A DNA stretch of 64,000 nt. Source: Maribacter aquimaris (GTDB lineage: Bacteria > Bacteroidota > Bacteroidia > Flavobacteriales > Flavobacteriaceae). Shown here piece after piece: positions 1 through 64,000 of the stretch. Within the stretch, counting starts at the first letter, position 1. Each line of letters opens with the position of its first letter. The notes below the pieces were generated by a model, which was not told the origin of the DNA, did not search any database, and saw nothing but the letters and a program-made list of their open reading frames with translations. The translations under genes and the position numbers were made by a program. The stretch lies in assembly GCF_014596745.1 (NCBI RefSeq), contig NZ_JABTCF010000009.1:139646-203645 (forward strand), in the 5' to 3' direction.

Positions 1-275
1 TGCACATGCCAAATGTCAAATACGGTATGTTCCCATATGACAATGACAACAATGGTGTTGGGGGTGGTATTGTGGAAATGGAAGGAGCAAAACCTTCTGC
101 AGACGGTATAACCCTTTACCTCAACGCGGGGAACGACCTTATTGAGCCCTTGGGTCGGGTAGAATCCGCCGGTGGTAAAATACTTATGCCCAAGACCGAT
201 ATTGGCGAAAACGGCTATATGGCCCAATTAATGGATACCGAAGGAAATAGAATAGCTTTACATTCCTGGAATTAA
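1..275 (+). CDS. VOC family (glyoxalase-like) protein, 3' part only
   Basis: This is the C-terminal part of a VOC-fold protein cut by the window edge; the frame is open to base 1, so the ATG at base 6 is probably internal. Seen: a GGGIVEMEG strand, LYLNAGNDL, GGKILMPKTDIGENGYMAQLMDTEGN and a final IALHSWN, which is the usual ending of glyoxalase/bleomycin-resistance-like proteins of about 125 residues (DxxGNxxxLH). The D-T-E-G-N loop and the late His fit the family's metal-site region. The substrate cannot be told. The next gene, a WYL regulator, follows in the same direction and may control it. Confidence 0.8.
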   Translation, partial: HMPNVKYGMFPYDNDNNGVGGGIVEMEGAKPSADGITLYLNAGNDLIEPLGRVESAGGKILMPKTDIGENGYMAQLMDTEGNRIALHSWN

Positions 276-288
276 TCAATAAACCAGT

Positions 289-318
289 AGATAGTGAATC
301 TTGATAGGTTCACTATCT
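289..318. promoter_or_regulatory. Perfect 10-bp inverted repeat at the start of the YafY-like regulator gene
   Basis: AGATAGTGAA (289-298) and TTCACTATCT (309-318) are exact reverse complements separated by 10 bases. No U-run follows, so it is less like a terminator than a dimer-binding operator. It lies directly before the GTG at 327 that best fits the regulator's N-terminus. Autoregulation by the HTH/WYL protein, perhaps also affecting the VOC gene, is an inference. Confidence 0.5.
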
Positions 319-326
319 TTACTATT

Positions 327-1013
327 GTGACCCAACTATCTAGACTCATAAACATTCTCACGCTTTTAAAATCCCGCAGGGTTTTAACCGCTACGGAACT
401 GTCTATAAAGTATGAAATAAGTGTACGTACCGTTTACCGTGATATTCAAAAATTGATTGAAGCCGGTATTCCGGTGATTACCCTAGAAGGTCGCGGGTAT
501 ACTTTAATGGATGGTTACACCATGGCTCCCGTGCAATTCACTGAAAAAGAAGCCAATGCCTTGATTACCGCCCAGCATCTAGTGAATAAAAGCAAGGATT
601 CTTCCTTTGTTTCCGATTTCGGGGAAGCGATGATTAAGATCAAATCGGTCTTTAAGTCCTCTGTTTTAGAGAAAAGTGAGCTACTGAACAAGAAAATCTT
701 CATTTTTGACCAGGCCAATGAGAATGTCGCGAGCAATGCGCTGTCCGAAATCCAGTTGGCAATTACCCACTTCAATTATATCGAAATCAATTACCGAAAA
801 GCCGAAGACCCCAATATCACCTTCCGAAAAATAGAACCTTATGCCATTTTTTCGACCTACCAAAAATGGATCCTTATTGCTTGGTGCCATTTGCGTAAGG
901 ACTATAGAGCCTTCCGCATAGACCGTATTCAACACTTTAAAATATTGCAGGAAAAATTTGAAGATCGTAAGTTTAATATAAAACAGTATTTCAAGAATTG
1001 CTCTGTGAACTAA
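327..1013 (+). CDS. YafY-like transcriptional regulator (HTH_11 + WYL domain)
   Basis: Predicted 228-residue DNA-binding regulator. The N-terminus has a DeoR-like winged helix (SRLINILTLLKSRRVLTATELS, then SVRTVYRDIQKLIEAGIPV with the recognition helix TVYRDIQKL). The C-terminus has the WYL-type core: INYRKAEDP, EPYAIFSTYQKWILIAWCHLRKDYRAFRIDRI. WYL domains sense small ligands. I chose the GTG at 327 (TQLSRLINIL) over the GTG at 294 because family members normally begin four or five residues before the first helix and because the longer form would run through a perfect inverted repeat. It follows the VOC gene and precedes a thioesterase. Confidence 0.85.
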   Translation: MTQLSRLINILTLLKSRRVLTATELSIKYEISVRTVYRDIQKLIEAGIPVITLEGRGYTLMDGYTMAPVQFTEKEANALITAQHLVNKSKDSSFVSDFGEAMIKIKSVFKSSVLEKSELLNKKIFIFDQANENVASNALSEIQLAITHFNYIEINYRKAEDPNITFRKIEPYAIFSTYQKWILIAWCHLRKDYRAFRIDRIQHFKILQEKFEDRKFNIKQYFKNCSVN

Positions 1014-1059
1014 TGTCAATTAGTAGTTGCATTGTATATTTGAAGTAAATTCGATTCCT

Positions 1060-1494
1060 ATGAACAAGCCCTTAGCTTATCTCAAAGAACATCTCGGTAA
1101 AGACTCGACCCAATCCCCTTCTCCCCTTATGCGATGGTTGAATCCGACATTGGTCAGTGCCCAAGCTGGTGAACTCGAGTTTTCATACTTGGTACGGGAG
1201 GAAATGACCAACCCTTTGGGCATAATACATGGCGGAACCACAGCAGCCATTATTGACGATGCAATGGGGGCCGCAGTTTTCTCTTTGGGGGTTACCCATG
1301 CCTACACCACGGTAAACCTTTCGGTAGATTATTTCAGTCGTGCCAAAGCCGGTGATACGATTATTGCCAAAACCAATATCACAAAAAAAGGACAACAGAT
1401 CATCAATGCCGAATGCGAAGTATGGAATGCCGATAAGACACGAATGATCGCCAAAGGACATTCAAACCTTATAAGGACAAAAATAGAAATCTAA
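1060..1494 (+). CDS. PaaI family hotdog-fold thioesterase
   Basis: A 144-residue protein, the usual size for a single hotdog domain. The signature is HGGTTAAIIDDAMGAAVFSL: HGG at the start of the central helix and an acidic residue (D) in it, as in PaaI/DUF4442 acyl-CoA thioesterases. VNLSVDYFSRAKAGDTIIAKTNI matches the following strands, and the ending has the typical cargo-strand form (AKGHSNLIRTK). It would hydrolyse acyl-CoA thioesters in the cytosol; the acyl group is unknown. The ATG at 1060 is preferred to an upstream in-frame TTG at 1027. Confidence 0.85.
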   Translation: MNKPLAYLKEHLGKDSTQSPSPLMRWLNPTLVSAQAGELEFSYLVREEMTNPLGIIHGGTTAAIIDDAMGAAVFSLGVTHAYTTVNLSVDYFSRAKAGDTIIAKTNITKKGQQIINAECEVWNADKTRMIAKGHSNLIRTKIEI

Positions 1495-1795
1495 GTCCTA
1501 TATGTCGTTTTCCCTTCTATCCTGCGGTACCGAATAATTTTTACCGAGGTATTCCTTGACCTTGAGCATTAGTAATTTCCTCTAAAGCCAATTTTTTAAA
1601 ACTCCACAAAGCTTCCTTCAATTATCGAGTACCCTATAAAAATGAGTATCTATTATAAATTTGCCTAATAGTGTTGATTCTTTTAAGAATTATCAAATAC
1701 TATACCCCTTAAAAGTACGTTTAAGTCACAAAGTAAGCCTATTCCTACTTTCTAATATAAGCGTTTTTACCAACTAGCACTCCAATTAATTCACT
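1495..1795. other. Gene-poor gap between thioesterase and histidine kinase
   Basis: About 300 bases without a credible gene. On the minus strand at roughly 1500-1615 two short overlapping frames read like protein (one contains EALWSFKKLALEEITNAQ, the other KEYLGKNYSVPQDRREN) but both are closed by stops within 30 codons, so they may be the remnant of a decayed gene. A TAAATTTG box at 1656-1663 on the plus strand resembles a Bacteroidota -7 element but is 130 bases from the kinase start and lacks a clear -33 TTTG. Confidence 0.4.
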
Positions 1796-3031
1796 ATGAT
1801 AGCACCAATAGATCATATTAAGGAAAATGAGCGATTAGCCTCCCTGAATTCTTATTCCATTCTGGATACGCTCCCCGAAGAGGACTATGATAATTTAACG
1901 GCTATTGCTGCGGAGATATGTGGGACCCCTATAAGTTTAGTAAGTTTATTGGATGATAAAAGACAATGGTTTAAATCGCATCATGGTGTCGATGCAACAG
2001 AAACCCCGAAAGAATATGCCTTCTGTGCGCATGCCATAAATGAGGACGATGATATCTTCGTGGTTCAAGATTCACGAAAGGATGAACGCTTTTACGACAA
2101 CCCATTGGTAACCGGTGATACAAATGTTGTTTTCTATGCTGGTATACCATTAAATTCAGATAGTGGTTTACCCTTGGGAACATTATGTGTTATTGACCAT
2201 AAACCAAAATTATTAAGTCAAAGCCAGATCAATTCCCTTAAAATCCTTGCCAAACAAGTAATCAACCTTTTACAACTCCGTAAGAGCAACCTTCAATTGG
2301 AAAAGAAAGTTGAGGAACTTGAAGAAAAAAATATAGAATTGGATCGTTTTGCCTATATCGCAGCGCATGACCTTAAATCACCTTTGAACAACATAAGCTC
2401 CACCGCTGAGATATTCTCGGAATGTTATGCCGCAAATTTTGATGAGGATGGTAAAAAAATGTTAGGATTTATTAAATCATCAACAAACCAATTAAAAGGT
2501 CTAATTGACGGTCTACTCGAATATAGCAAAAGTGAATCCATTTTGAATGAAAAGGGAACACCTATAAAAATCGAAGTACTTAGAGATGATATCGGTGGTC
2601 TTTTTTCCTTCGACAATGCATTGAACCTAAAGATCGATTCATCACTTCAAACAATCAATATCAATAGAACGGCCCTGAACCAAATATTGATCAACCTTGT
2701 TTCCAATGCCATAAAATATAATGATAAGGAGGAAATTGAAATACAGATTTCAATAGACAAAAAAGAAAATCATTACGAATTTTCAGTAAAGGACAATGGC
2801 CCGGGAATCGCCCAGGAGCACCAGGACAAGATCTTTCAAATATTCAAGACCTTGACCCCCACAGATAAATTTGGGGAAAGAGGCAATGGTATTGGTCTTG
2901 CCACCGTAAAAAAAATTACCGAAAAAATGGGAGGAACAATTTTCCTCGAATCGACCTTAGGGGAAGGTTGCAAATTCAATTTCACCCTTTTAAGTGCGGA
3001 TTGTGAAACCAAAGAATTGCAAATGATCTAA
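1796..3031 (+). CDS. GAF-domain sensor histidine kinase (soluble)
   Basis: A 411-residue kinase without signal peptide or membrane segment, so probably cytosolic. Residues 1-160 form a GAF domain of the type seen in bacterial light/redox sensor kinases (SLVSLLDDKRQWFKS, YAFCAHAI, YAGIPL, GTLCVID). A coiled linker (160-185) leads to HisKA with the phospho-acceptor His191 in AAHDLKSPLNN. The HATPase has an N box (LVSNAIKYN, 301-309), G1 (DNGPGI, 333-338) and G2 (GNGIGLA, 363-369). No receiver gene is adjacent, so the partner is unknown. A perfect 13-bp hairpin follows the stop, suggesting a monocistronic unit. Confidence 0.9.
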   Translation: MIAPIDHIKENERLASLNSYSILDTLPEEDYDNLTAIAAEICGTPISLVSLLDDKRQWFKSHHGVDATETPKEYAFCAHAINEDDDIFVVQDSRKDERFYDNPLVTGDTNVVFYAGIPLNSDSGLPLGTLCVIDHKPKLLSQSQINSLKILAKQVINLLQLRKSNLQLEKKVEELEEKNIELDRFAYIAAHDLKSPLNNISSTAEIFSECYAANFDEDGKKMLGFIKSSTNQLKGLIDGLLEYSKSESILNEKGTPIKIEVLRDDIGGLFSFDNALNLKIDSSLQTININRTALNQILINLVSNAIKYNDKEEIEIQISIDKKENHYEFSVKDNGPGIAQEHQDKIFQIFKTLTPTDKFGERGNGIGLATVKKITEKMGGTIFLESTLGEGCKFNFTLLSADCETKELQMI

Positions 3032-3058
3032 CCCACACAATAATTATCGAATCTTATC

Positions 3059-3085
3059 AAGCCATAATATTGAATATTATGGCTT
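3059..3085 (+). terminator. Perfect 13-bp hairpin after the GAF kinase gene
   Basis: AAGCCATAATATT (3059-3071) and AATATTATGGCTT (3073-3085) pair exactly around one base. It starts 27 bases after the stop codon. The downstream T content is modest (CATTGTTTCC), so termination is likely but not certain. Confidence 0.55.
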
Positions 3086-3295
3086 CATTGTTTCCTATAG
3101 CCTGTCGGACATCGATAATTTATATAAGATGGAATGACTTCTTTTATAAACCAATAAAAAATAGCTTCTTCAAATTCGAAACAAGTCCATAGGAATTTAA
3201 GATTATAAAAGTTCTTCCTCGAAAAGGAATAATCACACAAATACATTGAAACATGCAAATTGTTACGTATCTTTAATAGTATAAATCAGGTACCC

Positions 3296-3520
3296 ATGAC
3301 ATCAAATTATAAAAAGATTTTTACCGGGGATTCCCTTGTTGCACGACAGATTGTTAGCCAATTACACGGTTTGGGTATTGAGGCCATCATCAAGGACGAA
3401 GCTGAATCGGCGCGTTTGTCAGGTTTTGCCTCATCGATGTTAGGACAAGTGGATCTATTTGTAAATAAGGACGAAGTAGCCAAAGCAACTCCTGTTGTAA
3501 ATAAAATCACCCAAAAATAA
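3296..3520 (+). CDS. DUF2007-type small protein
   Basis: A 74-residue protein with the pattern FTGDSLVARQIVSQLHGLGIEAIIKDE, then GQVDLFVNKDEVAKA near the end. This matches the DUF2007 putative signal-transducing family, which resembles half of a ferredoxin-like fold (strand, helix with xxAxxxxxLxxxGI, strand, and a late VxxxDxxxA). The biochemical role of the family is not established. The ATG at 3296 is chosen over a TTG at 3260 because the conserved part begins immediately after it. Confidence 0.75.
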   Translation: MTSNYKKIFTGDSLVARQIVSQLHGLGIEAIIKDEAESARLSGFASSMLGQVDLFVNKDEVAKATPVVNKITQK

Positions 3521-3719
3521 AATGTAAGAAAACCTCGATTCCATTCTTACTGAATATAGGGCAGTAATTGCCGATAAGGTTTATTTTTGTTCTATTTACA
3601 CAGAATTCCGTTCATATACATCCTGTTTGCTTATCTTAGATAATTGCAAATTTCAACAGCCATCATCCGTTTTGGATTTTGGGATGGATTCTACAAATAT
3701 TATCAACTAAGAATTAGGG

Positions 3720-6700
3720 ATGCGAACAGTAAGTAGTCTTAAAGTTCCTATCTGCAATTTTTTATTGCTACTCCTCCCCTATTGTTGTGTTTTTTCCCAA
3801 GAAACAAACGCCCCACAAATTAGGTTCTATACCCTGGAAGATGGACTTTCACAGGTTTCCTCAAATGATCTATTACTCGATAGCTCGGGATTTGTATGGA
3901 TTGCAACACAAGACGGGTTAAATAAGTTTGATGGAAACAAATTTGAACAATACAAATATGATAAAAAAGATTCGTTAACGCTTTCCGGGAACCTCACCAA
4001 CAAACTCCTTGAAGATTCGGATGGTAAAATTTGGGTGGGAACGATAGGCAACGGATTGAATTTTTACGACCCAAAACTGGAAGTTTTCCATCGAATAGAA
4101 TTAGAAGCATCCCCCCACGTTAATGAGATTATATCTGGCTTGGCTGAAGATGATCGGAAAAATATTTGGGTAGCTTCCCGATTGTCCGGACTCTACAAAT
4201 TAGGGTATACAAGTAATGGCAATCTCGTACAAGACCATTTCCTTGAAAAAGAAATATCCGGTTTGCTTATTGATGACAAAAACACCCTATGGGTTGGTGA
4301 TACCCAGGGGTATATTTACAAAATAGACCCTACTTCGGAGATTAAATCGAATGCCAGACCCATTACACAGGTCCAAGGCAACGCACAGGCATTTTACCCT
4401 ACGGAAAACCAACTCCTGATTGGCGGGGACTTTGGCTTACATATTCACGATATCGCAAATCAACAGACTGAAATATACGATCTAAGTTCAGGAATGGAAT
4501 TACCTACCAAACATGTCTTGGCTTTTTTAAAAAATGATGGGCAGAGTGTTTGGATAGGAACAGGAAATGGCATTTATCTTTTCGATTGGGTCAACCAGCG
4601 TATCTTAAAGAAGATTCTTTATTCGGAGGATAAGACAAACGGACTTAGTAATGGCACCGTTCAGGCCCTATTGAAAATCTCCAAGAACCAGATTTTGGTG
4701 GGCACTGCCAACTACCCTAATTTAATCGATTTAGCCGCCCCCCCTTTCAAGAATATCTCTAAAAACCAAAGAGGTGACCATTTGTTGAATGACAATGTTA
4801 TTTTTTCCATTTATAAAGAGAATGATGACCTGTGGGTCGGGACGTCGGACGGCGGATTAAACCTCATCAGAAAGGGTCGGCCCTACTATTTCAAATTCAA
4901 CAAGAACACCCCCAATGGGTTCACCGGTACAGTAGTGAGGGCTATTGTCAAGGATGACACCAATCAACGATTGTGGATTGCGACCACTAGGGGCATTAAT
5001 ATGATCGATTTAAAAACATTCAATCCCCATAACCCAAAATTCGTAGTGTTCCAATACGACCCGGGGAATGACAATTCCATAAATGGTGATTTTTTAAAAG
5101 ATCTTGTATTGGACCACAATAACAATCTTTGGGGGGCAACCTATGGCCATGGTATTTTTCGTTTGGAATATTCCGATGAGACGAACTTTAAGATCTTTAG
5201 GTACAAAAACAAAGTTTCGGACAAAAACTCCCTATATAATGACTTTTCGGATTGTATAACAGTCGATAAGGAAAATAACCTATGGATTGGGACGCAATCT
5301 GGACTCTCCAGGCTAAGCTTTGACAATGTGGATTACCAAAACCCGGTTTTCACCAATTTTTCCAAGAAGGAGAATGACCCTTCTTCCCTGGTTCACAATT
5401 CGGTATATGATATTCTCATCGATAAGAAAGATCGTATATGGCTAGGCACCCGTAGTGGTTTTAGCCAATACCTTGGCAATGGCAAGTTTAAATCCTGGAC
5501 ACAGCAAAAGCAGTTTAGCAATGATGTCGTATATAGCATTCAACATGACCAAAACGGTGATTTATGGCTAGGAACCAATGATGGCTTGATAAAGTACAAT
5601 CCGGACAGCGATTCCTTTAAACAATTCAATATAGAAGATGGCATTCAAAGTAAGGAGTTTGATATTCATGCCCGGTTTATAGACCCTAATGGCACTATCT
5701 ACTTTGGAGGGATTGGAGGCGTTACCTATTTTCACCCTAACGATCTAAAAGAAATAGATAAACCACAACATTTGTACTTTTCAGATTTACTTGTAAAAGG
5801 TAAAACCGTAAAGATCAAAAAAGAAGTAAATGCAATTTTGAACCAAGGTTTAAAAGAAACTACGCATCTTAAATTCAAGCATAATGAATTTCCGTTTTTT
5901 CTTCAGTTTTCCTCCATAGATTACAGAATCAATAAAAATGTGGAGTATGGTTATAAATTATTGCCTACCGATACGGAATGGATTTTTCTAAAGGAACCTG
6001 AAATTCAATTTTTGAACCATCCTGCCGGCAACTATACTTTGTTGGTAAATGGTTTTTCCCGTGGCAAGGAATGGGCACAGGCACCTTTGCAAATGAACCT
6101 TGACATCTTGCCGCCATGGTGGGCCACTTGGTGGGCCTATATCGTTTATATTGGGATTGCCGTGGCCTTTGCCGATAGGTTTTACCGCTTTCAACTTTCA
6201 AAGAGAATGGCAGTGGCAGAAAGCACACGATTAAAGGAGTTGAATGAGTTTAAAAACAGTTTATACGATAATATCACCCACGAGTTCCGTACTCCATTGA
6301 CCGTTATCCTGGGAATGGCTGACACCTTGGATACCAACGTGAAACACAAGAGTTTTGAAGGGGCTGAAAAATCCTTGGAAATGATCCGCCGCAATGGCAA
6401 TAACCTTTTGCATCTGGTGAATGAGTTATTGGACCTTGCAAAGATAGAGAGTGGGAATATGGAATTGAATTTGGTGCAGACCGATGTCATCCCGTTTGTA
6501 AAATATTTGAGTGAGAGTTTTCATTCTTTGGCGCAGTCGAAGCATATCAATCTTACGGTTTACTCGGAAATCGAGACTTTGGAAATGGATATTGATGTAA
6601 ACAAAGTAGCTTCGATCATTTCAAATCTACTTTCAAACGCCATAAAATTCACTCCGGCCCATGGCAAAATCGTCGTCCATTTGAACAAAAGCAAAATAAC

Positions 6701-7793
6701 GGATAACGAATTATTTACCATAAAAGTGCAAGACAACGGTCTGGGGCTGGCCAAAGATGATATGGCCCATTTATTCGACCGTTTTTATCAGGTAAACAAT
6801 GAATCCATGTATAAACAGGAAGGGACGGGCATAGGACTTTCCTTAACCAAGGAATTTGTGGAATTGATGAACGGGACCATTGGAGTAGAAAGCACCCTAG
6901 GAAAAGGGAGTACTTTTAGCGTACAATTACCCATAACCAATGCTGCAACTAAAACTGATGATGCCAACATAACGATTGCGGCACCCCTTAAGATTCCATT
7001 TCCAAATCAAAAAGAACAAATCGATCTTTCCGAAAAGTCGTCCGAATTTCCTCTTGTACTTATTATCGAAGATAATGACGATGTTGCCCATTATCTCGAA
7101 ACCTGCCTAAAAAGCAACTATCAGACGATTCATGCAAAAAATGGTGATGCTGGAATAAAAATGGCCATGGAGCGCATCCCCAATATTATCATTTCTGATG
7201 TAATGATGCCTGGCAAGGATGGTTATGAAGTGTGTGCCACCCTAAAGGCTGATGAACGCACCGATCATATCCCTATAATTCTCTTAACGGCAAAGGTCAC
7301 CACTAAAGATAGACTTACGGGCCTTACCCATGGTGCGGACGCCTATTTGGCAAAGCCTTTTATTAGAGAAGAATTGTTTACGCGGTTAGATCAATTGATT
7401 TTGGTGCGTAAAAAATTGATCGGTAAATTGGAGAAAAACGGATTGGCCTCCCTGTTAAAGGATAAAGTTAAAAATCCACAAACCAAATTTTTACAACACG
7501 TCATAAAGATCATTCATGAGCATTTGGATGACACTAATTTTGGTCCCGCACAATTGGCCCAAGAAATACATTTAAGCGAATCCCAGACCTATAGAAAATT
7601 AAAAGCCATTACCGACAGATCCACAGCGGTTTTTATTCGTTCCGTTCGTCTTCAAAAAGCCAAGGAGTTGATCGAGACTACCGATAAAACCATCTCCGAA
7701 ATCGCCTATGAGACCGGTTTTAACGATCCCTCCTGGTTTAGTAGAGCCTTTAAGGAAGAGTTTGGGATTACACCTAGTGATTTTAATAAATAA
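3720..7793 (+). CDS. Hybrid two-component system protein (sensor, kinase, receiver and AraC regulator in one chain)
   Basis: A 1357-residue protein. A signal peptide is followed by a periplasmic sensor made of Reg_prop propeller repeats (recurring WIATQDGLNKFDG, WVGTSDGGLN, WIGTQSGLSRL), then a Y_Y_Y domain (about 715-795) and a membrane segment near 800-820. The cytoplasmic part has HisKA with His854 in NITHEFRTPLT, HATPase (SNLLSNAIKFT, DNGLGLA, GTGIGLSL), a receiver with phospho-acceptor Asp1160 (IISDVMMPGKDG), and a C-terminal AraC helix-turn-helix ending FNDPSWFSRAFKEEFGITPSDF. Family members usually control polysaccharide utilisation loci, but no SusC/SusD pair or glycoside hydrolase is nearby. 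Its targets may be the exported proteins downstream or genes elsewhere. Confidence 0.95.
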   Translation: MRTVSSLKVPICNFLLLLLPYCCVFSQETNAPQIRFYTLEDGLSQVSSNDLLLDSSGFVWIATQDGLNKFDGNKFEQYKYDKKDSLTLSGNLTNKLLEDSDGKIWVGTIGNGLNFYDPKLEVFHRIELEASPHVNEIISGLAEDDRKNIWVASRLSGLYKLGYTSNGNLVQDHFLEKEISGLLIDDKNTLWVGDTQGYIYKIDPTSEIKSNARPITQVQGNAQAFYPTENQLLIGGDFGLHIHDIANQQTEIYDLSSGMELPTKHVLAFLKNDGQSVWIGTGNGIYLFDWVNQRILKKILYSEDKTNGLSNGTVQALLKISKNQILVGTANYPNLIDLAAPPFKNISKNQRGDHLLNDNVIFSIYKENDDLWVGTSDGGLNLIRKGRPYYFKFNKNTPNGFTGTVVRAIVKDDTNQRLWIATTRGINMIDLKTFNPHNPKFVVFQYDPGNDNSINGDFLKDLVLDHNNNLWGATYGHGIFRLEYSDETNFKIFRYKNKVSDKNSLYNDFSDCITVDKENNLWIGTQSGLSRLSFDNVDYQNPVFTNFSKKENDPSSLVHNSVYDILIDKKDRIWLGTRSGFSQYLGNGKFKSWTQQKQFSNDVVYSIQHDQNGDLWLGTNDGLIKYNPDSDSFKQFNIEDGIQSKEFDIHARFIDPNGTIYFGGIGGVTYFHPNDLKEIDKPQHLYFSDLLVKGKTVKIKKEVNAILNQGLKETTHLKFKHNEFPFFLQFSSIDYRINKNVEYGYKLLPTDTEWIFLKEPEIQFLNHPAGNYTLLVNGFSRGKEWAQAPLQMNLDILPPWWATWWAYIVYIGIAVAFADRFYRFQLSKRMAVAESTRLKELNEFKNSLYDNITHEFRTPLTVILGMADTLDTNVKHKSFEGAEKSLEMIRRNGNNLLHLVNELLDLAKIESGNMELNLVQTDVIPFVKYLSESFHSLAQSKHINLTVYSEIETLEMDIDVNKVASIISNLLSNAIKFTPAHGKIVVHLNKSKITDNELFTIKVQDNGLGLAKDDMAHLFDRFYQVNNESMYKQEGTGIGLSLTKEFVELMNGTIGVESTLGKGSTFSVQLPITNAATKTDDANITIAAPLKIPFPNQKEQIDLSEKSSEFPLVLIIEDNDDVAHYLETCLKSNYQTIHAKNGDAGIKMAMERIPNIIISDVMMPGKDGYEVCATLKADERTDHIPIILLTAKVTTKDRLTGLTHGADAYLAKPFIREELFTRLDQLILVRKKLIGKLEKNGLASLLKDKVKNPQTKFLQHVIKIIHEHLDDTNFGPAQLAQEIHLSESQTYRKLKAITDRSTAVFIRSVRLQKAKELIETTDKTISEIAYETGFNDPSWFSRAFKEEFGITPSDFNK

Positions 7794-7798
7794 TTAAT

Positions 7799-7855
7799 AA
7801 TCAAGTATTTAAACATGTGCTATTGCATGCTATGCAATAATAGTGCTTGATTTTT
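7799..7855 (+). terminator. Terminator after the hybrid two-component gene
   Basis: Nested inverted repeats: outer arms AATCAAG (7799-7805) and CTTGATT (7846-7852), inner arms ATTGCAT (7822-7828) and ATGCAAT (7832-7838), followed by T5. It begins immediately after the stop codon and separates the sensor gene from the lipoprotein genes downstream. Confidence 0.7.
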
Positions 7856-7952
7856 CTTCCCAATTCCCAAATACTTCAAGTGATTGAAAAAATGGTAAAT
7901 GCCATTTTTTGGAAAGCACCATATCATTGTATCATAATTAAATCGAATAGTT

Positions 7953-8558
7953 ATGAAATCTACAATGAAATTTTTTACCTACGGGATACTGATTTTCGCC
8001 TTGGTATTTTCTTCTTGTTCCAAAGATGGGGATGTAGGACCAATCGGCCCAGCAGGTACTGATGGTGTTGACGGAATTAACGGCGAAGATGGAAATGCCA
8101 ATGTTCAAACCTTTGTATTTAAAAATGCCATAGGGAATAATGGCAGATTAACTTTAATGATACCTGAAATTACCAAAAATATTTTTGATGATGGGGTGGT
8201 TTTAGGCTTCGTTCAACCAGGTGAGGGTTCCTTGGCTGCCATTCAAATGCCATATCACAATGGTACTAATCAAATTATAGGAGGATTTTATCAGATTGGA
8301 TCTTATTCTTTTCAAGTCTATGACGAAGGCAATAGACAAGTTGGCTTTGATGGTGATGTTCTTTTGAATTCTATACATGCTTACAGAGTTGTCATAATCC
8401 AACCTAGTAACACTACTACCATAACTGGCAATGGAAGTGGAAAAACATTTTTACCTAAAAATGGCAAAGAAGCTATTCTTGATGAACTAAGTAAAGCACA
8501 GGTTGATATTCATGATTATTATGCTGTCTGCGAGTATTATGGGGTTTGTAAGAATTAA
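7953..8558 (+). CDS. Collagen-like lipoprotein
   Basis: A 201-residue exported protein. The signal peptide ends in the lipobox FSSC with the acylated Cys22, followed by SKDGD. Residues 26-49 are eight collagen-type Gly-x-y triplets (GDV GPI GPA GTD GVD GIN GED GNA). The rest is a beta-rich C-terminal domain with no family I recognise; it ends with two cysteines in YYAVCEYYGVCKN. Short collagen-like stalks just after the lipid anchor are common in Bacteroidota surface proteins and may drive trimerisation. Function is unknown. Confidence 0.8.
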   Translation: MKSTMKFFTYGILIFALVFSSCSKDGDVGPIGPAGTDGVDGINGEDGNANVQTFVFKNAIGNNGRLTLMIPEITKNIFDDGVVLGFVQPGEGSLAAIQMPYHNGTNQIIGGFYQIGSYSFQVYDEGNRQVGFDGDVLLNSIHAYRVVIIQPSNTTTITGNGSGKTFLPKNGKEAILDELSKAQVDIHDYYAVCEYYGVCKN

Positions 8559-8638
8559 AACATAATGGGCATTTTATCAAAATGTATGGACACAGTTGTC
8601 TAATATGAATACTTCTCTTCACTCTAAAAATAAAACAT

Positions 8639-8923
8639 ATGAATACAATTAAAACACTTCGGAAAAGAACGCCCAAAATCAACCTTATCATTTACTTATT
8701 ATTTGCAGTTGTACTAACCGGCTTTAGCAAAGATGACGGTATGTTCATAATTCTCGAATCTACCCATGGGACCAATCTAATTGAATATCAGTAATACGCT
8801 ATAAGAGGAAATCAATTTCGATATATCATAATTCCTTCAGGAACTTCCTGTAAATCCTCGTCTACTGACTATTATAAACTTACCTATGAAGAGGTAATTG
8901 AACATTTTGGTTTCGAAAAATAA
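8639..8923 (+). pseudogene. Lipoprotein-like ORF interrupted by an in-frame TAA
   Basis: The ATG at 8639 opens a frame with a basic N-terminus and a hydrophobic stretch (IIYLLFAVVLTG) followed by FSKDDG. This looks like the local lipoprotein start LTGCSKDD but with the lipobox Cys replaced by Phe. The frame stops at a TAA (8792-8794) after 51 codons and then stays open in the same frame for 42 more codons (YAIRGNQFRYIIIPSG to VIEHFGFEK) before a second TAA at 8921. Two lesions in one short gene suggest a decaying lipoprotein gene. A truncated 51-residue product or readthrough is the alternative. Confidence 0.5.
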
Positions 8924-9000
8924 AGTTTAATACCAGGAATTTTTACACTAACGCTTTCAAGTCATATTTCAATAAATCGAACTTATTAAAAACAAATATT

Positions 9001-9483
9001 ATGAAAACAAGATTAACATATTCATTACTTATAATTATTGGTTTTGCATTTACAAATTGCAAAGCTCAAACAGACTTAATAAATGATGAATTTCCAGAAG
9101 CTAAACAGGAGGTAATGGAAACTTTCGGCGCCATAGCACAGAGTATTAAAGATAAGGATTTAGACAAACTAATTGCATTCCATGCCTATGGCCCAAAGTT
9201 TACGGAATTTAAAAATGGTGAGCCTAGAAATGGATCGGAAGCAAATGAAACTCACGAACGCAATATTTTCGGTTCTGTAAGTGAAGTTGTAAAGTTCGAT
9301 GCGAAAGATCTTCAAATTGCAGTTTATGGCGATGTCGCCAACCTAACTTTCCATTCTGATTTTCATCTAAAATTCGGGAAAGACCTTGTTGTAGTCAACG
9401 ACCAAATTACGCTACTCTTTGTCAAAACTACAGATGGATGGAAAATGGCACATGAGCATCATTCTCCTTTAAAGAATGAATAA
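9001..9483 (+). CDS. SnoaL/DUF4440-like lipoprotein
   Basis: A 160-residue protein with a signal peptide ending in the lipobox FTNC followed by KAQ, so probably membrane-anchored. The mature part has the SnoaL-like/NTF2 pattern: a helix with AIAQSIKDKDLDKLIAFHA, PKFTEF, VYGDVANLTFHSDFH, and the closing strand LLFVKTTDGWKMAHEHHSP, as in DUF4440 proteins. These proteins bind small molecules or act as ketosteroid-isomerase-like enzymes; the ligand is unknown. It stands between a broken lipoprotein frame and the LRR lipoproteins. Confidence 0.8.
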   Translation: MKTRLTYSLLIIIGFAFTNCKAQTDLINDEFPEAKQEVMETFGAIAQSIKDKDLDKLIAFHAYGPKFTEFKNGEPRNGSEANETHERNIFGSVSEVVKFDAKDLQIAVYGDVANLTFHSDFHLKFGKDLVVVNDQITLLFVKTTDGWKMAHEHHSPLKNE

Positions 9484-9674
9484 AACTAAAGAAGGGCCAT
9501 TTACCGGAAGACTAGAGTACACCCCTACCTCATTCAATAACAAAATATGGTAATAGGTGGGGCAACTGGTTCCGCTCTTTTAACTAACACATGGGCTATT
9601 GATCAATACGTATCGAAGAGCTCTGCAACAACTGGAAATCAACAAAATCAAGCTTAATTTTTAAAAAAAGAGTC

Positions 9675-11378
9675 ATGAAAACCATACAAACAGGCTTTAA
9701 GGTAAACATAGAGGTTATCATTATTATCCTTCTATTTCTTATGATTGGTTTAACGGGGTGCAGCAAAGATGACGACTCAGGCTCTAAGGAAATTGCAAAA
9801 AGCAGCGAGAAACAAATCACCAGTTTTGTTTTTCGATCTGCCAACACCTTTTTCCAAACCGATTTGGTGGCAACCATAGATAAAGAAAATAAAACGGTCG
9901 ATGTCACCGTACCACCAGATGCGGACGTTTCAAGCCTACTTCCCGAAATTAAAATATCAAAGGGGGCCACTATTGATAAAACCACGGCCCAAAACTTTAC
10001 CCAGCCTGTTATATACGTGGTTACCGCCGAAGATGGGTCTACGGCCACTTATACGATAACTGTTCATTTCCCATTAACACAACGTCAGATTTTACAGGCC
10101 ATTCTAGATGTCAACCCCGGCAATACCATTTCCTGGGATTTATTGAATACCGATGATTTAAATGATCTTGATGGCGTAGTTACAAATACAGAAGACAAAA
10201 TCACTCGTTTAACCCTTGGAGAATTAGGCATAACTGCTTTACCCAAGGAAATTGGCCTATTAACCGAATTAACCTATTTATACCTTGGCGAATCCGAACT
10301 CAGGGAATTACCAAGTGAAATAGGGCAATTAACCAACTTGGAAGAATTGCATCTACATGATAACTTTATTACGTCCTTACCCAAGGAAATTGGCAATTTA
10401 AGTTCTTTATTGTTTTTAGGTCTTGATGGAAACACACTGACAACATTACCTGATGAAATCAACAAGTTAAAAAACCTGGAAATACTTTATTTAGGGGGCA
10501 ACCGGCTCACCGCTATACCTCCAAGTATGGGTGAAATGGTAAATCTCAAACAACTTACCCTATCCAGCAACCTATTGACCGAGTTACCTGTTGAAATATG
10601 TTCATTGGTAAATTTGACCGTATTGGATTTGAGTATCAATGATATTATATCGGTTCCCCAAGAAATTGAACAGCTGGTTCATTTAGAAAGGTTCTTCTTG
10701 ACTGGTAATGAACTTACTACGATCCCTAAGGAATTGGGGAAATTGGTACATCTTGAAATTTTATCCTTAAACAATAATCAACTTACTTCTGTTCCTCCTG
10801 AAATAGGGTTTCTCATAAACTTAAACATATTGCGTTTATCCGAGAACAACATAACTGCCTTACCATTATCGGTTTATTATATTAAGAATTTTCATAATCC
10901 TACAATGACCATCACCCATGATCTGGTCCAATTGGGAAATGACACTCCATTAGACGCACTCATTGGAATTTACACTGCTAACCCCGGAAATACCTTGGGG
11001 TGGAGTGTGGACCACTATCCTGAAGTTACATTTCATGACAATGGTAACCCTAAAACCATTACCATGAACAATAAAAACCTGACAAGAATACCTGAAAACA
11101 TCAACCGTATTAATTCCTTGGAGACTTTGGATGCAAATAGCAATAATCTAGAAAGCTTACCCCCATCCCTTGGTAGTCTAGAAACCTTAGCCGTTTTGAC
11201 TTTGGCCAGTAACCAACTCAATACGGTTCCGCCAGAATTAGGGCAGTTAACCAATTTAGCCCTATTGAGTTTAACCAACAACCCTATAAGTAGCATACCC
11301 CAAGAAGTTTGTGATCAGCAAATATCGAATGGTGGCATACTTACAATTTTAACAGATCCTGGGAAGGGTTGTGACTAA
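9675..11378 (+). CDS. DUF5018-domain leucine-rich-repeat lipoprotein, copy A
   Basis: A 567-residue lipoprotein (lipobox LTGC, Cys29, then SKDDD). Residues about 45-135 form a DUF5018-like beta domain (ITSFVF, VTVPPDADVSSLLPEI, VTAEDGSTATYTITV). Then comes a cap-like motif (QILQAILDVNPGNTISWDL) and about ten 23-residue leucine-rich repeats of the type LxxLPxEIGxLxxLxxLxLxxN. A second cap motif (ALIGIYTANPGNTLGW) is followed by three or four more repeats, and the protein ends ILTDPGKGCD. It is probably on the cell surface and binds protein or glycan. It is a close paralogue of the next gene, which begins 42 bases after its stop. Confidence 0.85.
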   Translation: MKTIQTGFKVNIEVIIIILLFLMIGLTGCSKDDDSGSKEIAKSSEKQITSFVFRSANTFFQTDLVATIDKENKTVDVTVPPDADVSSLLPEIKISKGATIDKTTAQNFTQPVIYVVTAEDGSTATYTITVHFPLTQRQILQAILDVNPGNTISWDLLNTDDLNDLDGVVTNTEDKITRLTLGELGITALPKEIGLLTELTYLYLGESELRELPSEIGQLTNLEELHLHDNFITSLPKEIGNLSSLLFLGLDGNTLTTLPDEINKLKNLEILYLGGNRLTAIPPSMGEMVNLKQLTLSSNLLTELPVEICSLVNLTVLDLSINDIISVPQEIEQLVHLERFFLTGNELTTIPKELGKLVHLEILSLNNNQLTSVPPEIGFLINLNILRLSENNITALPLSVYYIKNFHNPTMTITHDLVQLGNDTPLDALIGIYTANPGNTLGWSVDHYPEVTFHDNGNPKTITMNNKNLTRIPENINRINSLETLDANSNNLESLPPSLGSLETLAVLTLASNQLNTVPPELGQLTNLALLSLTNNPISSIPQEVCDQQISNGGILTILTDPGKGCD

Positions 11379-11420
11379 AAACCTTTTTTTCAAATTATAA
11401 AAAGTTTTAAAACAATAGTT

Positions 11421-13145
11421 ATGAAAACACTTAAAACCGTTTATAAAAACACTTTTATAACAAAGCTTATCATCGTACTCCTTTTAGTAACATTTACTAT
11501 GGGCTGTAGCAAAGATGATGCCCAAGATCCTGTCGTTATAGCAACCCCAAAAGAAGAACCAGAACTGAGCGAAGCTAAAGAAATCACCAGTTTTGTATTT
11601 CTATTGACCAATAACCCTATAGAGGTAAACGTGGTGGCAACCATTGATGAAGAGAATAGGACCATTACAGCTGCCATGCCACCGGGTACTGACCTTTCAG
11701 GACTCTTACCAGAAGTGAAAATTTCTGAACTCGCAACCCTAGACCTTGATACAGCGCAGGACTTTACCGACCCCTTAGCATATACGGTGACTGCTGAAGA
11801 CGGTAGTACCACGGTATATACCGTTACCATTACCGCACTTTTAACCCAACGCGAAATCTTACAGGCCATTTTGGATGCCAACCCTGGAAATACACTTACC
11901 TGGGATCTTAATTTAACAGAGAATTTAGGAGATATAGACGGGATTACTTTAAATACCCAAGGCGAAATTATTGACTTGACCTTAGACGGAGGTGCTATCT
12001 CCGTCATCCCTGTAGAAATAGGGCAATTAACTAGTTTGGAATTTCTAAAACTAAATCGAAACCCACTTACAACGTTAATTCCTGAAATAGGGCAATTAAC
12101 TAATTTAATAGAACTGAGCTTATATGGATGTGATTTTTCACAACTACCTCCGGAAATAGGACTATTAACTAATTTAAAATTTTTGGGAATAGGTGTTAAT
12201 AATCTCTCCTCAATACCTCCAGAAATTGGGAAATTAAAAAAATTGGAGAAATTGTATTTACACTCGAACCAAATTACTTCATTACCCGCGGAAATAGGAC
12301 AATTAACCAATTTGGAACAATTAAGGTTAGATGTTAACGAACTTACTGAAATACCCCCAGAAATAGGGCTCTTGACAAAATTAAAAACGTTACTTATAGG
12401 TAGTAACCAACATACTGAATTACCTCCGGAAATAGGACAATTGATTAATTTAACTTGGTTATATTCAGCCAATGGCCCGCTTACTTACCTTCCTCCAGAA
12501 ATAGGACAATTAAGAAATTTAACAGAATTGGAGGTTTATAATACCCAACTTACTTCCTTACCTCCGGAAATAGGCTTTCTTGGTAAATTGGAAAAGTTAA
12601 ATTTGACTCAAATAAATAGTATATCCACATTACCTGAGTCTATCTCTTATTTAGTCGAATTGCGAAGTCTTATTGTTTTTTCAGATAATACGATTCCGTA
12701 CGAAACTACCTCCCAAAAAGATGCCCTCATCAGTATTTATAGTGCCAACCCTGGTAATACGTTGGGGTGGGGCGTTGATAATTTTCCCGAAGTTACTTTT
12801 CATGCCAATGGTAACCCTAAAACCATTACCATGAACAATAAAAACCTGACAAGAATACCTAAAAACATCAACCGTATTAATTCCTTGGAGACTTTGGATG
12901 CAAACAGCAATAATCTAGAAAGCCTACCCGCATCCCTTGGTAGTATAGAAACTTTAGCCGTTTTGACTTTGGCCAGTAACCAACTCAATACGGTACCGCC
13001 AGAGTTAGGACAGCTAAACAATTTAGCCTTACTGAGTATAACCAATAACCCCATTACAAGTTTACCGCAAGAAGTTTGTGATATGCAAACAACAAACGGT
13101 GGTATACTCACCATATTAACAGATCCTGGAGAAGGGTGTGATTAA
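11421..13145 (+). CDS. DUF5018-domain leucine-rich-repeat lipoprotein, copy B
   Basis: A 574-residue paralogue of the preceding gene with the same order: lipobox MGC followed by SKDD, DUF5018-like domain (ITSFVF, VTAEDGSTTVYTVT), cap motif with ANPGNTLTWDL, nine or ten 23-residue repeats, second cap (ISIYSANPGNTLGW), a short repeat block, and the ending ILTDPGEGCD. The central repeats are more uniform than in copy A, and several are close to PPEIGQLTNL. The C-terminal block at 12809-13040 is nearly identical in DNA to 11039-11270 of copy A, while the central repeats differ widely. This points to recent duplication or gene conversion. Confidence 0.85.
   Translation: MKTLKTVYKNTFITKLIIVLLLVTFTMGCSKDDAQDPVVIATPKEEPELSEAKEITSFVFLLTNNPIEVNVVATIDEENRTITAAMPPGTDLSGLLPEVKISELATLDLDTAQDFTDPLAYTVTAEDGSTTVYTVTITALLTQREILQAILDANPGNTLTWDLNLTENLGDIDGITLNTQGEIIDLTLDGGAISVIPVEIGQLTSLEFLKLNRNPLTTLIPEIGQLTNLIELSLYGCDFSQLPPEIGLLTNLKFLGIGVNNLSSIPPEIGKLKKLEKLYLHSNQITSLPAEIGQLTNLEQLRLDVNELTEIPPEIGLLTKLKTLLIGSNQHTELPPEIGQLINLTWLYSANGPLTYLPPEIGQLRNLTELEVYNTQLTSLPPEIGFLGKLEKLNLTQINSISTLPESISYLVELRSLIVFSDNTIPYETTSQKDALISIYSANPGNTLGWGVDNFPEVTFHANGNPKTITMNNKNLTRIPKNINRINSLETLDANSNNLESLPASLGSIETLAVLTLASNQLNTVPPELGQLNNLALLSITNNPITSLPQEVCDMQTTNGGILTILTDPGEGCD
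12000..12600 (+). repeat. Degenerate 69-base tandem repeats in LRR copy B
   Basis: The 23-residue protein repeat is visible in the DNA: variants of GAAATAGGACAATTAAC recur about every 69 bases from 12016 to 12560. Such arrays can gain or lose units by slippage or recombination, so repeat number may differ between strains. Confidence 0.6.
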
Positions 13146-13205
13146 ATGAAGGGACAGAATGATCTTTAAAACAATACCATTTCAAAATCATATAAATCAA
13201 AAATC

Positions 13206-13823
13206 ATGTATACGGATATCACAGAAGGGCGTAAAAGAAATTTCATTTACTTAATTATATGCCTTTTGATATCCGTTTATCTTTCCCCTGTACTCGCCCA
13301 GGATACACGCGATCATCGAACAAATAAGAAGGCCTCTGTCAATAGCCAAATAGTCTATTTTGATGAAGCCGATGCCATTTTTGGTAAAAGAACAGAGGTT
13401 AAAAAAGCATATCCCACATTTAAATATACAGGTAAGGTACCTACAATCAGCGTAACCCAAGCATTGAAGGACGGGGTGAATTCGATTTATGGATTGAAGT
13501 CTGGCCACACCTTATATGCCATTGTACAAAAAGGAAAGATCATTCGATTTGAAGGGGCCAATGACGGGTCCTCCAATACATTACTTTTTTCAGAAACTGA
13601 CAATAACAAGTCTTGCTTTACTTGTACAGAACTCTGTTTTAATACGGCAGATGGCGGCGTACAAGATTGCTGGACGATTTGCGAAACGGTTGATTGTTCA
13701 ACAGATTACAATGCCCAAAAACAAGGACAATCGGCACCAACCCCTTCACCGTCAGGGCCAATTCCCATACCCTATCCAAATAGCTCAAAGTTGGATAGCA
13801 CGAACCGGTTTAACCCCAATTAA
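13206..13823 (+). CDS. Secreted Cys-rich protein with QxxRDHR mature N-terminus
   Basis: A 205-residue protein of no family I recognise. A signal peptide (hydrophobic at 13-30) is predicted to be cut at VLA|QDT, leaving Q-D-T-R-D-H-R at the mature N-terminus, the same signature as in the next two genes. Residues 45-125 look globular. Six cysteines lie at 137, 140, 144, 155, 159 and 164 (CFTCTELC, then CWTICETVDC), suggesting disulfides or a metal site. A Pro-rich tail (175-195) has the form of a linker or disordered end. There is no lipobox, so it is probably periplasmic or secreted. Confidence 0.75.
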   Translation: MYTDITEGRKRNFIYLIICLLISVYLSPVLAQDTRDHRTNKKASVNSQIVYFDEADAIFGKRTEVKKAYPTFKYTGKVPTISVTQALKDGVNSIYGLKSGHTLYAIVQKGKIIRFEGANDGSSNTLLFSETDNNKSCFTCTELCFNTADGGVQDCWTICETVDCSTDYNAQKQGQSAPTPSPSGPIPIPYPNSSKLDSTNRFNPN

Positions 13824-13904
13824 ATACGTGTAGGTCCATTACCTGCATTTTGATAAGGGGACTTTATTAAAATTTTAGAACAAATAAATTTAAAGTCAAG
13901 TATC

Positions 13905-15509
13905 ATGAAGACAGCAACGATATTGAAGTTTATAAAGAACCCGATTTACCCATTTATCGTGTTTTTTACAACGGTTTGCATTTGGCCCGTTCAGGCGCAA
14001 ACTGTCCGCGACCATAGAAATAAAACGAAAAAAACCGTCGTACGTGACCACAGAAATCAAACCACCTTTAAACCCTTAAACCATTATTGGAATGATAGTA
14101 GAAAGGACAACCAGCTTACTGCAACAATCGAAGGTAAGAATGGGGCATTGGGCGCGGACTATCGTTTTGTGCGACAAGATGGATATGTCTTGGAAAAAGC
14201 TTCTAGCATAGAAGGACAAGCTATACCCCTTTACTTGTACTATAATAAAACTCTTGAGGATAATTTTTCAACGGCTTCCCCAGAGGGAATTAAAGCTGCT
14301 AAAGCGGCGGGATATAAAAAAGTAAGAGTCCAAGGGTATATTCTAAAAAATGTAAAACCAAATTATCAACATTTATACAAGCCGCTTTGGTTGTATTACC
14401 ATGACACCCGAAAAGACAATTTCACAATTGCTACAGCAGAGGGTATGAGCGTAGCAGAAGCAGGAGGATATCGAAAGGTAAGGGTCGAAGGTTATATTTT
14501 AAACGCTTTAGACGACAACCATCAAATAGAAATTACAACAGCATTAAGTGCAAGGTACTTGAATAATTATCCAAGCGATCGAGGAAATGGTTGGAGTGAC
14601 AAACTGCAAGGTGTTGGCCATGATGATACTAATTGGTTTTTTACGCAAAAGGAGCGGTTGTGGAAGTTTCCTATATCACACGACCTGAACAAACATGTAA
14701 GTCGAAATAATTTGCCTTCTGGAGTCAAAACCGTATCAATTCCAAACGTATTAAAAAAACTAGGTTATAACCATTTTGGCGATCTGGTCGAACATAAGGG
14801 TTTTTTGTTTATCCCTTTGGAAGCTGAGCACAATAGTTATAGGAAAGCAGTTAGTTATGTAGGTATTGAAGTAGACAGTCCTAAGAACGGAACGAATCCA
14901 TTAATTGCTGTATTTAGGGCCTCTGATTTATCTTATGTTGGTTCAGGGGCTTTACCAGCCCAGACCAAAGCTGGTTGGTGCGCTATACACCCTCAAAATG
15001 GCATGTTGTATACGTCTAACAATAGTATGAATATCGACAATAAATTACTGGTCTATACCATGGATTTAGAAGCTTTGAAAGAGAATAGGAAATGGCTAAA
15101 GTATAGTGGTTCTAAAGATTTGTTGGATGAGAATGGAAATATTATTACCATAAAAGGATATATGCAGGGTGGGGAATTTTCAGATGACGGTAAATTTCTG
15201 TTCATCATAAATGGTAAAGGCACTGATTTCAATAAAAAAGATGGGGGTATATGGGTTTTCAATTTTAAAACTAGAAGAAAGGCACTAAAATCGGAAACCA
15301 GCGGAGTCTTTAAATATGAATTTAATCCAGGTTATAATATGGAAGAACCGGAAGGTCTTACCTACTGGGATTTAGACAACTTAAACGCGCCAGGAATCAA
15401 GGGGAAACTACATGCTATCCTATTGAACAGCGATGCCACTAGTAGTGATGAATTTTGGTTAAAACATTATGATCTTAAATCAATTAGAGTCCCTTTATAT
15501 GGGAATTGA
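13905..15509 (+). CDS. Secreted protein: RDHR signature, three RKDNF repeats, propeller-like C-terminal domain
   Basis: A 534-residue exported protein. The signal peptide is cut at about VQA31|Q32, giving QTVRDHRN, and a second VRDHRN follows at 46-51. Three repeats of about 40 residues lie at 58-96, 109-147 and 160-199, of the form YxYYxxTRKDNFxTATxEGxxxAxAGGYRKVRVEGY. From about 205 a larger domain has blade-like stretches (GVGHDDTNWFFTQKERLWKF, FGDLVEHKGFLFIPLEAE, GGEFSDDGKFLFIINGKG, GGIWVFNFKTRR), which suggest a beta-propeller. No catalytic motif is evident. The same repeats occur in the astacin protein downstream, so the two probably share a ligand or location. Confidence 0.8.
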   Translation: MKTATILKFIKNPIYPFIVFFTTVCIWPVQAQTVRDHRNKTKKTVVRDHRNQTTFKPLNHYWNDSRKDNQLTATIEGKNGALGADYRFVRQDGYVLEKASSIEGQAIPLYLYYNKTLEDNFSTASPEGIKAAKAAGYKKVRVQGYILKNVKPNYQHLYKPLWLYYHDTRKDNFTIATAEGMSVAEAGGYRKVRVEGYILNALDDNHQIEITTALSARYLNNYPSDRGNGWSDKLQGVGHDDTNWFFTQKERLWKFPISHDLNKHVSRNNLPSGVKTVSIPNVLKKLGYNHFGDLVEHKGFLFIPLEAEHNSYRKAVSYVGIEVDSPKNGTNPLIAVFRASDLSYVGSGALPAQTKAGWCAIHPQNGMLYTSNNSMNIDNKLLVYTMDLEALKENRKWLKYSGSKDLLDENGNIITIKGYMQGGEFSDDGKFLFIINGKGTDFNKKDGGIWVFNFKTRRKALKSETSGVFKYEFNPGYNMEEPEGLTYWDLDNLNAPGIKGKLHAILLNSDATSSDEFWLKHYDLKSIRVPLYGN

Positions 15510-15543
15510 AGGCAAGATTAAAATAATTCTAAAAAATAAAGTT

Positions 15544-17370
15544 ATGACACTGAAAATAAAATCTAAAAGAAACCTAATCTGTTTGACCATAGGCATTCTC
15601 AGCTTAGTATTCAGTTTGCCCATTCAAGCGCAAATTGTACGTGACCATAGAAACAAGAAAAAAGCCGAAAAATCGGAAATCGAAATGTTTCATCCGAAAA
15701 GTACAGAACGGATAGAGAAAAAAGTCAATGCATATTTACCTTTTCACCAAGCGTCTAAACTGGTCGCTATGGAATTTGTAGATGGTATGGCGGTCATGGA
15801 AGGTGATATCGTATTAGGGCCAAGCCTTCTATATTCCGGTGAAAATCAATTTGCCGTTGTCATTGATGGTGATACGTATCGTTGGAGAGATGGCATAATT
15901 CCCTTTACCATTGAAAGTGGACATCCCCAAAGTGAATTAATCCTACAGGCCATTCAACATATTCATGAACAAACCAACCTTAAATTAGTTTCACGCACCA
16001 ATGAAAATGATTATGTCACATTCATTACAGGAGATGGTTGTTGGTCCAGAATAGGCCGATGTGGCGGAAAGCAAAGCATCAATATAGGGGCTTGTGGTTT
16101 TGGCAGTATTGTCCATGAAATTCTGCACACTGCAGGATTATGGCACGAACAGTCTCGCGAAGACCGGAATGAACATGTCACCATACTATGGGAGAATATA
16201 AAACCGGACAAAAAAAACAATTTTGAAAGACATATTTCTGATGGCATTGATATTGGGCAATATGACTGTAATTCCATCATGCATTATCCGCCTTACGCTT
16301 TTAGCAAAAGTATTTTACCAACCATCACGAGTACAAAATGCACCTCTTTTGGTCAACGGAGCGGCATGAGCTCGGGAGATAAAATGGCAATCAATGAATT
16401 GTATAAAGTTAAAGTCCCTGAAAATTTAACCAATAGGCCTTGGTATTTGGTGGTAAGGCATAGTGGAAAAGTTGTGAATATCCACGGGGGTCGCTTAAAC
16501 CCTAAAGCCAATGTGCTGCAATATGAACTGAACCATAAAGATTCACAAAAATTCCGTTTGTTGAACGCGGGAAATGGTTATTACTATATCCAAAATTTGG
16601 GAAGTAACCTGGTACTGGATGTTGAGGGTGGCAATGCCTCGGCCCCGACAAATGTATGGCAATACCCAAAAAATGGTACAGATGCCCAAAAATGGCAATT
16701 AATAGATGCAGGAAGTGGCAACTATTATATCCGTTCAAAATTAGGTGACTTGAATTTAGATGTAGAAGGGGGACTTAAGGACAATGGAACCAATATCAGG
16801 GTAGCGGCTACAAAAGGAGGCCCGGCGCAACAGTTTAAATTAAAGGAAGCTGCCTACTCTCCCCCACCAAAAGACAGTTACACCAAACCTTTAGAGCATT
16901 ATTGGAACGGTACACGAAAAGACAACTTCAGTACAGCGAGTATTGCGGGTAAAAACAATGCCTTGAACGGGAATTACCGATTTGTTCGAGTAGATGGTTA
17001 TGTGTTGAACAAACCTACATCCACTGAGGGTACGGCCGTACCACTTTACTTGTATTACAATAACACCCGGAAGGATAATTTTACGACGGCCTCCACCGAG
17101 GGTATTAGGGCTGCGGAAGCAGGAGGGTATCGCAAAGCAGGAATTGAAGGGTATGTTTTAAGTACGGTCAAAACAAAATACAAGCACTTATACAAACCCC
17201 TTTGGCTGTATTATCATGATGTCCGTAAGGATAATTTTGTCACGGCAACCAAACAAGGCATGGATGTGGCCGAGGCAGGCGGCTATCGCAAAGTAAGGAT
17301 TGAAGGCTATGTTAGAGTAGATCAAACCTCAAATTTAGCAACAAATCTAAACAATAAAGCAAAAAATTAG
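15544..17370 (+). CDS. Secreted astacin-family (M12A) metalloprotease with ricin-type lectin domain and RKDNF repeats
   Basis: A 608-residue exported protease. The signal peptide is cut at about IQA29|Q30, giving QIVRDHRN. The propeptide contains MEGDIVLG (85-92), which matches the astacin Asp-switch (FxGD-like) with Asp88. The catalytic domain begins near YRWRDGIIPF (112-121); its zinc site is HEILHTAGLWHE (His191, Glu192, His195, His201) and the Met-turn is SIMHY (244-248). Residues about 297-435 are a ricin B-type lectin with repeated VLDVEGG and QKWQL motifs. Three RKDNF repeats close the protein (about 450-488, 500-539, 552-590). The ATG at 15544 is chosen because the longer frame overlaps the preceding gene and hides the signal peptide. 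Confidence 0.92.
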   Translation: MTLKIKSKRNLICLTIGILSLVFSLPIQAQIVRDHRNKKKAEKSEIEMFHPKSTERIEKKVNAYLPFHQASKLVAMEFVDGMAVMEGDIVLGPSLLYSGENQFAVVIDGDTYRWRDGIIPFTIESGHPQSELILQAIQHIHEQTNLKLVSRTNENDYVTFITGDGCWSRIGRCGGKQSINIGACGFGSIVHEILHTAGLWHEQSREDRNEHVTILWENIKPDKKNNFERHISDGIDIGQYDCNSIMHYPPYAFSKSILPTITSTKCTSFGQRSGMSSGDKMAINELYKVKVPENLTNRPWYLVVRHSGKVVNIHGGRLNPKANVLQYELNHKDSQKFRLLNAGNGYYYIQNLGSNLVLDVEGGNASAPTNVWQYPKNGTDAQKWQLIDAGSGNYYIRSKLGDLNLDVEGGLKDNGTNIRVAATKGGPAQQFKLKEAAYSPPPKDSYTKPLEHYWNGTRKDNFSTASIAGKNNALNGNYRFVRVDGYVLNKPTSTEGTAVPLYLYYNNTRKDNFTTASTEGIRAAEAGGYRKAGIEGYVLSTVKTKYKHLYKPLWLYYHDVRKDNFVTATKQGMDVAEAGGYRKVRIEGYVRVDQTSNLATNLNNKAKN

Positions 17371-17486
17371 TGGGTGCAAAGACGTGCTGGCACAGAAACC
17401 GGTTGGTCTTTGCTACGCGTGTTAAGTTAGACCAACAATCCCATGGCCTACCCTTAGAAGTTTGCAATTTGCATTCTTACGGATCC

Positions 17487-17526
17487 CATTCACTAATACT
17501 ACTAGTATTTGCACAAATAGTGAATG
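17487..17526. promoter_or_regulatory. Double palindrome upstream of the MddA-like gene
   Basis: CATTCACTA (17487-17495) and TAGTGAATG (17518-17526) are exact reverse complements. Their spacer holds a second palindrome, ATACTA-C-TAGTAT (17496-17508). It lies 134 bases before the methyltransferase start, with no U-run. It could be an operator or a cruciform-forming element. Confidence 0.4.
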
Positions 17527-17604
17527 CTTATCCTTTATCGATAAACTACTATTGTATTCCAATTTGATCATTGAGTCCGCAATTTCTCCCTAGTGGGCCA
17601 ATCC

Positions 17605-17623
17605 ATGCCTTTACAAAAGGCAT
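17605..17623 (+). terminator. Hairpin between the astacin gene and the MddA-like gene
   Basis: ATGCCTTT (17605-17612) pairs with AAAGGCAT (17616-17623) over a three-base loop, followed by an AT-rich stretch with ATTTATTTTT. This may end the exported-protein transcript, though it lies 235 bases after the astacin stop and only 36 bases before the next start. Confidence 0.35.
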
Positions 17624-17659
17624 AACCATTTATTTTTCAATAACCTTAAACCTAATAAA

Positions 17660-18424
17660 ATGAAAAAAGTACTTGTTCTCCTTTACGGGATTGCCGCCTA
17701 TGTTATTTTTTTAATCGCCTTTTTATATGCCATCGGCTTTGTAGGCAATTTGATGGTGCCTAAATCCATAGATTCGGGTGAGGAGGCACCCTTAATGCAA
17801 TCCATTTTAATCAATATTGGACTTCTTAGCATATTCGCGATGCAGCATAGCATTATGGCTCGACCTGCTTTTAAAAAATGGATCAAACGGTTTATCAATC
17901 CAGCTATTGAGAGAAGTACTTATATTCTATTATCGAGCCTAGCACTCTTACTAATTTACTGGAAATGGCAACCCATGACGACTATTGTATGGGAAACAGA
18001 TGGTGCAATCGCTATGCTATTGACCGTAGTTTTCTTTTTAGGTTGGTTGGTGGTATTCCTGTCCACTTTTATGATCAGTCATTTTGAGCTTTTTGGTCTT
18101 ACACAGATCTATGAGAATTTCAAAGATCAAAAATTAACGTATCCAAAATTCCAGACGAATTGGTTCTATAAAATCGTAAGACATCCAATTATGTTAGGCT
18201 TTATCATTGCTTTTTGGGCAGCACCGACCATGACACTTGGACATTTGTTGTTCACAGTAGTCACTACTGCATATATTTTGATAGCAATCAAATTTTTAGA
18301 AGAAAAAGATTTGAAAAAGATAATTGGCAAAGAATACGTAGAATATCAAAAACAGGTACCTATGATCGTTCCTTTTTCAAAAATCGTTAACGTAGAAAAC
18401 ACAAATAGTCCCCAAAAGGTTTAA
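17660..18424 (+). CDS. mddA: Methanethiol S-methyltransferase-like membrane protein (MddA family)
   Basis: A 254-residue membrane protein with about six hydrophobic segments. It matches the MddA/NnrU-like pattern throughout: FLYAIGFVGNLMVPKSID near the start, MQHSIMARPAFKKW, ERSTYILLSSLALLLIYW, SHFELFGL, IVRHPIMLGFIIAFWAAPTMT and a final EEKDLKKIIGKEY. The RHPxxLGF box and the late E-E residues are those of the isoprenylcysteine-methyltransferase-like fold. MddA methylates methanethiol with S-adenosylmethionine to give dimethyl sulfide, a detoxification and volatile-sulfur route. The assignment is from sequence pattern alone. Confidence 0.82.
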   Translation: MKKVLVLLYGIAAYVIFLIAFLYAIGFVGNLMVPKSIDSGEEAPLMQSILINIGLLSIFAMQHSIMARPAFKKWIKRFINPAIERSTYILLSSLALLLIYWKWQPMTTIVWETDGAIAMLLTVVFFLGWLVVFLSTFMISHFELFGLTQIYENFKDQKLTYPKFQTNWFYKIVRHPIMLGFIIAFWAAPTMTLGHLLFTVVTTAYILIAIKFLEEKDLKKIIGKEYVEYQKQVPMIVPFSKIVNVENTNSPQKV

Positions 18425-18585
18425 TAGTGATTTCTATAAAGGAAACCTTAAAACAAAACCTTTATCAATACAATCTTGGCGATACACCATAAAAGTTTAA
18501 AATATGAAAGTGGAGACCAGCGACCATTCCTAAAAACGGGGCGACACCGAAAAGCCATACGAGTAGGAAAACTAATTTAAAAATT

Positions 18586-18858
18586 ATGCCAAAATATATA
18601 ATCGAAAGGGAGATCCCTGGAGCCGGAAATTTAACTGAAGAACAATTAAAGGGTATCTCACAGACATCTTGTGGAGTCCTAAGTAATATGGGACCACAGA
18701 TCCAGTGGGTACACAGTTATGTGACTTCAGACAAAATCTACTGTATTTACAATGCACCCAATGAAGAGATGGTTCGTGAACACGCAAAACAAGGAGGGTT
18801 CCCTGCAAATTCAGTGAGCCAAGTAGCCACAATCATTGACCCCACAACGGCGGAATAA
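18586..18858 (+). CDS. DUF4242 (SCO4226-type nickel-binding) protein
   Basis: A 90-residue protein beginning PKYIIEREIPGAG and continuing LTEEQLKGISQTSCGVLSNMG, IQWVHSYVTSDKIYCIYNAP and EEMVREHAKQGGFP. This is the DUF4242 pattern, in which Streptomyces SCO4226 was found to bind nickel through His and Asp/Glu residues. Two such proteins form a ferredoxin-like dimer. It lies 161 bases after the MddA-like gene and just before a cupin gene, so the three are probably one functional group, but the actual ligand here is unknown. Confidence 0.8.
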   Translation: MPKYIIEREIPGAGNLTEEQLKGISQTSCGVLSNMGPQIQWVHSYVTSDKIYCIYNAPNEEMVREHAKQGGFPANSVSQVATIIDPTTAE

Positions 18859-18931
18859 GCAGTATCCAAAATTTAAAACAGGTGGTATTCCAACCCTTGG
18901 GATTTATTGTTTAACTTATAAAAATAAAATC

Positions 18932-19309
18932 ATGAAAATCAAAAAAGAAGATCTTCCAACCACAATGCAGGACGGAAATTTGCATATGCGTGCCCAATCC
19001 GATTGTGGTGGCATCACCATAGGGTTCAATGAACTACCCGCAGGGACCGATTTCACACCTTTGTTAAAGGGGTTGAATCACGACAGTTGCCATTGTCCCC
19101 ATTGGGGCTATGTCATAGAAGGAAAAATGCTGATCATTTACGATGACGGAAAAGAAGAATTGGTCACCGCAGGTGATGTCTACTACTGGCCAGCGGGCCA
19201 TACGGCCATTGTAAAAGAAAATCTAAAACTGCTTGAATTCAGTCCGACCAAAGAACTAAACGAAGTACTTACCCATGTGGGAAAAAGGATGGCCGAGTTA
19301 TCCGAATGA
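18932..19309 (+). CDS. Small cupin-domain protein
   Basis: A 125-residue single-domain cupin. Motif 1 is seen as HDSCHCPHWGYVIEGKMLIIYDDGKEE and motif 2 as AGDVYYWPAGHTAIV, which together give the His residues of the usual metal site; the CHCPHWG stretch adds two cysteines near that site. Such proteins bind a metal and a small ligand or act as dioxygenases or isomerases. The ATG at 18932 is used because the longer frame overlaps the DUF4242 gene and lacks cupin features. Confidence 0.8.
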   Translation: MKIKKEDLPTTMQDGNLHMRAQSDCGGITIGFNELPAGTDFTPLLKGLNHDSCHCPHWGYVIEGKMLIIYDDGKEELVTAGDVYYWPAGHTAIVKENLKLLEFSPTKELNEVLTHVGKRMAELSE

Positions 19310-19377
19310 AGACTCCCCTATTACTTTTTTATAGGTTAGCAGATAGTTACTTATTCGATTTCGCAAATTTTGTTAGG

Positions 19378-19449
19378 ACTATCAGGTTGAGCGAAGTCGA
19401 AACCTATGTGGTGCAACTAAAAAGTTCTCGACTGCGCTCGAACGGACAG
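19378..19449. repeat. REP-like imperfect palindrome
   Basis: The left arm contains GGTTGAGCGAAGTCGAAACC (19385-19404) and the right arm GTTCTCGACTGCGCTCGAAC (19424-19443). The reverse complement of the right arm, GTTCGAGCGCAGTCGAGAAC, matches the left arm at most positions, so the element folds into one long hairpin with a loop of about 20 bases. It is GC-rich against an AT-rich background and intergenic, which is typical of a dispersed REP-like repeat. No second complete copy is seen in this window. Confidence 0.6.
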
Positions 19450-19544
19450 AAAGGTATTTTTTAAACATTGATAGCCAATATCATATGATGTTGTTTTGGC
19501 ATATATTTATCCACTGACCTCAATACTATTTTTAAAATGCAAAA

Positions 19545-21044
19545 ATGAGAAAAACACCAATGCATATCGAAAGGGAGGAATTCAAAAAATTGGGATATCA
19601 ATTGGTGGATACCATCGCTAGGTTTATGGAAAATATTGATGAATATCCGGTTACCAAGGGTGAATCCCCCTTGCAGGTTCAAAGGGCATTAGGGGATTCC
19701 AATTTTCCCGAACAAGGTAAAACCGCCCAAGAGATATTGAACAGGTCAACTGAACTATTACTCGAACATTCCCTGTTCAACGGACATCCCAAATTCCTAG
19801 GATATATTACCTCTTCCCCTGCCCCTATCGGAATCTTAGCGGATATGCTTGCAACTGCGGTCAATCAAAACGTAGGTGCCCAAATCCTAAGTCCAATGGC
19901 CACTGAAATCGAAAAACAAACGATAAAATGGTTATGCCAGTTCATAGGGGTTTCTTCTGACTACGGAGGTATCCTCGTCAGTGGCGGCAATATGGCGAAC
20001 TTCAACGCTTTCCTGGTGGCAAGAACAGCAAAGGCCGATATGGCCTTAAAAGAAGACGGACTCTTTAATTCCCATTCGAAGCTGCTTACCTATTGCTCAA
20101 AAACCACCCATGCATGGGTCGAAAAGGCTGCCATACTCTTTGGTCATGGTTCAAAATCGGTACGATGGATTCCCACAAATCCGGAAAACCGAATGAACAA
20201 TGAAATTCTGGCACAGACCATAGAACAAGATATAAATAACGGATTTCAACCTTTCCTTGTCGTAGGTACGGCCGGTGATGTCAGTACCGGTGTAGTCGAT
20301 AATCTACAAGAGATTTCAGCAATCTGTAAAAAACACAATTTATGGTTCCATATTGATGGTGCCTATGGCGCACCCGCAGCGATTATCCCCGAATTGAAAA
20401 ATATATTTAAAGGGATTGAAGAAGCGGATTCCATAGCACTGGACCCCCACAAATGGCTGTATGCACCGTTAGAAGCCGGTTGTACATTGGTTAAAAACCC
20501 CAAGCACCTGACAGACACCTACAGTGCCCATCCGGAATATTACAATTTCAGTAAGGACGAAGAAGGACAGTCGCTGAATTTTTATGAATATGGATTACAA
20601 AATTCCCGTGGATTTAGGGCTTTGAAAGTTTGGATGGCATTACAGCAATTGGGTAGGGAAGGTTATCAAAGGATGATTGCCGACGATATCCAACTATCCC
20701 AGTATATGTTCGATCTGGCCAAAAAGCATCCAGAATTGGAAGCAATGACCCAGAACTTGAGTATTACTACGTTTAGATTTGTTCCGAAAGACCTTATCCC
20801 AGATAACCCAAAAGACAAGGAAACCTATTTGAACGAACTGAATGAATCCTTGGTAGATAAACTACAACATGGAGGAGAGGTCTTTTTGTCCAATGCCATT
20901 GTTAATGGAAAATACGGTTTACGAGGTTGTATCGTAAACTTTAGAACTTCTAAAAAAGATATTGGGGAGATTATTGAAATTGTAGTTAGGGAAGGGCGAA
21001 AAACACATCAAAAATTCATGGAAGAAATTCCATTGAAAAACTAA
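19545..21044 (+). CDS. PLP-dependent group II decarboxylase (aromatic-amino-acid/glutamate decarboxylase family)
   Basis: A 499-residue cytosolic enzyme. The PLP Lys303 lies in DPHKWLY, preceded by the conserved HIDGAYGAPA, where the Asp contacts the cofactor nitrogen, and by GTAGDVSTGVVDN. The N-terminal half has NGHPKFLGYITSSPAP and GGILVSGGNMANFNAFLVAR, as in aromatic L-amino-acid decarboxylases. The substrate (DOPA/5-HTP/tryptophan, or glutamate/cysteine sulfinate) cannot be set from sequence. It is only distantly like the second PLP decarboxylase at 38666. The TPR lipoprotein gene begins 10 bases after its stop, so the two are probably co-transcribed. Confidence 0.88.
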   Translation: MRKTPMHIEREEFKKLGYQLVDTIARFMENIDEYPVTKGESPLQVQRALGDSNFPEQGKTAQEILNRSTELLLEHSLFNGHPKFLGYITSSPAPIGILADMLATAVNQNVGAQILSPMATEIEKQTIKWLCQFIGVSSDYGGILVSGGNMANFNAFLVARTAKADMALKEDGLFNSHSKLLTYCSKTTHAWVEKAAILFGHGSKSVRWIPTNPENRMNNEILAQTIEQDINNGFQPFLVVGTAGDVSTGVVDNLQEISAICKKHNLWFHIDGAYGAPAAIIPELKNIFKGIEEADSIALDPHKWLYAPLEAGCTLVKNPKHLTDTYSAHPEYYNFSKDEEGQSLNFYEYGLQNSRGFRALKVWMALQQLGREGYQRMIADDIQLSQYMFDLAKKHPELEAMTQNLSITTFRFVPKDLIPDNPKDKETYLNELNESLVDKLQHGGEVFLSNAIVNGKYGLRGCIVNFRTSKKDIGEIIEIVVREGRKTHQKFMEEIPLKN

Positions 21045-21054
21045 AAGAGAAACT

Positions 21055-22719
21055 ATGGAAATTTTCCTCAAATACTCGTTAATACTTGTGTTGTGCTTCA
21101 TTTTAGGGTGCAAAAACAAATCAGCGCCAGATTTAGCTTCCTTGGATCTGATTAGAGGCGACCTTCAGCTATGTGGAAATGGCGAATTCGGCGATGTTAG
21201 TTTTTCGGAATCCTGCAGTTATGAGACTAAGGCAACCTTTAATCTGGCGATCGCCCTGTTACATTCCTTTGAATATATTGAGGCTGAAAAAGCGTTTGTT
21301 CAAGTTATTGACCAAGACCCGGAATGTGCAATGGCCTATTGGGGTGTGGCCATGAGTATTTATCACGGATTGTGGGCACCACCCCCAAACGAAATTCTCA
21401 TAAAGGGAAGCCGCTTATTGAATGTTGCGAAAAAACTATCCAAATCAACAAAGGCCGAGCAGTATTTGGCAGCCATCGGTGCGTTTTATGAAGATTGGGA
21501 AACCGTCGACAACCAGACCAGAAAAAACCGCTATGCACAAAAAATGAAGGAAATGTACCAAGCCAATCCCGATGATACTGAAATAGCCGTTTTCTATGCC
21601 TTGGCCCTTCGGGCATCGGCAGTACCAACTGACAAGACCTACAAAATACAGCGGGAAGCAGGTAAAATATTGGAAGTTTTGTTTGAAAAAGAACCCAATC
21701 ATCCAGGAATAGCCCATTATATCATTCATTCGTATGATTACCCAGAACTTGCCGAATTAGGCTTACAAACCGCCAGAAGATATGCCGAAATAGCCCCTAA
21801 TTCCGCACATGCCCAACATATGCCTTCGCATATCTTTACGCGTTTGGGACTTTGGGAAGAATCAATACATACCAATATCAAATCAGCTGCATCTGCCGTA
21901 TGTTATGCTGAGAGTACTGCCCCAGGATCGCATTGGGAAGGGGAAGTACACGCGATGGGATACCTTGTTTATTCATATCTGCAAATTGGGGACAATACCA
22001 ACGCCCAGGAACTGTACACTTATTTAAAATCGTTTAAGGAGGTTTTTCCGGTCAATTTGAGTATTGCATATACCGCTACCGCGATACCCGCCCGCATTGC
22101 CATGGAGAATAAAAATTGGGAGGCCGCAGCTACTCTTGAGTTACCCAAAAACCTTGGATTACACTGGGAATCGTTCCCATGGCAAAAAGCCAATCTGCAC
22201 TTCACCCGTGCGATGGGTGCCATACATACCGAAGACCTGAAGGCCGCTGAAATTGAATTGAATACCTTAAGATCCTTCCAAGAAGCCCTGATAGCATTGG
22301 ATGAAGGGTACAAAGCCAATAAGGTTCGTATTCAGATTAAAATGGCGGAAGCTTGGCTGGCATTCGCAAATGGAAATGAAGAAGAAGCCATATCATCAAT
22401 GGAAATGGCTGTTGCTATGGAGGGTAAAACCTCTAAGCATCCCGTAACCCCGGGTGAAATCGTACCGGCCGATGAATTATTGGGCGATCTGTACTTGGCT
22501 TTAAATAAACCGATTGAAGCCTTGACAGCCTATGAATTGAATTTAAAAATTCATCCGAATAGATTCAATGGGGTATATGGCGCAGCCGTTGCCGCCAAAC
22601 AATGTGGCAATCAAAAAAAGGCCACATACTATTTTAAACAACTGATCGAAATGACCAAAAACTCGAACAGTGATCGACCTGAGCTCGAAGAGGCGTTAAA
22701 ATTCATACAATCATCTTAA
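21055..22719 (+). CDS. TPR-repeat lipoprotein
   Basis: A 554-residue lipoprotein (lipobox FILGC, followed by KNKS). Tetratricopeptide-like helical pairs run through the chain: FNLAIALLHSFEYIEAEKAF with QVIDQDPECAMAYWGVAMS, later TARRYAEIAPNSAHAQHMPSHIF, and C-terminal EALTAYELNLKIHPNRFNGVYGAA. The HAQHMPSHIFTRLG and HAMGYLVYSYLQ stretches recur in a family of exported bacterial TPR proteins of unknown role. It is probably periplasmic-facing, and it lies in an apparent operon with the PLP decarboxylase. Confidence 0.82.
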   Translation: MEIFLKYSLILVLCFILGCKNKSAPDLASLDLIRGDLQLCGNGEFGDVSFSESCSYETKATFNLAIALLHSFEYIEAEKAFVQVIDQDPECAMAYWGVAMSIYHGLWAPPPNEILIKGSRLLNVAKKLSKSTKAEQYLAAIGAFYEDWETVDNQTRKNRYAQKMKEMYQANPDDTEIAVFYALALRASAVPTDKTYKIQREAGKILEVLFEKEPNHPGIAHYIIHSYDYPELAELGLQTARRYAEIAPNSAHAQHMPSHIFTRLGLWEESIHTNIKSAASAVCYAESTAPGSHWEGEVHAMGYLVYSYLQIGDNTNAQELYTYLKSFKEVFPVNLSIAYTATAIPARIAMENKNWEAAATLELPKNLGLHWESFPWQKANLHFTRAMGAIHTEDLKAAEIELNTLRSFQEALIALDEGYKANKVRIQIKMAEAWLAFANGNEEEAISSMEMAVAMEGKTSKHPVTPGEIVPADELLGDLYLALNKPIEALTAYELNLKIHPNRFNGVYGAAVAAKQCGNQKKATYYFKQLIEMTKNSNSDRPELEEALKFIQSS

Positions 22720-22883
22720 AATTATATGGTAAAAGAACGTATTTGATTGCTAAAAGCGATAGTAAAGTAGGGTTTAGATACAGCTTGGGAACAAATAAAC
22801 AGTATTATTAAAACCAGTGCAATGAATCCATAAGCATAAAAACCAACTGGCGCGTAGTTGTTGCCAAAAACCAAATGTTACAC

Positions 22884-23531
22884 ATGGGTAAAAAAATACT
22901 CCTATCGATTTTCTTGGCTGTATGTGTAGTGATTGCAATTTATTATTTTGGTTGTAACCAGAATAACAAATTGCCTGTTTACAATCCCGCTGATTTCAAC
23001 CCCAAATTAGTGGATGCGACTTTACGCCATATAGTAAAGGAACATACGGTTTCCGATTTCAATCTTATCAATCAGAATGGACTGACGATCACACAAAAAA
23101 ATTACGAAAACAAGATTTATGTGACCGATTTCTTTTTTACCAGATGTCCAAGCATTTGCCCTATCATGTCGAACCATATGGAGCAATTGCAAGAAATATT
23201 TCTGGAGGAAGATGATGTTATGTTCCTATCACTATCAGTTACACCAAAATTGGATAGTGTACCTATATTAAAGGAATATGCCAAAAAACATGGAGTCCAG
23301 GATCATAAATGGAATATTACCACCGGAAATAAAAAACACATTTATAACCTAGCCCGTAAGAGCTATTTTGCCGTTGTAGAACAGGGTGATGGAGGCCTTC
23401 AGGATTTTATCCATACCCCAAACTTCATTTTGATCGATAAAGAAAAACGAATTCGAGGAGTATATAATGGCACCCAAGAGGAAGAAATTGAACGTATTGC
23501 AATCGATATTAAAAAGCTTCTCAAAGAATAA
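22884..23531 (+). CDS. SCO1/SenC family copper chaperone-like protein
   Basis: A 215-residue thioredoxin-fold protein with an N-terminal membrane anchor; YYFGC suggests a possible lipobox. The copper site is complete: Cys88 and Cys92 in FTRCPSICP and His177 in DFIHTPNF. FLSLSVTPKLDSV and NFILIDKEKRIRGVYNGT are the usual following motifs. SCO proteins deliver copper to cytochrome oxidase CuA or act as thiol oxidoreductases. No oxidase gene is nearby. The ATG at 22884 is slightly preferred to the ATG three codons upstream because it is followed by GKKILL. Confidence 0.88.
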   Translation: MGKKILLSIFLAVCVVIAIYYFGCNQNNKLPVYNPADFNPKLVDATLRHIVKEHTVSDFNLINQNGLTITQKNYENKIYVTDFFFTRCPSICPIMSNHMEQLQEIFLEEDDVMFLSLSVTPKLDSVPILKEYAKKHGVQDHKWNITTGNKKHIYNLARKSYFAVVEQGDGGLQDFIHTPNFILIDKEKRIRGVYNGTQEEEIERIAIDIKKLLKE

Positions 23532-23541
23532 GGCAATGCAT

Positions 23542-24483
23542 CTAGAGTAGGTTAACCTTATTTTTTGCTTCCTCGAATTCCCCGACCAACTCAGCGACGA
23601 TTTCATCTGCGGGTTTTATTCCATGGATCAAGGCCGATACCTGACCAATTTCCAATTCACCTTCCTCCATATCCCCTTCAAACATTCCTTTTTTGGCCCT
23701 TGCCCTACCTAACAGTACTTTCAATTGCTCTTTGGTTGCCCCATCTTCGTATGCCTTCTGTACATCGTGGTAGAATTTATTCTTGATCAGTCGTACCGGT
23801 GTCAATTCCTTAAGGGTGAGTTGGGTATCACCTTCCCCGGCATCAACCACGCGTTGCTTGAATAATTCATGGGATGACGCCTCATCACTAGCGACGAAAC
23901 GGCTTCCTATCTGTACCCCATCGGCCCCCAATACCATTGCCGCCAACATGGCCCTACCCGTAGCAATACCGCCAGCGGCAATAAGTGGAATGTTTATTTT
24001 TTCCCGTACGGCAGGTATTAGTACCAGTGTGGTGGTCTCATCCCTTCCGTTATGACCCCCAGCTTCAAAACCTTCGGCAACAATGGCATCTACCCCAGCC
24101 TCTTGTGCCTTAAGAGCAAATTTGACACTGCTGACCACATGTACCACGGTTATCCCATGGGATTTCAAGTGTGCTGTCCATGTTTTGGGGTTTCCTGCGG
24201 CCGTAAAAACGATCTTGACCCCCATCTCAATGATGAGTGCCATGAGCTTATCAACATCAGGATACAACATGGGAATATTCACCCCAAAAGGTCGATCGGT
24301 TGCTTTCTGGCATTTTTGAATATGTTCCCGTAAAACATCAGGATACATACTTCCTGCCCCAATAAGTCCTAAACCACCCGCATTGGAAACGGCAGAAGCC
24401 AAACGCCAACCACTGGCCCAAACCATACCGGCCTGAATAATGGGATATTTAATTCCGAAAAGCTGTGTAATGCTATTTTCCAT
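23542..24483 (-). CDS. Nitronate monooxygenase-like NAD(P)H-dependent flavin oxidoreductase
   Basis: A 313-residue FMN TIM-barrel protein. Seen: YPIIQAGMVWASGWRLASAVSNAGGLGLIGAG at the N-terminus, FGVNIPML, VAEGFEAGGHNG, the phosphate-binding IPLIAAGGIATGRAM and LGADGVQIGSRFVAS. This is the 2-nitropropane dioxygenase/enoyl-ACP reductase FabK superfamily. The HNGRDE stretch fits the usual catalytic-His region of nitronate monooxygenases. The substrate is uncertain. It converges with the SCO gene with a gap of 10 bases. Confidence 0.85.
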   Translation of the reverse strand: MENSITQLFGIKYPIIQAGMVWASGWRLASAVSNAGGLGLIGAGSMYPDVLREHIQKCQKATDRPFGVNIPMLYPDVDKLMALIIEMGVKIVFTAAGNPKTWTAHLKSHGITVVHVVSSVKFALKAQEAGVDAIVAEGFEAGGHNGRDETTTLVLIPAVREKINIPLIAAGGIATGRAMLAAMVLGADGVQIGSRFVASDEASSHELFKQRVVDAGEGDTQLTLKELTPVRLIKNKFYHDVQKAYEDGATKEQLKVLLGRARAKKGMFEGDMEEGELEIGQVSALIHGIKPADEIVAELVGEFEEAKNKVNLL

Positions 24484-24534
24484 ATTGATACTGTATATTC
24501 AAGACTGCCGACTTCGACCGAGTCACAAGATAAA

Positions 24535-25725
24535 TTAAGATATTACCCCCGAGCCCAACAATTCATCCCCTACATACCAGGCCACGAATTGTCCTTCGGT
24601 AATGGCGGATTGCTTGTCCTCAAAATCCACATAAAGCCCACTATCTACCTTATAGAGCATTGCTTTTTGCAAAGGTTGGCGATAACGTATTCTTGCCATA
24701 ACCTCCATCGTCCCGCCATCTTTCAATGCCAAATCCGTTCGTATCCAATGTAATTCATCATTGGACACAAATAAGGTTCTACGGTACAATCCAGGATGTG
24801 ATTTCCCCTGACCGGTATAAATAACATTGGCCACCACATCGGTTTCTATGACATACAACGGTTCCTTGGTTCCCCCTACGTCCAACCCTTTTCGTTGTCC
24901 CTTGGTAAAATAATGTGCGCCTTGATGTTCCCCTACCACTTTACCATCTTCAACCGTATAGACAGGTTTTTTGGAAAAATAGGCCAACTCATCCTCTTTG
25001 GTACAGAAATCAGGAATCTGCTGTTGATATGGCCCATAGGTATCCGCTACCTCAACAATAACGCCTTTTTTGGGTTTTAGTTTCTGCTGCAAAAAATCGG
25101 GCAATCGAACCTTACCGATAAAGCAAAGTCCTTGGGAATCTTTCTTATCCGCTGTGATCAAACCATTCTCCGCAGCAATTTTACGTACTTCAGGCTTTGT
25201 CAGTTCCCCTATCGGAAACAATGTATTTGATAATTGTTCTTGGGAAAGTTGGCATAAAAAATAGGACTGGTCCTTATTACCATCCAATCCTGATAAGAGC
25301 TGAAAGGTATCTTCCCCGTTTTCATTTGTGAACGAACCCTTTCGACAATAATGCCCGGTAGCGACATAATCGGCCCCCAATTGCATCGCGATCTTCATAA
25401 AAACGTCGAATTTGATTTCACGGTTACAAAGAACATCGGGATTTGGGGTCCTCCCTTTCTCGTATTCGTCGAACATATAATCCACAATACGTTCCTTGTA
25501 TTCCTCACTCAAATCAACCGTTTGAAAAGGAATACCCAATTTTTCAGCAACGATCAAGGCATCGTTACTATCCTCCAACCATGGACATTCTTCAGAAATG
25601 GTAACGGAATCATCGTGCCAATTCTTCATAAATAGGCCAATAACCTCATACCCTTGCTCCTTTAAAAGATAGGCAGCCACACTTGAATCCACTCCACCAG
25701 AAAGTCCTATTACTACTTTTTCCAT
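24535..25725 (-). CDS. mnmA: tRNA 2-thiouridine(34) synthase MnmA
   Basis: A 396-residue enzyme that activates U34 of tRNA-Lys, -Glu and -Gln with ATP and replaces its oxygen by sulfur. The PP-loop is [15 protein letters not shown] at the N-terminus. The two catalytic cysteines are in [12 protein letters not shown] and [12 protein letters not shown]. The [13 protein letters not shown] and C-terminal beta-barrel ([26 protein letters not shown]) are also typical. It has its own upstream promoter-like element and is transcribed away from the fasciclin gene. Confidence 0.97.
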
Positions 25726-25743
25726 AGTTATTAAAAAAGACTA

Positions 25744-25777
25744 CAAAAATACGAATTTAGGGCTTGCACTTCCAAAA
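25744..25777 (-). promoter_or_regulatory. Bacteroidota-type promoter of mnmA
   Basis: On the minus strand TTTTG (25773-25777) is followed after 21 bases by TATTTTTG (25744-25751), matching the -33 TTTG and -7 TAnnTTTG elements of the Bacteroidota primary sigma factor. It lies 18 bases before the mnmA start. Confidence 0.55.
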
Positions 25778-25924
25778 TCATGGTTCATCCTTCTTCGATA
25801 TAAAACATATTTTGTTAAACTTTTTACAATTTTAATTAAACAAAACAGAATCTTTTGTATTATTGTTTAACTTTTAAATAAATACCTTAAACAATATTAA
25901 TCATAACCTTTAAAACTTCTAGAG

Positions 25925-27832
25925 ATGAAAACAAAAATCCTTAATCGATTCTTTATGTTGCTGATGGCAACATTCGTACTATCCTGTTCCGATGATGATG
26001 ACAATGGTCCTGACCAAATGGAAGCTGACCCAATGATGATTGAATTGAACATTGTTGAAACTGCCCAAGACACAGAAAGTGTCAGTATTCTTGTAGCTGC
26101 ATTGGCAAAAGCTGATGAAAGTGCTTCCAACGACCTGATTACCACCCTTAGTGATGAAACAACGAATTTCACTGTATTGGCCCCTACAAATGATGCTTTC
26201 GCTGATTTACTAGCACGTTTGGATGGTTTTGACTCCCTCGATGACTTCAATACGGAACAATTACAAAACCTCTTGGCAACTGTTCTGACATACCACGTAG
26301 TGGGCGGTGCAGCAGTAGCTTCCAGTGCCTTGACCGAAGGACAGGTTATTACTACGGTTCAAGGAGAAGACCTTACTGTAAGTTTAAGTGGAGGTGTCTA
26401 TTTTATGGATGCTGCCGGTGAAACGGCCCAAGTCACCTTGGCTGACGTGGAAACCACCAATGGAATCATCCATCTAATCGATAAGATTCTCTTGCCCCAG
26501 GCTGCTATTGATGCCTTGAGCGACGTGTTACTATCATCGATTACCGATTTGGCAATTGCGACTCCTACCTTAAGTAATCTGGTAGCCGCCTTACAAGCCG
26601 CAGACGGGGATCTACCTGCTGTACTGGCCGGTGAAGGACCTTTTACGGTTTTCGCCCCAACGGATGATGCCTTCGCAACCTTCCTTTCTGACAATGGTTT
26701 TGCTAGTTTAAGTGATGTTCCGGTTGATATCTTGACCCAAGTTTTATTGAATCATGTGATCAGTGGGGCTATTTACTCCACCGATTTAACCGCAGGTTAT
26801 ATTTCTACACTTTCCACTGCAGGAGTAGGAGGAAATAATTTGAGTATGCTGGTAGACCTCTCTGATGGAGTTACTCTAAATGGGAATTCCTCTGTCTCAG
26901 CCGCTGATGCTAAAGCTCTGAACGGAGTCGTACATATTGTGGATGCTGTTATTGGCCTTCCTAATATCGTAGATCATGCTGTGGCAAATTCAGATTTAAG
27001 TGAACTTGTTGGCGCATTGACTGCTGATGGCAACACTACCTTCACAACGTTGCTTTCTGATACTGAAACTGATTTTACCGTTTTTGCTCCTGTAAATGCC
27101 GCTTTTACCGCATTTATGAATCCTAACACCAATGACTTGAACACTATATTATCCAATCATGTCATTGCAGGTGCTGCCGCATTCTCTAGTGGATTAACGA
27201 ATTCTTATGTTACTACTGCGGCAACAAATGCCGACGGTGACAATATAAGTATGTACATCAATACCGATGATGGGGTTACCATTAATGGGGTAAGTACTGT
27301 TGCTGCCGCCGATATTGTTGCAACCAATGGTGTTATCCATGCCGTCGATGCGGTAATAGACCTACCCACTGTCGTTACTTTTGCTGTTGCAGACCCTAAT
27401 TTCTCAACGCTCGTAAGTGCTTTGACAGAATTAACCCCGGCAACGGATTTCGCTGGAATCCTTTCAAGAGCTGAAGGAGGAAATACTGACGGAATAAATC
27501 CGGACTTCACAGTGTTCGCACCAACAAACGCAGCATTTGAAGCCTTGGCTGAAATTCCCGGGGAAGACGTATTGACGCAAGTATTATTGCATCATGTGGT
27601 CGCCGGCGCCAATGTAAGGTCCACAGACCTCACTGCAGACGGAGATACTATGGCTACAACCTTAGAGGGGGATAGTATGACCATAACACTTCCTGGTACG
27701 GGAGACCATAAAGCAGATGTAACCGATGGCGCAGGAAATTCTGATATCGGAATCATTGCTGTGGATGTACAAGCCAATAACGGTGTAATCCATGTCTTGA
27801 ATAAAGTCATGTTGCCCGATACAATGAACTAA
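25925..27832 (+). CDS. Four-domain fasciclin (FAS1) lipoprotein
   Basis: A 635-residue lipoprotein (lipobox LSC followed by SDDDDNG). Four FAS1 domains run in tandem, each with the hallmark FTV(L/F)APxNxAF (near residues 84, 238, 380 and 530) and an H2-like segment (LTYHVVGGA, LLNHVISGA, LSNHVIAGA, LLHHVVAGA), ending with NGVIHxxDxV. FAS1 domains mediate adhesion. The protein is acidic, as expected of a marine surface protein. It is followed by a perfect terminator and is apparently monocistronic. Confidence 0.93.
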   Translation: MKTKILNRFFMLLMATFVLSCSDDDDNGPDQMEADPMMIELNIVETAQDTESVSILVAALAKADESASNDLITTLSDETTNFTVLAPTNDAFADLLARLDGFDSLDDFNTEQLQNLLATVLTYHVVGGAAVASSALTEGQVITTVQGEDLTVSLSGGVYFMDAAGETAQVTLADVETTNGIIHLIDKILLPQAAIDALSDVLLSSITDLAIATPTLSNLVAALQAADGDLPAVLAGEGPFTVFAPTDDAFATFLSDNGFASLSDVPVDILTQVLLNHVISGAIYSTDLTAGYISTLSTAGVGGNNLSMLVDLSDGVTLNGNSSVSAADAKALNGVVHIVDAVIGLPNIVDHAVANSDLSELVGALTADGNTTFTTLLSDTETDFTVFAPVNAAFTAFMNPNTNDLNTILSNHVIAGAAAFSSGLTNSYVTTAATNADGDNISMYINTDDGVTINGVSTVAAADIVATNGVIHAVDAVIDLPTVVTFAVADPNFSTLVSALTELTPATDFAGILSRAEGGNTDGINPDFTVFAPTNAAFEALAEIPGEDVLTQVLLHHVVAGANVRSTDLTADGDTMATTLEGDSMTITLPGTGDHKADVTDGAGNSDIGIIAVDVQANNGVIHVLNKVMLPDTMN

Positions 27833-27850
27833 ACAAGCTATCTTGTAATT

Positions 27851-27885
27851 AGGAAAAGCCGTTCATCACGGCTTTTCCTTCTTTA
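27851..27885 (+). terminator. Strong terminator of the fasciclin gene
   Basis: AGGAAAAGCCG (27851-27861) pairs exactly with CGGCTTTTCCT (27869-27879), followed by a T-rich tail. It starts 19 bases after the stop codon. Confidence 0.85.
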
Positions 27886-28113
27886 GGCTATTAAAAACAA
27901 ACATTCAAGTTCAATATTTATGGTCTCCAAAAATTGAATATTTTCATAACGGTCATATCAAATTGAAAGAAAAGTATAATACAATGGCCGTTAGGTCAAA
28001 GATCTAAATTTCACAAAAGCTATGATAGCTTTAATTCCATTAGTCAGGTAGTATTTTTTATTTGTGATTGATTATTGGTTATTTCAAAACTTCCTCGTTT
28101 TAAATTTGAACAT

Positions 28114-28142
28114 ACTTCAAGTTTGGACTTGGAAGTTTTTTT
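28114..28142 (+). terminator. Orphan terminator-like hairpin with T7 tail
   Basis: ACTTCAAG (28114-28121) pairs with CTTGGAAGT (28127/28128-28135) with one bulged base, followed directly by seven T. There is no open reading frame upstream since the fasciclin terminator. Confidence 0.5.
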
Positions 28143-28304
28143 ATGGCGTATTGAGCTTCAAAGGAACCAATCAAATCAACAAACAACACCACAAGATCCT
28201 TTAACATACAAAACTGGACGCTTTACAACTTTTTATTCTGTAAACTAGTAATATGCTCCATATTTGTAATCCCAAATCTTACCAAACTAAATCAATTGAA
28301 TGCT

Positions 28305-28336
28305 AAAAGCCCCGACGTAATGTCAGGGCTTTTTGT
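28305..28336. terminator. Bidirectional terminator-like hairpin downstream of yidC
   Basis: AAAAGCCC and GGGCTTTT arms continue as GAC/GTC around a single C-A mismatch and a short loop. On the plus strand the tail is TTTTTGTTTTT; on the minus strand it is TTTTAG, 69 bases after the yidC stop. It can therefore end yidC transcription and any plus-strand transcript of the gap. Confidence 0.6.
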
Positions 28337-28404
28337 TTTTGGTCTATTATCCATCCCTTTATCGACAGGGAAGTTGTATTGCAGCGATTATTTTGAATCA
28401 ACAG

Positions 28405-30267
28405 TTATCTTTTACCTGTTTTTTTCTGTTCTTCAGCCTGCTCCATCATTTCACGCATCTTACGCTGAAATTTATTCTCCTTTTTAGGCTTGGTTTTATT
28501 CACTTGTATTTGTGCGTGTATTTTATTATCGTCCAGTATGAATTTCTTAATGACCATCATGATACCTATGGTAATCAAATTCGATACAAAATAATACAAA
28601 CTCAAACCACTCGCATAGTTGTTAAAGAAGAACAACATCATAAACGGCATTAAGTACATGATAAATTTCATGTTGGGCATTCCCGGTTGTTGCGGCATAT
28701 TCTGCCCTGTGGTCATCATCATATAAAAGAAGATGGCAATAGAGGCTAAAATAGGGAACAAACTTATATGGTCTCCATAAAAAGGAATTGAGAAACCTTC
28801 CGGGAATTGATAAATCGTATCAAAGGAAGAAAGGTCATCTGCCCATAGGAATGACTTTTGACGCAATGCGAAAGATGTTGGGAAGAACATGAACAGTGCA
28901 TAGAATATCGGCATTTGCAAGAATGCAGGCACACAACCGCTCATAGGACTAACCCCAGCCTTATTATAAAGCTTCATAGTCTCTTGTTGCTTTTTCATGG
29001 CATTGTCCTTATACTTTTCACCCAGTTCGGTAATCTCAGGTTTAAGTACTTTCATTTTAGCCTGTGACAAATACGACTTGTACGTTACCGGTGACATGGC
29101 CAAACGAACCAAAATGGTCATTATCACAATGGCAATCCCATAAGGGAAGTACGTGCTTAGGAACGAATAAAAAGGCGTAAATACATACCTATTGATCCAT
29201 CCGAATATTCCCCAACCAAAAGGAATGGAATCCTCAAGACCCAATTCCTCATAATGTTTTAAGACATCAACATCGGTAGGTCCGTAGTACCAATGCATGT
29301 TTTGGGAAAGTTCCCCCCCATTTACCTCCAAGGGCACCTTGGCACCAAAGACCTTGGTAAAACCGAATGTTCTACTTTCTTCCTCGACCAAGTTCTGGGA
29401 AGACAATTCGGCTTTTTTAAAGTGCTCTTCAGTGGCTAGGATGGAACTAAAGAAATGTTGACGGTACGATAACCATTTTACATCAGTTTCAGTCTCTTCA
29501 TCATCCTTCCCTTCAGAGAGTTTACTGATTTTACCATCTTCATGGCTATACGTCAGTCGTGTATATCGGTTTTCATATTGAATACTTTTCGAATGGCGGA
29601 TCCCGTTTAATTTCCATTCCAATTGAACAGGCTTACTGCTATTGATAATCCCATTCAATCCTTGGGAACGAATCGTGAAATCGACCAAATAATCATTCGG
29701 TTTCATTTCATAGCGATACTCCAAATATTTGTCGGGCCCAACCTTGGCTTTCATCGAGAGCACTTGGTTTTCACCATTATTACCCATCGATGGTTCAAAA
29801 TAAAGATCCCTCGTATTGAGTGCGCGATTATCGGATGTTGTAAAATTCAATCCAAACGAAGCGTTGCCATCCTTAACCAAATATACCGGAACGGAATCAA
29901 AGGTGACGAAATTTCGCATTTTGGCCTCTACAATCGCTCCTCCTTTATTGTCTATCTTGAGGGTAACCAATTCATTCTCCAAAGTGGTAACACCTTCTGT
30001 AGGGGTGGTATATCCAAAGGCACCAATCGCACCTTTATAATTGGCAATAGCGGTGGAATCCTGAAGATTTATGGCTAGGGGAGCCTCTTCCTCCGTCATT
30101 AATGGTGTTTCTTCTTCCTTTTCTTGGGCTGCTACCTGTTCCTGCTTTGCTTTTTGGGCTGCTAGTTCTTCGGGAGTCGGCCTGTTTTGGTAAAACATAA
30201 AAATAAGTATCCCAAAAATCAGCACAAAGCCTATAATAGAATTAATATCTAACTTCTTTTCTTCCAT
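28405..30267 (-). CDS. yidC: Membrane protein insertase YidC
   Basis: A 620-residue inner-membrane insertase. The N-terminal signal anchor (IIGFVLIFGILIFMFYQNRP) precedes a large periplasmic beta-domain (about 60-345). The conserved insertase core follows: YGIAIVIMTILVRLAMSPVTYKSYLSQAKM, then the KYKDNAMKKQQETMKLYNKAGVSP coiled hairpin and SGCVPAFLQMPIFYALFMF. The C-terminal tail is basic (KENKFQRKMREMMEQAEEQKK), as in YidC of this phylum. It lies 115 bases downstream of pyrG in the same direction, probably in one operon. Confidence 0.97.
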   Translation of the reverse strand: MEEKKLDINSIIGFVLIFGILIFMFYQNRPTPEELAAQKAKQEQVAAQEKEEETPLMTEEEAPLAINLQDSTAIANYKGAIGAFGYTTPTEGVTTLENELVTLKIDNKGGAIVEAKMRNFVTFDSVPVYLVKDGNASFGLNFTTSDNRALNTRDLYFEPSMGNNGENQVLSMKAKVGPDKYLEYRYEMKPNDYLVDFTIRSQGLNGIINSSKPVQLEWKLNGIRHSKSIQYENRYTRLTYSHEDGKISKLSEGKDDEETETDVKWLSYRQHFFSSILATEEHFKKAELSSQNLVEEESRTFGFTKVFGAKVPLEVNGGELSQNMHWYYGPTDVDVLKHYEELGLEDSIPFGWGIFGWINRYVFTPFYSFLSTYFPYGIAIVIMTILVRLAMSPVTYKSYLSQAKMKVLKPEITELGEKYKDNAMKKQQETMKLYNKAGVSPMSGCVPAFLQMPIFYALFMFFPTSFALRQKSFLWADDLSSFDTIYQFPEGFSIPFYGDHISLFPILASIAIFFYMMMTTGQNMPQQPGMPNMKFIMYLMPFMMLFFFNNYASGLSLYYFVSNLITIGIMMVIKKFILDDNKIHAQIQVNKTKPKKENKFQRKMREMMEQAEEQKKTGKR

Positions 30268-30382
30268 TTAATTATTTATCAATATTATAATATGTAAATA
30301 GTATCCCATATGCCACTATAACCCTAAACGCTTACTCCATAAAGAATTAGTCAGTCAGCAAATATATGCCCAAATGTGCAGT

Positions 30383-32083
<1,701 letters not shown>

Positions 32084-32317
32084 TTACTTGGGAAATTCTT
32101 TCTGAATTTTACGAACCAAGGGTTCCAATCCGTTGATTTTGATCTCTAACATAGATCTCATCAAATCCCCAAGCTTCCCATCAGGAAACCCTTTTTGATG
32201 AAACCACACCAAATAAGGCTCTGGCAAATCCAACAAATAGCGATTTTTAAACTTCCCTATAGGCATCCTATAATGGGCAAGCTCAATAAGTTTTTTATAA
32301 TCCGGTTTAACCTCCAT
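32084..32317 (-). CDS. DUF3820 family protein
   Basis: A 77-residue protein with MPIGKFKNRYLLDLPEPYLVWFHQKGFPDGKLGDLM, the DUF3820 pattern (MPFGKYKGxxLxDLPxxYLxWF). The core resembles the small domain that follows exonuclease domains in DnaQ-like proteins (compare FAFGKHKGKKVLEVL at the end of the exonuclease at 54723). The function is unknown; a nucleic-acid role is only an inference. Confidence 0.8.
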   Translation of the reverse strand: MEVKPDYKKLIELAHYRMPIGKFKNRYLLDLPEPYLVWFHQKGFPDGKLGDLMRSMLEIKINGLEPLVRKIQKEFPK

Positions 32318-32402
32318 GGCATAAAACTAAATGAATTAATATTAAAGACATCCCATACATCGATACGAAAACCAAATCCTGGTGTAACCAGAGGTTGTGG
32401 AC

Positions 32403-32927
32403 TCAGTTTTTCAATTCCTCCCTTACCTTGTTTTCCCACAAGGATTGTTGTACGCTATCCCTGGAAAAATTCGTCTGTATATCATAAAGATCCTGATATG
32501 CATCAAGCTCTTCAAGAATTTCCCGATATATCGATTTTACCTCAGCCTTTACATTATGGGTGAAATCGGCGGCTTCCAATCGTTCCCTCATCTTTTGGGC
32601 ATACAATTCCGATATATCAAAATGAAGCTGTTCATGTCCCAAAATAAAAGCATCGCACAAATGAGGCTGGTACCATGATTTATTGGGATAGAAAAGTGTT
32701 GTTACCTTAAAATCGATTTCCATACCAACTTTAGTGCCCTGGGTTGAAAATTGATAAGTGATGCCACTGGCCGTGACAGCAGCGGCGCGATTATTTTCCG
32801 GGACCTCCCCTTTAAAATCTTCCCATACTAGTTTACGCACAGGACTCCATGCAATGGTTTCATACTCCTGGGCACGACCAATACCCATGGCTATCACAAA
32901 TAACAAAAAATAATTTAAAGTACCCAA
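32403..32927 (-). CDS. DUF922-type secreted putative zinc protease
   Basis: A 174-residue exported protein. A short signal peptide (NYFLLFVIAMGIGRAQ) is followed by WSPVRKLVWEDFKG, TASGITYQF, and the helix LGHEQLHFDISELYAQ, which holds an HExxH-type zinc motif with a following Asp. This is the DUF922 pattern, predicted to be Zn-dependent peptidases. The only start that includes the whole signal peptide is a TTG at 32927, which overlaps the OsmC gene by 13 bases; the first ATG, at residue 14, would remove it. Activity is inferred from the motif. Confidence 0.72.
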   Translation of the reverse strand: MGTLNYFLLFVIAMGIGRAQEYETIAWSPVRKLVWEDFKGEVPENNRAAAVTASGITYQFSTQGTKVGMEIDFKVTTLFYPNKSWYQPHLCDAFILGHEQLHFDISELYAQKMRERLEAADFTHNVKAEVKSIYREILEELDAYQDLYDIQTNFSRDSVQQSLWENKVREELKN

Positions 32928-33319
32928 TTGAAGGAAATCACTTTTTCAATTTCAGGATGCAAGCTATGCAGTACCGGGCAGGTTCTGGCCGTATTTTCCA
33001 AAATCTTACGTTGTTTATCCGAAAACTTGGAAGGCACACTTAGAGCTACCTCAATCTTGCAAATCCTTCGGGGATCCGCAGCCATATGTTTGGTTACCTC
33101 CGCTGTCGCATCGACCAAATCCATATCCATATCCCTCGCTTTGATGCCCATCATGGTCAACATGCAACTCGCCAAGCCTGTCGCCACCGTATCGGTAGGT
33201 GAAAATGCCTTTCCCAACCCATTATTGTCCACTGGGGCATCCGTGATAAAAGAATCCCCCGAACGCAAATGAACGCATGTGGTTCGCAAATTTCCCGTAT
33301 AGGTTACTTTTGATGTCAT
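32915..33319 (-). CDS. OsmC family protein
   Basis: A 134-residue protein of the OsmC/Ohr peroxidase superfamily. The two family cysteines are present: one in SPTDTVATGLASCMLTMMG and one in NTARTCPVLHSLHPE. GLGKAFSPTDTVATGLASC is closest to the YhfA/OsmC-like branch rather than Ohr. It would reduce organic hydroperoxides using thiols. It is transcribed with the LysM gene upstream (2-base gap) and the DUF922 gene downstream (overlap). Confidence 0.88.
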   Translation of the reverse strand: MTSKVTYTGNLRTTCVHLRSGDSFITDAPVDNNGLGKAFSPTDTVATGLASCMLTMMGIKARDMDMDLVDATAEVTKHMAADPRRICKIEVALSVPSKFSDKQRKILENTARTCPVLHSLHPEIEKVISFNWVL

Positions 33320-33321
33320 AT

Positions 33322-35514
33322 CTAATCTGTTATTTGGACTACCCTCAAGTTATCTATGGTCATAATATAGGAGGCTTGGTTAAAATAGCCGGAACTCGAA
33401 TCCTTTTCATAAGAGAACTTATTGCCTGTATATTCAGTTTCCCCAATGATTTTGGACACATCCATTAAATTGTTCTTGTATGCCAATTTCAAAAGCAAGT
33501 CATAGGTCAGATCAAAACCGCGAACCGCATAACGGTCCGGCGCATCGCCGAAGCGCTTATTATAAGCCTCTACAAATGCGCTATTCGCTACTTCACGATA
33601 AACCGATGGATAAGTAAAATTTAGGTTTGATAAGTGGGTACTTGATATGATGTCATTATCGAATGCCTTGTTCTTATTGGTGGTGAACATACGAACTTTC
33701 ACCTTTTCCTTACTCACCTCTGGATTTAACAATGTGGCCTCAAATGAATTTAATATGGAAACCACACTTGCAATCAACTTGAAATTATCAGTCTCGACAA
33801 AAACCCAATTTTCTACTTCCTCGGACATCATCGAAGCTAATTTGTCCCTGTTGATGCCAATATTCTTTTTCTCCTCTTTAACCTCCAAAATTTTGGCGCC
33901 GGGAAATCTTTTCTGGATCATGGCTTTGGCCAATTGACTCTTTTCATCGGCAATGACGATAATATTCTCATTCGTCAATTTATCCTCGACATACGCTAAT
34001 ATTTTGTCGCGCAATACACTGTCCGAGGTATACGAAAAGAACACATTACCCAGACTCAAATCACTTTCGGCAGGTATAGGGGCTATGACAGGTACTTTGT
34101 TCTGGGCAGCCCTTACCGCAACCTCCTTTAAAGAAGCAAGGTCCAATGGCCCAATGATTGCACTGGCATCAGCTAAATTATCCTTTGATAGAATTTCCTT
34201 TGTTTTGGAAAGGTCCAATTGGTTGTCATACGTTTCTACATCAACCGAAATACCAAGTTTGGCGACCGAATCAATAGCCATCAAAGCCCCAGAATAAAGT
34301 CCTAAACTATATTTCAGGCTATTTCTATTCTCAATGATTTCCCGTACCTCTTCCTTGTTCTTTAGGTTTAAACGATCAAGACGGAAAGGCAACATGAATA
34401 CCAATTTTGGGCGATTCATTGGATTGATACTATCCAAAAGGTCGATTTTGTCTAAAACCAAGGAATTCCGTACTTCAAAATCACCCGCTTGGTCCTTAGG
34501 CAATTTCAACACCATTCCCGCTTTTAACCCATCCTTTAAATCAGGATTCAATTTCAAAAGCTCTATATAGGTAATACCCAATTTCCGGGTCAATGAAAAT
34601 TCGGTTTGCTTCGGCTTAACCTCATAAAAAATAAAATTATCCGTATTGACTTCCCCTGGATCTGACTTTTGCTCAGGAATTCGAATAACCATTCCCTCTT
34701 TTAACCCACCGCGTTCCGCTATCTCTGGATTCAACCGAACAATTTCATCCGATTTCACATTGAACTGTTTCTCCAAACGGTAAAAATTCATTTTCGGGGG
34801 TACCGTATAGGAAAGGTACAATTGGGTCTCTTGCCCCTTGATGGTACTTCCCAAAAGTTTGGGCATTTTAAGCTCCTGCCCTTCAGATAAATGATCGGTC
34901 ATCTTCGATAGTCCAGGGTTCAATACCAACAGACTATCGATGGTAATACCATATTTATGGGCTATACTCCAACGGGTTTCCTTTGGTGCTACGGTATACA
35001 CTTCATAATCATCCTCATTGATTGCATTATCCTCCGGCTTTACCCTCCTGTATTTGGGGATTTTTATTTTCATTCCCTTTTTAAGTTGGGAAGAGTATAA
35101 TTCAGAATTGTATCTTTTTATATCATCTTCGGTAATATGATACCGTTGCGATATACCGTATAACGTTTCCCGCTTTCTAACCTTATGGGTCGTAAAACCA
35201 ATAGGTTCTGCTTGTACCGGTTCTTCCTTTTTGAATAGGCTTACCGATTCTTTTTCACCGGTCGCAATAGCATCCTGGGCAGCCTTGGCCCCTACGGGAA
35301 TCACCAAAATGGTATTCGGTTTTATAGTCCCACCCTGTTGGATTTCCTTATTGTAGGATAAAATAGTGGACGGGGCAACCTTATACTGTTTGGAGATACT
35401 TTCCAATGTCTCCCCCTTTTTTACCGCATGGGTAGTGAACTTTTGGGCCATTGCATTGCTACCTATAAAAATAAAGAGAAGCAATACAATACTGTTCTTG
35501 AAAAATTGACTCAT
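33322..35514 (-). CDS. Exported protein with five LysM domains and a periplasmic-binding-type domain
   Basis: A 730-residue protein. A signal peptide (SIVLLLFIFIGSNAMA) is followed by five LysM-like units in residues 25-350 (THAVKKGETLESISKQY, THKVRKRETLYGISQRY, YTVAPKETRWSIAHKYG, YTVPPKMNFYRLEKQF, YEVKPKQTEFSLTRKLG). The C-terminal half has a type I periplasmic-binding fold (SLGLYSGALMAIDS, ASAIIGPLDLASLKEVA, KVPVIAPIPAESDLS, RYAVRGFDLTYDLLLKLA), like amino-acid ABC receptor proteins. LysM binds peptidoglycan, so it may be a wall-anchored sensor or binding protein. The ATG at 35514, 3 bases after the guaA stop, is chosen. Confidence 0.88.
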   Translation of the reverse strand: MSQFFKNSIVLLLFIFIGSNAMAQKFTTHAVKKGETLESISKQYKVAPSTILSYNKEIQQGGTIKPNTILVIPVGAKAAQDAIATGEKESVSLFKKEEPVQAEPIGFTTHKVRKRETLYGISQRYHITEDDIKRYNSELYSSQLKKGMKIKIPKYRRVKPEDNAINEDDYEVYTVAPKETRWSIAHKYGITIDSLLVLNPGLSKMTDHLSEGQELKMPKLLGSTIKGQETQLYLSYTVPPKMNFYRLEKQFNVKSDEIVRLNPEIAERGGLKEGMVIRIPEQKSDPGEVNTDNFIFYEVKPKQTEFSLTRKLGITYIELLKLNPDLKDGLKAGMVLKLPKDQAGDFEVRNSLVLDKIDLLDSINPMNRPKLVFMLPFRLDRLNLKNKEEVREIIENRNSLKYSLGLYSGALMAIDSVAKLGISVDVETYDNQLDLSKTKEILSKDNLADASAIIGPLDLASLKEVAVRAAQNKVPVIAPIPAESDLSLGNVFFSYTSDSVLRDKILAYVEDKLTNENIIVIADEKSQLAKAMIQKRFPGAKILEVKEEKKNIGINRDKLASMMSEEVENWVFVETDNFKLIASVVSILNSFEATLLNPEVSKEKVKVRMFTTNKNKAFDNDIISSTHLSNLNFTYPSVYREVANSAFVEAYNKRFGDAPDRYAVRGFDLTYDLLLKLAYKNNLMDVSKIIGETEYTGNKFSYEKDSSSGYFNQASYIMTIDNLRVVQITD

Positions 35515-35516
35515 AA

Positions 35517-37049
35517 CTATTCCCATTCTATAGTAGCGGGCGGTTTAGAACTAATATCATAAACCACTCTATTTACACCCGGTACTTTATTAATTATTTC
35601 ATTAGATGTTTTCTGTAAAAACTCGTAAGGCAAATCTACCCAATCGGCAGTCATACCATCGGTACTTTCAACAGCACGCAAAGCTACACATTTTTCATAG
35701 GTTCTTTCATCCCCCATTACCCCTACACTATTTACGGGTAAAAGCATGGCTCCGGCCTGCCAAACCTTATCATAAAGTCCCCATTCCCTTAATCCATCGA
35801 TAAAAATCGCATCAACTTCTTGTAAAATGGCGACTTTTTCACGGGTAATATCCCCTAATATACGAATGGCCAAACCAGGACCAGGAAACGGGTGACGGCC
35901 CAATCGATCACCGGAGATCTTCATACTCGCCCCCACTCTTCGAACTTCATCCTTAAATAACATTTTTAAGGGCTCAACAACTTTCAATTTCATAAAATCG
36001 GGTAATCCCCCAACATTATGGTGACTCTTTATCGTTGCCGAAGGCCCCCCTGTCACCGATACGGATTCAATCACATCAGGATATATTGTGCCTTGTGCCA
36101 ACCACTTTGCATCTTTGACCAAATGGGCTTCATCATCAAAAACATCGATAAAAACCTTACCTATGATCTTCCGTTTTCCCTCGGGGTCACTTTCCCCTGC
36201 CAATGCATCCAAAAAGCGTGCCGAAGCATCAACACCCTTTACATTAAGCCCCATATCCTCGTACTGATCAAGAACCTCTTGGAATTCATTTTTACGCAAC
36301 AAACCATTGTTCACGAAAATACAATGCAGGTTTTTCCCAATGGCCTTATGCAACAACACGGCAGCCACGGTTGAATCCACTCCCCCCGATAATCCTAGGA
36401 TCACTTTGTCAGTACCCACTTTCTCCCTCAATTGTGAAACGGTTGTTTCAACGAAAGCATCCGGGGTCCAAGTCTGCTCCAAGCCGGCAATATGCACGAG
36501 AAAGTTTTGCAATATTATCTTCCCTTGGCTTGTGTGATATACTTCTGGATGGAATTGGATTGCATATGTATCCTCTCCGTCTATTCTATATGCTGCATTT
36601 TTAACATCCGCGGTATTGGCCAACACTACGGCATTCTCCGGCAAATCCTGAATAGTATCACTATGGCTCATCCAAACCTGGGAACCGCCAATGATACCAT
36701 AAAAGAAAGGTTCATCGCTTTTAATATTTGTCAAACGGGCACGACCATACTCCCTTGTATTGGAAGGTTCTACCTTACCCCCGTTGAAATGGGCCAAATA
36801 TTGGGCTCCATAACAAACCCCAAGCAACGGTATCTTTCCTTTGATCTTTGAGAGATCGGGATGCGGAGCATCCTCGGAACGCACAGAAAAGGGCGAACCT
36901 GAAAGAATTACGGCCTTATAGGAAGACATATCCTCAGGCACTTTATTGTATGGTTTTATTTCACAGAAAATATTCAGTTCCCTAACCCTTCTAGCGATGA
37001 GTTGCGTATACTGGGAACCAAAATCGAGTATTAGGACGTTATTTTGCAT
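35517..37049 (-). CDS. guaA: GMP synthase (glutamine-hydrolysing)
   Basis: A 510-residue enzyme that converts XMP to GMP. The glutaminase domain has nucleophile Cys79 in [14 protein letters not shown] and the HPE motif in [10 protein letters not shown]. The synthetase domain has the PP-loop [18 protein letters not shown] and the dimerisation domain starts near [14 protein letters not shown]. It ends with the invariant [10 protein letters not shown]. The ATG at 37049 is used instead of a TTG two codons upstream. It leads the run guaA-LysM-OsmC-DUF922. Confidence 0.98.
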
Positions 37050-37420
37050 GGGCAAAAATAGTAAAATGCAAATTTTGTGAAAGGGTCTTAACAGGATATT
37101 TATGCAAGAATTACAAAACTTATAAACAGATACCGCTAATTAGTCCCCTTAATAAGCCCTCTTTATCGTCTTCAGCACGAAAAAGCAACAACAATCCATT
37201 CAGAAGGTCCATGGAAAACGTATGGTTTTTAATGATTAACCCAAAGGGATTCTAAGCAAAATTCCTTATATTTATAGTACATATGAGCCCTTTGGCAATA
37301 CGGCCTTACATGAGTATAATGGTTTTGAATTGATGCTGCTGAACACCTCAAAAGGCCTTTAAGGTGAACCTGCTATGCAAAAACGAGGATAAACTAAATA
37401 TAAATGTAAAACCAAATAGT
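37050..37420. other. Gene-free gap upstream of guaA
   Basis: About 370 bases between the divergent guaA and the 37421 gene. On the minus strand TATTTTTG (37053-37060) stands only 3 bases before the guaA ATG; if it is the -7 box the guaA mRNA would be nearly leaderless. I see no other clear hairpin, repeat or reading frame. Confidence 0.4.
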
Positions 37421-37801
37421 ATGCAGACAGAAGCCGTATATTCAAGCGACCTTACCTTTAATTTGGAAATCTGGAAAAGGGAATTGAAGTTCCATTTGTC
37501 CGAATTGGATATGTTTCAAAAAAAATTGGAGGAAATTGCCGGTAGGGAAGACCATGGACAGTCCTCATTAGATTTGGAGAACTTTCAGAATAGAATCTTG
37601 ATCGAACGTGATGCCATCGGCAAGCTCTTACACCGTTGTCGTGCCAAATTGGGCAATCTACATAGCGCCGATCATTACAAAAATATTGACGGACAGGTGC
37701 AATACGAAAAACGTCCGTTATATGATGACCTAAAGCATTACATCAAATTACATTATGATTTTAAGGAAGATATCATGGAATTCTTTCTGAAGTGGTTGTA
37801 A
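37421..37801 (+). CDS. Hypothetical protein with helical/coiled-coil character
   Basis: A 126-residue cytosolic protein of no family I recognise. It is highly charged and predicted mostly helical: LTFNLEIWKRELKFHLSEL, LDMFQKKLEEIA, FQNRILIERDAIGKLLHRCRAKL, and the end DDLKHYIKLHYDFKEDIMEF. The form suggests a helical bundle dimer. The ATG at 37421 is chosen over an alternative start at 37364 because the upstream residues look non-coding. Confidence 0.65.
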   Translation: MQTEAVYSSDLTFNLEIWKRELKFHLSELDMFQKKLEEIAGREDHGQSSLDLENFQNRILIERDAIGKLLHRCRAKLGNLHSADHYKNIDGQVQYEKRPLYDDLKHYIKLHYDFKEDIMEFFLKWL

Positions 37802-37837
37802 TATTGAGTTCCACTGCAACCATCGCTATAAAAATAA

Positions 37838-37866
37838 AAAAGCCTCAACCCTACATCGAGGCTTTC
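37838..37866 (-). terminator. Terminator-like hairpin with its U-run on the minus strand
   Basis: AAGCCTC (37840-37846) pairs with GAGGCTT (37858-37864). The plus-strand tail is only TTTCC, whereas on the minus strand the arm is followed by TTTTTTATTTTTAT. It may serve the 37421 gene on the plus strand, but by tail quality it terminates minus-strand transcription, for which no gene is visible between here and 38665. Confidence 0.45.
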
Positions 37867-38062
37867 CAAATCAAAAAACCAACTTAGCACATGAACGAAT
37901 TGATTATTTAACTAAATTTTCCAATTCATAGCAATTTATTTATATAACAACCTACTTCACAAATACCCTACCCTTTTAAATAAAAAATCTTCCTTACCTA
38001 AAAAGAACAGGGACAACAAACGCGTATAAAAGGCAATATAAAACCCAAGTATTCTATTTTAA

Positions 38063-38095
38063 TTGGCGAATTTACAGGGTCTTTTTTTATCTTTA
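38063..38095 (+). promoter_or_regulatory. Putative promoter of the PNPOx-like gene
   Basis: TTG (38063-38065), then 22 bases, then TATCTTTA (38088-38095), close to the Bacteroidota -33/-7 pattern with the last G replaced by A. It lies 19 bases before the ATG. Confidence 0.35.
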
Positions 38096-38114
38096 TGATT
38101 GTAAGCACAATCCC

Positions 38115-38657
38115 ATGGAGAGCAGTTTTGACGAAATAAAATCGGAATTAAAAAATGGTGCCAAGGAAAGGAAACATCCTTTCCATTATTTCACCATTGC
38201 CACCTTGGGCGTAGACAAGTTCGCCCGCTTAAGGTTGGTGGCCCTTAGAAATGTTTCCAACGATCTGAAATTGACCTTTTTCACGGATAAACGCTCCAAA
38301 AAGGTATTACACATCAAAGAAAATCCGAGGGTCAGTCTATTATTCTATCATCCCCAGAAACTCCTTCAATTGCGTATAGAAGCCATGGCCAGTATTAATT
38401 CGGATCAATTCCAAATTCGAGAAACCTGGGAAACCATAGGCAGCGAAGCCCGTAAAGACTATATCACCACCGAAGCGCCAGGGACTACGATTAGCCACCC
38501 TAGCTCTTTGGAATATTTGAAGGAAGGTGATTATTTTTCCATTGTGGATATTGAACCTTTTCGGATAGAATGCCTTAAACTCAATACTAAGGGGCACACA
38601 AAAATCAAGTTTTCCAAAAGTGACCAAGGTTGGTATAACGAATATCTCGTACCCTAG
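38115..38657 (+). CDS. Pyridoxamine 5'-phosphate oxidase-like flavoprotein
   Basis: A 180-residue FMN split-barrel protein. Seen: HYFTIATLGVDKFARLRLVALRNV, FTDKRSKKVLHIKENPRVSLLFYHPQKLLQLRIEA, which match the FMN-binding strands of PNPOx proteins (R-L-V-x-L and T-D-x-R-S-x-K). It is shorter than true PdxH and lacks its C-terminal W-x-R-x-E-P-x-x-x-R-L-x-P ending, so it is more likely a relative of unknown substrate than the B6 enzyme itself. It converges with the PLP decarboxylase gene (8-base gap), an intriguing B6 association that may be chance. Confidence 0.82.
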   Translation: MESSFDEIKSELKNGAKERKHPFHYFTIATLGVDKFARLRLVALRNVSNDLKLTFFTDKRSKKVLHIKENPRVSLLFYHPQKLLQLRIEAMASINSDQFQIRETWETIGSEARKDYITTEAPGTTISHPSSLEYLKEGDYFSIVDIEPFRIECLKLNTKGHTKIKFSKSDQGWYNEYLVP

Positions 38658-38665
38658 GGTATTTT

Positions 38666-40036
38666 TCACTCCATGGATTGCAAAATGGCAACGATATCCT
38701 CGATGCTCGTATCCGGGTTGATAAAGCAAAACCGAGCTACGGTTTCAGGCACACCTTTGGTCGTCCATTTTGTAGGGGTCACCAAGGCAAAACCATCCTC
38801 ATGATTCTTGTACGTCCATTTTCTATAATCATCGGGTGACCACCCTTTTCGTCTAAAAAGTACACAGGACAGACTAGGTTCACGGACCAGTTCCAAATCA
38901 TTATGATCTTCGATGAGTTCACCGGCCAAGTTTGCCAGTTTTATCCCCTCTTCTACAGCCCATTTGTATTTATCAGTGCCATGCATGGCCAAGGAAAACC
39001 ATAAAGGCAATCCCCGCACCCTTCGAGTCAATTGAATCTGATAATCGGCCGGGTTGAAGCCTCGGGCACCTTCATCCTTGAAAATCTCCAAATAAGAACC
39101 TTCTTGGGCATGTGCCTCTTTGGCCAATTCTGGATTTTTATAAATGACCGCACCGCAATCATATGGCGAAAAGAGCCATTTATGGGGGTCAATGGTTATA
39201 CTATCCGCTTTTTCGATACCACGGAACAAATGACTTACAGAATCGACCACCAAAGCTCCCCCGCCATAGGCGGCATCTACATGAAACCAAAGGTTTTCCT
39301 GGGAACACACCTGGGCAACACCCTCCAAATCATCGATAATACCTGCATTCGTAGTCCCACCGGTCGCCACTACGGCAAACAGTCGTTTACGTTGACCCGC
39401 ATCCAATCCAGCGATTTTCTCCTTCAACATATCCGCAGTCATAAAATCCTCGGTCTCTACCAAAAGCACATCGGCATCAATAACTTTGGCCATGGCCTTT
39501 ATTGATGAGTGGGCCCCTTCCGAGGTAATTACCAAGGCTTTTCTATTACGGTTATCAGGGTTTTTACGCCAATTCTCCCTTGCCGTTACCATGGCCGATA
39601 GATTGGCCGCCGTTCCCCCACTGGTAAAGACCCCGAAAGCCCCTTTTGGCAATCCCGTAAGGGACACCAACCATTTCATAGCTTCGTTCTCACAAAAAAT
39701 ACCCCCAGCGCCTTCCATCCAATAGGCCCCATGGATACTCGAAGCCGAGGTCACCAAATCGAACATGATCGCCGCCCTTGTGGGAGCCGCCGGAACAAAG
39801 GCCAAATGTCTGGGGTGATCGATAGGCACGGTCGCCTTGACCAATACATCCCTAAATAGACTAAAGGCATATTCACCCCCGATACCCTTGGGTGTTATGG
39901 TCTCACCAACCAATTCACGAAGCTCTTCCTCTTTTTTGGGCTTGCCTAATTCGGGTGTGGTTTTTGTAATTCGATTAATGGCGTATTTCATGACATCCAA
40001 TGTCATTTCAACCACTTCAATATCAATGTTATGCAT
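38666..40036 (-). CDS. PLP-dependent decarboxylase of the aromatic-amino-acid decarboxylase superfamily
   Basis: A 456-residue enzyme. The PLP Lys286 is in IDPHKWLFSPYDCGAVIYKNP, with HVDAAYGGGALV before it and VATGGTTNAGIIDD. The N-terminal half has HPRHLAFVPAAPTRAAIMFD and GVFTSGGTAANLSAMVTAR. It differs from the 19545 enzyme in the substrate-loop and C-terminal regions, so the two are separate subfamilies and not recent duplicates. The substrate is unknown. It lies downstream of the GT39 gene in the same direction. Confidence 0.87.
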   Translation of the reverse strand: MHNIDIEVVEMTLDVMKYAINRITKTTPELGKPKKEEELRELVGETITPKGIGGEYAFSLFRDVLVKATVPIDHPRHLAFVPAAPTRAAIMFDLVTSASSIHGAYWMEGAGGIFCENEAMKWLVSLTGLPKGAFGVFTSGGTAANLSAMVTARENWRKNPDNRNRKALVITSEGAHSSIKAMAKVIDADVLLVETEDFMTADMLKEKIAGLDAGQRKRLFAVVATGGTTNAGIIDDLEGVAQVCSQENLWFHVDAAYGGGALVVDSVSHLFRGIEKADSITIDPHKWLFSPYDCGAVIYKNPELAKEAHAQEGSYLEIFKDEGARGFNPADYQIQLTRRVRGLPLWFSLAMHGTDKYKWAVEEGIKLANLAGELIEDHNDLELVREPSLSCVLFRRKGWSPDDYRKWTYKNHEDGFALVTPTKWTTKGVPETVARFCFINPDTSIEDIVAILQSME

Positions 40037-40053
40037 TAAGTACGATTTTAAAT

Positions 40054-41460
40054 CTATTTTATTGAACGAGAATCCTTATCCCCTTCAAACGTTACTATAA
40101 ATATGGTATTCCGTTCTTTTCCAAAATCAGGAATACTATCCAGCACTCTTTTGTATTTTAACAATCCCCTTTCCAAAACGACCTCAACACCATCAAAATT
40201 CACCATTTTTGATTTGGGCAAGGAAAAATCATCCTTGGCGAATACTTCCCTTTTGGGGTCGAGCAATCTTATATTGCCTGCGTAGGTAACATCCGGGAGC
40301 ATCCACTTCTTCTCCCCATAATCTTTCTGCAACACATCGTATAAAGGTTCAAAACCAAAATGCACCGAAGACCGAATACCCAATACCTTTTCCGCTGGAG
40401 TCCGCAGTACTTGCAAACCGACGACGGTAAGAAAAATGACAAATCCGTAAGTTGACCATTTTCTGACTGAGTTGAACCCAAGAGAACGAACAAGCAACAC
40501 CATAAATGGCAACACTAATGGCAATAACCAACGCTCCTCTATTTTTTGAACGTCCATAACAACAAAAAACAGCATCAACACCGTGATCTGGGTCATGGCT
40601 AGTTTTGCAAACCAATCAAGTTTCAGCCTTTCGAATCGGACTTTCCTTAGGACGTACGCCAATGTGACCACCACTACCAAAGGAGCGATCATTCCAATCA
40701 AATTCAAAAGTAAGGAAAACAACGGACCTATAACGAATATGCCATTTTCAGATTGATTTTCTGTTTTCAGACGGATACTTTCACGAAGCTCCGTTAGAAA
40801 CCCTTCAGGACCAAAAAGCCAATACCCATGGGGAAAAAACAATACGGCTGCCACCAACAAGGTCACAACCATCTTCTTATTGAAAATAATCCGTCGTATG
40901 GAGGCATCAAAAAACAATGTTAAGCCCAAAGCGGCCAAAAAGAACACATAATTATATTTGGACATGGCACCAATGCCCACGACAAGACCAAAGAGCACAT
41001 AATTCCCCCATGTTTTTTGATAGATCAATCGTTGTACAATTAAATAGGAAGCGATTATAGCCGCACATAGCAATGAAGTATGGGATAATCTTCGAAATGT
41101 AAAATCGATGAAAACAGGAACCAAGACCAACCCCATTATGGCCAATTCCGCCTTTTTCCCATCCTTGATCATTTTACGTGCAAATTGCCACAACAAGAAT
41201 AATATACATGCAAAAATGAGCCCCCGAAACATGGAAAATGAAACCTTCTGACTACCAAACACCTGGTTTACCCCATATTGCAACCAAGTATAAAGCGGCG
41301 GTTGATCGTCATAGCCCCAACGTAACCATTGTGAATAATAGGCCTGTTCCGCATCTTCCAGTTCCAACGCAGCCTTAAAAAAGGTAATACCTGTTATCGC
41401 AAAAAAGGAAAGTAAGGAAAGAAGGTTGATCCTATGTAATGAAATCTTCCCCAACACCAT
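40054..41460 (-). CDS. GT39-type (ArnT/PMT-like) membrane glycosyltransferase
   Basis: A 468-residue polytopic membrane protein. The N-terminal segment holds the first-loop signature ELEDAEQAYYSQWLRWGYDDQPPLYTWLQYG, with the acidic pair and QPPLY motif of lipid-linked-sugar transferases such as ArnT/PMT. About ten hydrophobic segments follow, then a soluble C-terminal part from about 365. These enzymes move sugars from polyprenyl phosphates onto lipid or protein outside the inner membrane; donor and acceptor are unknown. It starts 2 bases after the bshC stop, so the two are co-transcribed. Confidence 0.85.
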   Translation of the reverse strand: MVLGKISLHRINLLSLLSFFAITGITFFKAALELEDAEQAYYSQWLRWGYDDQPPLYTWLQYGVNQVFGSQKVSFSMFRGLIFACILFLLWQFARKMIKDGKKAELAIMGLVLVPVFIDFTFRRLSHTSLLCAAIIASYLIVQRLIYQKTWGNYVLFGLVVGIGAMSKYNYVFFLAALGLTLFFDASIRRIIFNKKMVVTLLVAAVLFFPHGYWLFGPEGFLTELRESIRLKTENQSENGIFVIGPLFSLLLNLIGMIAPLVVVVTLAYVLRKVRFERLKLDWFAKLAMTQITVLMLFFVVMDVQKIEERWLLPLVLPFMVLLVRSLGFNSVRKWSTYGFVIFLTVVGLQVLRTPAEKVLGIRSSVHFGFEPLYDVLQKDYGEKKWMLPDVTYAGNIRLLDPKREVFAKDDFSLPKSKMVNFDGVEVVLERGLLKYKRVLDSIPDFGKERNTIFIVTFEGDKDSRSIK

Positions 41461-41462
41461 AT

Positions 41463-43067
41463 CTAATCAGCGGTTCGTATGGTAAACTCGAGTTTTAAGG
41501 GGTCCAATGTTTCGAACAGCATGGGTATCAACACTTCCCCATATTCAAGATACAATTCTGAGAAATTGAGATTTCTTTCCTGTAGCGATTGTCCCGGGAA
41601 CAGTTCGTTCTGTATTTGGGTCATCCGTTCAACATGGTCTTTCAATTTACGCTTTTGGGCTTTAAGCAAACGGGCCTCCAAGGCATCCAATCCCTTTAAT
41701 TGCTTTACTTCCTGGGCCTTAACCGCTCCCAAGAAAGAAGCATCGGTCTGGGAGGCAATATCATATAGGGCCTTGAATTGTTCTTTCAATAACTTCCTCT
41801 GAGGGGAAAAATCAATATTGATATTTGAGATTTCCCTGATTTTCTTATTGATGAGTTGGTTTCGTCTTAAAAAGAGATCTTTCACGGACAGATTCATATT
41901 ATCCAATTTCCGTTGTTGTTTCCCCGTTAGGACAAGTGCTGAATTCCTTGGCAATAGAATGGGGAAAGTAATCCCCACAGCCTCAAAATTGGCTTTCAAT
42001 TCGAGCCAATAGGCCAGTTCGCCCCCACCTCCGATATAGCACAGATTGGGAAGAATGATCTCTTGATATAACGGTCGGGCGATCACATTGGGTGAAAATC
42101 GTTCAGGATGGGTATTGAGTTCTTCCAATAATGCTTCCTTGCTAAACCGGATATCGGTATTATTCACTTGAAATCCATCCTTTGCCTCAACAATACGTTC
42201 CCGAATCGCATCCTTTATATAAAAATAATTGATTTCCCTGGGATTGACCTGAATATTATAAGAATCGGTAAGCTGTCTTAATTGGGAAATGGTATCGGTA
42301 ACCTTGTCAAACGAAACCCTATCGAATATATCCTTTTTGGCATAGGGAACCAATAATTTTTTCAAGCTTTTATCATCCCCATCGACAATTACAAGTCCGT
42401 ATGACCCAAAAAGCCCATTGGCGAGATACCGGGTTGCCGCTGCCAAGGTAGCATGTTCCAGATACGCCTTTTTAAAAAGATCTTTTAAGGCATCCGCATT
42501 TACGCCTCCCCCCAATTCATTGGCAAAGGTTTCGTACATCCCTTCCAAACCGTCTGTATTGAGTCGGCCTACCGCTCCGGAAGCATCCCTGTTCCACTGT
42601 ATTTTTTTATTCTTGAAATTAAAGTAATTGATTTCCTCAAAATCATGGTCCTCGGTAGCCATCCAATAAATCGGCACAAAATTAAACCTAGGATATTTCT
42701 TCTTTAAGGCTTTGGTCAGATTAATGGTCGATATTATCTTATATAGGAAATAGAGGGGGCCCGTAAATAAATTCAATTGATGGCCTGTAACAATGGTATA
42801 CGTTATGGGTTCCTTGAGTTGTATTAAATTATCCTTGGTTTCCCTGGAAATAGCAACCCCCTTATATTGTTCTTGGAGGGCATCAAAAAGTATCGCCCGA
42901 TTATCCTCCGGGTAATTGGCCAACTTTTCTTCAAGTTGCCCTTTGAAATTTTCGATATTCGGATATCGATTATAGAAAGACCTCAGGTCTTCCTTATCAT
43001 CAATATAATCGCATATTAAATCTGAAAAATATCCGGTATCCTTAAAGGGTAAACAGTCAATATCCAT
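41463..43067 (-). CDS. bshC: Bacillithiol biosynthesis cysteine-adding enzyme BshC
   Basis: A 534-residue protein. Recognised by the N-terminal order YNRYPNIENFKGQLEEKL, TYTIVTGHQLNLFTGPLYFLYKIISTINLT, FNFVPIYWMATEDHDFEEINYF and later LYQEIILPNLCYIGGGGELAYWLELK and FPILLPRNSALVL. BshC adds cysteine to glucosaminyl-malate in the last step of bacillithiol synthesis, so this organism probably uses bacillithiol as its low-molecular-weight thiol. bshA and bshB are not in the window. Confidence 0.95.
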   Translation of the reverse strand: MDIDCLPFKDTGYFSDLICDYIDDKEDLRSFYNRYPNIENFKGQLEEKLANYPEDNRAILFDALQEQYKGVAISRETKDNLIQLKEPITYTIVTGHQLNLFTGPLYFLYKIISTINLTKALKKKYPRFNFVPIYWMATEDHDFEEINYFNFKNKKIQWNRDASGAVGRLNTDGLEGMYETFANELGGGVNADALKDLFKKAYLEHATLAAATRYLANGLFGSYGLVIVDGDDKSLKKLLVPYAKKDIFDRVSFDKVTDTISQLRQLTDSYNIQVNPREINYFYIKDAIRERIVEAKDGFQVNNTDIRFSKEALLEELNTHPERFSPNVIARPLYQEIILPNLCYIGGGGELAYWLELKANFEAVGITFPILLPRNSALVLTGKQQRKLDNMNLSVKDLFLRRNQLINKKIREISNINIDFSPQRKLLKEQFKALYDIASQTDASFLGAVKAQEVKQLKGLDALEARLLKAQKRKLKDHVERMTQIQNELFPGQSLQERNLNFSELYLEYGEVLIPMLFETLDPLKLEFTIRTAD

Positions 43068-43234
43068 ATAAACATCAAAAATTGGGGTAAAGATAAAACA
43101 CTTGGATTTTCTTGTTCCTAAAAATACGTTAATTACCGCAACCCTTAATCTATAAAAGCGGGTCGATTACAGAAAGTTAACGCTATCTATTGTTTTAATT
43201 GTTAAATTGAACCATCGCAAACCCAAATCCAAAT

Positions 43235-45691
43235 ATGAGGCAACTTTCACTTCTTCTCTTAATTATCTTTACCTGCAGCCTATCGGCCCAGCATTTAAAA
43301 TCACCTTCCGAATTTTTGGGATATGAACTAGGTACGCAATTTACCAGGCACCATGAGGTTGTCGATTATTATCAATATCTGGCAGATAATGCCCCAGACC
43401 GTGTACAACTGCTGGAATATGGCAAAACCAATGAGCGAAGACCGTTGCTTTTGGCCATTGTTACTTCAGTAGAAAACATGGATAATCTGGAAAATATTCG
43501 TGAAGTGCATTTAAAAAGCACCACGGGCGAAGGCACTACTATTGACAAGGCCATTGTTTGGTTGAGTTATAATGTCCATGGCAATGAAAGTGCAAGTACT
43601 GAAGCTTCGATGCAAACCATCTTTGAATTATTAACCCATAAAAGTGCCTATTTAGAGCATACCGTTGTACTTATAGACCCTTGTATCAATCCTGATGGAC
43701 GTGATCGTTATGTAAACTGGTACAACCAATATAAGAACACCCCTAACAACATAGACCCCAATAGTAAGGAACATCATGAGGGCTGGTGGAATGGACGAAG
43801 CAACCACTATATGTTCGATTTAAATAGGGATTGGGCCTGGCTTACCCAGATTGAAAGTCAAAATCGATTAAAGGTCTACAACAAATGGCTGCCCCATGTT
43901 CATGTTGATTTTCACGAACAGGGAATAAATAGTCCCTATTATTTTGCCCCAGCCGCAGAACCTTACCACGAAGTCATCACTCCGTTTCAAAAGGAATTCC
44001 AGACCACGATCGGAAAAAACCATGCCAAGTATTTTGATGCCAATGGCTGGTTTTATTTTACAAAGGAAGTGTTTGATTTGCTTTACCCCAGCTACGGGGA
44101 CACCTACCCTATGTACAATGGCGGCATTGGCATGACCTATGAACAAGGAGGAAGCGGTAGGGCCGGTTTAGGTATCATAACCCAGATCGGGGATACGCTT
44201 ACTTTGAAGGACAGGGTCGCCCACCATATAACCACAGGTTTATCCACAGTGGAAGTTGCCGGTAAAAACGCCAAAAAATTGAATGAGGAATTCAAAAAGT
44301 TCTATACCTACAAGGATTACACCTACAAAAGTTATGTATTGAACGGAAATGCCGATAACATTGAAGCGCTGACAGAACTATTGGATAAGCACGAAATTGA
44401 ATATGGGCAAGGCAAGGCGGCGACCCTAAAAGGCTTTAGGTATGGAACCGGAAAAACGGGTAGCATGAAAATAGACCACAATAGTTTGGTTATTTCCACT
44501 GACCAGCCGAAAAGCACCTTGGTAAAGGTACTCCTTGAGCCGACTACAAAACTAAGTGATTCGGTCACCTATGATATCACGGCTTGGTCCCTGCCATATG
44601 CCTACGGACTAAAGGCATTGGCTTCCCAAAGTTTAGTCCCCAAAGCCCCTTACACAAGAAAAAAGATACCCAAGCAAACCTTGGACAAAAAGGCCTATGC
44701 CTACCTAACGGAGTGGCATAGTTTTAAAGATGCCCGGTTCTTGGCTGAATTATTGGAAAACAAGATAAAGGTCCGACATTCCTATAAACCCTTTTCCCTG
44801 GAAGGAAAGTCATATGACAGAGGGAGTTTGATCATTGCCAAGGGGGACAATAAAAACCATCCTTTGTTTTTGGAGTCATTGGGTAAAATCGCCGATAAAC
44901 ACAAAATATCATTGACCGCAGTATCCACCGGTTTTGTGGAATCTGGCAAAGATTTTGGATCGCATTACGTTCAAATGACGAAAAAACCAAAAATCGCAAT
45001 ACTCTCAGGGAAACCCACCTCAACCCTTCAGTTTGGTGAGATCTGGCACTATTTTGAACAGCAACTCCACTATCCGATTACCGTTATTGATTCGGATTAT
45101 TTGGGTCGCGTTGACCTACCCGAATACGATATTCTTATACTGCCCAATGGCCGTGGGTATAAAAATTACCTGGACGAGTACAAAATGGCCGACATAGAAA
45201 ATTGGATATCCAACGGTGGTAAACTGATTGCCATGGGAGGGGCAATAAAAGGGCTCCTTGGGGAAAATGGTTTTAACATCAAAGCCAAGGAAATCCCACA
45301 GGACTCATCCATAAACCTGCAGGTCTTTGACGAAACCGAACGGGAATCCATCAAAAAAAATATAACCGGGGCCATCTTCAAAACAAAGGTTGACAACACC
45401 CATCCTTTGGCCTTTGGGTATACCGACACCTACTTCACCTTAAAAAACGGGTCAGACGCCTATGCCTACTTAACAAACGGTTCGGTGGTCTATCTTGAAG
45501 AAAATAAAAATACGCCCGTTGCAGGTTTTGCAGGAAGCCTAGCACAACAAAAAATAGCAAACACCTTGGTGTTCGGCGTTGAACCCCATGGATCTGGACA
45601 GGTTATTTATATGGTAGACAACCCGTTGTTCAGAGGATTTTGGGAAAACGGAAAGCTCTTTTTCGCAAACGCCCTTTTTATGGTCGACTGA
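43235..45691 (+). CDS. M14 family zinc carboxypeptidase, exported
   Basis: An 818-residue protein with a signal peptide (LLLLIIFTCSLSAQ). The M14 catalytic domain has zinc ligands in NVHGNESASTEASM (His and Glu), a third His in HVHVDFHEQG, and the conserved DPCINPDGRDRYVNW and FDLNRDWAW stretches. The C-terminal third has a class I glutaminase-like fold (KIAILSGKPTSTLQFGEIW, YDILILPNGRGYKNYL, WISNGGKLIAMGGAI) common in this exported M14 subfamily. It probably acts on peptides outside the inner membrane. It converges with the GntP gene, with one base between stops. Confidence 0.9.
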   Translation: MRQLSLLLLIIFTCSLSAQHLKSPSEFLGYELGTQFTRHHEVVDYYQYLADNAPDRVQLLEYGKTNERRPLLLAIVTSVENMDNLENIREVHLKSTTGEGTTIDKAIVWLSYNVHGNESASTEASMQTIFELLTHKSAYLEHTVVLIDPCINPDGRDRYVNWYNQYKNTPNNIDPNSKEHHEGWWNGRSNHYMFDLNRDWAWLTQIESQNRLKVYNKWLPHVHVDFHEQGINSPYYFAPAAEPYHEVITPFQKEFQTTIGKNHAKYFDANGWFYFTKEVFDLLYPSYGDTYPMYNGGIGMTYEQGGSGRAGLGIITQIGDTLTLKDRVAHHITTGLSTVEVAGKNAKKLNEEFKKFYTYKDYTYKSYVLNGNADNIEALTELLDKHEIEYGQGKAATLKGFRYGTGKTGSMKIDHNSLVISTDQPKSTLVKVLLEPTTKLSDSVTYDITAWSLPYAYGLKALASQSLVPKAPYTRKKIPKQTLDKKAYAYLTEWHSFKDARFLAELLENKIKVRHSYKPFSLEGKSYDRGSLIIAKGDNKNHPLFLESLGKIADKHKISLTAVSTGFVESGKDFGSHYVQMTKKPKIAILSGKPTSTLQFGEIWHYFEQQLHYPITVIDSDYLGRVDLPEYDILILPNGRGYKNYLDEYKMADIENWISNGGKLIAMGGAIKGLLGENGFNIKAKEIPQDSSINLQVFDETERESIKKNITGAIFKTKVDNTHPLAFGYTDTYFTLKNGSDAYAYLTNGSVVYLEENKNTPVAGFAGSLAQQKIANTLVFGVEPHGSGQVIYMVDNPLFRGFWENGKLFFANALFMVD

Positions 45692-45692
45692 A

Positions 45693-47015
45693 TCAATTGA
45701 CAAAAACCGAAATGAGATAAATAACGCAAATTGCCGAAACGCCGAGAACCAATGTACCCAAGGTCAAGGTTTTATTCCCTTGTTTCACATCCATGCCTGT
45801 CAATTGGGTAAATACCCAAAAGAAACTATCATTGGCATGTGAAACTACTAAAGAACCTGCCCCTATGGCCAAAACGGTCATTGTGGTCATCATGGTACTA
45901 TCCAAGCCCAAAGCAGGCATTATCGGAGCTATGATCGATGCTGTTGTTATCAACGCCACCGTTGAGGAGCCTTGGGTGGTCTTTAAGCAAGCAGCCAATA
46001 AGAAAGGTAAAAACAGCCCGATACTCAAATCGGAGAAATTCTCGGTTATCAATTCGGCAATACCCGAGCTTTGCAACATTTTACCAAAAACACCCCCTGC
46101 TCCCGTTATCAATATTATTGGGGCCGCGGACTTCAAAGCCTCTCCAAACCATCCTGTCGCCGAGTAGACCCTCTCATCGAGTTTCTTTGGCAGCATCAAG
46201 GAAAGTGCCACCCCCAACAACAAAGCGATAACAGGGGTGCCTAAAAAGGATATGGGCGGATACAGGACGTTGGACGTCAAATGGGCATCAGGATAATCGA
46301 AAACCGATTTTAAAACGATTAAAAATATAGGAACCAGGATTGACAACAATGAAATCCACAGTTTGGGTCGGTATCCTTTTTCCTTGACATTTTCCAAAAA
46401 AATAGGAATCTTCGTTTTGGAGGCTATCTTGGTCGCAAAAAAATAACTCGGCACCAAGGCAATTGAACTGACGATGATACCCCATAGGATAACATTGCCC
46501 AAATCGGCCTTTAATATTCCAGCAGCTGCAATAGGTCCGGGAGTCGGCGGCACCATTACATGGGTAGCAAAAAGACCCAAACCCAGAGCAACGGATGTAC
46601 CTGCATATGATTTTTTAGCTCTTTGGGATAGGGCTTTGTTCAATGAATTCATCATAATAAAGGCACTATCCGCAAAAACGGGAATCGACATTAAATACCC
46701 GGTAAGCAACATCGCCAAATGAATGGATTTCTCGCCAATGACATGGATCATTTTCTCTGCAATCACCATTGCACCACCGGATTTTTCCAATACCGTTCCT
46801 ATGACAACCCCGAAAAATATAATGAGTCCAATTTTACCCATTAGTCCCCCAAAACCTTCATTGATGGCATTCAAAATGTCGGGGACCCCCATTCCTGTGA
46901 TGAATCCATAACCAATAGCTGCAATAAACAGCACAAAAAAGGGATGGATTTTCCAGCGTACAATTCCCAAAACAATGAACGCCAAAGAAAGGATCAAAGC
47001 GAAAACATACAACAT
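45693..47015 (-). CDS. GntP family permease
   Basis: A 440-residue membrane protein of the gluconate:H+ symporter family, with about 12 hydrophobic segments. Family stretches are IGYGFITGMGVPDILNAINEGFGG, IGLIIFFGVVIGTVLEKSGGA, HVMVPPTPGPIAAAGIL, and SSTVALITTASIIAPIM with GAGSLVVSHANDSFFWVFTQ near the end. Substrates of this family are gluconate or other sugar acids or hydroxyacids. No kinase or dehydratase gene is nearby to narrow it down. Confidence 0.92.
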   Translation of the reverse strand: MLYVFALILSLAFIVLGIVRWKIHPFFVLFIAAIGYGFITGMGVPDILNAINEGFGGLMGKIGLIIFFGVVIGTVLEKSGGAMVIAEKMIHVIGEKSIHLAMLLTGYLMSIPVFADSAFIMMNSLNKALSQRAKKSYAGTSVALGLGLFATHVMVPPTPGPIAAAGILKADLGNVILWGIIVSSIALVPSYFFATKIASKTKIPIFLENVKEKGYRPKLWISLLSILVPIFLIVLKSVFDYPDAHLTSNVLYPPISFLGTPVIALLLGVALSLMLPKKLDERVYSATGWFGEALKSAAPIILITGAGGVFGKMLQSSGIAELITENFSDLSIGLFLPFLLAACLKTTQGSSTVALITTASIIAPIMPALGLDSTMMTTMTVLAIGAGSLVVSHANDSFFWVFTQLTGMDVKQGNKTLTLGTLVLGVSAICVIYLISVFVN

Positions 47016-47109
47016 ACTACGGTTGGGTGTTGATTATTAGCCCCTAAAATAAGGATTAAATCACGCACACCCTAAGCCGTTGATAATTTAAAAGTAAAGG
47101 AAGATAAAC

Positions 47110-48432
47110 TTATTTTTGGGCCCCTACCAACTCTTCAGGTTCCCCGTAAAGGTCAAAATCGGCAGCATCGGTAATTTTTATCAATGCAAATTCCCCCTGC
47201 TTCAAATAGAATTTAGCGGCATCAATCAGCACCTCATTATCCACATCCGGCGAATCGAACTCGGTTCTACCCACAAAATAATTACCCTCTTTACGATCGA
47301 TGATACATCGAAACGTTTTTCCTATTTTCCCCTGATTCAACTCCCAAGAGATTTGGGATTGGATTTCCATGATTTCATTGGCTCGTTCCTGCTTTACCTC
47401 TTCAGGAACATCATCAACTAAATTATAGGCATGGGTATTTTCCTCATGGCTATAGGTAAAACAACCCAAACGTTCAAAACGCATTGCTGTGACCCACGAT
47501 TTCAATGTTTGGAAATCTTCCTCAGTTTCTCCAGGATAGCCTACGATCAAGGTTGTTCTAATCGCCATATTTGGGACATACTTCCTGAAATCCGCTATAA
47601 GTTTTGTGGTTTTCTTTTGGGTCGTACCACGTCGCATACTTTTTAAAAGTCGATCGGAAATATGCTGTAAGGGTATATCCAAATAATTGCAAATCTTAGG
47701 CTCGTTGTTCATGACATCCAACACATCCATCGGAAAACCAGTTGGAAAAGCATAATGCAGACGAATCCATTCAATACCCTCCACTTTTACCAATTCTTGC
47801 AGTAGCTCTGCCAGATTTCGTTTTTTATAGAGGTCCAACCCATAATAGGTAAGGTCCTGGGCAATCAATATCAATTCCTTCACCCCTTTGGCCGCCAATT
47901 TTTGGGATTCGGTAACCAATGCTTCAATAGGCGTACTCTTGTGCTTTCCACGCATTAAAGGAATGGCACAAAAGGAACAAGGTCTATCGCACCCTTCGGC
48001 AATTTTCAAATACGCATAATTCTTTGGGGTGGTGGTCATTCTTTCCCCTATCAATTCATGCTTATAATCCGCCTCTAAGGCCTTTAACAGACTAGGCAAC
48101 TCACTAGTTCCGAAATAGGCATCCACATCAGGGATTTCCTTTTGAAGGTCGGGCTTATAGCGCTCACTCAAACAACCGGTTACAAATACCTTATCAACCT
48201 CACCCGCCTCTTTCTTTTCAACATATTCCAAAATGGTATTTACACTTTCCTCCTTGGCATTGTCAATAAATCCACAGGTATTGATGACCACGATATTCCC
48301 CTCTTCCTCATGAACCACATCCTTATCGTTGGCCCGTAATTGTCCCATGAGTACTTCTGAATCGTAGACATTCTTAGAGCAACCTAAGGTTACTACGTTG
48401 ATTTTGTTTTTCTTAAGTGATTTTGTTCGCAT
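47110..48432 (-). CDS. rimO: Ribosomal protein S12 methylthiotransferase RimO
   Basis: A 440-residue radical SAM enzyme that methylthiolates Asp of ribosomal protein S12. The N-terminal UPF0004 domain has VTLGCSKNVYDSEVLMG and VINTCGFIDNAKEESV. The radical SAM cluster is CDRPCSFCAIPLMRGKH (CxxxCxxC). TRAM-like residues close the protein. The NxYDSE and LMRG stretches separate RimO from MiaB. Confidence 0.97.
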   Translation of the reverse strand: MRTKSLKKNKINVVTLGCSKNVYDSEVLMGQLRANDKDVVHEEEGNIVVINTCGFIDNAKEESVNTILEYVEKKEAGEVDKVFVTGCLSERYKPDLQKEIPDVDAYFGTSELPSLLKALEADYKHELIGERMTTTPKNYAYLKIAEGCDRPCSFCAIPLMRGKHKSTPIEALVTESQKLAAKGVKELILIAQDLTYYGLDLYKKRNLAELLQELVKVEGIEWIRLHYAFPTGFPMDVLDVMNNEPKICNYLDIPLQHISDRLLKSMRRGTTQKKTTKLIADFRKYVPNMAIRTTLIVGYPGETEEDFQTLKSWVTAMRFERLGCFTYSHEENTHAYNLVDDVPEEVKQERANEIMEIQSQISWELNQGKIGKTFRCIIDRKEGNYFVGRTEFDSPDVDNEVLIDAAKFYLKQGEFALIKITDAADFDLYGEPEELVGAQK

Positions 48433-48449
48433 AACTTTCTAATGGGGTG

Positions 48450-48457
48450 CAAAAGTA
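48450..48457 (-). promoter_or_regulatory. Putative -7 box of rimO (TACTTTTG)
   Basis: TACTTTTG on the minus strand, 17 bases before the rimO start, fits TAnnTTTG. The -33 region shows no clear TTTG. Confidence 0.4.
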
Positions 48458-48556
48458 CAACTTGACATAGGAACTATTGTGATTAAACACGAATTCTTAA
48501 CTTTTTTCGTTAAACCTTATATCCATTTAATTATCAAAACAAAAATTGGACGTAAC

Positions 48557-49654
48557 ATGAAACCCTTAGTATTCACATTTCTTTCCTTCTTTTTTCTCCT
48601 TGTTATTGGTTGCAGCAGCGATTCGGACAATGATGTGAATGAACCCCCCGCACCCACTGGAATGTATTTTCCATCCTTACAGGGCGACGTTTGGGAAACG
48701 GTGACTACAGCCCAATTAAATTGGAAAACCGAAAATGAACAGGATTTGACCAATTACCTCGAAGCAACCAACACCAAAGGTTTTATCATTCTTAAAAACG
48801 GAAGGATTGTTATGGAAAAATACTTCAATGGCCATAACCAAGATACGGAATGGACCTGGTATTCAGTAGCTAAAAGCCTGACAGCAACCTTTGTGGGTAT
48901 CGCGCAAGATGAGGGACTATTGGATATCAACAACAAAACGTCGGATTATCTAGGTGAGGACTGGAGCAAATTAAGTATTGAAAAACAGGAATTGATAACT
49001 GTGAGGCATCACTTAACCATGACAACAGGACTCATTCCGCATTTAGGCGATTATGTACCATGGGTTTGTAATTTGCCAATCTGTCTTGATTATACTGCTG
49101 ATGCCGGCACTAGCTGGGCGTACCACCAAGGGGCTTTTATGCTGCTACAGGACATGATTACAGAAAGCACTGGTGTTACATTCCAAGAATATTGCAAGAC
49201 CAGGGTTACGGATAAAATTGGAATGGAAGGCCAATGGACAAGTAATTTAGGACTGAATATCTACAATAGTAATACGCGAAGTATGGCCAGATTTGGACTT
49301 TTAATGCTGAATGAGGGCATTTGGGACGGCACCACTATTGTCAGTAAATCCTATTTTGATGAGATGACCAACACCTCACAGGACATTAATAAATCTTACG
49401 GTTATCTATGGTGGTTAAATGGCAAGGAATCTTATGTCGGCACCACCTCCACGACCGTCAACTCAGGCCCTTTGGTCCCTAACGCCCCAGATGATATGTT
49501 TGCCGCCCTAGGTGCCAATGACCAGAAAATTTATGTTGTTCCCAGTAAAGATTTAGTAATCGTTCGTTGTGGGGATAGTGCCGGGGAAATGCAGTTGGGA
49601 CCCTCTAGTTTTGACAATGCCTTATGGGAAAAGATCAATGCAGTGATAAACTAG
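48557..49654 (+). CDS. Serine hydrolase lipoprotein of the beta-lactamase-like family
   Basis: A 365-residue lipoprotein (lipobox VIGC followed by SSDSDND). The beta-lactamase/class C fold is marked by SVAKSLTATFVGIA, where SxxK contains the nucleophile Ser, RHHLTMTTGL, and a YHQG stretch in the place of the usual YxN motif. The end has YGYLWWLNG and YVVPSKDLVIVRCGD. It is more likely an esterase or peptidase than a resistance enzyme. The ATG at 48557 is preferred because the signal peptide begins there (KPLVFTFLSFFFLLVIGC); the longer frame adds a second hydrophobic stretch. Confidence 0.87.
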   Translation: MKPLVFTFLSFFFLLVIGCSSDSDNDVNEPPAPTGMYFPSLQGDVWETVTTAQLNWKTENEQDLTNYLEATNTKGFIILKNGRIVMEKYFNGHNQDTEWTWYSVAKSLTATFVGIAQDEGLLDINNKTSDYLGEDWSKLSIEKQELITVRHHLTMTTGLIPHLGDYVPWVCNLPICLDYTADAGTSWAYHQGAFMLLQDMITESTGVTFQEYCKTRVTDKIGMEGQWTSNLGLNIYNSNTRSMARFGLLMLNEGIWDGTTIVSKSYFDEMTNTSQDINKSYGYLWWLNGKESYVGTTSTTVNSGPLVPNAPDDMFAALGANDQKIYVVPSKDLVIVRCGDSAGEMQLGPSSFDNALWEKINAVIN

Positions 49655-49849
49655 GACTAAATCGTATTCAAAGGTTTTCTATAAGGCACAAGGAAAATGG
49701 TCTACTTAGCTTCCAAATGCATTCCCTAAAGGCCGGATTGGATTACAGGAATCACATCCCGAAGATTCGCAATCCCGAACGATTTGCTTGGACCCTCCAT
49801 TCTATCGGAGCCTATCAGCGGCGGACAATCGAGGGCACCCCTTTAATCC

Positions 49850-50806
49850 TTAGATATTAAAAAAAGAATCTACAAACTCGTATTTATTGAACACCTGAAG
49901 ATCTTCAATACCTTCACCCACCCCAATGTATTTGACAGGAATCTGGAATTGATCGGAAATACCGATTACCACTCCCCCTTTGGCTGTTCCGTCCAATTTG
50001 GTAACCGCCAAGGAGGTAACCTCAGTCGCCTTTGTGAATTGTTTCGCCTGTTCAAAGGCATTCTGACCGGTTGAACCGTCCAACACCAACAAAACATCAT
50101 GTGGAGTATCCTTGACCACCTTTTGCATGACACGTTTTACCTTGGTAAGTTCATTCATTAGGTTCACTTTATTGTGCAATCGACCGGCAGTATCGATAAT
50201 CACAACATCGGCATCCTGTGTCACAGCTGAACTCAAGGTATCGAAAGCCACGGAAGCGGGGTCACTACCCATCTTTTGTTTCACAATAGGCACATCTACC
50301 CGATCCGCCCAAACCTGCAATTGATCGATGGCTGCAGCCCTAAAGGTATCGGCCGCACCCAACACTACTTTGAGTCCTTGTTTTTTAAATTGATAGGCCA
50401 ATTTACCAATGGTAGTGGTCTTACCCACACCATTAACACCTACCACCATAATCACATACGGTCTTTTATCCTTGGGTATACTATATTCGGTTTCCTCACC
50501 CACATGGGTCTCTGAAAGCAAACCGGCGATTTCTTCCCGCAGGATTTTATTCAACTCATCAGTACCCATATACTTATCCTTCGCTACGCGTGCCTCGATA
50601 CGATCAATGATTTTCAATGTGGTATCAACACCAACATCCGAAGAAACCAAGACCTCTTCGAGATTGTCCAATACATCATCATCGACCTTGGACTTTCCGG
50701 CAACGGCCTTGCTCAATTTTGAAAAAAAAGTTGTTTTGGTTTTCTCCAATCCTTTATCCAAGGACTCTTTTTTCTGCGAGGAAAATATCTTTTTAAATAA
50801 ACTCAT
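49850..50806 (-). CDS. ftsY: Signal recognition particle receptor FtsY
   Basis: A 318-residue SRP GTPase. The NG domain has G1 GVNGVGKTTTIGKLAYQF, the insertion-box stretch GAADTFRAAAIDQLQVWADR, G3 DTAGRLHNK and G4 TKLDGTAKGG. The N-terminal A domain is very short and basic-acidic (KIFSSQKKESLDKGLEKTK), as in other FtsY of this phylum. It docks ribosome-SRP complexes at the inner membrane. Confidence 0.97.
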   Translation of the reverse strand: MSLFKKIFSSQKKESLDKGLEKTKTTFFSKLSKAVAGKSKVDDDVLDNLEEVLVSSDVGVDTTLKIIDRIEARVAKDKYMGTDELNKILREEIAGLLSETHVGEETEYSIPKDKRPYVIMVVGVNGVGKTTTIGKLAYQFKKQGLKVVLGAADTFRAAAIDQLQVWADRVDVPIVKQKMGSDPASVAFDTLSSAVTQDADVVIIDTAGRLHNKVNLMNELTKVKRVMQKVVKDTPHDVLLVLDGSTGQNAFEQAKQFTKATEVTSLAVTKLDGTAKGGVVIGISDQFQIPVKYIGVGEGIEDLQVFNKYEFVDSFFNI

Positions 50807-50826
50807 AATACCTGAACAATTTTCGC

Positions 50827-50834
50827 CAAAGATA
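50827..50834 (-). promoter_or_regulatory. Putative -7 box of ftsY (TATCTTTG)
   Basis: TATCTTTG on the minus strand, 20 bases before the ftsY start and directly downstream of the terminator that ends the rpmB operon. It suggests that ftsY has its own promoter. The -33 position falls in the terminator stem. Confidence 0.4.
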
Positions 50835-50842
50835 TAAAATAA

Positions 50843-50872
50843 AAAAGCTCCTTTCTTTCAAAAGGAGCTTTT
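50843..50872 (-). terminator. Terminator of the rpmB-rpmG-DUF4295 operon
   Basis: AAAAGCTCCTTT (50843-50854) and AAAGGAGCTTTT (50861-50872) pair exactly over a six-base loop. On the minus strand it is followed by a T-rich tail (TTTTATTTTATA). It lies 22 bases after the DUF4295 stop. Confidence 0.8.
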
Positions 50873-50894
50873 ACAAATTGATTGAATCAATTCC

Positions 50895-51047
50895 CTATTT
50901 TTTTGCAAACCATTCGTTGACAACTTCTGGCGCCATAACGGACTCTTGAAATGTGTAAGCCCCACTTTTTGGAGACCTAACCATCTTTATTGCCTTGGTT
51001 AATCTTTTTGAACTTGTTTGTAAACTTGCTACCGTCTTCTTTGCCAT
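50895..51047 (-). CDS. DUF4295 family ribosome-associated-locus protein
   Basis: A 50-residue basic protein: starts AKKTVASLQTSSKRLTKAIK, then VRSPKSGAYTFQESVMAPEVV and ends NEWFAKK. DUF4295 proteins are found in Bacteroidota next to rpmG and rpmB, as here, and are thought to be small ribosome-linked proteins; this role is inference from position and charge. The reading frame was read by hand on the minus strand from ATG (51047) to TAG (50895). Confidence 0.85.
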   Translation of the reverse strand: MAKKTVASLQTSSKRLTKAIKMVRSPKSGAYTFQESVMAPEVVNEWFAKK

Positions 51048-51093
51048 GACCTTATGGTTTATTTGACACTTCCACTAACGTGGTAATGTCTTA

Positions 51094-51276
51094 TTACTTA
51101 ATTTCTTTATGAACAGTCATTTTCTTAAGGATTGGATTAAATTTCTTTATTTCCATCCTTTCAGGAGTGTTCTTTTTGTTTTTCGTGGTAATATACCTAG
51201 AAGTCCCTGGTTGTCCAGAATTTTTATGCTCTGTACATTCCAATATAACTTGAACCCTATTTCCTTTTTTTGCCAT
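51094..51276 (-). CDS. rpmG: 50S ribosomal protein L33
   Basis: A 60-residue protein beginning [17 protein letters not shown] and containing [22 protein letters not shown], the standard L33 pattern. It lacks the paired CxxC zinc motifs, so it is the zinc-independent form. It lies between rpmB and DUF4295 in the usual order. Confidence 0.97.
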
Positions 51277-51296
51277 TGTAATCTATCTTTTTAGGA

Positions 51297-51533
51297 TTAT
51301 TTTACGAACCCTTGTGCTTTAGCTTCTTTTAAAACAGCAGAAATTCCTTTCTTGTTAATGCTTTTCAACGCTTTGGCAGAAACCTTTAGCGTAACCCAAC
51401 GATCTTCCTCAGGAATATAAAAGCGCTTTTTAGAAAGATTCACATTAAATCTTCTTCTTGTCTTATTGATAGAAAACGACACGTTGTTTCCAAACATCGC
51501 CCTCTTTCCCGTAATTTCACAAACTTTTGACAT
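51297..51533 (-). CDS. rpmB: 50S ribosomal protein L28
   Basis: A 78-residue protein beginning SKVCEITGKRAMFGNNVSFS and containing NKTRRRFNVNLSKKRFY and VTLKVSAKALKSINKKG. It is a standard L28 and the first gene of the rpmB-rpmG-DUF4295 operon. Confidence 0.98.
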   Translation of the reverse strand: MSKVCEITGKRAMFGNNVSFSINKTRRRFNVNLSKKRFYIPEEDRWVTLKVSAKALKSINKKGISAVLKEAKAQGFVK

Positions 51534-51563
51534 TGAGCCTAATTTTTCATTTTAAACAGGCTG

Positions 51564-51596
51564 CAAATTTATATCATTTTTATGTGATGGACAAAA
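51564..51596 (-). promoter_or_regulatory. Bacteroidota-type promoter of rpmB
   Basis: On the minus strand TTTTG (51592-51596), 20 bases, then TAAATTTG (51564-51571). This is a good match to the -33 and -7 elements. It ends 30 bases before the rpmB ATG. Confidence 0.65.
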
Positions 51597-51603
51597 TTCT
51601 TGT

Positions 51604-52851
51604 TCAGATTTTTGCAATTTCTTTTTGAAGCAACTCAAAAGCCTTGTTTACAGCCTTTTGGACAATCCTTTCGCGTTGATTTCCAAACACGAATTTATCA
51701 ACAATCACCTCTTTTGGCGTGGCAATCGCAATATACACCGTTCCAATCTCTGCATCCGAATCCCCTTTTGTTGGTCCTGCATTTCCTGTGGTAGCCACCG
51801 AAAAATCGGTTTTCAATAAGGATTTTACATTCAAGGCCATTGCTTTTGCCACCTCTGCACTGACCACCGAATACGCTTCGATCAATGCTTTTGGCACCTG
51901 AAGTACATTGATTTTAGTTTCAGTTGCATAACTTACAACCGTCCCTTTATAATAAGCCGAAGCACCGGATAAAGCCGTAATACGTTCCGCTATTTTTCCG
52001 CCGGTACAACTTTCGGCCGTAGCCAAGGTCATTTTTTTAGCCGTGAACAATTTTGCTACCAATTCCTCCAAGGTTTCCTCATCTTCGGTACCGAAGATTA
52101 TATCACCGATCAACAGTTGCAACTTTTTGATTTGATCCTCTACGGCGTTTACCAAAGTTTGCCTGTCTTCCCCTTTCGCACTTAAACGCAACCTGACTTT
52201 CCCTAAATTGGGCAAATAGGCCAACTTGATAAAAGAAGGAAGGTTATCTTCCCAATCTTCGATTTTCTCAGCTAAGGCACTTTCGCCCATACCATAAGTA
52301 ACCAGTGTCCTATGAAGGATATAAGGTCTATTGAAATCCTTGATTATCTTCGGTATCACCTTTTCGATCATGAGTCGCTTCATCTCAAAGGGTACACCCG
52401 GAAGTGACACAAATGCAACTCCGTCAGATTGCATCCACATACCGGGGGCGGTGCCATTGGCATTATGCAACACGGTCGCTTTCGAAGGCACCAAGGCCTG
52501 TTGTCGATTGATTTCTGTGATGGGCTTTGACGTGAAGCTGGCGAACAATTCCTTTACCTGCCGAAGAACAGCATCGTTTTGAACCAGTGTATCATTGAAA
52601 AACTCACAAAAAGTATTTTTGGTAATATCATCCTTGGTGGGTCCCAACCCTCCTGTGACAATTACGATTTGCGCCCTTGCCTTGGCTTCGGCCAGCGCAT
52701 TTAGAATATGCTCCCTATTATCCTGTACAGAGGTAATCTGATAAACCGATACCCCTATTTTATTGAGCTCCTTGGCAATAAACGCAGAATTTGTATCAAC
52801 AATCTGACCGATAAGGATCTCATCTCCGATGGTGATGATTTCAGCAAACAT
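51604..52851 (-). CDS. cinA: CinA family protein (nicotinamide-nucleotide amidohydrolase/competence-damage protein)
   Basis: A 415-residue two-domain protein. The N-terminal MoCF-like domain has [21 protein letters not shown] and [14 protein letters not shown]. The C-terminal CinA/PncC domain has [29 protein letters not shown] and [14 protein letters not shown], with the catalytic Ser in the AESCTGG motif. It deamidates nicotinamide mononucleotide and may hydrolyse ADP-ribose. The start overlaps the stop of the Hpt gene by one base. Confidence 0.95.
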
Positions 52852-53189
52852 TACAGACCAAAATCGTTTTTCAACTCGGAAACCACTTGATGGATATCCT
52901 TTTTCAACAAAGGAAACACCTCCCGTATTTCAATAATATTCGCAGCGTTTTTTCCCAAGGTTTCTATTTGAAGTGCAACAGCCCGTGTTTGTTCCATTCC
53001 CAAAAGATCTACATTGGGCTTTATTTTATGGGCCAATTGATACACCTGTTGATGGTCTTGCTCCTCTAAGGCTGTCTCTAACCCTTCAAGATCTTGGGGT
53101 ACTTCTTCCAGAAAGACTGATATCACAGAATTGATGAAATCCTCATCACCTTCAGCCATTTCATTTAATTTATCAAGATTGTATATCAT
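52851..53189 (-). CDS. Hpt (histidine phosphotransfer) domain protein
   Basis: A 112-residue four-helix phosphotransfer protein with His54 in [15 protein letters not shown], the Hpt site (AHxxKxxxxxxG). It has no kinase or receiver of its own, so it is a free-standing relay protein. The genes on both sides overlap it by one base (CinA and the FAH hydrolase), implying co-transcription. The partner kinase is elsewhere. Confidence 0.88.
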
Positions 53190-53800
53190 TATTTTATTTT
53201 TAAAGAAAAAAGTTCTTGTCCTTCCAACTTGCCCGAAAGGTAATCATTTGCAGCTATTTGACCAACACCGGCAGGTGTACCCGTAAATAAAACATCACCC
53301 TTTTTCAAAGTAAAGAAGGTAGACACATAGGCAATGAGCTCATCGATCTTCCAAAGCATCAAGTTGGTATTACCGTTTTGCACAACTTGTCCGTTCTGCT
53401 CCAACGTAAAACCCAAGTCGTTCAAATCCTTGAAATCACCTTTCGGCAACCACGTACCAATAACCGCTGAACCATCGAAACCTTTGGCCTTTTCCCATGG
53501 CAACCCTTTTTGTTTTAATTGGGATTGAAGGTCCCTTGCGGTAAAATCGATACCCAACCCGACCTCATCATAATATTTATGGGCAAATTTCGCATCGATA
53601 TGCTTACCAACCTTACATATCTTGACCAAGACCTCCACCTCATAATGCACATTATCTGTGAAATCGGGAATATAGAAATCCTGCTCTTTGGGCAAAACAG
53701 CCGAATCCGGTTTTATAAAAATCACTGGATCCTTTGGACGCTCATTCGCCAATTCCTCGATATGGGCAGCATAATTCCTTCCTATGCAAACAATCTTCAT
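53189..53800 (-). CDS. Fumarylacetoacetate hydrolase family protein
   Basis: A 203-residue FAH-fold enzyme. The N-terminus KIVCIGRNYAAHIEEL, then PVIFIKPDSAVL, VHYEVEVLVKI (metal-binding E-x-E), GLGIDFTARDLQ, KGFDGSAVIG, and GDVLFTGTPAGVG are the standard acylpyruvase/FAH motifs. Likely a dicarbonyl or acylpyruvate hydrolase. It overlaps the Hpt gene by one base. Confidence 0.92.
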   Translation of the reverse strand: MKIVCIGRNYAAHIEELANERPKDPVIFIKPDSAVLPKEQDFYIPDFTDNVHYEVEVLVKICKVGKHIDAKFAHKYYDEVGLGIDFTARDLQSQLKQKGLPWEKAKGFDGSAVIGTWLPKGDFKDLNDLGFTLEQNGQVVQNGNTNLMLWKIDELIAYVSTFFTLKKGDVLFTGTPAGVGQIAANDYLSGKLEGQELFSLKIK

Positions 53801-53807
53801 TTCAATC

Positions 53808-54722
53808 TTATTCTTTAATTAATTTTACACTTATAGCCGGAATCAGGTTTTGCGTATTATCCTTTGACTTCACCTTAAAATCGGTCCATTCCCCCATACC
53901 ATATACCATGGCCTTGAAATTCTGGTTCTTATTATAGACGGCACCAAAGGTAGGGGCAAATCGATCTTCCTCTATTTTCTTTTTTGTAATGGGATGCTCA
54001 ACGGTGTTCCTATACCAATTGTACGGTACGAACAACCATTCCACCCCGACATATATTCCTGATTTCGGAATTTTCAGATTGAGGGACCTCAGGTCTATGG
54101 AAACAAAATCCTCTTCAACATTCGACTCCAGCACCATACTTTTTCTCAGAATATCCCTTCCGGGTTTTTTGGTCTCCAGATCAACATCATAGACCCGCAA
54201 CCGAAATTTAGCAGTAGGTCTCTTGAATCGATTATTCTTTTGAAAGAAGACGGTCACCTTTTCCAAATATTTTTGTTGCGCCCCAATATTCGGAAAATAA
54301 AGCGCCAAAACCCAAGGGGTGGAAGAAGATGAGAAACCACTGGTAAGACTATAACTACTGATTGGATTGAGAACATCGGAATTACCCATTGAATGGGATA
54401 CCACTACCTCGTCCAACTCATAGGATTCCGCTACCATCCCAAAGCGCTTGACCTTGAAAATGTTCTTGGCCAATACAATGGTATCTTTGTAACCTAATGA
54501 AGAAATATGCACTTGTTTCTCTAAAAAGGACGTGGGCAAATCTATAAAAAAATGCCCTTTTTCATCTGTAGAGGTCCCCTTCAATGTGTTTAAGAAACTT
54601 AGGTTCACAAAAGGAATGGGCTCTTTGGTTTTGTTATCAAAAACATGACCTTCAAAAAGAACTTCCTGACCCCTTGAACTTAAGGCAAACAGAAGAAAAA
54701 TCAGAAAAACAGTGAATTTCAT
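53808..54722 (-). CDS. Exported carboxypeptidase-regulatory-like protein
   Basis: A 304-residue exported protein. After a signal peptide (VFLIFLLFALSSRG) a CarboxypepD_reg-like beta-sandwich follows: EVLFEGHVFDNKTKEPIPFVNLSFLN, KGTSTDEKGHFFIDLP, VHISSLGYKDTIV. The rest is beta-rich, and its role is unknown. It sits between the FAH gene (7-base gap) and the exonuclease gene (no gap), so it is part of the same minus-strand run. Confidence 0.8.
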   Translation of the reverse strand: MKFTVFLIFLLFALSSRGQEVLFEGHVFDNKTKEPIPFVNLSFLNTLKGTSTDEKGHFFIDLPTSFLEKQVHISSLGYKDTIVLAKNIFKVKRFGMVAESYELDEVVVSHSMGNSDVLNPISSYSLTSGFSSSSTPWVLALYFPNIGAQQKYLEKVTVFFQKNNRFKRPTAKFRLRVYDVDLETKKPGRDILRKSMVLESNVEEDFVSIDLRSLNLKIPKSGIYVGVEWLFVPYNWYRNTVEHPITKKKIEEDRFAPTFGAVYNKNQNFKAMVYGMGEWTDFKVKSKDNTQNLIPAISVKLIKE

Positions 54723-55499
54723 TTAATTCAACTTATTGTTCAATCTACTCAATTTGATTTGCATCAGAACTTTTTTAGTGTACAACGGAAAATCGGCATT
54801 CAATATCCATCCAAAATAACCAGGTTCCTTATCCAAGACCTCTAAAACCTTTTTTCCCTTATGCTTACCAAAGGCGAACACTTCCTCATCTTCCTCATCC
54901 AATGCGATGAACCCTGCAAAATCCACCGTTTTTTTATGGGTCGAGAATTCGGCCAATTTTTTGACATTATTCTCTAGCTCGGGGTATCTATCCAACTGGG
55001 ACAACAGCACTTCATAAGTAGCCAAAGTATCGGCCTCCGCACTATGTGCATCGGTCAAATCCTTTTCACAATAAAACTTATAGGCAGCCTCCAAGGTCCT
55101 TTTTTCCATTTTATGGAAGATGGTCTGTACATCCACTGAGACCATGTTCTTCATATCAAAATCAACCTCAGCCCTAAGCATTTCCTCTGCCAGCAAGGGT
55201 ATATCGAAACGATTGGAATTAAAACCACCCAAGTCACAATCCTTGATTATATTGTAAACCTCCTTGGACAATTCCTTAAAAGTAGGTTCGTTGGCCACTT
55301 TTTCATTTGAAATTCCGTGGATTGCAACAACCTCTTCAGGGATTTCCATTTCAGGATTCACCAACCAGGTCTTGCTTTCCTTATTACCATTGGGATATAC
55401 TTTTAAAATGGATATCTCTACGATCCGATCATGGGCTACATTGGTTCCTGTGGTCTCCAGATCAAAAAAGCAAATCGGTCTTGTCAATTTTAACTCCAT
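54723..55499 (-). CDS. DnaQ-like 3'-5' exonuclease
   Basis: A 258-residue DEDD exonuclease. ExoI is FDLETTG (residues 12-18) with Asp and Glu, ExoII is GFNSNRFDIPLL, and ExoIII is DAHSAEADTLATYEVL with the catalytic His and Asp. The C-terminal extension has EEVFAFGKHKGKKVLEVLDKEPGYFGWIL, the DUF3820-like module. It resembles the epsilon subunit of DNA polymerase III but is probably a repair or degradation exonuclease. The start is fixed by a TATCTTTG box 17 bases upstream. Confidence 0.9.
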   Translation of the reverse strand: MELKLTRPICFFDLETTGTNVAHDRIVEISILKVYPNGNKESKTWLVNPEMEIPEEVVAIHGISNEKVANEPTFKELSKEVYNIIKDCDLGGFNSNRFDIPLLAEEMLRAEVDFDMKNMVSVDVQTIFHKMEKRTLEAAYKFYCEKDLTDAHSAEADTLATYEVLLSQLDRYPELENNVKKLAEFSTHKKTVDFAGFIALDEEDEEVFAFGKHKGKKVLEVLDKEPGYFGWILNADFPLYTKKVLMQIKLSRLNNKLN

Positions 55500-55516
55500 A
55501 CTTCATAAAATTTAAA

Positions 55517-55524
55517 CAAAGATA
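55517..55524 (-). promoter_or_regulatory. Putative -7 box of the exonuclease gene (TATCTTTG)
   Basis: TATCTTTG on the minus strand, 17 bases before the ATG, fits TAnnTTTG. The -33 region is not clear. This would head the run of five genes down to cinA. Confidence 0.4.
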
Positions 55525-55741
55525 AGTCTTAGAAAACTTTAACCGAATGAATATACCACTTAATTACACCCTGTTTTGGAAGTGGAATTGGTACTCCGGA
55601 AAAAGAATACAACCGACGACCATGTATTGACTATGGGGAGTGCCAACACAAATCCATAAGAATGGGCACACTGATTTTATCCATAGGAAACACCTATGAT
55701 ACCATTCCTATTTATCGGCTAAATTTCAACAATATGCAATC

Positions 55742-57091
55742 CTAAATCTCACGATTTACATCCCAAGCCTCAAGATAGTCGGCTACCGCCTTAGCGAACA
55801 TACTGCCCAAAGCCCCATTTACTACCCTGTGATCATAACTGTGTGACAAATACATTTTACTACGGACCCCGATAAAATCACCTTCACTGGTTTCGATGAC
55901 CGCAGGAATTTTTCGAATAGCGCCCAAAGCGAGTATACCTACTTGGGGTTGATTAATAATAGGCGTGCCAAAGACACTGCCAAAAGTACCTACATTGGTA
56001 ACGGTATATGTGCCCCCCTGCACTTCATCGGGTTTTAATTGATTCTTCCTTGAGCGATCCGCAAGGTCATTGACCACTTTGGTCATACCCACAAGGTTCA
56101 ACTGATCGGCATTCTTAATAACCGGAACAATAAGATTGCCATCGGGCAAGGCTGCGGCCATACCGATATTGATGTTTTTCTTCTTGATTACCGATTCCCC
56201 TTCCACAGAGATATTCATCATTGGATATTTCTTAAGGGCCTTGGCTACCGCCTCCATAAAAATCGGGGTAAACGTCAATTTTTCCCCTTCCGATGCATAA
56301 AAGGCATCCTTGATTTTATTTCTCCAATTAACGATATTGGTAACATCGACCTCAATAAAACTCTGTACATGGGCAGAAGTAGAAACACTCTCTATCATAT
56401 GCTTGGCAATAAGTTTACCCATACGGGACATTTCCATGACCTCTTCCCCACTTGCTGCAGCAACCTGCACCGGCGCCTGTTTTTCAACCTTAGGCTCGGG
56501 AATACTTTGGACGACCTGTGGCTGTGGTTTTTCCACCTTAGGCGTCAAGGGTTCAGTAACAGGGGAATTTCTGGAATCCACAAATGCCAAAATATCACTT
56601 TTGGTAACCCTTCCTTCCATACCAGTACCTTCTATGGTATCCAATTCGGATAAAGAAATACCTTCCTGTTTTGCTATATTCTTAACCAAAGGGGAATAAA
56701 ACCGGTCTGAAGAACCCTGCCCCAGCTTAGTACTGGCCGCTGTAACCTTAGCACTCTCAACAGTTTGGGCGATATCCTCAACAACTTTTGAAGGGACCTC
56801 AACTGCCTCTTCCTCTACATTACCGGAGTCACTGGAGTCATCCATATCCCCTTCAATCTCTATTATCGCAACAGTTTCCCCTACTTTAACGATATCGTCC
56901 ACATTGAACAATCTTTCAACCAATACGCCATCAACCTCACTTGGTACCTCAGAATCTACCTTGTCCGTGGCTATTTCAAAAACGGCTTCATCCATTTCTA
57001 TTGTATCACCTACTTCCTTTAACCAAGATGTCAATGTTGCCTCCGCAACACTCTCTCCCATACGTGGTAATTTCAATTCAAATTTTGACAT
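55742..57091 (-). CDS. Dihydrolipoamide acyltransferase (E2) of a 2-oxoacid dehydrogenase complex
   Basis: A 449-residue E2. The lipoyl domain has KLPRMGESVAEATLTSWLK with the lipoyl Lys in EIATDKVDSEVPSE. A peripheral-subunit-binding domain is seen at FYSPLVKNIAKQEGISLSELD, and the catalytic domain contains SHSYDHRVVNGALGSMF, with the catalytic DHR. Sequence features (MGESVAEA, VDSEV) resemble branched-chain or 2-oxoglutarate E2, but the class cannot be set from sequence alone. Confidence 0.93.
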   Translation of the reverse strand: MSKFELKLPRMGESVAEATLTSWLKEVGDTIEMDEAVFEIATDKVDSEVPSEVDGVLVERLFNVDDIVKVGETVAIIEIEGDMDDSSDSGNVEEEAVEVPSKVVEDIAQTVESAKVTAASTKLGQGSSDRFYSPLVKNIAKQEGISLSELDTIEGTGMEGRVTKSDILAFVDSRNSPVTEPLTPKVEKPQPQVVQSIPEPKVEKQAPVQVAAASGEEVMEMSRMGKLIAKHMIESVSTSAHVQSFIEVDVTNIVNWRNKIKDAFYASEGEKLTFTPIFMEAVAKALKKYPMMNISVEGESVIKKKNINIGMAAALPDGNLIVPVIKNADQLNLVGMTKVVNDLADRSRKNQLKPDEVQGGTYTVTNVGTFGSVFGTPIINQPQVGILALGAIRKIPAVIETSEGDFIGVRSKMYLSHSYDHRVVNGALGSMFAKAVADYLEAWDVNREI

Positions 57092-57173
57092 ATTGTTAGT
57101 TTACGCTCTGTTTTAGATAGATTATTTGCAAAATAAACAAAAAATAAAGCAAATTGCTCCATTAATTACATTG

Positions 57174-57794
57174 CTAATTTGTTTTCAACGAATTCTCAAA
57201 AGGAATTCTATTTAAAATACTACGTCCTAAGGTAACTTCATCGGCATACTCCAGTTCATCACCTACAGAAATACCGCGGGCAATGGTCGATGTTTTAACC
57301 TGCAACCCTTCTAGCTGTTTATAAATATAGAAATTGGTCGTATCCCCTTCCATTGTTGAACTCAAGGCAAATATCAACTCCTTTATCCTTCCCTCCTTTG
57401 CCTTATTGACCAATGATGTAATGGTCAACTCTTGGGGACCAACACCTTCCATAGGGGAAATTTTCCCTCCCAATACATGATAACGTCCATTGAATTGCCC
57501 CGTATTTTCAATAGCCATGACATCCCTGATATCCTCTACAACGCAGACCAGACTTTCATCACGTTTTGGATTGGCGCATATTTCACAGATTTCAACATCG
57601 GAAATATTATGACATTGCGAACAAAACTTGACCGAATTCCTAAGATCCTCCAATGCTGAGGCCAAACGCATGGTTTGACCATTGGGTTGTTTCAAAAGAT
57701 GGAGAACCAATCTCAATGCGGTCCGCTTTCCAATACCTGGTAATTGTGACATTTCATGTACAGCGTTCTCCAAAAGTTTTGACGAAAAATCCAT
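57174..57794 (-). CDS. recR: Recombination mediator protein RecR
   Basis: A 206-residue protein. It has the N-terminal helix-hairpin-helix ([17 protein letters not shown]), the Cys4 zinc finger ([16 protein letters not shown]) and the Toprim domain ([29 protein letters not shown]). RecR loads RecA at gapped DNA. The ATG at 57794 ([12 protein letters not shown]) is chosen over a GTG six codons upstream. It is divergent from the symporter gene. Confidence 0.97.
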
Positions 57795-57852
57795 AACAAC
57801 AAAATTACACACTATTTTTGCTTTTTGTATTTTTCGCTAGAAATTAATTTAA

Positions 57853-59310
57853 ATGACTGCTACCCATATTTTACTTCTGATCGGAGCCTATTTCATTGTG
57901 CTCTTACTGATTTCCCATTTTACGGGAAAAAATGATTCCAATGTAGATTTTTTTAAGGCAGGCAAACAATCGCCTTGGTATTTGGTGGCCTTCGGCATGA
58001 TCGGGGCATCACTTTCGGGCGTCACCTTTATTTCGGTACCGGGTTGGGTAGAAGCCTCCGAATTCAGTTATATGCAAGTCGTCTTTGGGTATTCATTGGG
58101 GTATTTGGTCGTGGCCTATGTTCTATTACCCATCTATTACAAACAAAATGTCACCTCAATTTATGAATACCTTGATAATCGTTTTGGTTTTGTAAGTTAT
58201 AAAGTAGGCGCCATATCATTTTTTATTTCACGTGTTTTAGGGGCGGCCTTTAGGTTGTTTTTAGTGGCCATTGTTTTACAGCAATTTGTTTTCGATACAT
58301 GGAATGTTCCTTTTGAACTTACCGTAACCCTTTCTGTGCTACTCATCTGGATATACACCTTCCGGGGAGGCATAAAAACGATTGTTTGGACCGACACCTT
58401 ACAAACCTTGTTTATGTTGGTCTCCGTTGGATTGTCCATCTATTTTATCCTACAACAACTGAATTGGGATTTTATGGATTTTCTAGCCTCCGCGGAGCTC
58501 GAAAAATATAGTAAAACTTTATTCCTTAATGATTTCATGGACAAGAACCATTTTGTGAAATCATTTTTAGGCGGCATGTTCATAACCATTTGCATGACAG
58601 GGTTAGATCAGGATATGATGCAGAAAAACCTGACTTGTAAAACTTTGAAGGATTCACAAAAGAACATGGTAAGCTTTAGTTTGGTGTTGGTGGTGGTTAC
58701 TTTTATTTTTATGTTATTAGGAGCTTTATTGTTCATTTATGCGGACAAATTCCAAATTGCCATTCCCATGATGGATGGCAAAGCCAAACCCGACCTTTTA
58801 TTCCCTGAAATTGCCCTAAACAGTGGTCTTGGAATGATTGTGGGCATTACTTTCATACTTGGTCTTATTGCCGCCGCCTATAGTAGTGCCGATAGTGCAT
58901 TGACCTCTTTGACCACCTCTTTTTGTGTTGACTTTCTGGGTATCGGCAAAAAACCGGAAAACCATCAGAAAAGAATACGGAAAACCACGCATATCGGGAT
59001 GAGCCTATTATTGATTCTTGTGGTCATCGCCTTTAAGCATATCCTGGACACCAATGTCATAGACGGATTGTTACAGGTCGCCTCATATACCTATGGCCCC
59101 TTATTGGGATTATTCACATTTGGTATTATCACCAAATATCAAATCAAGGATAAGTACGTATGGATCGTGGCTCTGGTGTCCGTATCGATTTGCTACGTTT
59201 TAGGAAAACTACCCCCTGAAAATTTAAGTGGTTATGTTTTTGGATACGAATTACTGCCCTTAAACGGACTCATTACTTTTGTCGGATTGTTATTGATTCG
59301 GAAGAAATAA
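57853..59310 (+). CDS. Sodium:solute symporter (SSS family)
   Basis: A 485-residue membrane protein with about 13 hydrophobic segments. Seen: [30 protein letters not shown] near the start (the SSS first-helix region), [30 protein letters not shown], and [17 protein letters not shown], where the Ser/Thr-rich helix forms the sodium site. It resembles the flavobacterial SSS transporters of unassigned substrate. Confidence 0.93.
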
Positions 59311-59473
59311 ATGAAACACTCGATTGCCCCGAAAAAAGGCACGAGCTATCGATCAACTGTTGTATAATTTCATATCACCCGAATTATTTTCTCCTTTTTT
59401 TTGAAAACAAAAGATTTATTTTCAACGATTCCAACAATTAAAGGGAAGGTAACAACCAGACCTTATTGACCCC

Positions 59474-59833
59474 TCAATACTGATCGGTTGCCAAAAGAAC
59501 CAAGGTACAAGCCTCGACAACCTCAATCTTGTTTTTCCTAAGCAATACATAGAACTCAGGGTTTTCAGTGCCTGGATTAAAAATCACCCTTGATGGTTGT
59601 AGGGCAATGATTTCATTATAATAGGCTTTTTGCCTTTTTGGATTTAAATATAAAGTAATCGTGTGTATATTTTGGATATCATTTAAATTGGTATTAATTT
59701 GCACCTCGTGAATTACTCCTACTTGTAATCCGAATGCCTTGGTGGCGATATCCTTGTCTACCAGACGCTTTACCGCAATGTTGCTGTAACGATCTGGTTT
59801 TAAAGAAGCCCCAATAACAAGTGTGTCTTTCAT
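59474..59833 (-). CDS. CoA-binding (Rossmann-like) protein
   Basis: A 119-residue protein beginning KDTLVIGASLKPDRYSNIAVKRLVDK, then QNIHTITLYLNPKRQ, PSRVIFNPGTENPEF and a last segment VEACTLVLLATDQY. This is the single-domain CoA_binding pattern (like YccU), with GASxxxxRxS at the N-terminus and NPGTENxE later. It probably binds CoA or a nucleotide; the reaction is unknown. Confidence 0.85.
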   Translation of the reverse strand: MKDTLVIGASLKPDRYSNIAVKRLVDKDIATKAFGLQVGVIHEVQINTNLNDIQNIHTITLYLNPKRQKAYYNEIIALQPSRVIFNPGTENPEFYVLLRKNKIEVVEACTLVLLATDQY

Positions 59834-59867
59834 ATGTTAAAAGTGTTTAGTACTGTAACTTTTTGGA

Positions 59868-59875
59868 CAAAAGTA
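59868..59875 (-). promoter_or_regulatory. Putative -7 box of the CoA-binding gene (TACTTTTG)
   Basis: TACTTTTG on the minus strand, 34 bases before the ATG, fits TAnnTTTG. A TTG lies 16 bases further upstream, a shorter spacing than usual. Confidence 0.35.
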
Positions 59876-59982
59876 CGTCTAATCAACAATACAATTCCAT
59901 ACTGTAAGAAATATAAGGTCGTTGATGAAGCTATATGTTTATAGTTAATGGTTAGTGTTTAGTATAGCATATCAGCGAAAGG

Positions 59983-60010
59983 AACCCTGGCGGAAACGTC
60001 AGGGTTTTGT
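59983..60010 (+). terminator. GNRA-loop hairpin followed by T-rich tail
   Basis: AACCCTGGCG (59983-59992) pairs with CGTCAGGGTT over a GAAA tetraloop (one G-T pair), followed by TTGTATTT. No plus-strand gene precedes it since the CoA-binding gene is on the other strand. It shares its arm sequence with the hairpin at 60637. Confidence 0.55.
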
Positions 60011-60148
60011 ATTTATACCCACCAAATACGAATCAACAAAAAAACGAATCAAGAACAATTGTTGTGTTTATGCAAAGATTGTAGTCAATCTGTAAAGGAA
60101 AATTGCTGTATTTTTCAAGCCCTTGAACGGGGTTCTAAAGAAGGAACG

Positions 60149-60291
60149 GCCTATTTTTGATTTCGTTTTAAATCAAGTGGTTTCCGCATTGGTCGAGGGA
60201 AGCCGTCCATAGAGCATTTCACCTTAGTGAAAGCGGCCTGGACGGTGTGGCTGCGGAAAGTACGTGGATTTAAAGAAATTCAAAATCAGCC
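60149..60291. repeat. Long nested inverted repeat (about 140 bases), REP/MITE-like
   Basis: Successive exact arms close on the same centre: TTTAAATC/GATTTAAA (60167-60174, 60267-60274), TTTCCGCA/TGCGGAAA (60181-60188, 60252-60259), CCGTCCA/TGGACGG (60203-60209, 60239-60245), and TTTCAC/GTGAAA (60217-60222, 60227-60232) around a CTTA loop. The outer parts GGCCTATTTTTGATTTC and GAAATTCAAAATCAGCC also pair imperfectly. The pattern suggests a structured RNA or a palindromic mobile-derived element. Confidence 0.6.
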
Positions 60292-60636
60292 TAGCGTTTT
60301 TTGTTTCTTTTTTGGGCAATGCAAAAAAGAACAGAACACGAACTTCGGGATAGTTTATGCTATCTTTTTCTAATTCACACCCAACTTTTGGGATTGATCC
60401 AAAAAAACTTAAGTTACCAGGTGAATTTCAATATCATTTTATTCGACCTGTTTATAAAAGAAAGTTAAAGTTGGGATTAACCGTAACAATCACAATTCTT
60501 TTACGTCTAATGTATATAGAACACCTTATGCAGGGGCATCTAGAAGATTTTGTTTTTCAAAAGCACTTGTTTCAGAAAAAATTGGTCAATACTTATTGGG
60601 ATGATGGTTGGTTGGTTCCAAGAATGATTGGCCAAG

Positions 60637-60669
60637 AAAAAACCCTGACGAATTTCGTCAGGGTTTTAT
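60637..60669 (-). terminator. Perfect hairpin terminating fabH (bidirectional)
   Basis: AAAACCCTGACGAA and TTCGTCAGGGTTTT pair exactly around one base. On the minus strand it begins 24 bases after the fabH stop and is followed by a T run (GGGTTTTTTC). Confidence 0.8.
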
Positions 60670-60692
60670 ATTTCAACAGAAGATTGAAATTT

Positions 60693-61700
60693 CTACCATC
60701 TTATGATAACACTACCCCAAGTAAAACCACTACCAAAGGCTGCAAGCACCACTAAATCACCTTCTTTTACCTTCCCTTGCTCCCATGCTTCAGTTAGGGC
60801 AATGGGTATCGATGCCGCAGTGGTATTACCATACTTCATGATGTTATTAAAAATTTGATCATCACTCAATTTGAACTTCCTTTGAACAAATTGGGAAATC
60901 CTTAAATTAGCCTGGTGTGGTATGAATAAATCAATATCCTCCTGTGTAAGGCCATTAGCCTTCAACCCTTCCATAATAACCTCACTGAAACGCACCACGG
61001 CATTTTTAAATACGAATTGCCCATTCATATAGGGATAATACGAGATATCCTCTGGATCGTTTTCCTTAATTATATCGGTAATCCATCTTTTGCCCATTCC
61101 CGGCGCAACCAATGAAAGTTCATCGGCATGTTCCCCTTCAGAGTGTAAATGGGTTGAAAGTATTCCTTTTGTATTGTCCTCTTCCCTCGAAAGAACCACA
61201 GCTCCGGCACCATCACCAAAAATAACGGTTACTCCCCTACCACGTGTGCTAAAATCAAGACCGGTCGAATGGACTTCCGAACCAATGACCAAGACATTTT
61301 TATACATTCCTGTTTTTATAAACTGATCTGCTACGGAAAGTGCATATACAAAACCCGAACATTGGTTTCTCACATCCAAAGCCCCCACAGTCTTTATTCC
61401 TAGTTCCCGTTGAACCATAACTCCCGGTCCAGGAAAATAATAATCAGGACTAAGGGTTGCAAAAACGATAAAATCAATTTCATCTTTATCAATACCCGCT
61501 CTTTCTATGGCAATTTTAGCCGCTTTGACCCCCAACGTTAACGTAGTATCCTCTCCTTTAATAACATGTCTACGTTCCTTTATCCCGGTTCGCTCCTGGA
61601 TCCATTCATCATTGGTATCCATCACTTTAGCCAAATCATCATTGGTTACAACATTTTCAGGCACGAAATACCCAAGGCCCGTAATCTTAGAATTATACAT
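60693..61700 (-). CDS. fabH: 3-oxoacyl-ACP synthase III (KAS III)
   Basis: A 335-residue thiolase-fold enzyme that condenses acyl-CoA with malonyl-ACP to start fatty acid synthesis. The catalytic triad is Cys114 in VRNQCSGFVYALSVA, a His in FIPHQANLRI and an Asn in KYGNTTAASIPIAL. ALDVRNQC and ERTGIKERR are typical of FabH. The ATG at 61700 (MYNSKITGLGYF) is preferred to a start 18 codons upstream, because the extra N-terminus is absent from the family. Confidence 0.95.
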   Translation of the reverse strand: MYNSKITGLGYFVPENVVTNDDLAKVMDTNDEWIQERTGIKERRHVIKGEDTTLTLGVKAAKIAIERAGIDKDEIDFIVFATLSPDYYFPGPGVMVQRELGIKTVGALDVRNQCSGFVYALSVADQFIKTGMYKNVLVIGSEVHSTGLDFSTRGRGVTVIFGDGAGAVVLSREEDNTKGILSTHLHSEGEHADELSLVAPGMGKRWITDIIKENDPEDISYYPYMNGQFVFKNAVVRFSEVIMEGLKANGLTQEDIDLFIPHQANLRISQFVQRKFKLSDDQIFNNIMKYGNTTAASIPIALTEAWEQGKVKEGDLVVLAAFGSGFTWGSVIIRW

Positions 61701-61821
61701 TTTGAAATCTGTTTTAGTTTGTACAATAGACCTAGACCATCTATTGGCCTGCAAGGTAGTGATTGCTCGTCTTTAAATCAAAACATTAAAGTACTCCTAA
61801 GTAACAAAAAAAAAGTATTAC

Positions 61822-63132
61822 CTACCCTAAATACGTCCTAAAATTATTTACCTGCACTGTGGCCTTTAAATCATGAAGTAGGTTATAAAGACCAAAAAAT
61901 GTACGGTTCATGTATAGAAAATGTTTGGAACCCCGATTCCCGTTCATTTTACGAATTTGCGGATCAGTGGAGTACCGCTGACTTAAGTCCGCTATCCTTG
62001 ACCAAAATGCATCTGCCCCAAAATCAAATTCCTTTTCATGGAAAGGCGACGTGAACAATGACAGCATTTCCTTAAAAAGCTCTTTGAAAAAATCGAATTC
62101 CTCGGGAGTATCGGTCGATGTCAATATTTCCAACTCATAAAGCTTCTGGGTAAAAACGGCGTCGTTGGAAATATTCTCTTTTTTGGACAACTCAAAATAA
62201 GGCACATAAAACTCATCCGGGATAGCCTTGATACAGCCAAAATCGATGGCAATAAGGGTCTCCCTATCACTAATCAGGAAGTTACCAGGATGGGGATCGG
62301 CATGTACTTTCCGTAGTCCATGAATTTGATACATATAAAAATCCCATAAGGTCTGTCCTAGTTTATCACCTTGTTCCTTTGTGAAACCAGTCTTGGTAAA
62401 CTCGCTTAAATGTTGCCCATGCATCCAATCCATGGTGATAATACGATCACTGGAAAGGTCTTTATAATACTTTGGAAATTCCAGATTGGGTATAATGGCA
62501 CAAGATTCGGTTATCGCTATACTTTGTCGCAATTCGAGTATATAATCGGTTTCCTCAACCAATTTATTCTCGACCTCCTTAAAATATTTATCAGAATCCT
62601 TTCCCTGCATATTGAACATACGGATGGCTATGGGTTTCACCAAGGCCAAATCACTGCTAATACTCTCTGCCACCCCGGGATATTGGATTTTCACCGCTAA
62701 TTCCTTCCCATCCTTTGTCGCTTTGTGAACTTGGCCTATACTCGCCGCATTTACAGAGTTTCGCTCAAAAGTATCAAAAAGTTCCTCGGGATATTTACCC
62801 AAATACTTCTTAAAGGTTTTGCGAACCAATGGGGCTGAAAGTGGGGGTACTGAAAACTGGGAAAGTGAAAATTTTTCCACATAGGCCTTTGGCAAAAGGT
62901 TCTTCTCCATACTCAACATCTGGGCCACCTTCAAGGCACTGCCTTTGAGACTCTTTAATCCGTCGTAAATATCCTCGGCATTGTCTTCATTCAGCTCATC
63001 CTTTGTATGTTCAGGGTTGACTAATTTCTTGCCATAATACTTCGCATAGTTACCACCGATCTTAACCCCGGTCTTCACCAATTTACCTGCCCGCTCTATC
63101 TTTCCTGTGGGAATCTTATCAAGTGTTTTCAA
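61822..63132 (-). CDS. AarF/ABC1/UbiB-family atypical kinase
   Basis: A 436-residue protein. Seen: a KxGQ-like N-terminal motif (SLKGSALKVAQMLSMEKNLLP), SIGQVHKATKDGKELAVKIQYPGV (the Ala-rich loop replaced by ASIGQVH, and the ATP Lys), and the catalytic HADPHPGNFLI with IDFG. UbiB kinases support isoprenoid lipid or quinone metabolism. No ATG opens the frame; the only starts are TTG (63132) or ATA just before it, and a TAA lies upstream. It follows the TetR-like gene after 25 bases, so they form a unit. Confidence 0.9.
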   Translation of the reverse strand: MKTLDKIPTGKIERAGKLVKTGVKIGGNYAKYYGKKLVNPEHTKDELNEDNAEDIYDGLKSLKGSALKVAQMLSMEKNLLPKAYVEKFSLSQFSVPPLSAPLVRKTFKKYLGKYPEELFDTFERNSVNAASIGQVHKATKDGKELAVKIQYPGVAESISSDLALVKPIAIRMFNMQGKDSDKYFKEVENKLVEETDYILELRQSIAITESCAIIPNLEFPKYYKDLSSDRIITMDWMHGQHLSEFTKTGFTKEQGDKLGQTLWDFYMYQIHGLRKVHADPHPGNFLISDRETLIAIDFGCIKAIPDEFYVPYFELSKKENISNDAVFTQKLYELEILTSTDTPEEFDFFKELFKEMLSLFTSPFHEKEFDFGADAFWSRIADLSQRYSTDPQIRKMNGNRGSKHFLYMNRTFFGLYNLLHDLKATVQVNNFRTYLG

Positions 63133-63157
63133 TATGCTATCGGCTTATTATTACTAA

Positions 63158-63817
63158 TTAAACAAAGGTTTCCTTGTATAGGAATTTCCCGAAATCAATG
63201 ATGTTTTCCAATGGTGTATTATCAAAAACATCGAAAATGGTATTCACAGACTTTTCTATGGCCATGTCCGTTTTCTCAAACCCTTTGGATTCATCGTCCT
63301 TCCAGAATTTAAGTAAAAACAAAAATTGGAACCACACCCCTTCCGAGAACAACTTGGGGTTGAACTTTGTCACTTTCAATGTTTTATTGGAATTGTCATC
63401 CTCTATCAAAACGGTTGCAAAATTCTTAATATGTTTTCGCAGCCCTTTTAACTGTTCTAAATTCTTTAAAGGATTTTTCTCCTGCTGCAATGCAAGCAAT
63501 ACATAACTACGGTTTAAGGTCAATAACTCAAAAAAGGAATAAAAGAAGGTGAGCATTTTATCCTTATTCGTAAAATCGTCGAATTCCTTGTTCTTCCGCA
63601 ATAAATCTTCGGTATTCTCGAAGAAAACGTTCCAAATTCGTTTCGGAATGGATTCAAGTGAACCGAATATCCCATAAAAATCCGCTTCTGAAATCGAATT
63701 TAACTTACAGAATTTATATACGGATTTAGGTCTGGACTCGTGCTCCAACACATGATCCATATACATTGTTATTAAATCATTCTCCGTTAATTTCTTGGTT
63801 TTGGCTTTAGCTCCCAT
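63158..63817 (-). CDS. TetR/AcrR-like regulator
   Basis: A 219-residue protein. The N-terminus ENDLITMYMDHVLEHESRPKSVYKFCKLNSISEADFYGIFGSLESIPKRIW matches a TetR helix-turn-helix in which recognition-helix residues are SEADFYGIFGS. The rest is a helical ligand-binding domain. Such TetR-AarF pairs are often seen in Bacteroidota, with the regulator upstream of the ABC1 kinase. The ligand is unknown. Two inverted repeats lie in its upstream region. Confidence 0.85.
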   Translation of the reverse strand: MGAKAKTKKLTENDLITMYMDHVLEHESRPKSVYKFCKLNSISEADFYGIFGSLESIPKRIWNVFFENTEDLLRKNKEFDDFTNKDKMLTFFYSFFELLTLNRSYVLLALQQEKNPLKNLEQLKGLRKHIKNFATVLIEDDNSNKTLKVTKFNPKLFSEGVWFQFLFLLKFWKDDESKGFEKTDMAIEKSVNTIFDVFDNTPLENIIDFGKFLYKETFV

Positions 63818-63849
63818 GGATCGATTTTTTTTATTTGTGGAAATGGATT

Positions 63850-63869
63850 AGGTTTTCAGGTTAAAACCT
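63850..63869. promoter_or_regulatory. Inverted repeat 33 bases upstream of the TetR-like gene
   Basis: AGGTTTT (63850-63856) and AAAACCT (63863-63869) are exact reverse complements with a six-base spacer. The position suits a TetR operator, though the arms are short. Confidence 0.35.
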
Positions 63870-63878
63870 TTTGGAAAA

Positions 63879-63902
63879 ACGTGCTTTCCCAAGAAAGCAC
63901 GT
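63879..63902 (-). terminator. Perfect 10-bp hairpin with T5 tail upstream of the TetR-like gene
   Basis: ACGTGCTTTC (63879-63888) and GAAAGCACGT (63893-63902) pair exactly over a CCAA loop. On the minus strand it is followed by TTTTT, so it may terminate a minus-strand gene just outside the window. An operator role for the TetR-like protein is the alternative. Confidence 0.55.
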
Positions 63903-64000
63903 CTCCAACCACCTAACCATTTAAATATAATGCAATTGGATTAAATTGACTTTTTCATAGCAAGTCCTTTCCCAATCACTACAAAGATAACACTTGTTTA

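Follow-up and report, generated by a model that had tools for sequence, protein, structure and literature searches.

Three adjacent genes with a common N-terminal motif

In the window, the whole 64,000-nucleotide stretch of Maribacter aquimaris DNA analysed here, three consecutive genes encode exported proteins (P1, P2 and P3) in which Q-x-x-RDHR directly follows a predicted A/Q cleavage site. This arrangement, including a second copy of the motif in P2, had been noticed in the sequence and was confirmed from the open reading frames (ORF). With the slash marking the predicted site, the N-termini read ...SPVLA/QDTRDHRTNKK in P1, ...WPVQA/QTVRDHRNKTKKTVVRDHRNQ in P2 and ...LPIQA/QIVRDHRNKKK in P3, and the second RDHR of P2 lies 12 residues after the first. 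The signal peptides and cleavage sites were judged by eye from the A-x-A/Q pattern rather than by a predictor, and the start of P3 was taken as 15544, the ORF-listed start at 15469 falling inside the end of gene 2. The three genes belong to a row that also includes, ahead of P1, two tandem untagged lipoproteins with near-identical C-terminal parts; a regulator lies further upstream (Table 1).

Table 1. Genes and N-terminal features of the tagged cluster in window coordinates; RDHR codons start at 13308, 14007, 14043 and 15640.
Feature	Position	Strand	Details
Hybrid two-component regulator	3720..7793	+	Reg_prop, HisKA, HATPase, response regulator, AraC-type HTH
Leucine-rich-repeat (LRR) lipoprotein	9675..11378	+	Untagged, same gene row
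Leucine-rich-repeat (LRR) lipoprotein	11421..13145	+	Untagged, same gene row
P1, exported Cys-rich protein	13206..13823	+	205 aa, no Pfam family above cut-off
P1 N-terminal cassette	13206..13331	+	Signal peptide 13206-13298, tag QDTRDHRTNKK 13299-13331, RDHR 13308-13319
P2, exported protein	13905..15509	+	534 aa, DUF5648 repeats (PF18885) then propeller-like region
P2 N-terminal cassette	13905..14060	+	Signal peptide 13905-13997, two tag units (RDHR 14007-14018 and 14043-14054)
P3, exported astacin (M12A)	15544..17370	+	608 aa, with ricin-B lectin and DUF5648 repeats
P3 N-terminal cassette	15544..15663	+	Signal peptide 15544-15630, tag QIVRDHRNKKK, RDHR 15640-15651; X head fused to astacin body inside the tag
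NnrU/PEMT-like membrane methyltransferase	17660..18424	+	No tag

Beyond the tag, the three proteins are less dissimilar than originally thought. They had been described as otherwise unrelated, but DUF5648 (PF18885) was found in both P2 (32.2 bits) and P3 (58.8 bits, against a gathering score of 25), and the tagged families also have related signal peptides. DUF5648 has been described as a three-bladed propeller for which glycan recognition has been proposed (PMC12853789). The astacin domain of P3 (PF01400, E 2.8e-45) has an intact zinc motif, HExxHxxGxxHExxRxD, and alignment to proastacins 3lq0 and 6ht9 places MEGD, which marks an Asp-switch propeptide, ahead of the catalytic domain. The tag of P3 sits in the propeptide, as had been proposed, some 70 residues before the catalytic domain. 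P3 shares its catalytic domain, Asp-switch propeptide and lectin domains with LegP-like astacins (M12A enzymes with lectin domains); it differs in scoring below the cut-off of the LegP model (218 vs 300 bits) and in carrying an RDHR tag that precedes the conserved part of the propeptide. No C-terminal sorting domain of the type IX secretion system (T9SS) was present among the Pfam hits of P1-P3 or of the further tagged families X and Y described below, and P1-P3 had no NCBIfam match; weak domains of this kind could escape such a search.

Distribution, conservation and origin of the tag

The frequency of the motif is far beyond chance. RDHR occurs 21 times in about 50,000 ORF residues from eight related loci, against 0.047 expected. 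None of the 21 copies lies outside a tag region; 20 are close to the N-terminus of exported proteins, and the other is among the final residues of a protein. At a probability of about 9e-7 per site, its presence in three successive proteins by chance would be of the order of 1e-16. The QxxRDHR DNA pattern has seven matches in the whole genome to which the window belongs, and only those of P1-P3 combine a sizeable ORF with a preceding signal peptide; in the eight genomes searched whole (this one and seven others), no match outside this cluster is at once in frame, part of a sizeable ORF and preceded by a signal peptide. When 84,980 species were scanned with AQx[VI]RDHR[NTK]K, an exact pattern that misses variants and hence gives a lower bound, 12 loci came up, and those in frame behind a signal peptide were in M. 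polysaccharolyticus, Aureibaculum and Aequorivita, all Flavobacteriaceae. DNA-pattern matches outside the cluster (L009-L012, L016-L024 in part, L035, L039, L047 and others) were out of frame, in tiny ORFs or had no signal peptide upstream. Together with the search of 397 genomes of the family, the species scan rules out a general Bacteroidota tag; the motif is confined to one cluster type in a few Flavobacteriaceae.

Besides the window, syntenic or similar clusters with tagged proteins were found in M. polysaccharolyticus (L032), Aureibaculum flavum (L052) and genomes G008 (L033) and G010 (L069), all four of which also have P1 orthologues. Further clusters are those of Aequorivita capsosiphonis (L057), G264 (L067) and G236 (L068), the last with a single tagged protein. 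The M. polysaccharolyticus cluster has five tagged genes, including P1, P2, X and P3, as well as a P2 tag of two units, one of them decayed. Six related clusters besides the window have a relative of the hybrid two-component regulator upstream, and the NnrU/PEMT-like methyltransferase flanks the cluster in the window, M. polysaccharolyticus and Aureibaculum. Two additional families are tagged, X (about 545 aa, no Pfam family) and Y (about 430 aa), while Z, an SPI-type protein present in three clusters, has no tag. X carries the tag in six of the six loci that have it, and in all six the next gene encodes an untagged HEAT/vitellogenin-N-like lipoprotein; X adjoins P1 or P2 in several relatives, and its tag is retained between genera in which X bodies are 54-56% identical. 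The window genome lacks both X and the HEAT lipoprotein, and the latter is missing from Aequorivita too, where tags are kept. Like the HEAT lipoproteins, the LRR lipoproteins of these clusters are without a tag. An astacin accompanies the tags in the window genome and M. polysaccharolyticus only, none being present in the other tagged clusters read. A phage origin was considered and rejected, the one viral match being internal to an ORF of a phage contig without a signal peptide, and no plasmid relatives of X were found. Two side observations concern the lipoproteins: one or two LRR lipoproteins also occur in L032, L068 and L069, and the HEAT-repeat lipoprotein that follows X (L032:12165-13817 and relatives) has a match to Vitellogenin_N (PF01347) above cut-off.

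The tag follows the consensus Q-x-[VIT]-R-D-H-R-[NT]-K-x-K and comprises one to three units of 10-12 residues each. Two units are found in P2, in X of G008, in Y of G264 and in P2 of Aequorivita, and three in X of G264 (RDQR, RDHR, RDQR). All N-terminally tagged proteins have A/Q or S/Q at the predicted cleavage site and no tagged protein has a cysteine there, and the first 15 mature residues of tagged proteins have a mean net charge of +2.7, vs -0.8 for other exported proteins. The link to the cleavage site that was originally noted is not strict, one relative having its tag at the C-terminus. That protein, a DUF5648-Y fusion in Aequorivita capsosiphonis (L057:1140-2948), ends in ...KTIRDHRTD, and the gene after it begins with two tag units. 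In some orthologues the tag has decayed, as in P1 of G010 (RDKK), P1 of G008 (RDGK...REHR) and another G008 protein (RNQR), and it is therefore not essential to every member.

Codon usage indicates at which level the motif is maintained. Among 27 tag copies, the synonymous share of differing codon pairs is 100, 75, 49 and 79% at R, D, H and R, respectively, as against 7-27% at ten flanking positions; these copies are related by descent, so that the figures are descriptive and do not count independent events. Since the third codon positions of RDHR vary, it is the protein that is conserved and not the DNA, and the RDHR protein sequence is, judging from its codons, kept by selection.

The resemblance between tagged proteins extends upstream of the motif. 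Signal peptides of different tagged families are similar to each other (mean Z 2.63) well beyond their similarity to other exported proteins (0.45) or that of background pairs (0.77), and none of 500 random sets was as similar. The match of a P2 profile to the G008 X protein starts at position 1 (E 1e-12), and an X profile matches the window genome nowhere but in P3, over its signal peptide and tag (E 7e-12). When compared with M. polysaccharolyticus, the DNA upstream of window P3 is 95% identical to the upstream DNA and head of X and 49% to those of P3, while the P3 body is 47% identical to X and 96% to P3, with the change-over located in the tag. As X adjoins P1 or P2 in several relatives, the simplest explanation is that recombination between two stretches coding for the tag caused a deletion in the window lineage and left the X head on the astacin body. 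It is thus well supported by these alignments that the shared unit is an N-terminal cassette of about 45 residues, apparently of common origin and made up of signal peptide and tag. Shared ancestry and shuffling of this cassette, rather than independent acquisition, are the first explanation for the common motif.

Possible role of the RDHR peptide

Part of the signature has a ready explanation. In Bacteroidetes most substrates of signal peptidase I expose a Q that is turned into pyroglutamate (the Q-rule), and this Q reportedly is no generic sorting signal (PMC5837995, PMC10653852). The Q that directly follows the predicted cleavage site in tagged proteins conforms to this rule, which accounts for the first residue of the signature, but the rule covers Q alone and RDHR[NT]K is outside it. 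The leading Q being ordinary, R-D-H-R-[NT]-K is the part that needs explaining. The original idea of a common processing, sorting or binding tag holds in part: the peptide is non-random and kept at the protein level, and a role of this kind is still the best guess, but the Q is generic and no special signature. Neither a search for 'RDHR motif' (no paper) nor one for 'VRDHR' (one match, unrelated) led to a described motif that matches the tag.

Closest to the tag comes the Bacteroidetes lipoprotein export signal (LES), K-(D/E)2 or Q-A-(D/E)2 on lipoproteins, which is sufficient for sorting (PMC5080379). Both are short charged motifs at the mature N-terminus that are common to different exported proteins. 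However, the RDHR tag is basic, has no lipobox cysteine, can be repeated and is once C-terminal, and the tagged proteins have neither the lipobox nor the K-(D/E)2 or Q-A-(D/E)2 sequence that would make them LES proteins. The RxLR motif of oomycetes and the PEXEL motif of Plasmodium are likewise short and Arg-containing, and they follow the signal peptides of proteins whose bodies differ. They serve eukaryotic host targeting and occur in many genes, whereas the RDHR tag belongs to a single bacterial cluster in which about one to five genes are tagged.

We propose that the cassette most likely was first a part of protein X of the regulator-linked cluster, because X is tagged in all the loci that have it. 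It would then have passed to neighbouring genes by recombination, including the crossover inside the tag that joined the X head to the astacin. Tagged proteins would be exported by Sec and cleaved before Q, which would be capped as pyroglutamate under the general Q-rule. The RDHR peptide, presumably disordered (structure predictions for P1 and X, with a mean pLDDT of 40 and 33, were too poor to judge this), may act as a docking or retention peptide, allowing cluster proteins that are not lipidated to bind a partner shared by them in the envelope or an anionic glycan at the surface. Such a role fits because the tag is found on non-lipidated proteins and is absent from the LRR and HEAT lipoproteins, is basic and repeatable, and is tolerated at either end of a protein. 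The HEAT/vitellogenin-N-like lipoprotein was considered as a universal receptor for the tag and was rejected, both the window genome and Aequorivita having tags in its absence. The decayed tags, the single tagged protein of G236 and the untagged Z also count against the proposal. As a whole, the explanation by a swappable cassette from X whose RDHR serves as a docking or retention peptide stands, in our estimation, at about an even chance. The further claim, by which RDHR[NT]K would be a new peptide that docks non-lipidated exported Flavobacteriaceae proteins to the envelope or sorts them, and would travel on the recombination-spread signal-peptide cassette of one regulator-linked cluster, is more tentative and falls short of even.

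It is conceivable, though somewhat unlikely, that the cassette has no special function, the signal peptide and first mature residues having been duplicated or swapped as a block, with RDHR either not yet diverged or kept for efficient export and cleavage. The relatedness of signal peptides between families, the demonstrated use of the tag as a crossover point and its decay in several orthologues would all be expected in this case. Against it are the mostly synonymous differences among RDHR codons next to residues that vary freely, the presence of several tag units in one protein, a C-terminal tag that has no signal peptide beside it and the retention of the tag between genera despite the divergence of X bodies.

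Processing is a less probable purpose still, and one we consider doubtful: the tag would be cut, for example at its Arg-Asp bond by the astacin of the cluster or by a trypsin-like protease, to activate or release the proteins. Each unit offers Arg-Asp and several basic residues, the tag of P3 is within a propeptide, and some astacins (meprin, tolloid enzymes) favour acidic residues after the cut. On the other hand, the restriction of the astacin to two of the tagged clusters is against this, a cut so near the N-terminus would trim few residues from any of the proteins except P3, and the retention of the second R of RDHR would have to be explained in some other way. As to chance, or a binding site or repeat at the nucleotide level that happens to read as RDHR, the motif is short and recombination does occur at this DNA, but both are highly improbable. 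Chance is refuted by the observed count, and a nucleotide element would require conserved third codon positions, which vary strongly inside RDHR; moreover, RDHR is always in the same reading frame within tagged genes. 

If the RDHR peptide does dock or sort proteins, exported proteins of Bacteroidota that are not lipidated would have in it an N-terminal address to complement the lipoprotein export signal. Between two Maribacter species, the crossover provides a DNA-level example of a signal peptide and mature tag moving between exported proteins, and such movement of a cassette is a concrete case of sets of secreted proteins being rewired.

Additional observations on P1

A fold search with P1 gave a best E of 0.38 and nothing lower, and two stretches of its sequence resemble other proteins. 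DGSSNTLLFSE (13557-13592) is similar to the DGTSNT motif of DUF1559 (PF07596), with a score below the cut-off (17.7 vs 23.3 bits). The best-conserved stretch of P1, IVYFDEADAIFGKRTEVK (window 13356-13406, P1 residues ~51-67), has a match (E about 1e-8 over some 32 residues) to the Walker-B segment in AAA+ ATPases that are about 450 aa long and occur in dozens of Flavobacteriaceae genomes, yet P1 is exported and is without the other AAA parts. The same Walker-B-like peptide, FFDE[AV]DALFGKRT[DE][IV], also occurs inside ORFs similar to tRNA(Ile)-lysidine synthase in two genomes of genus g167 (L079 and L077), where it appears to be a short in-frame insert.
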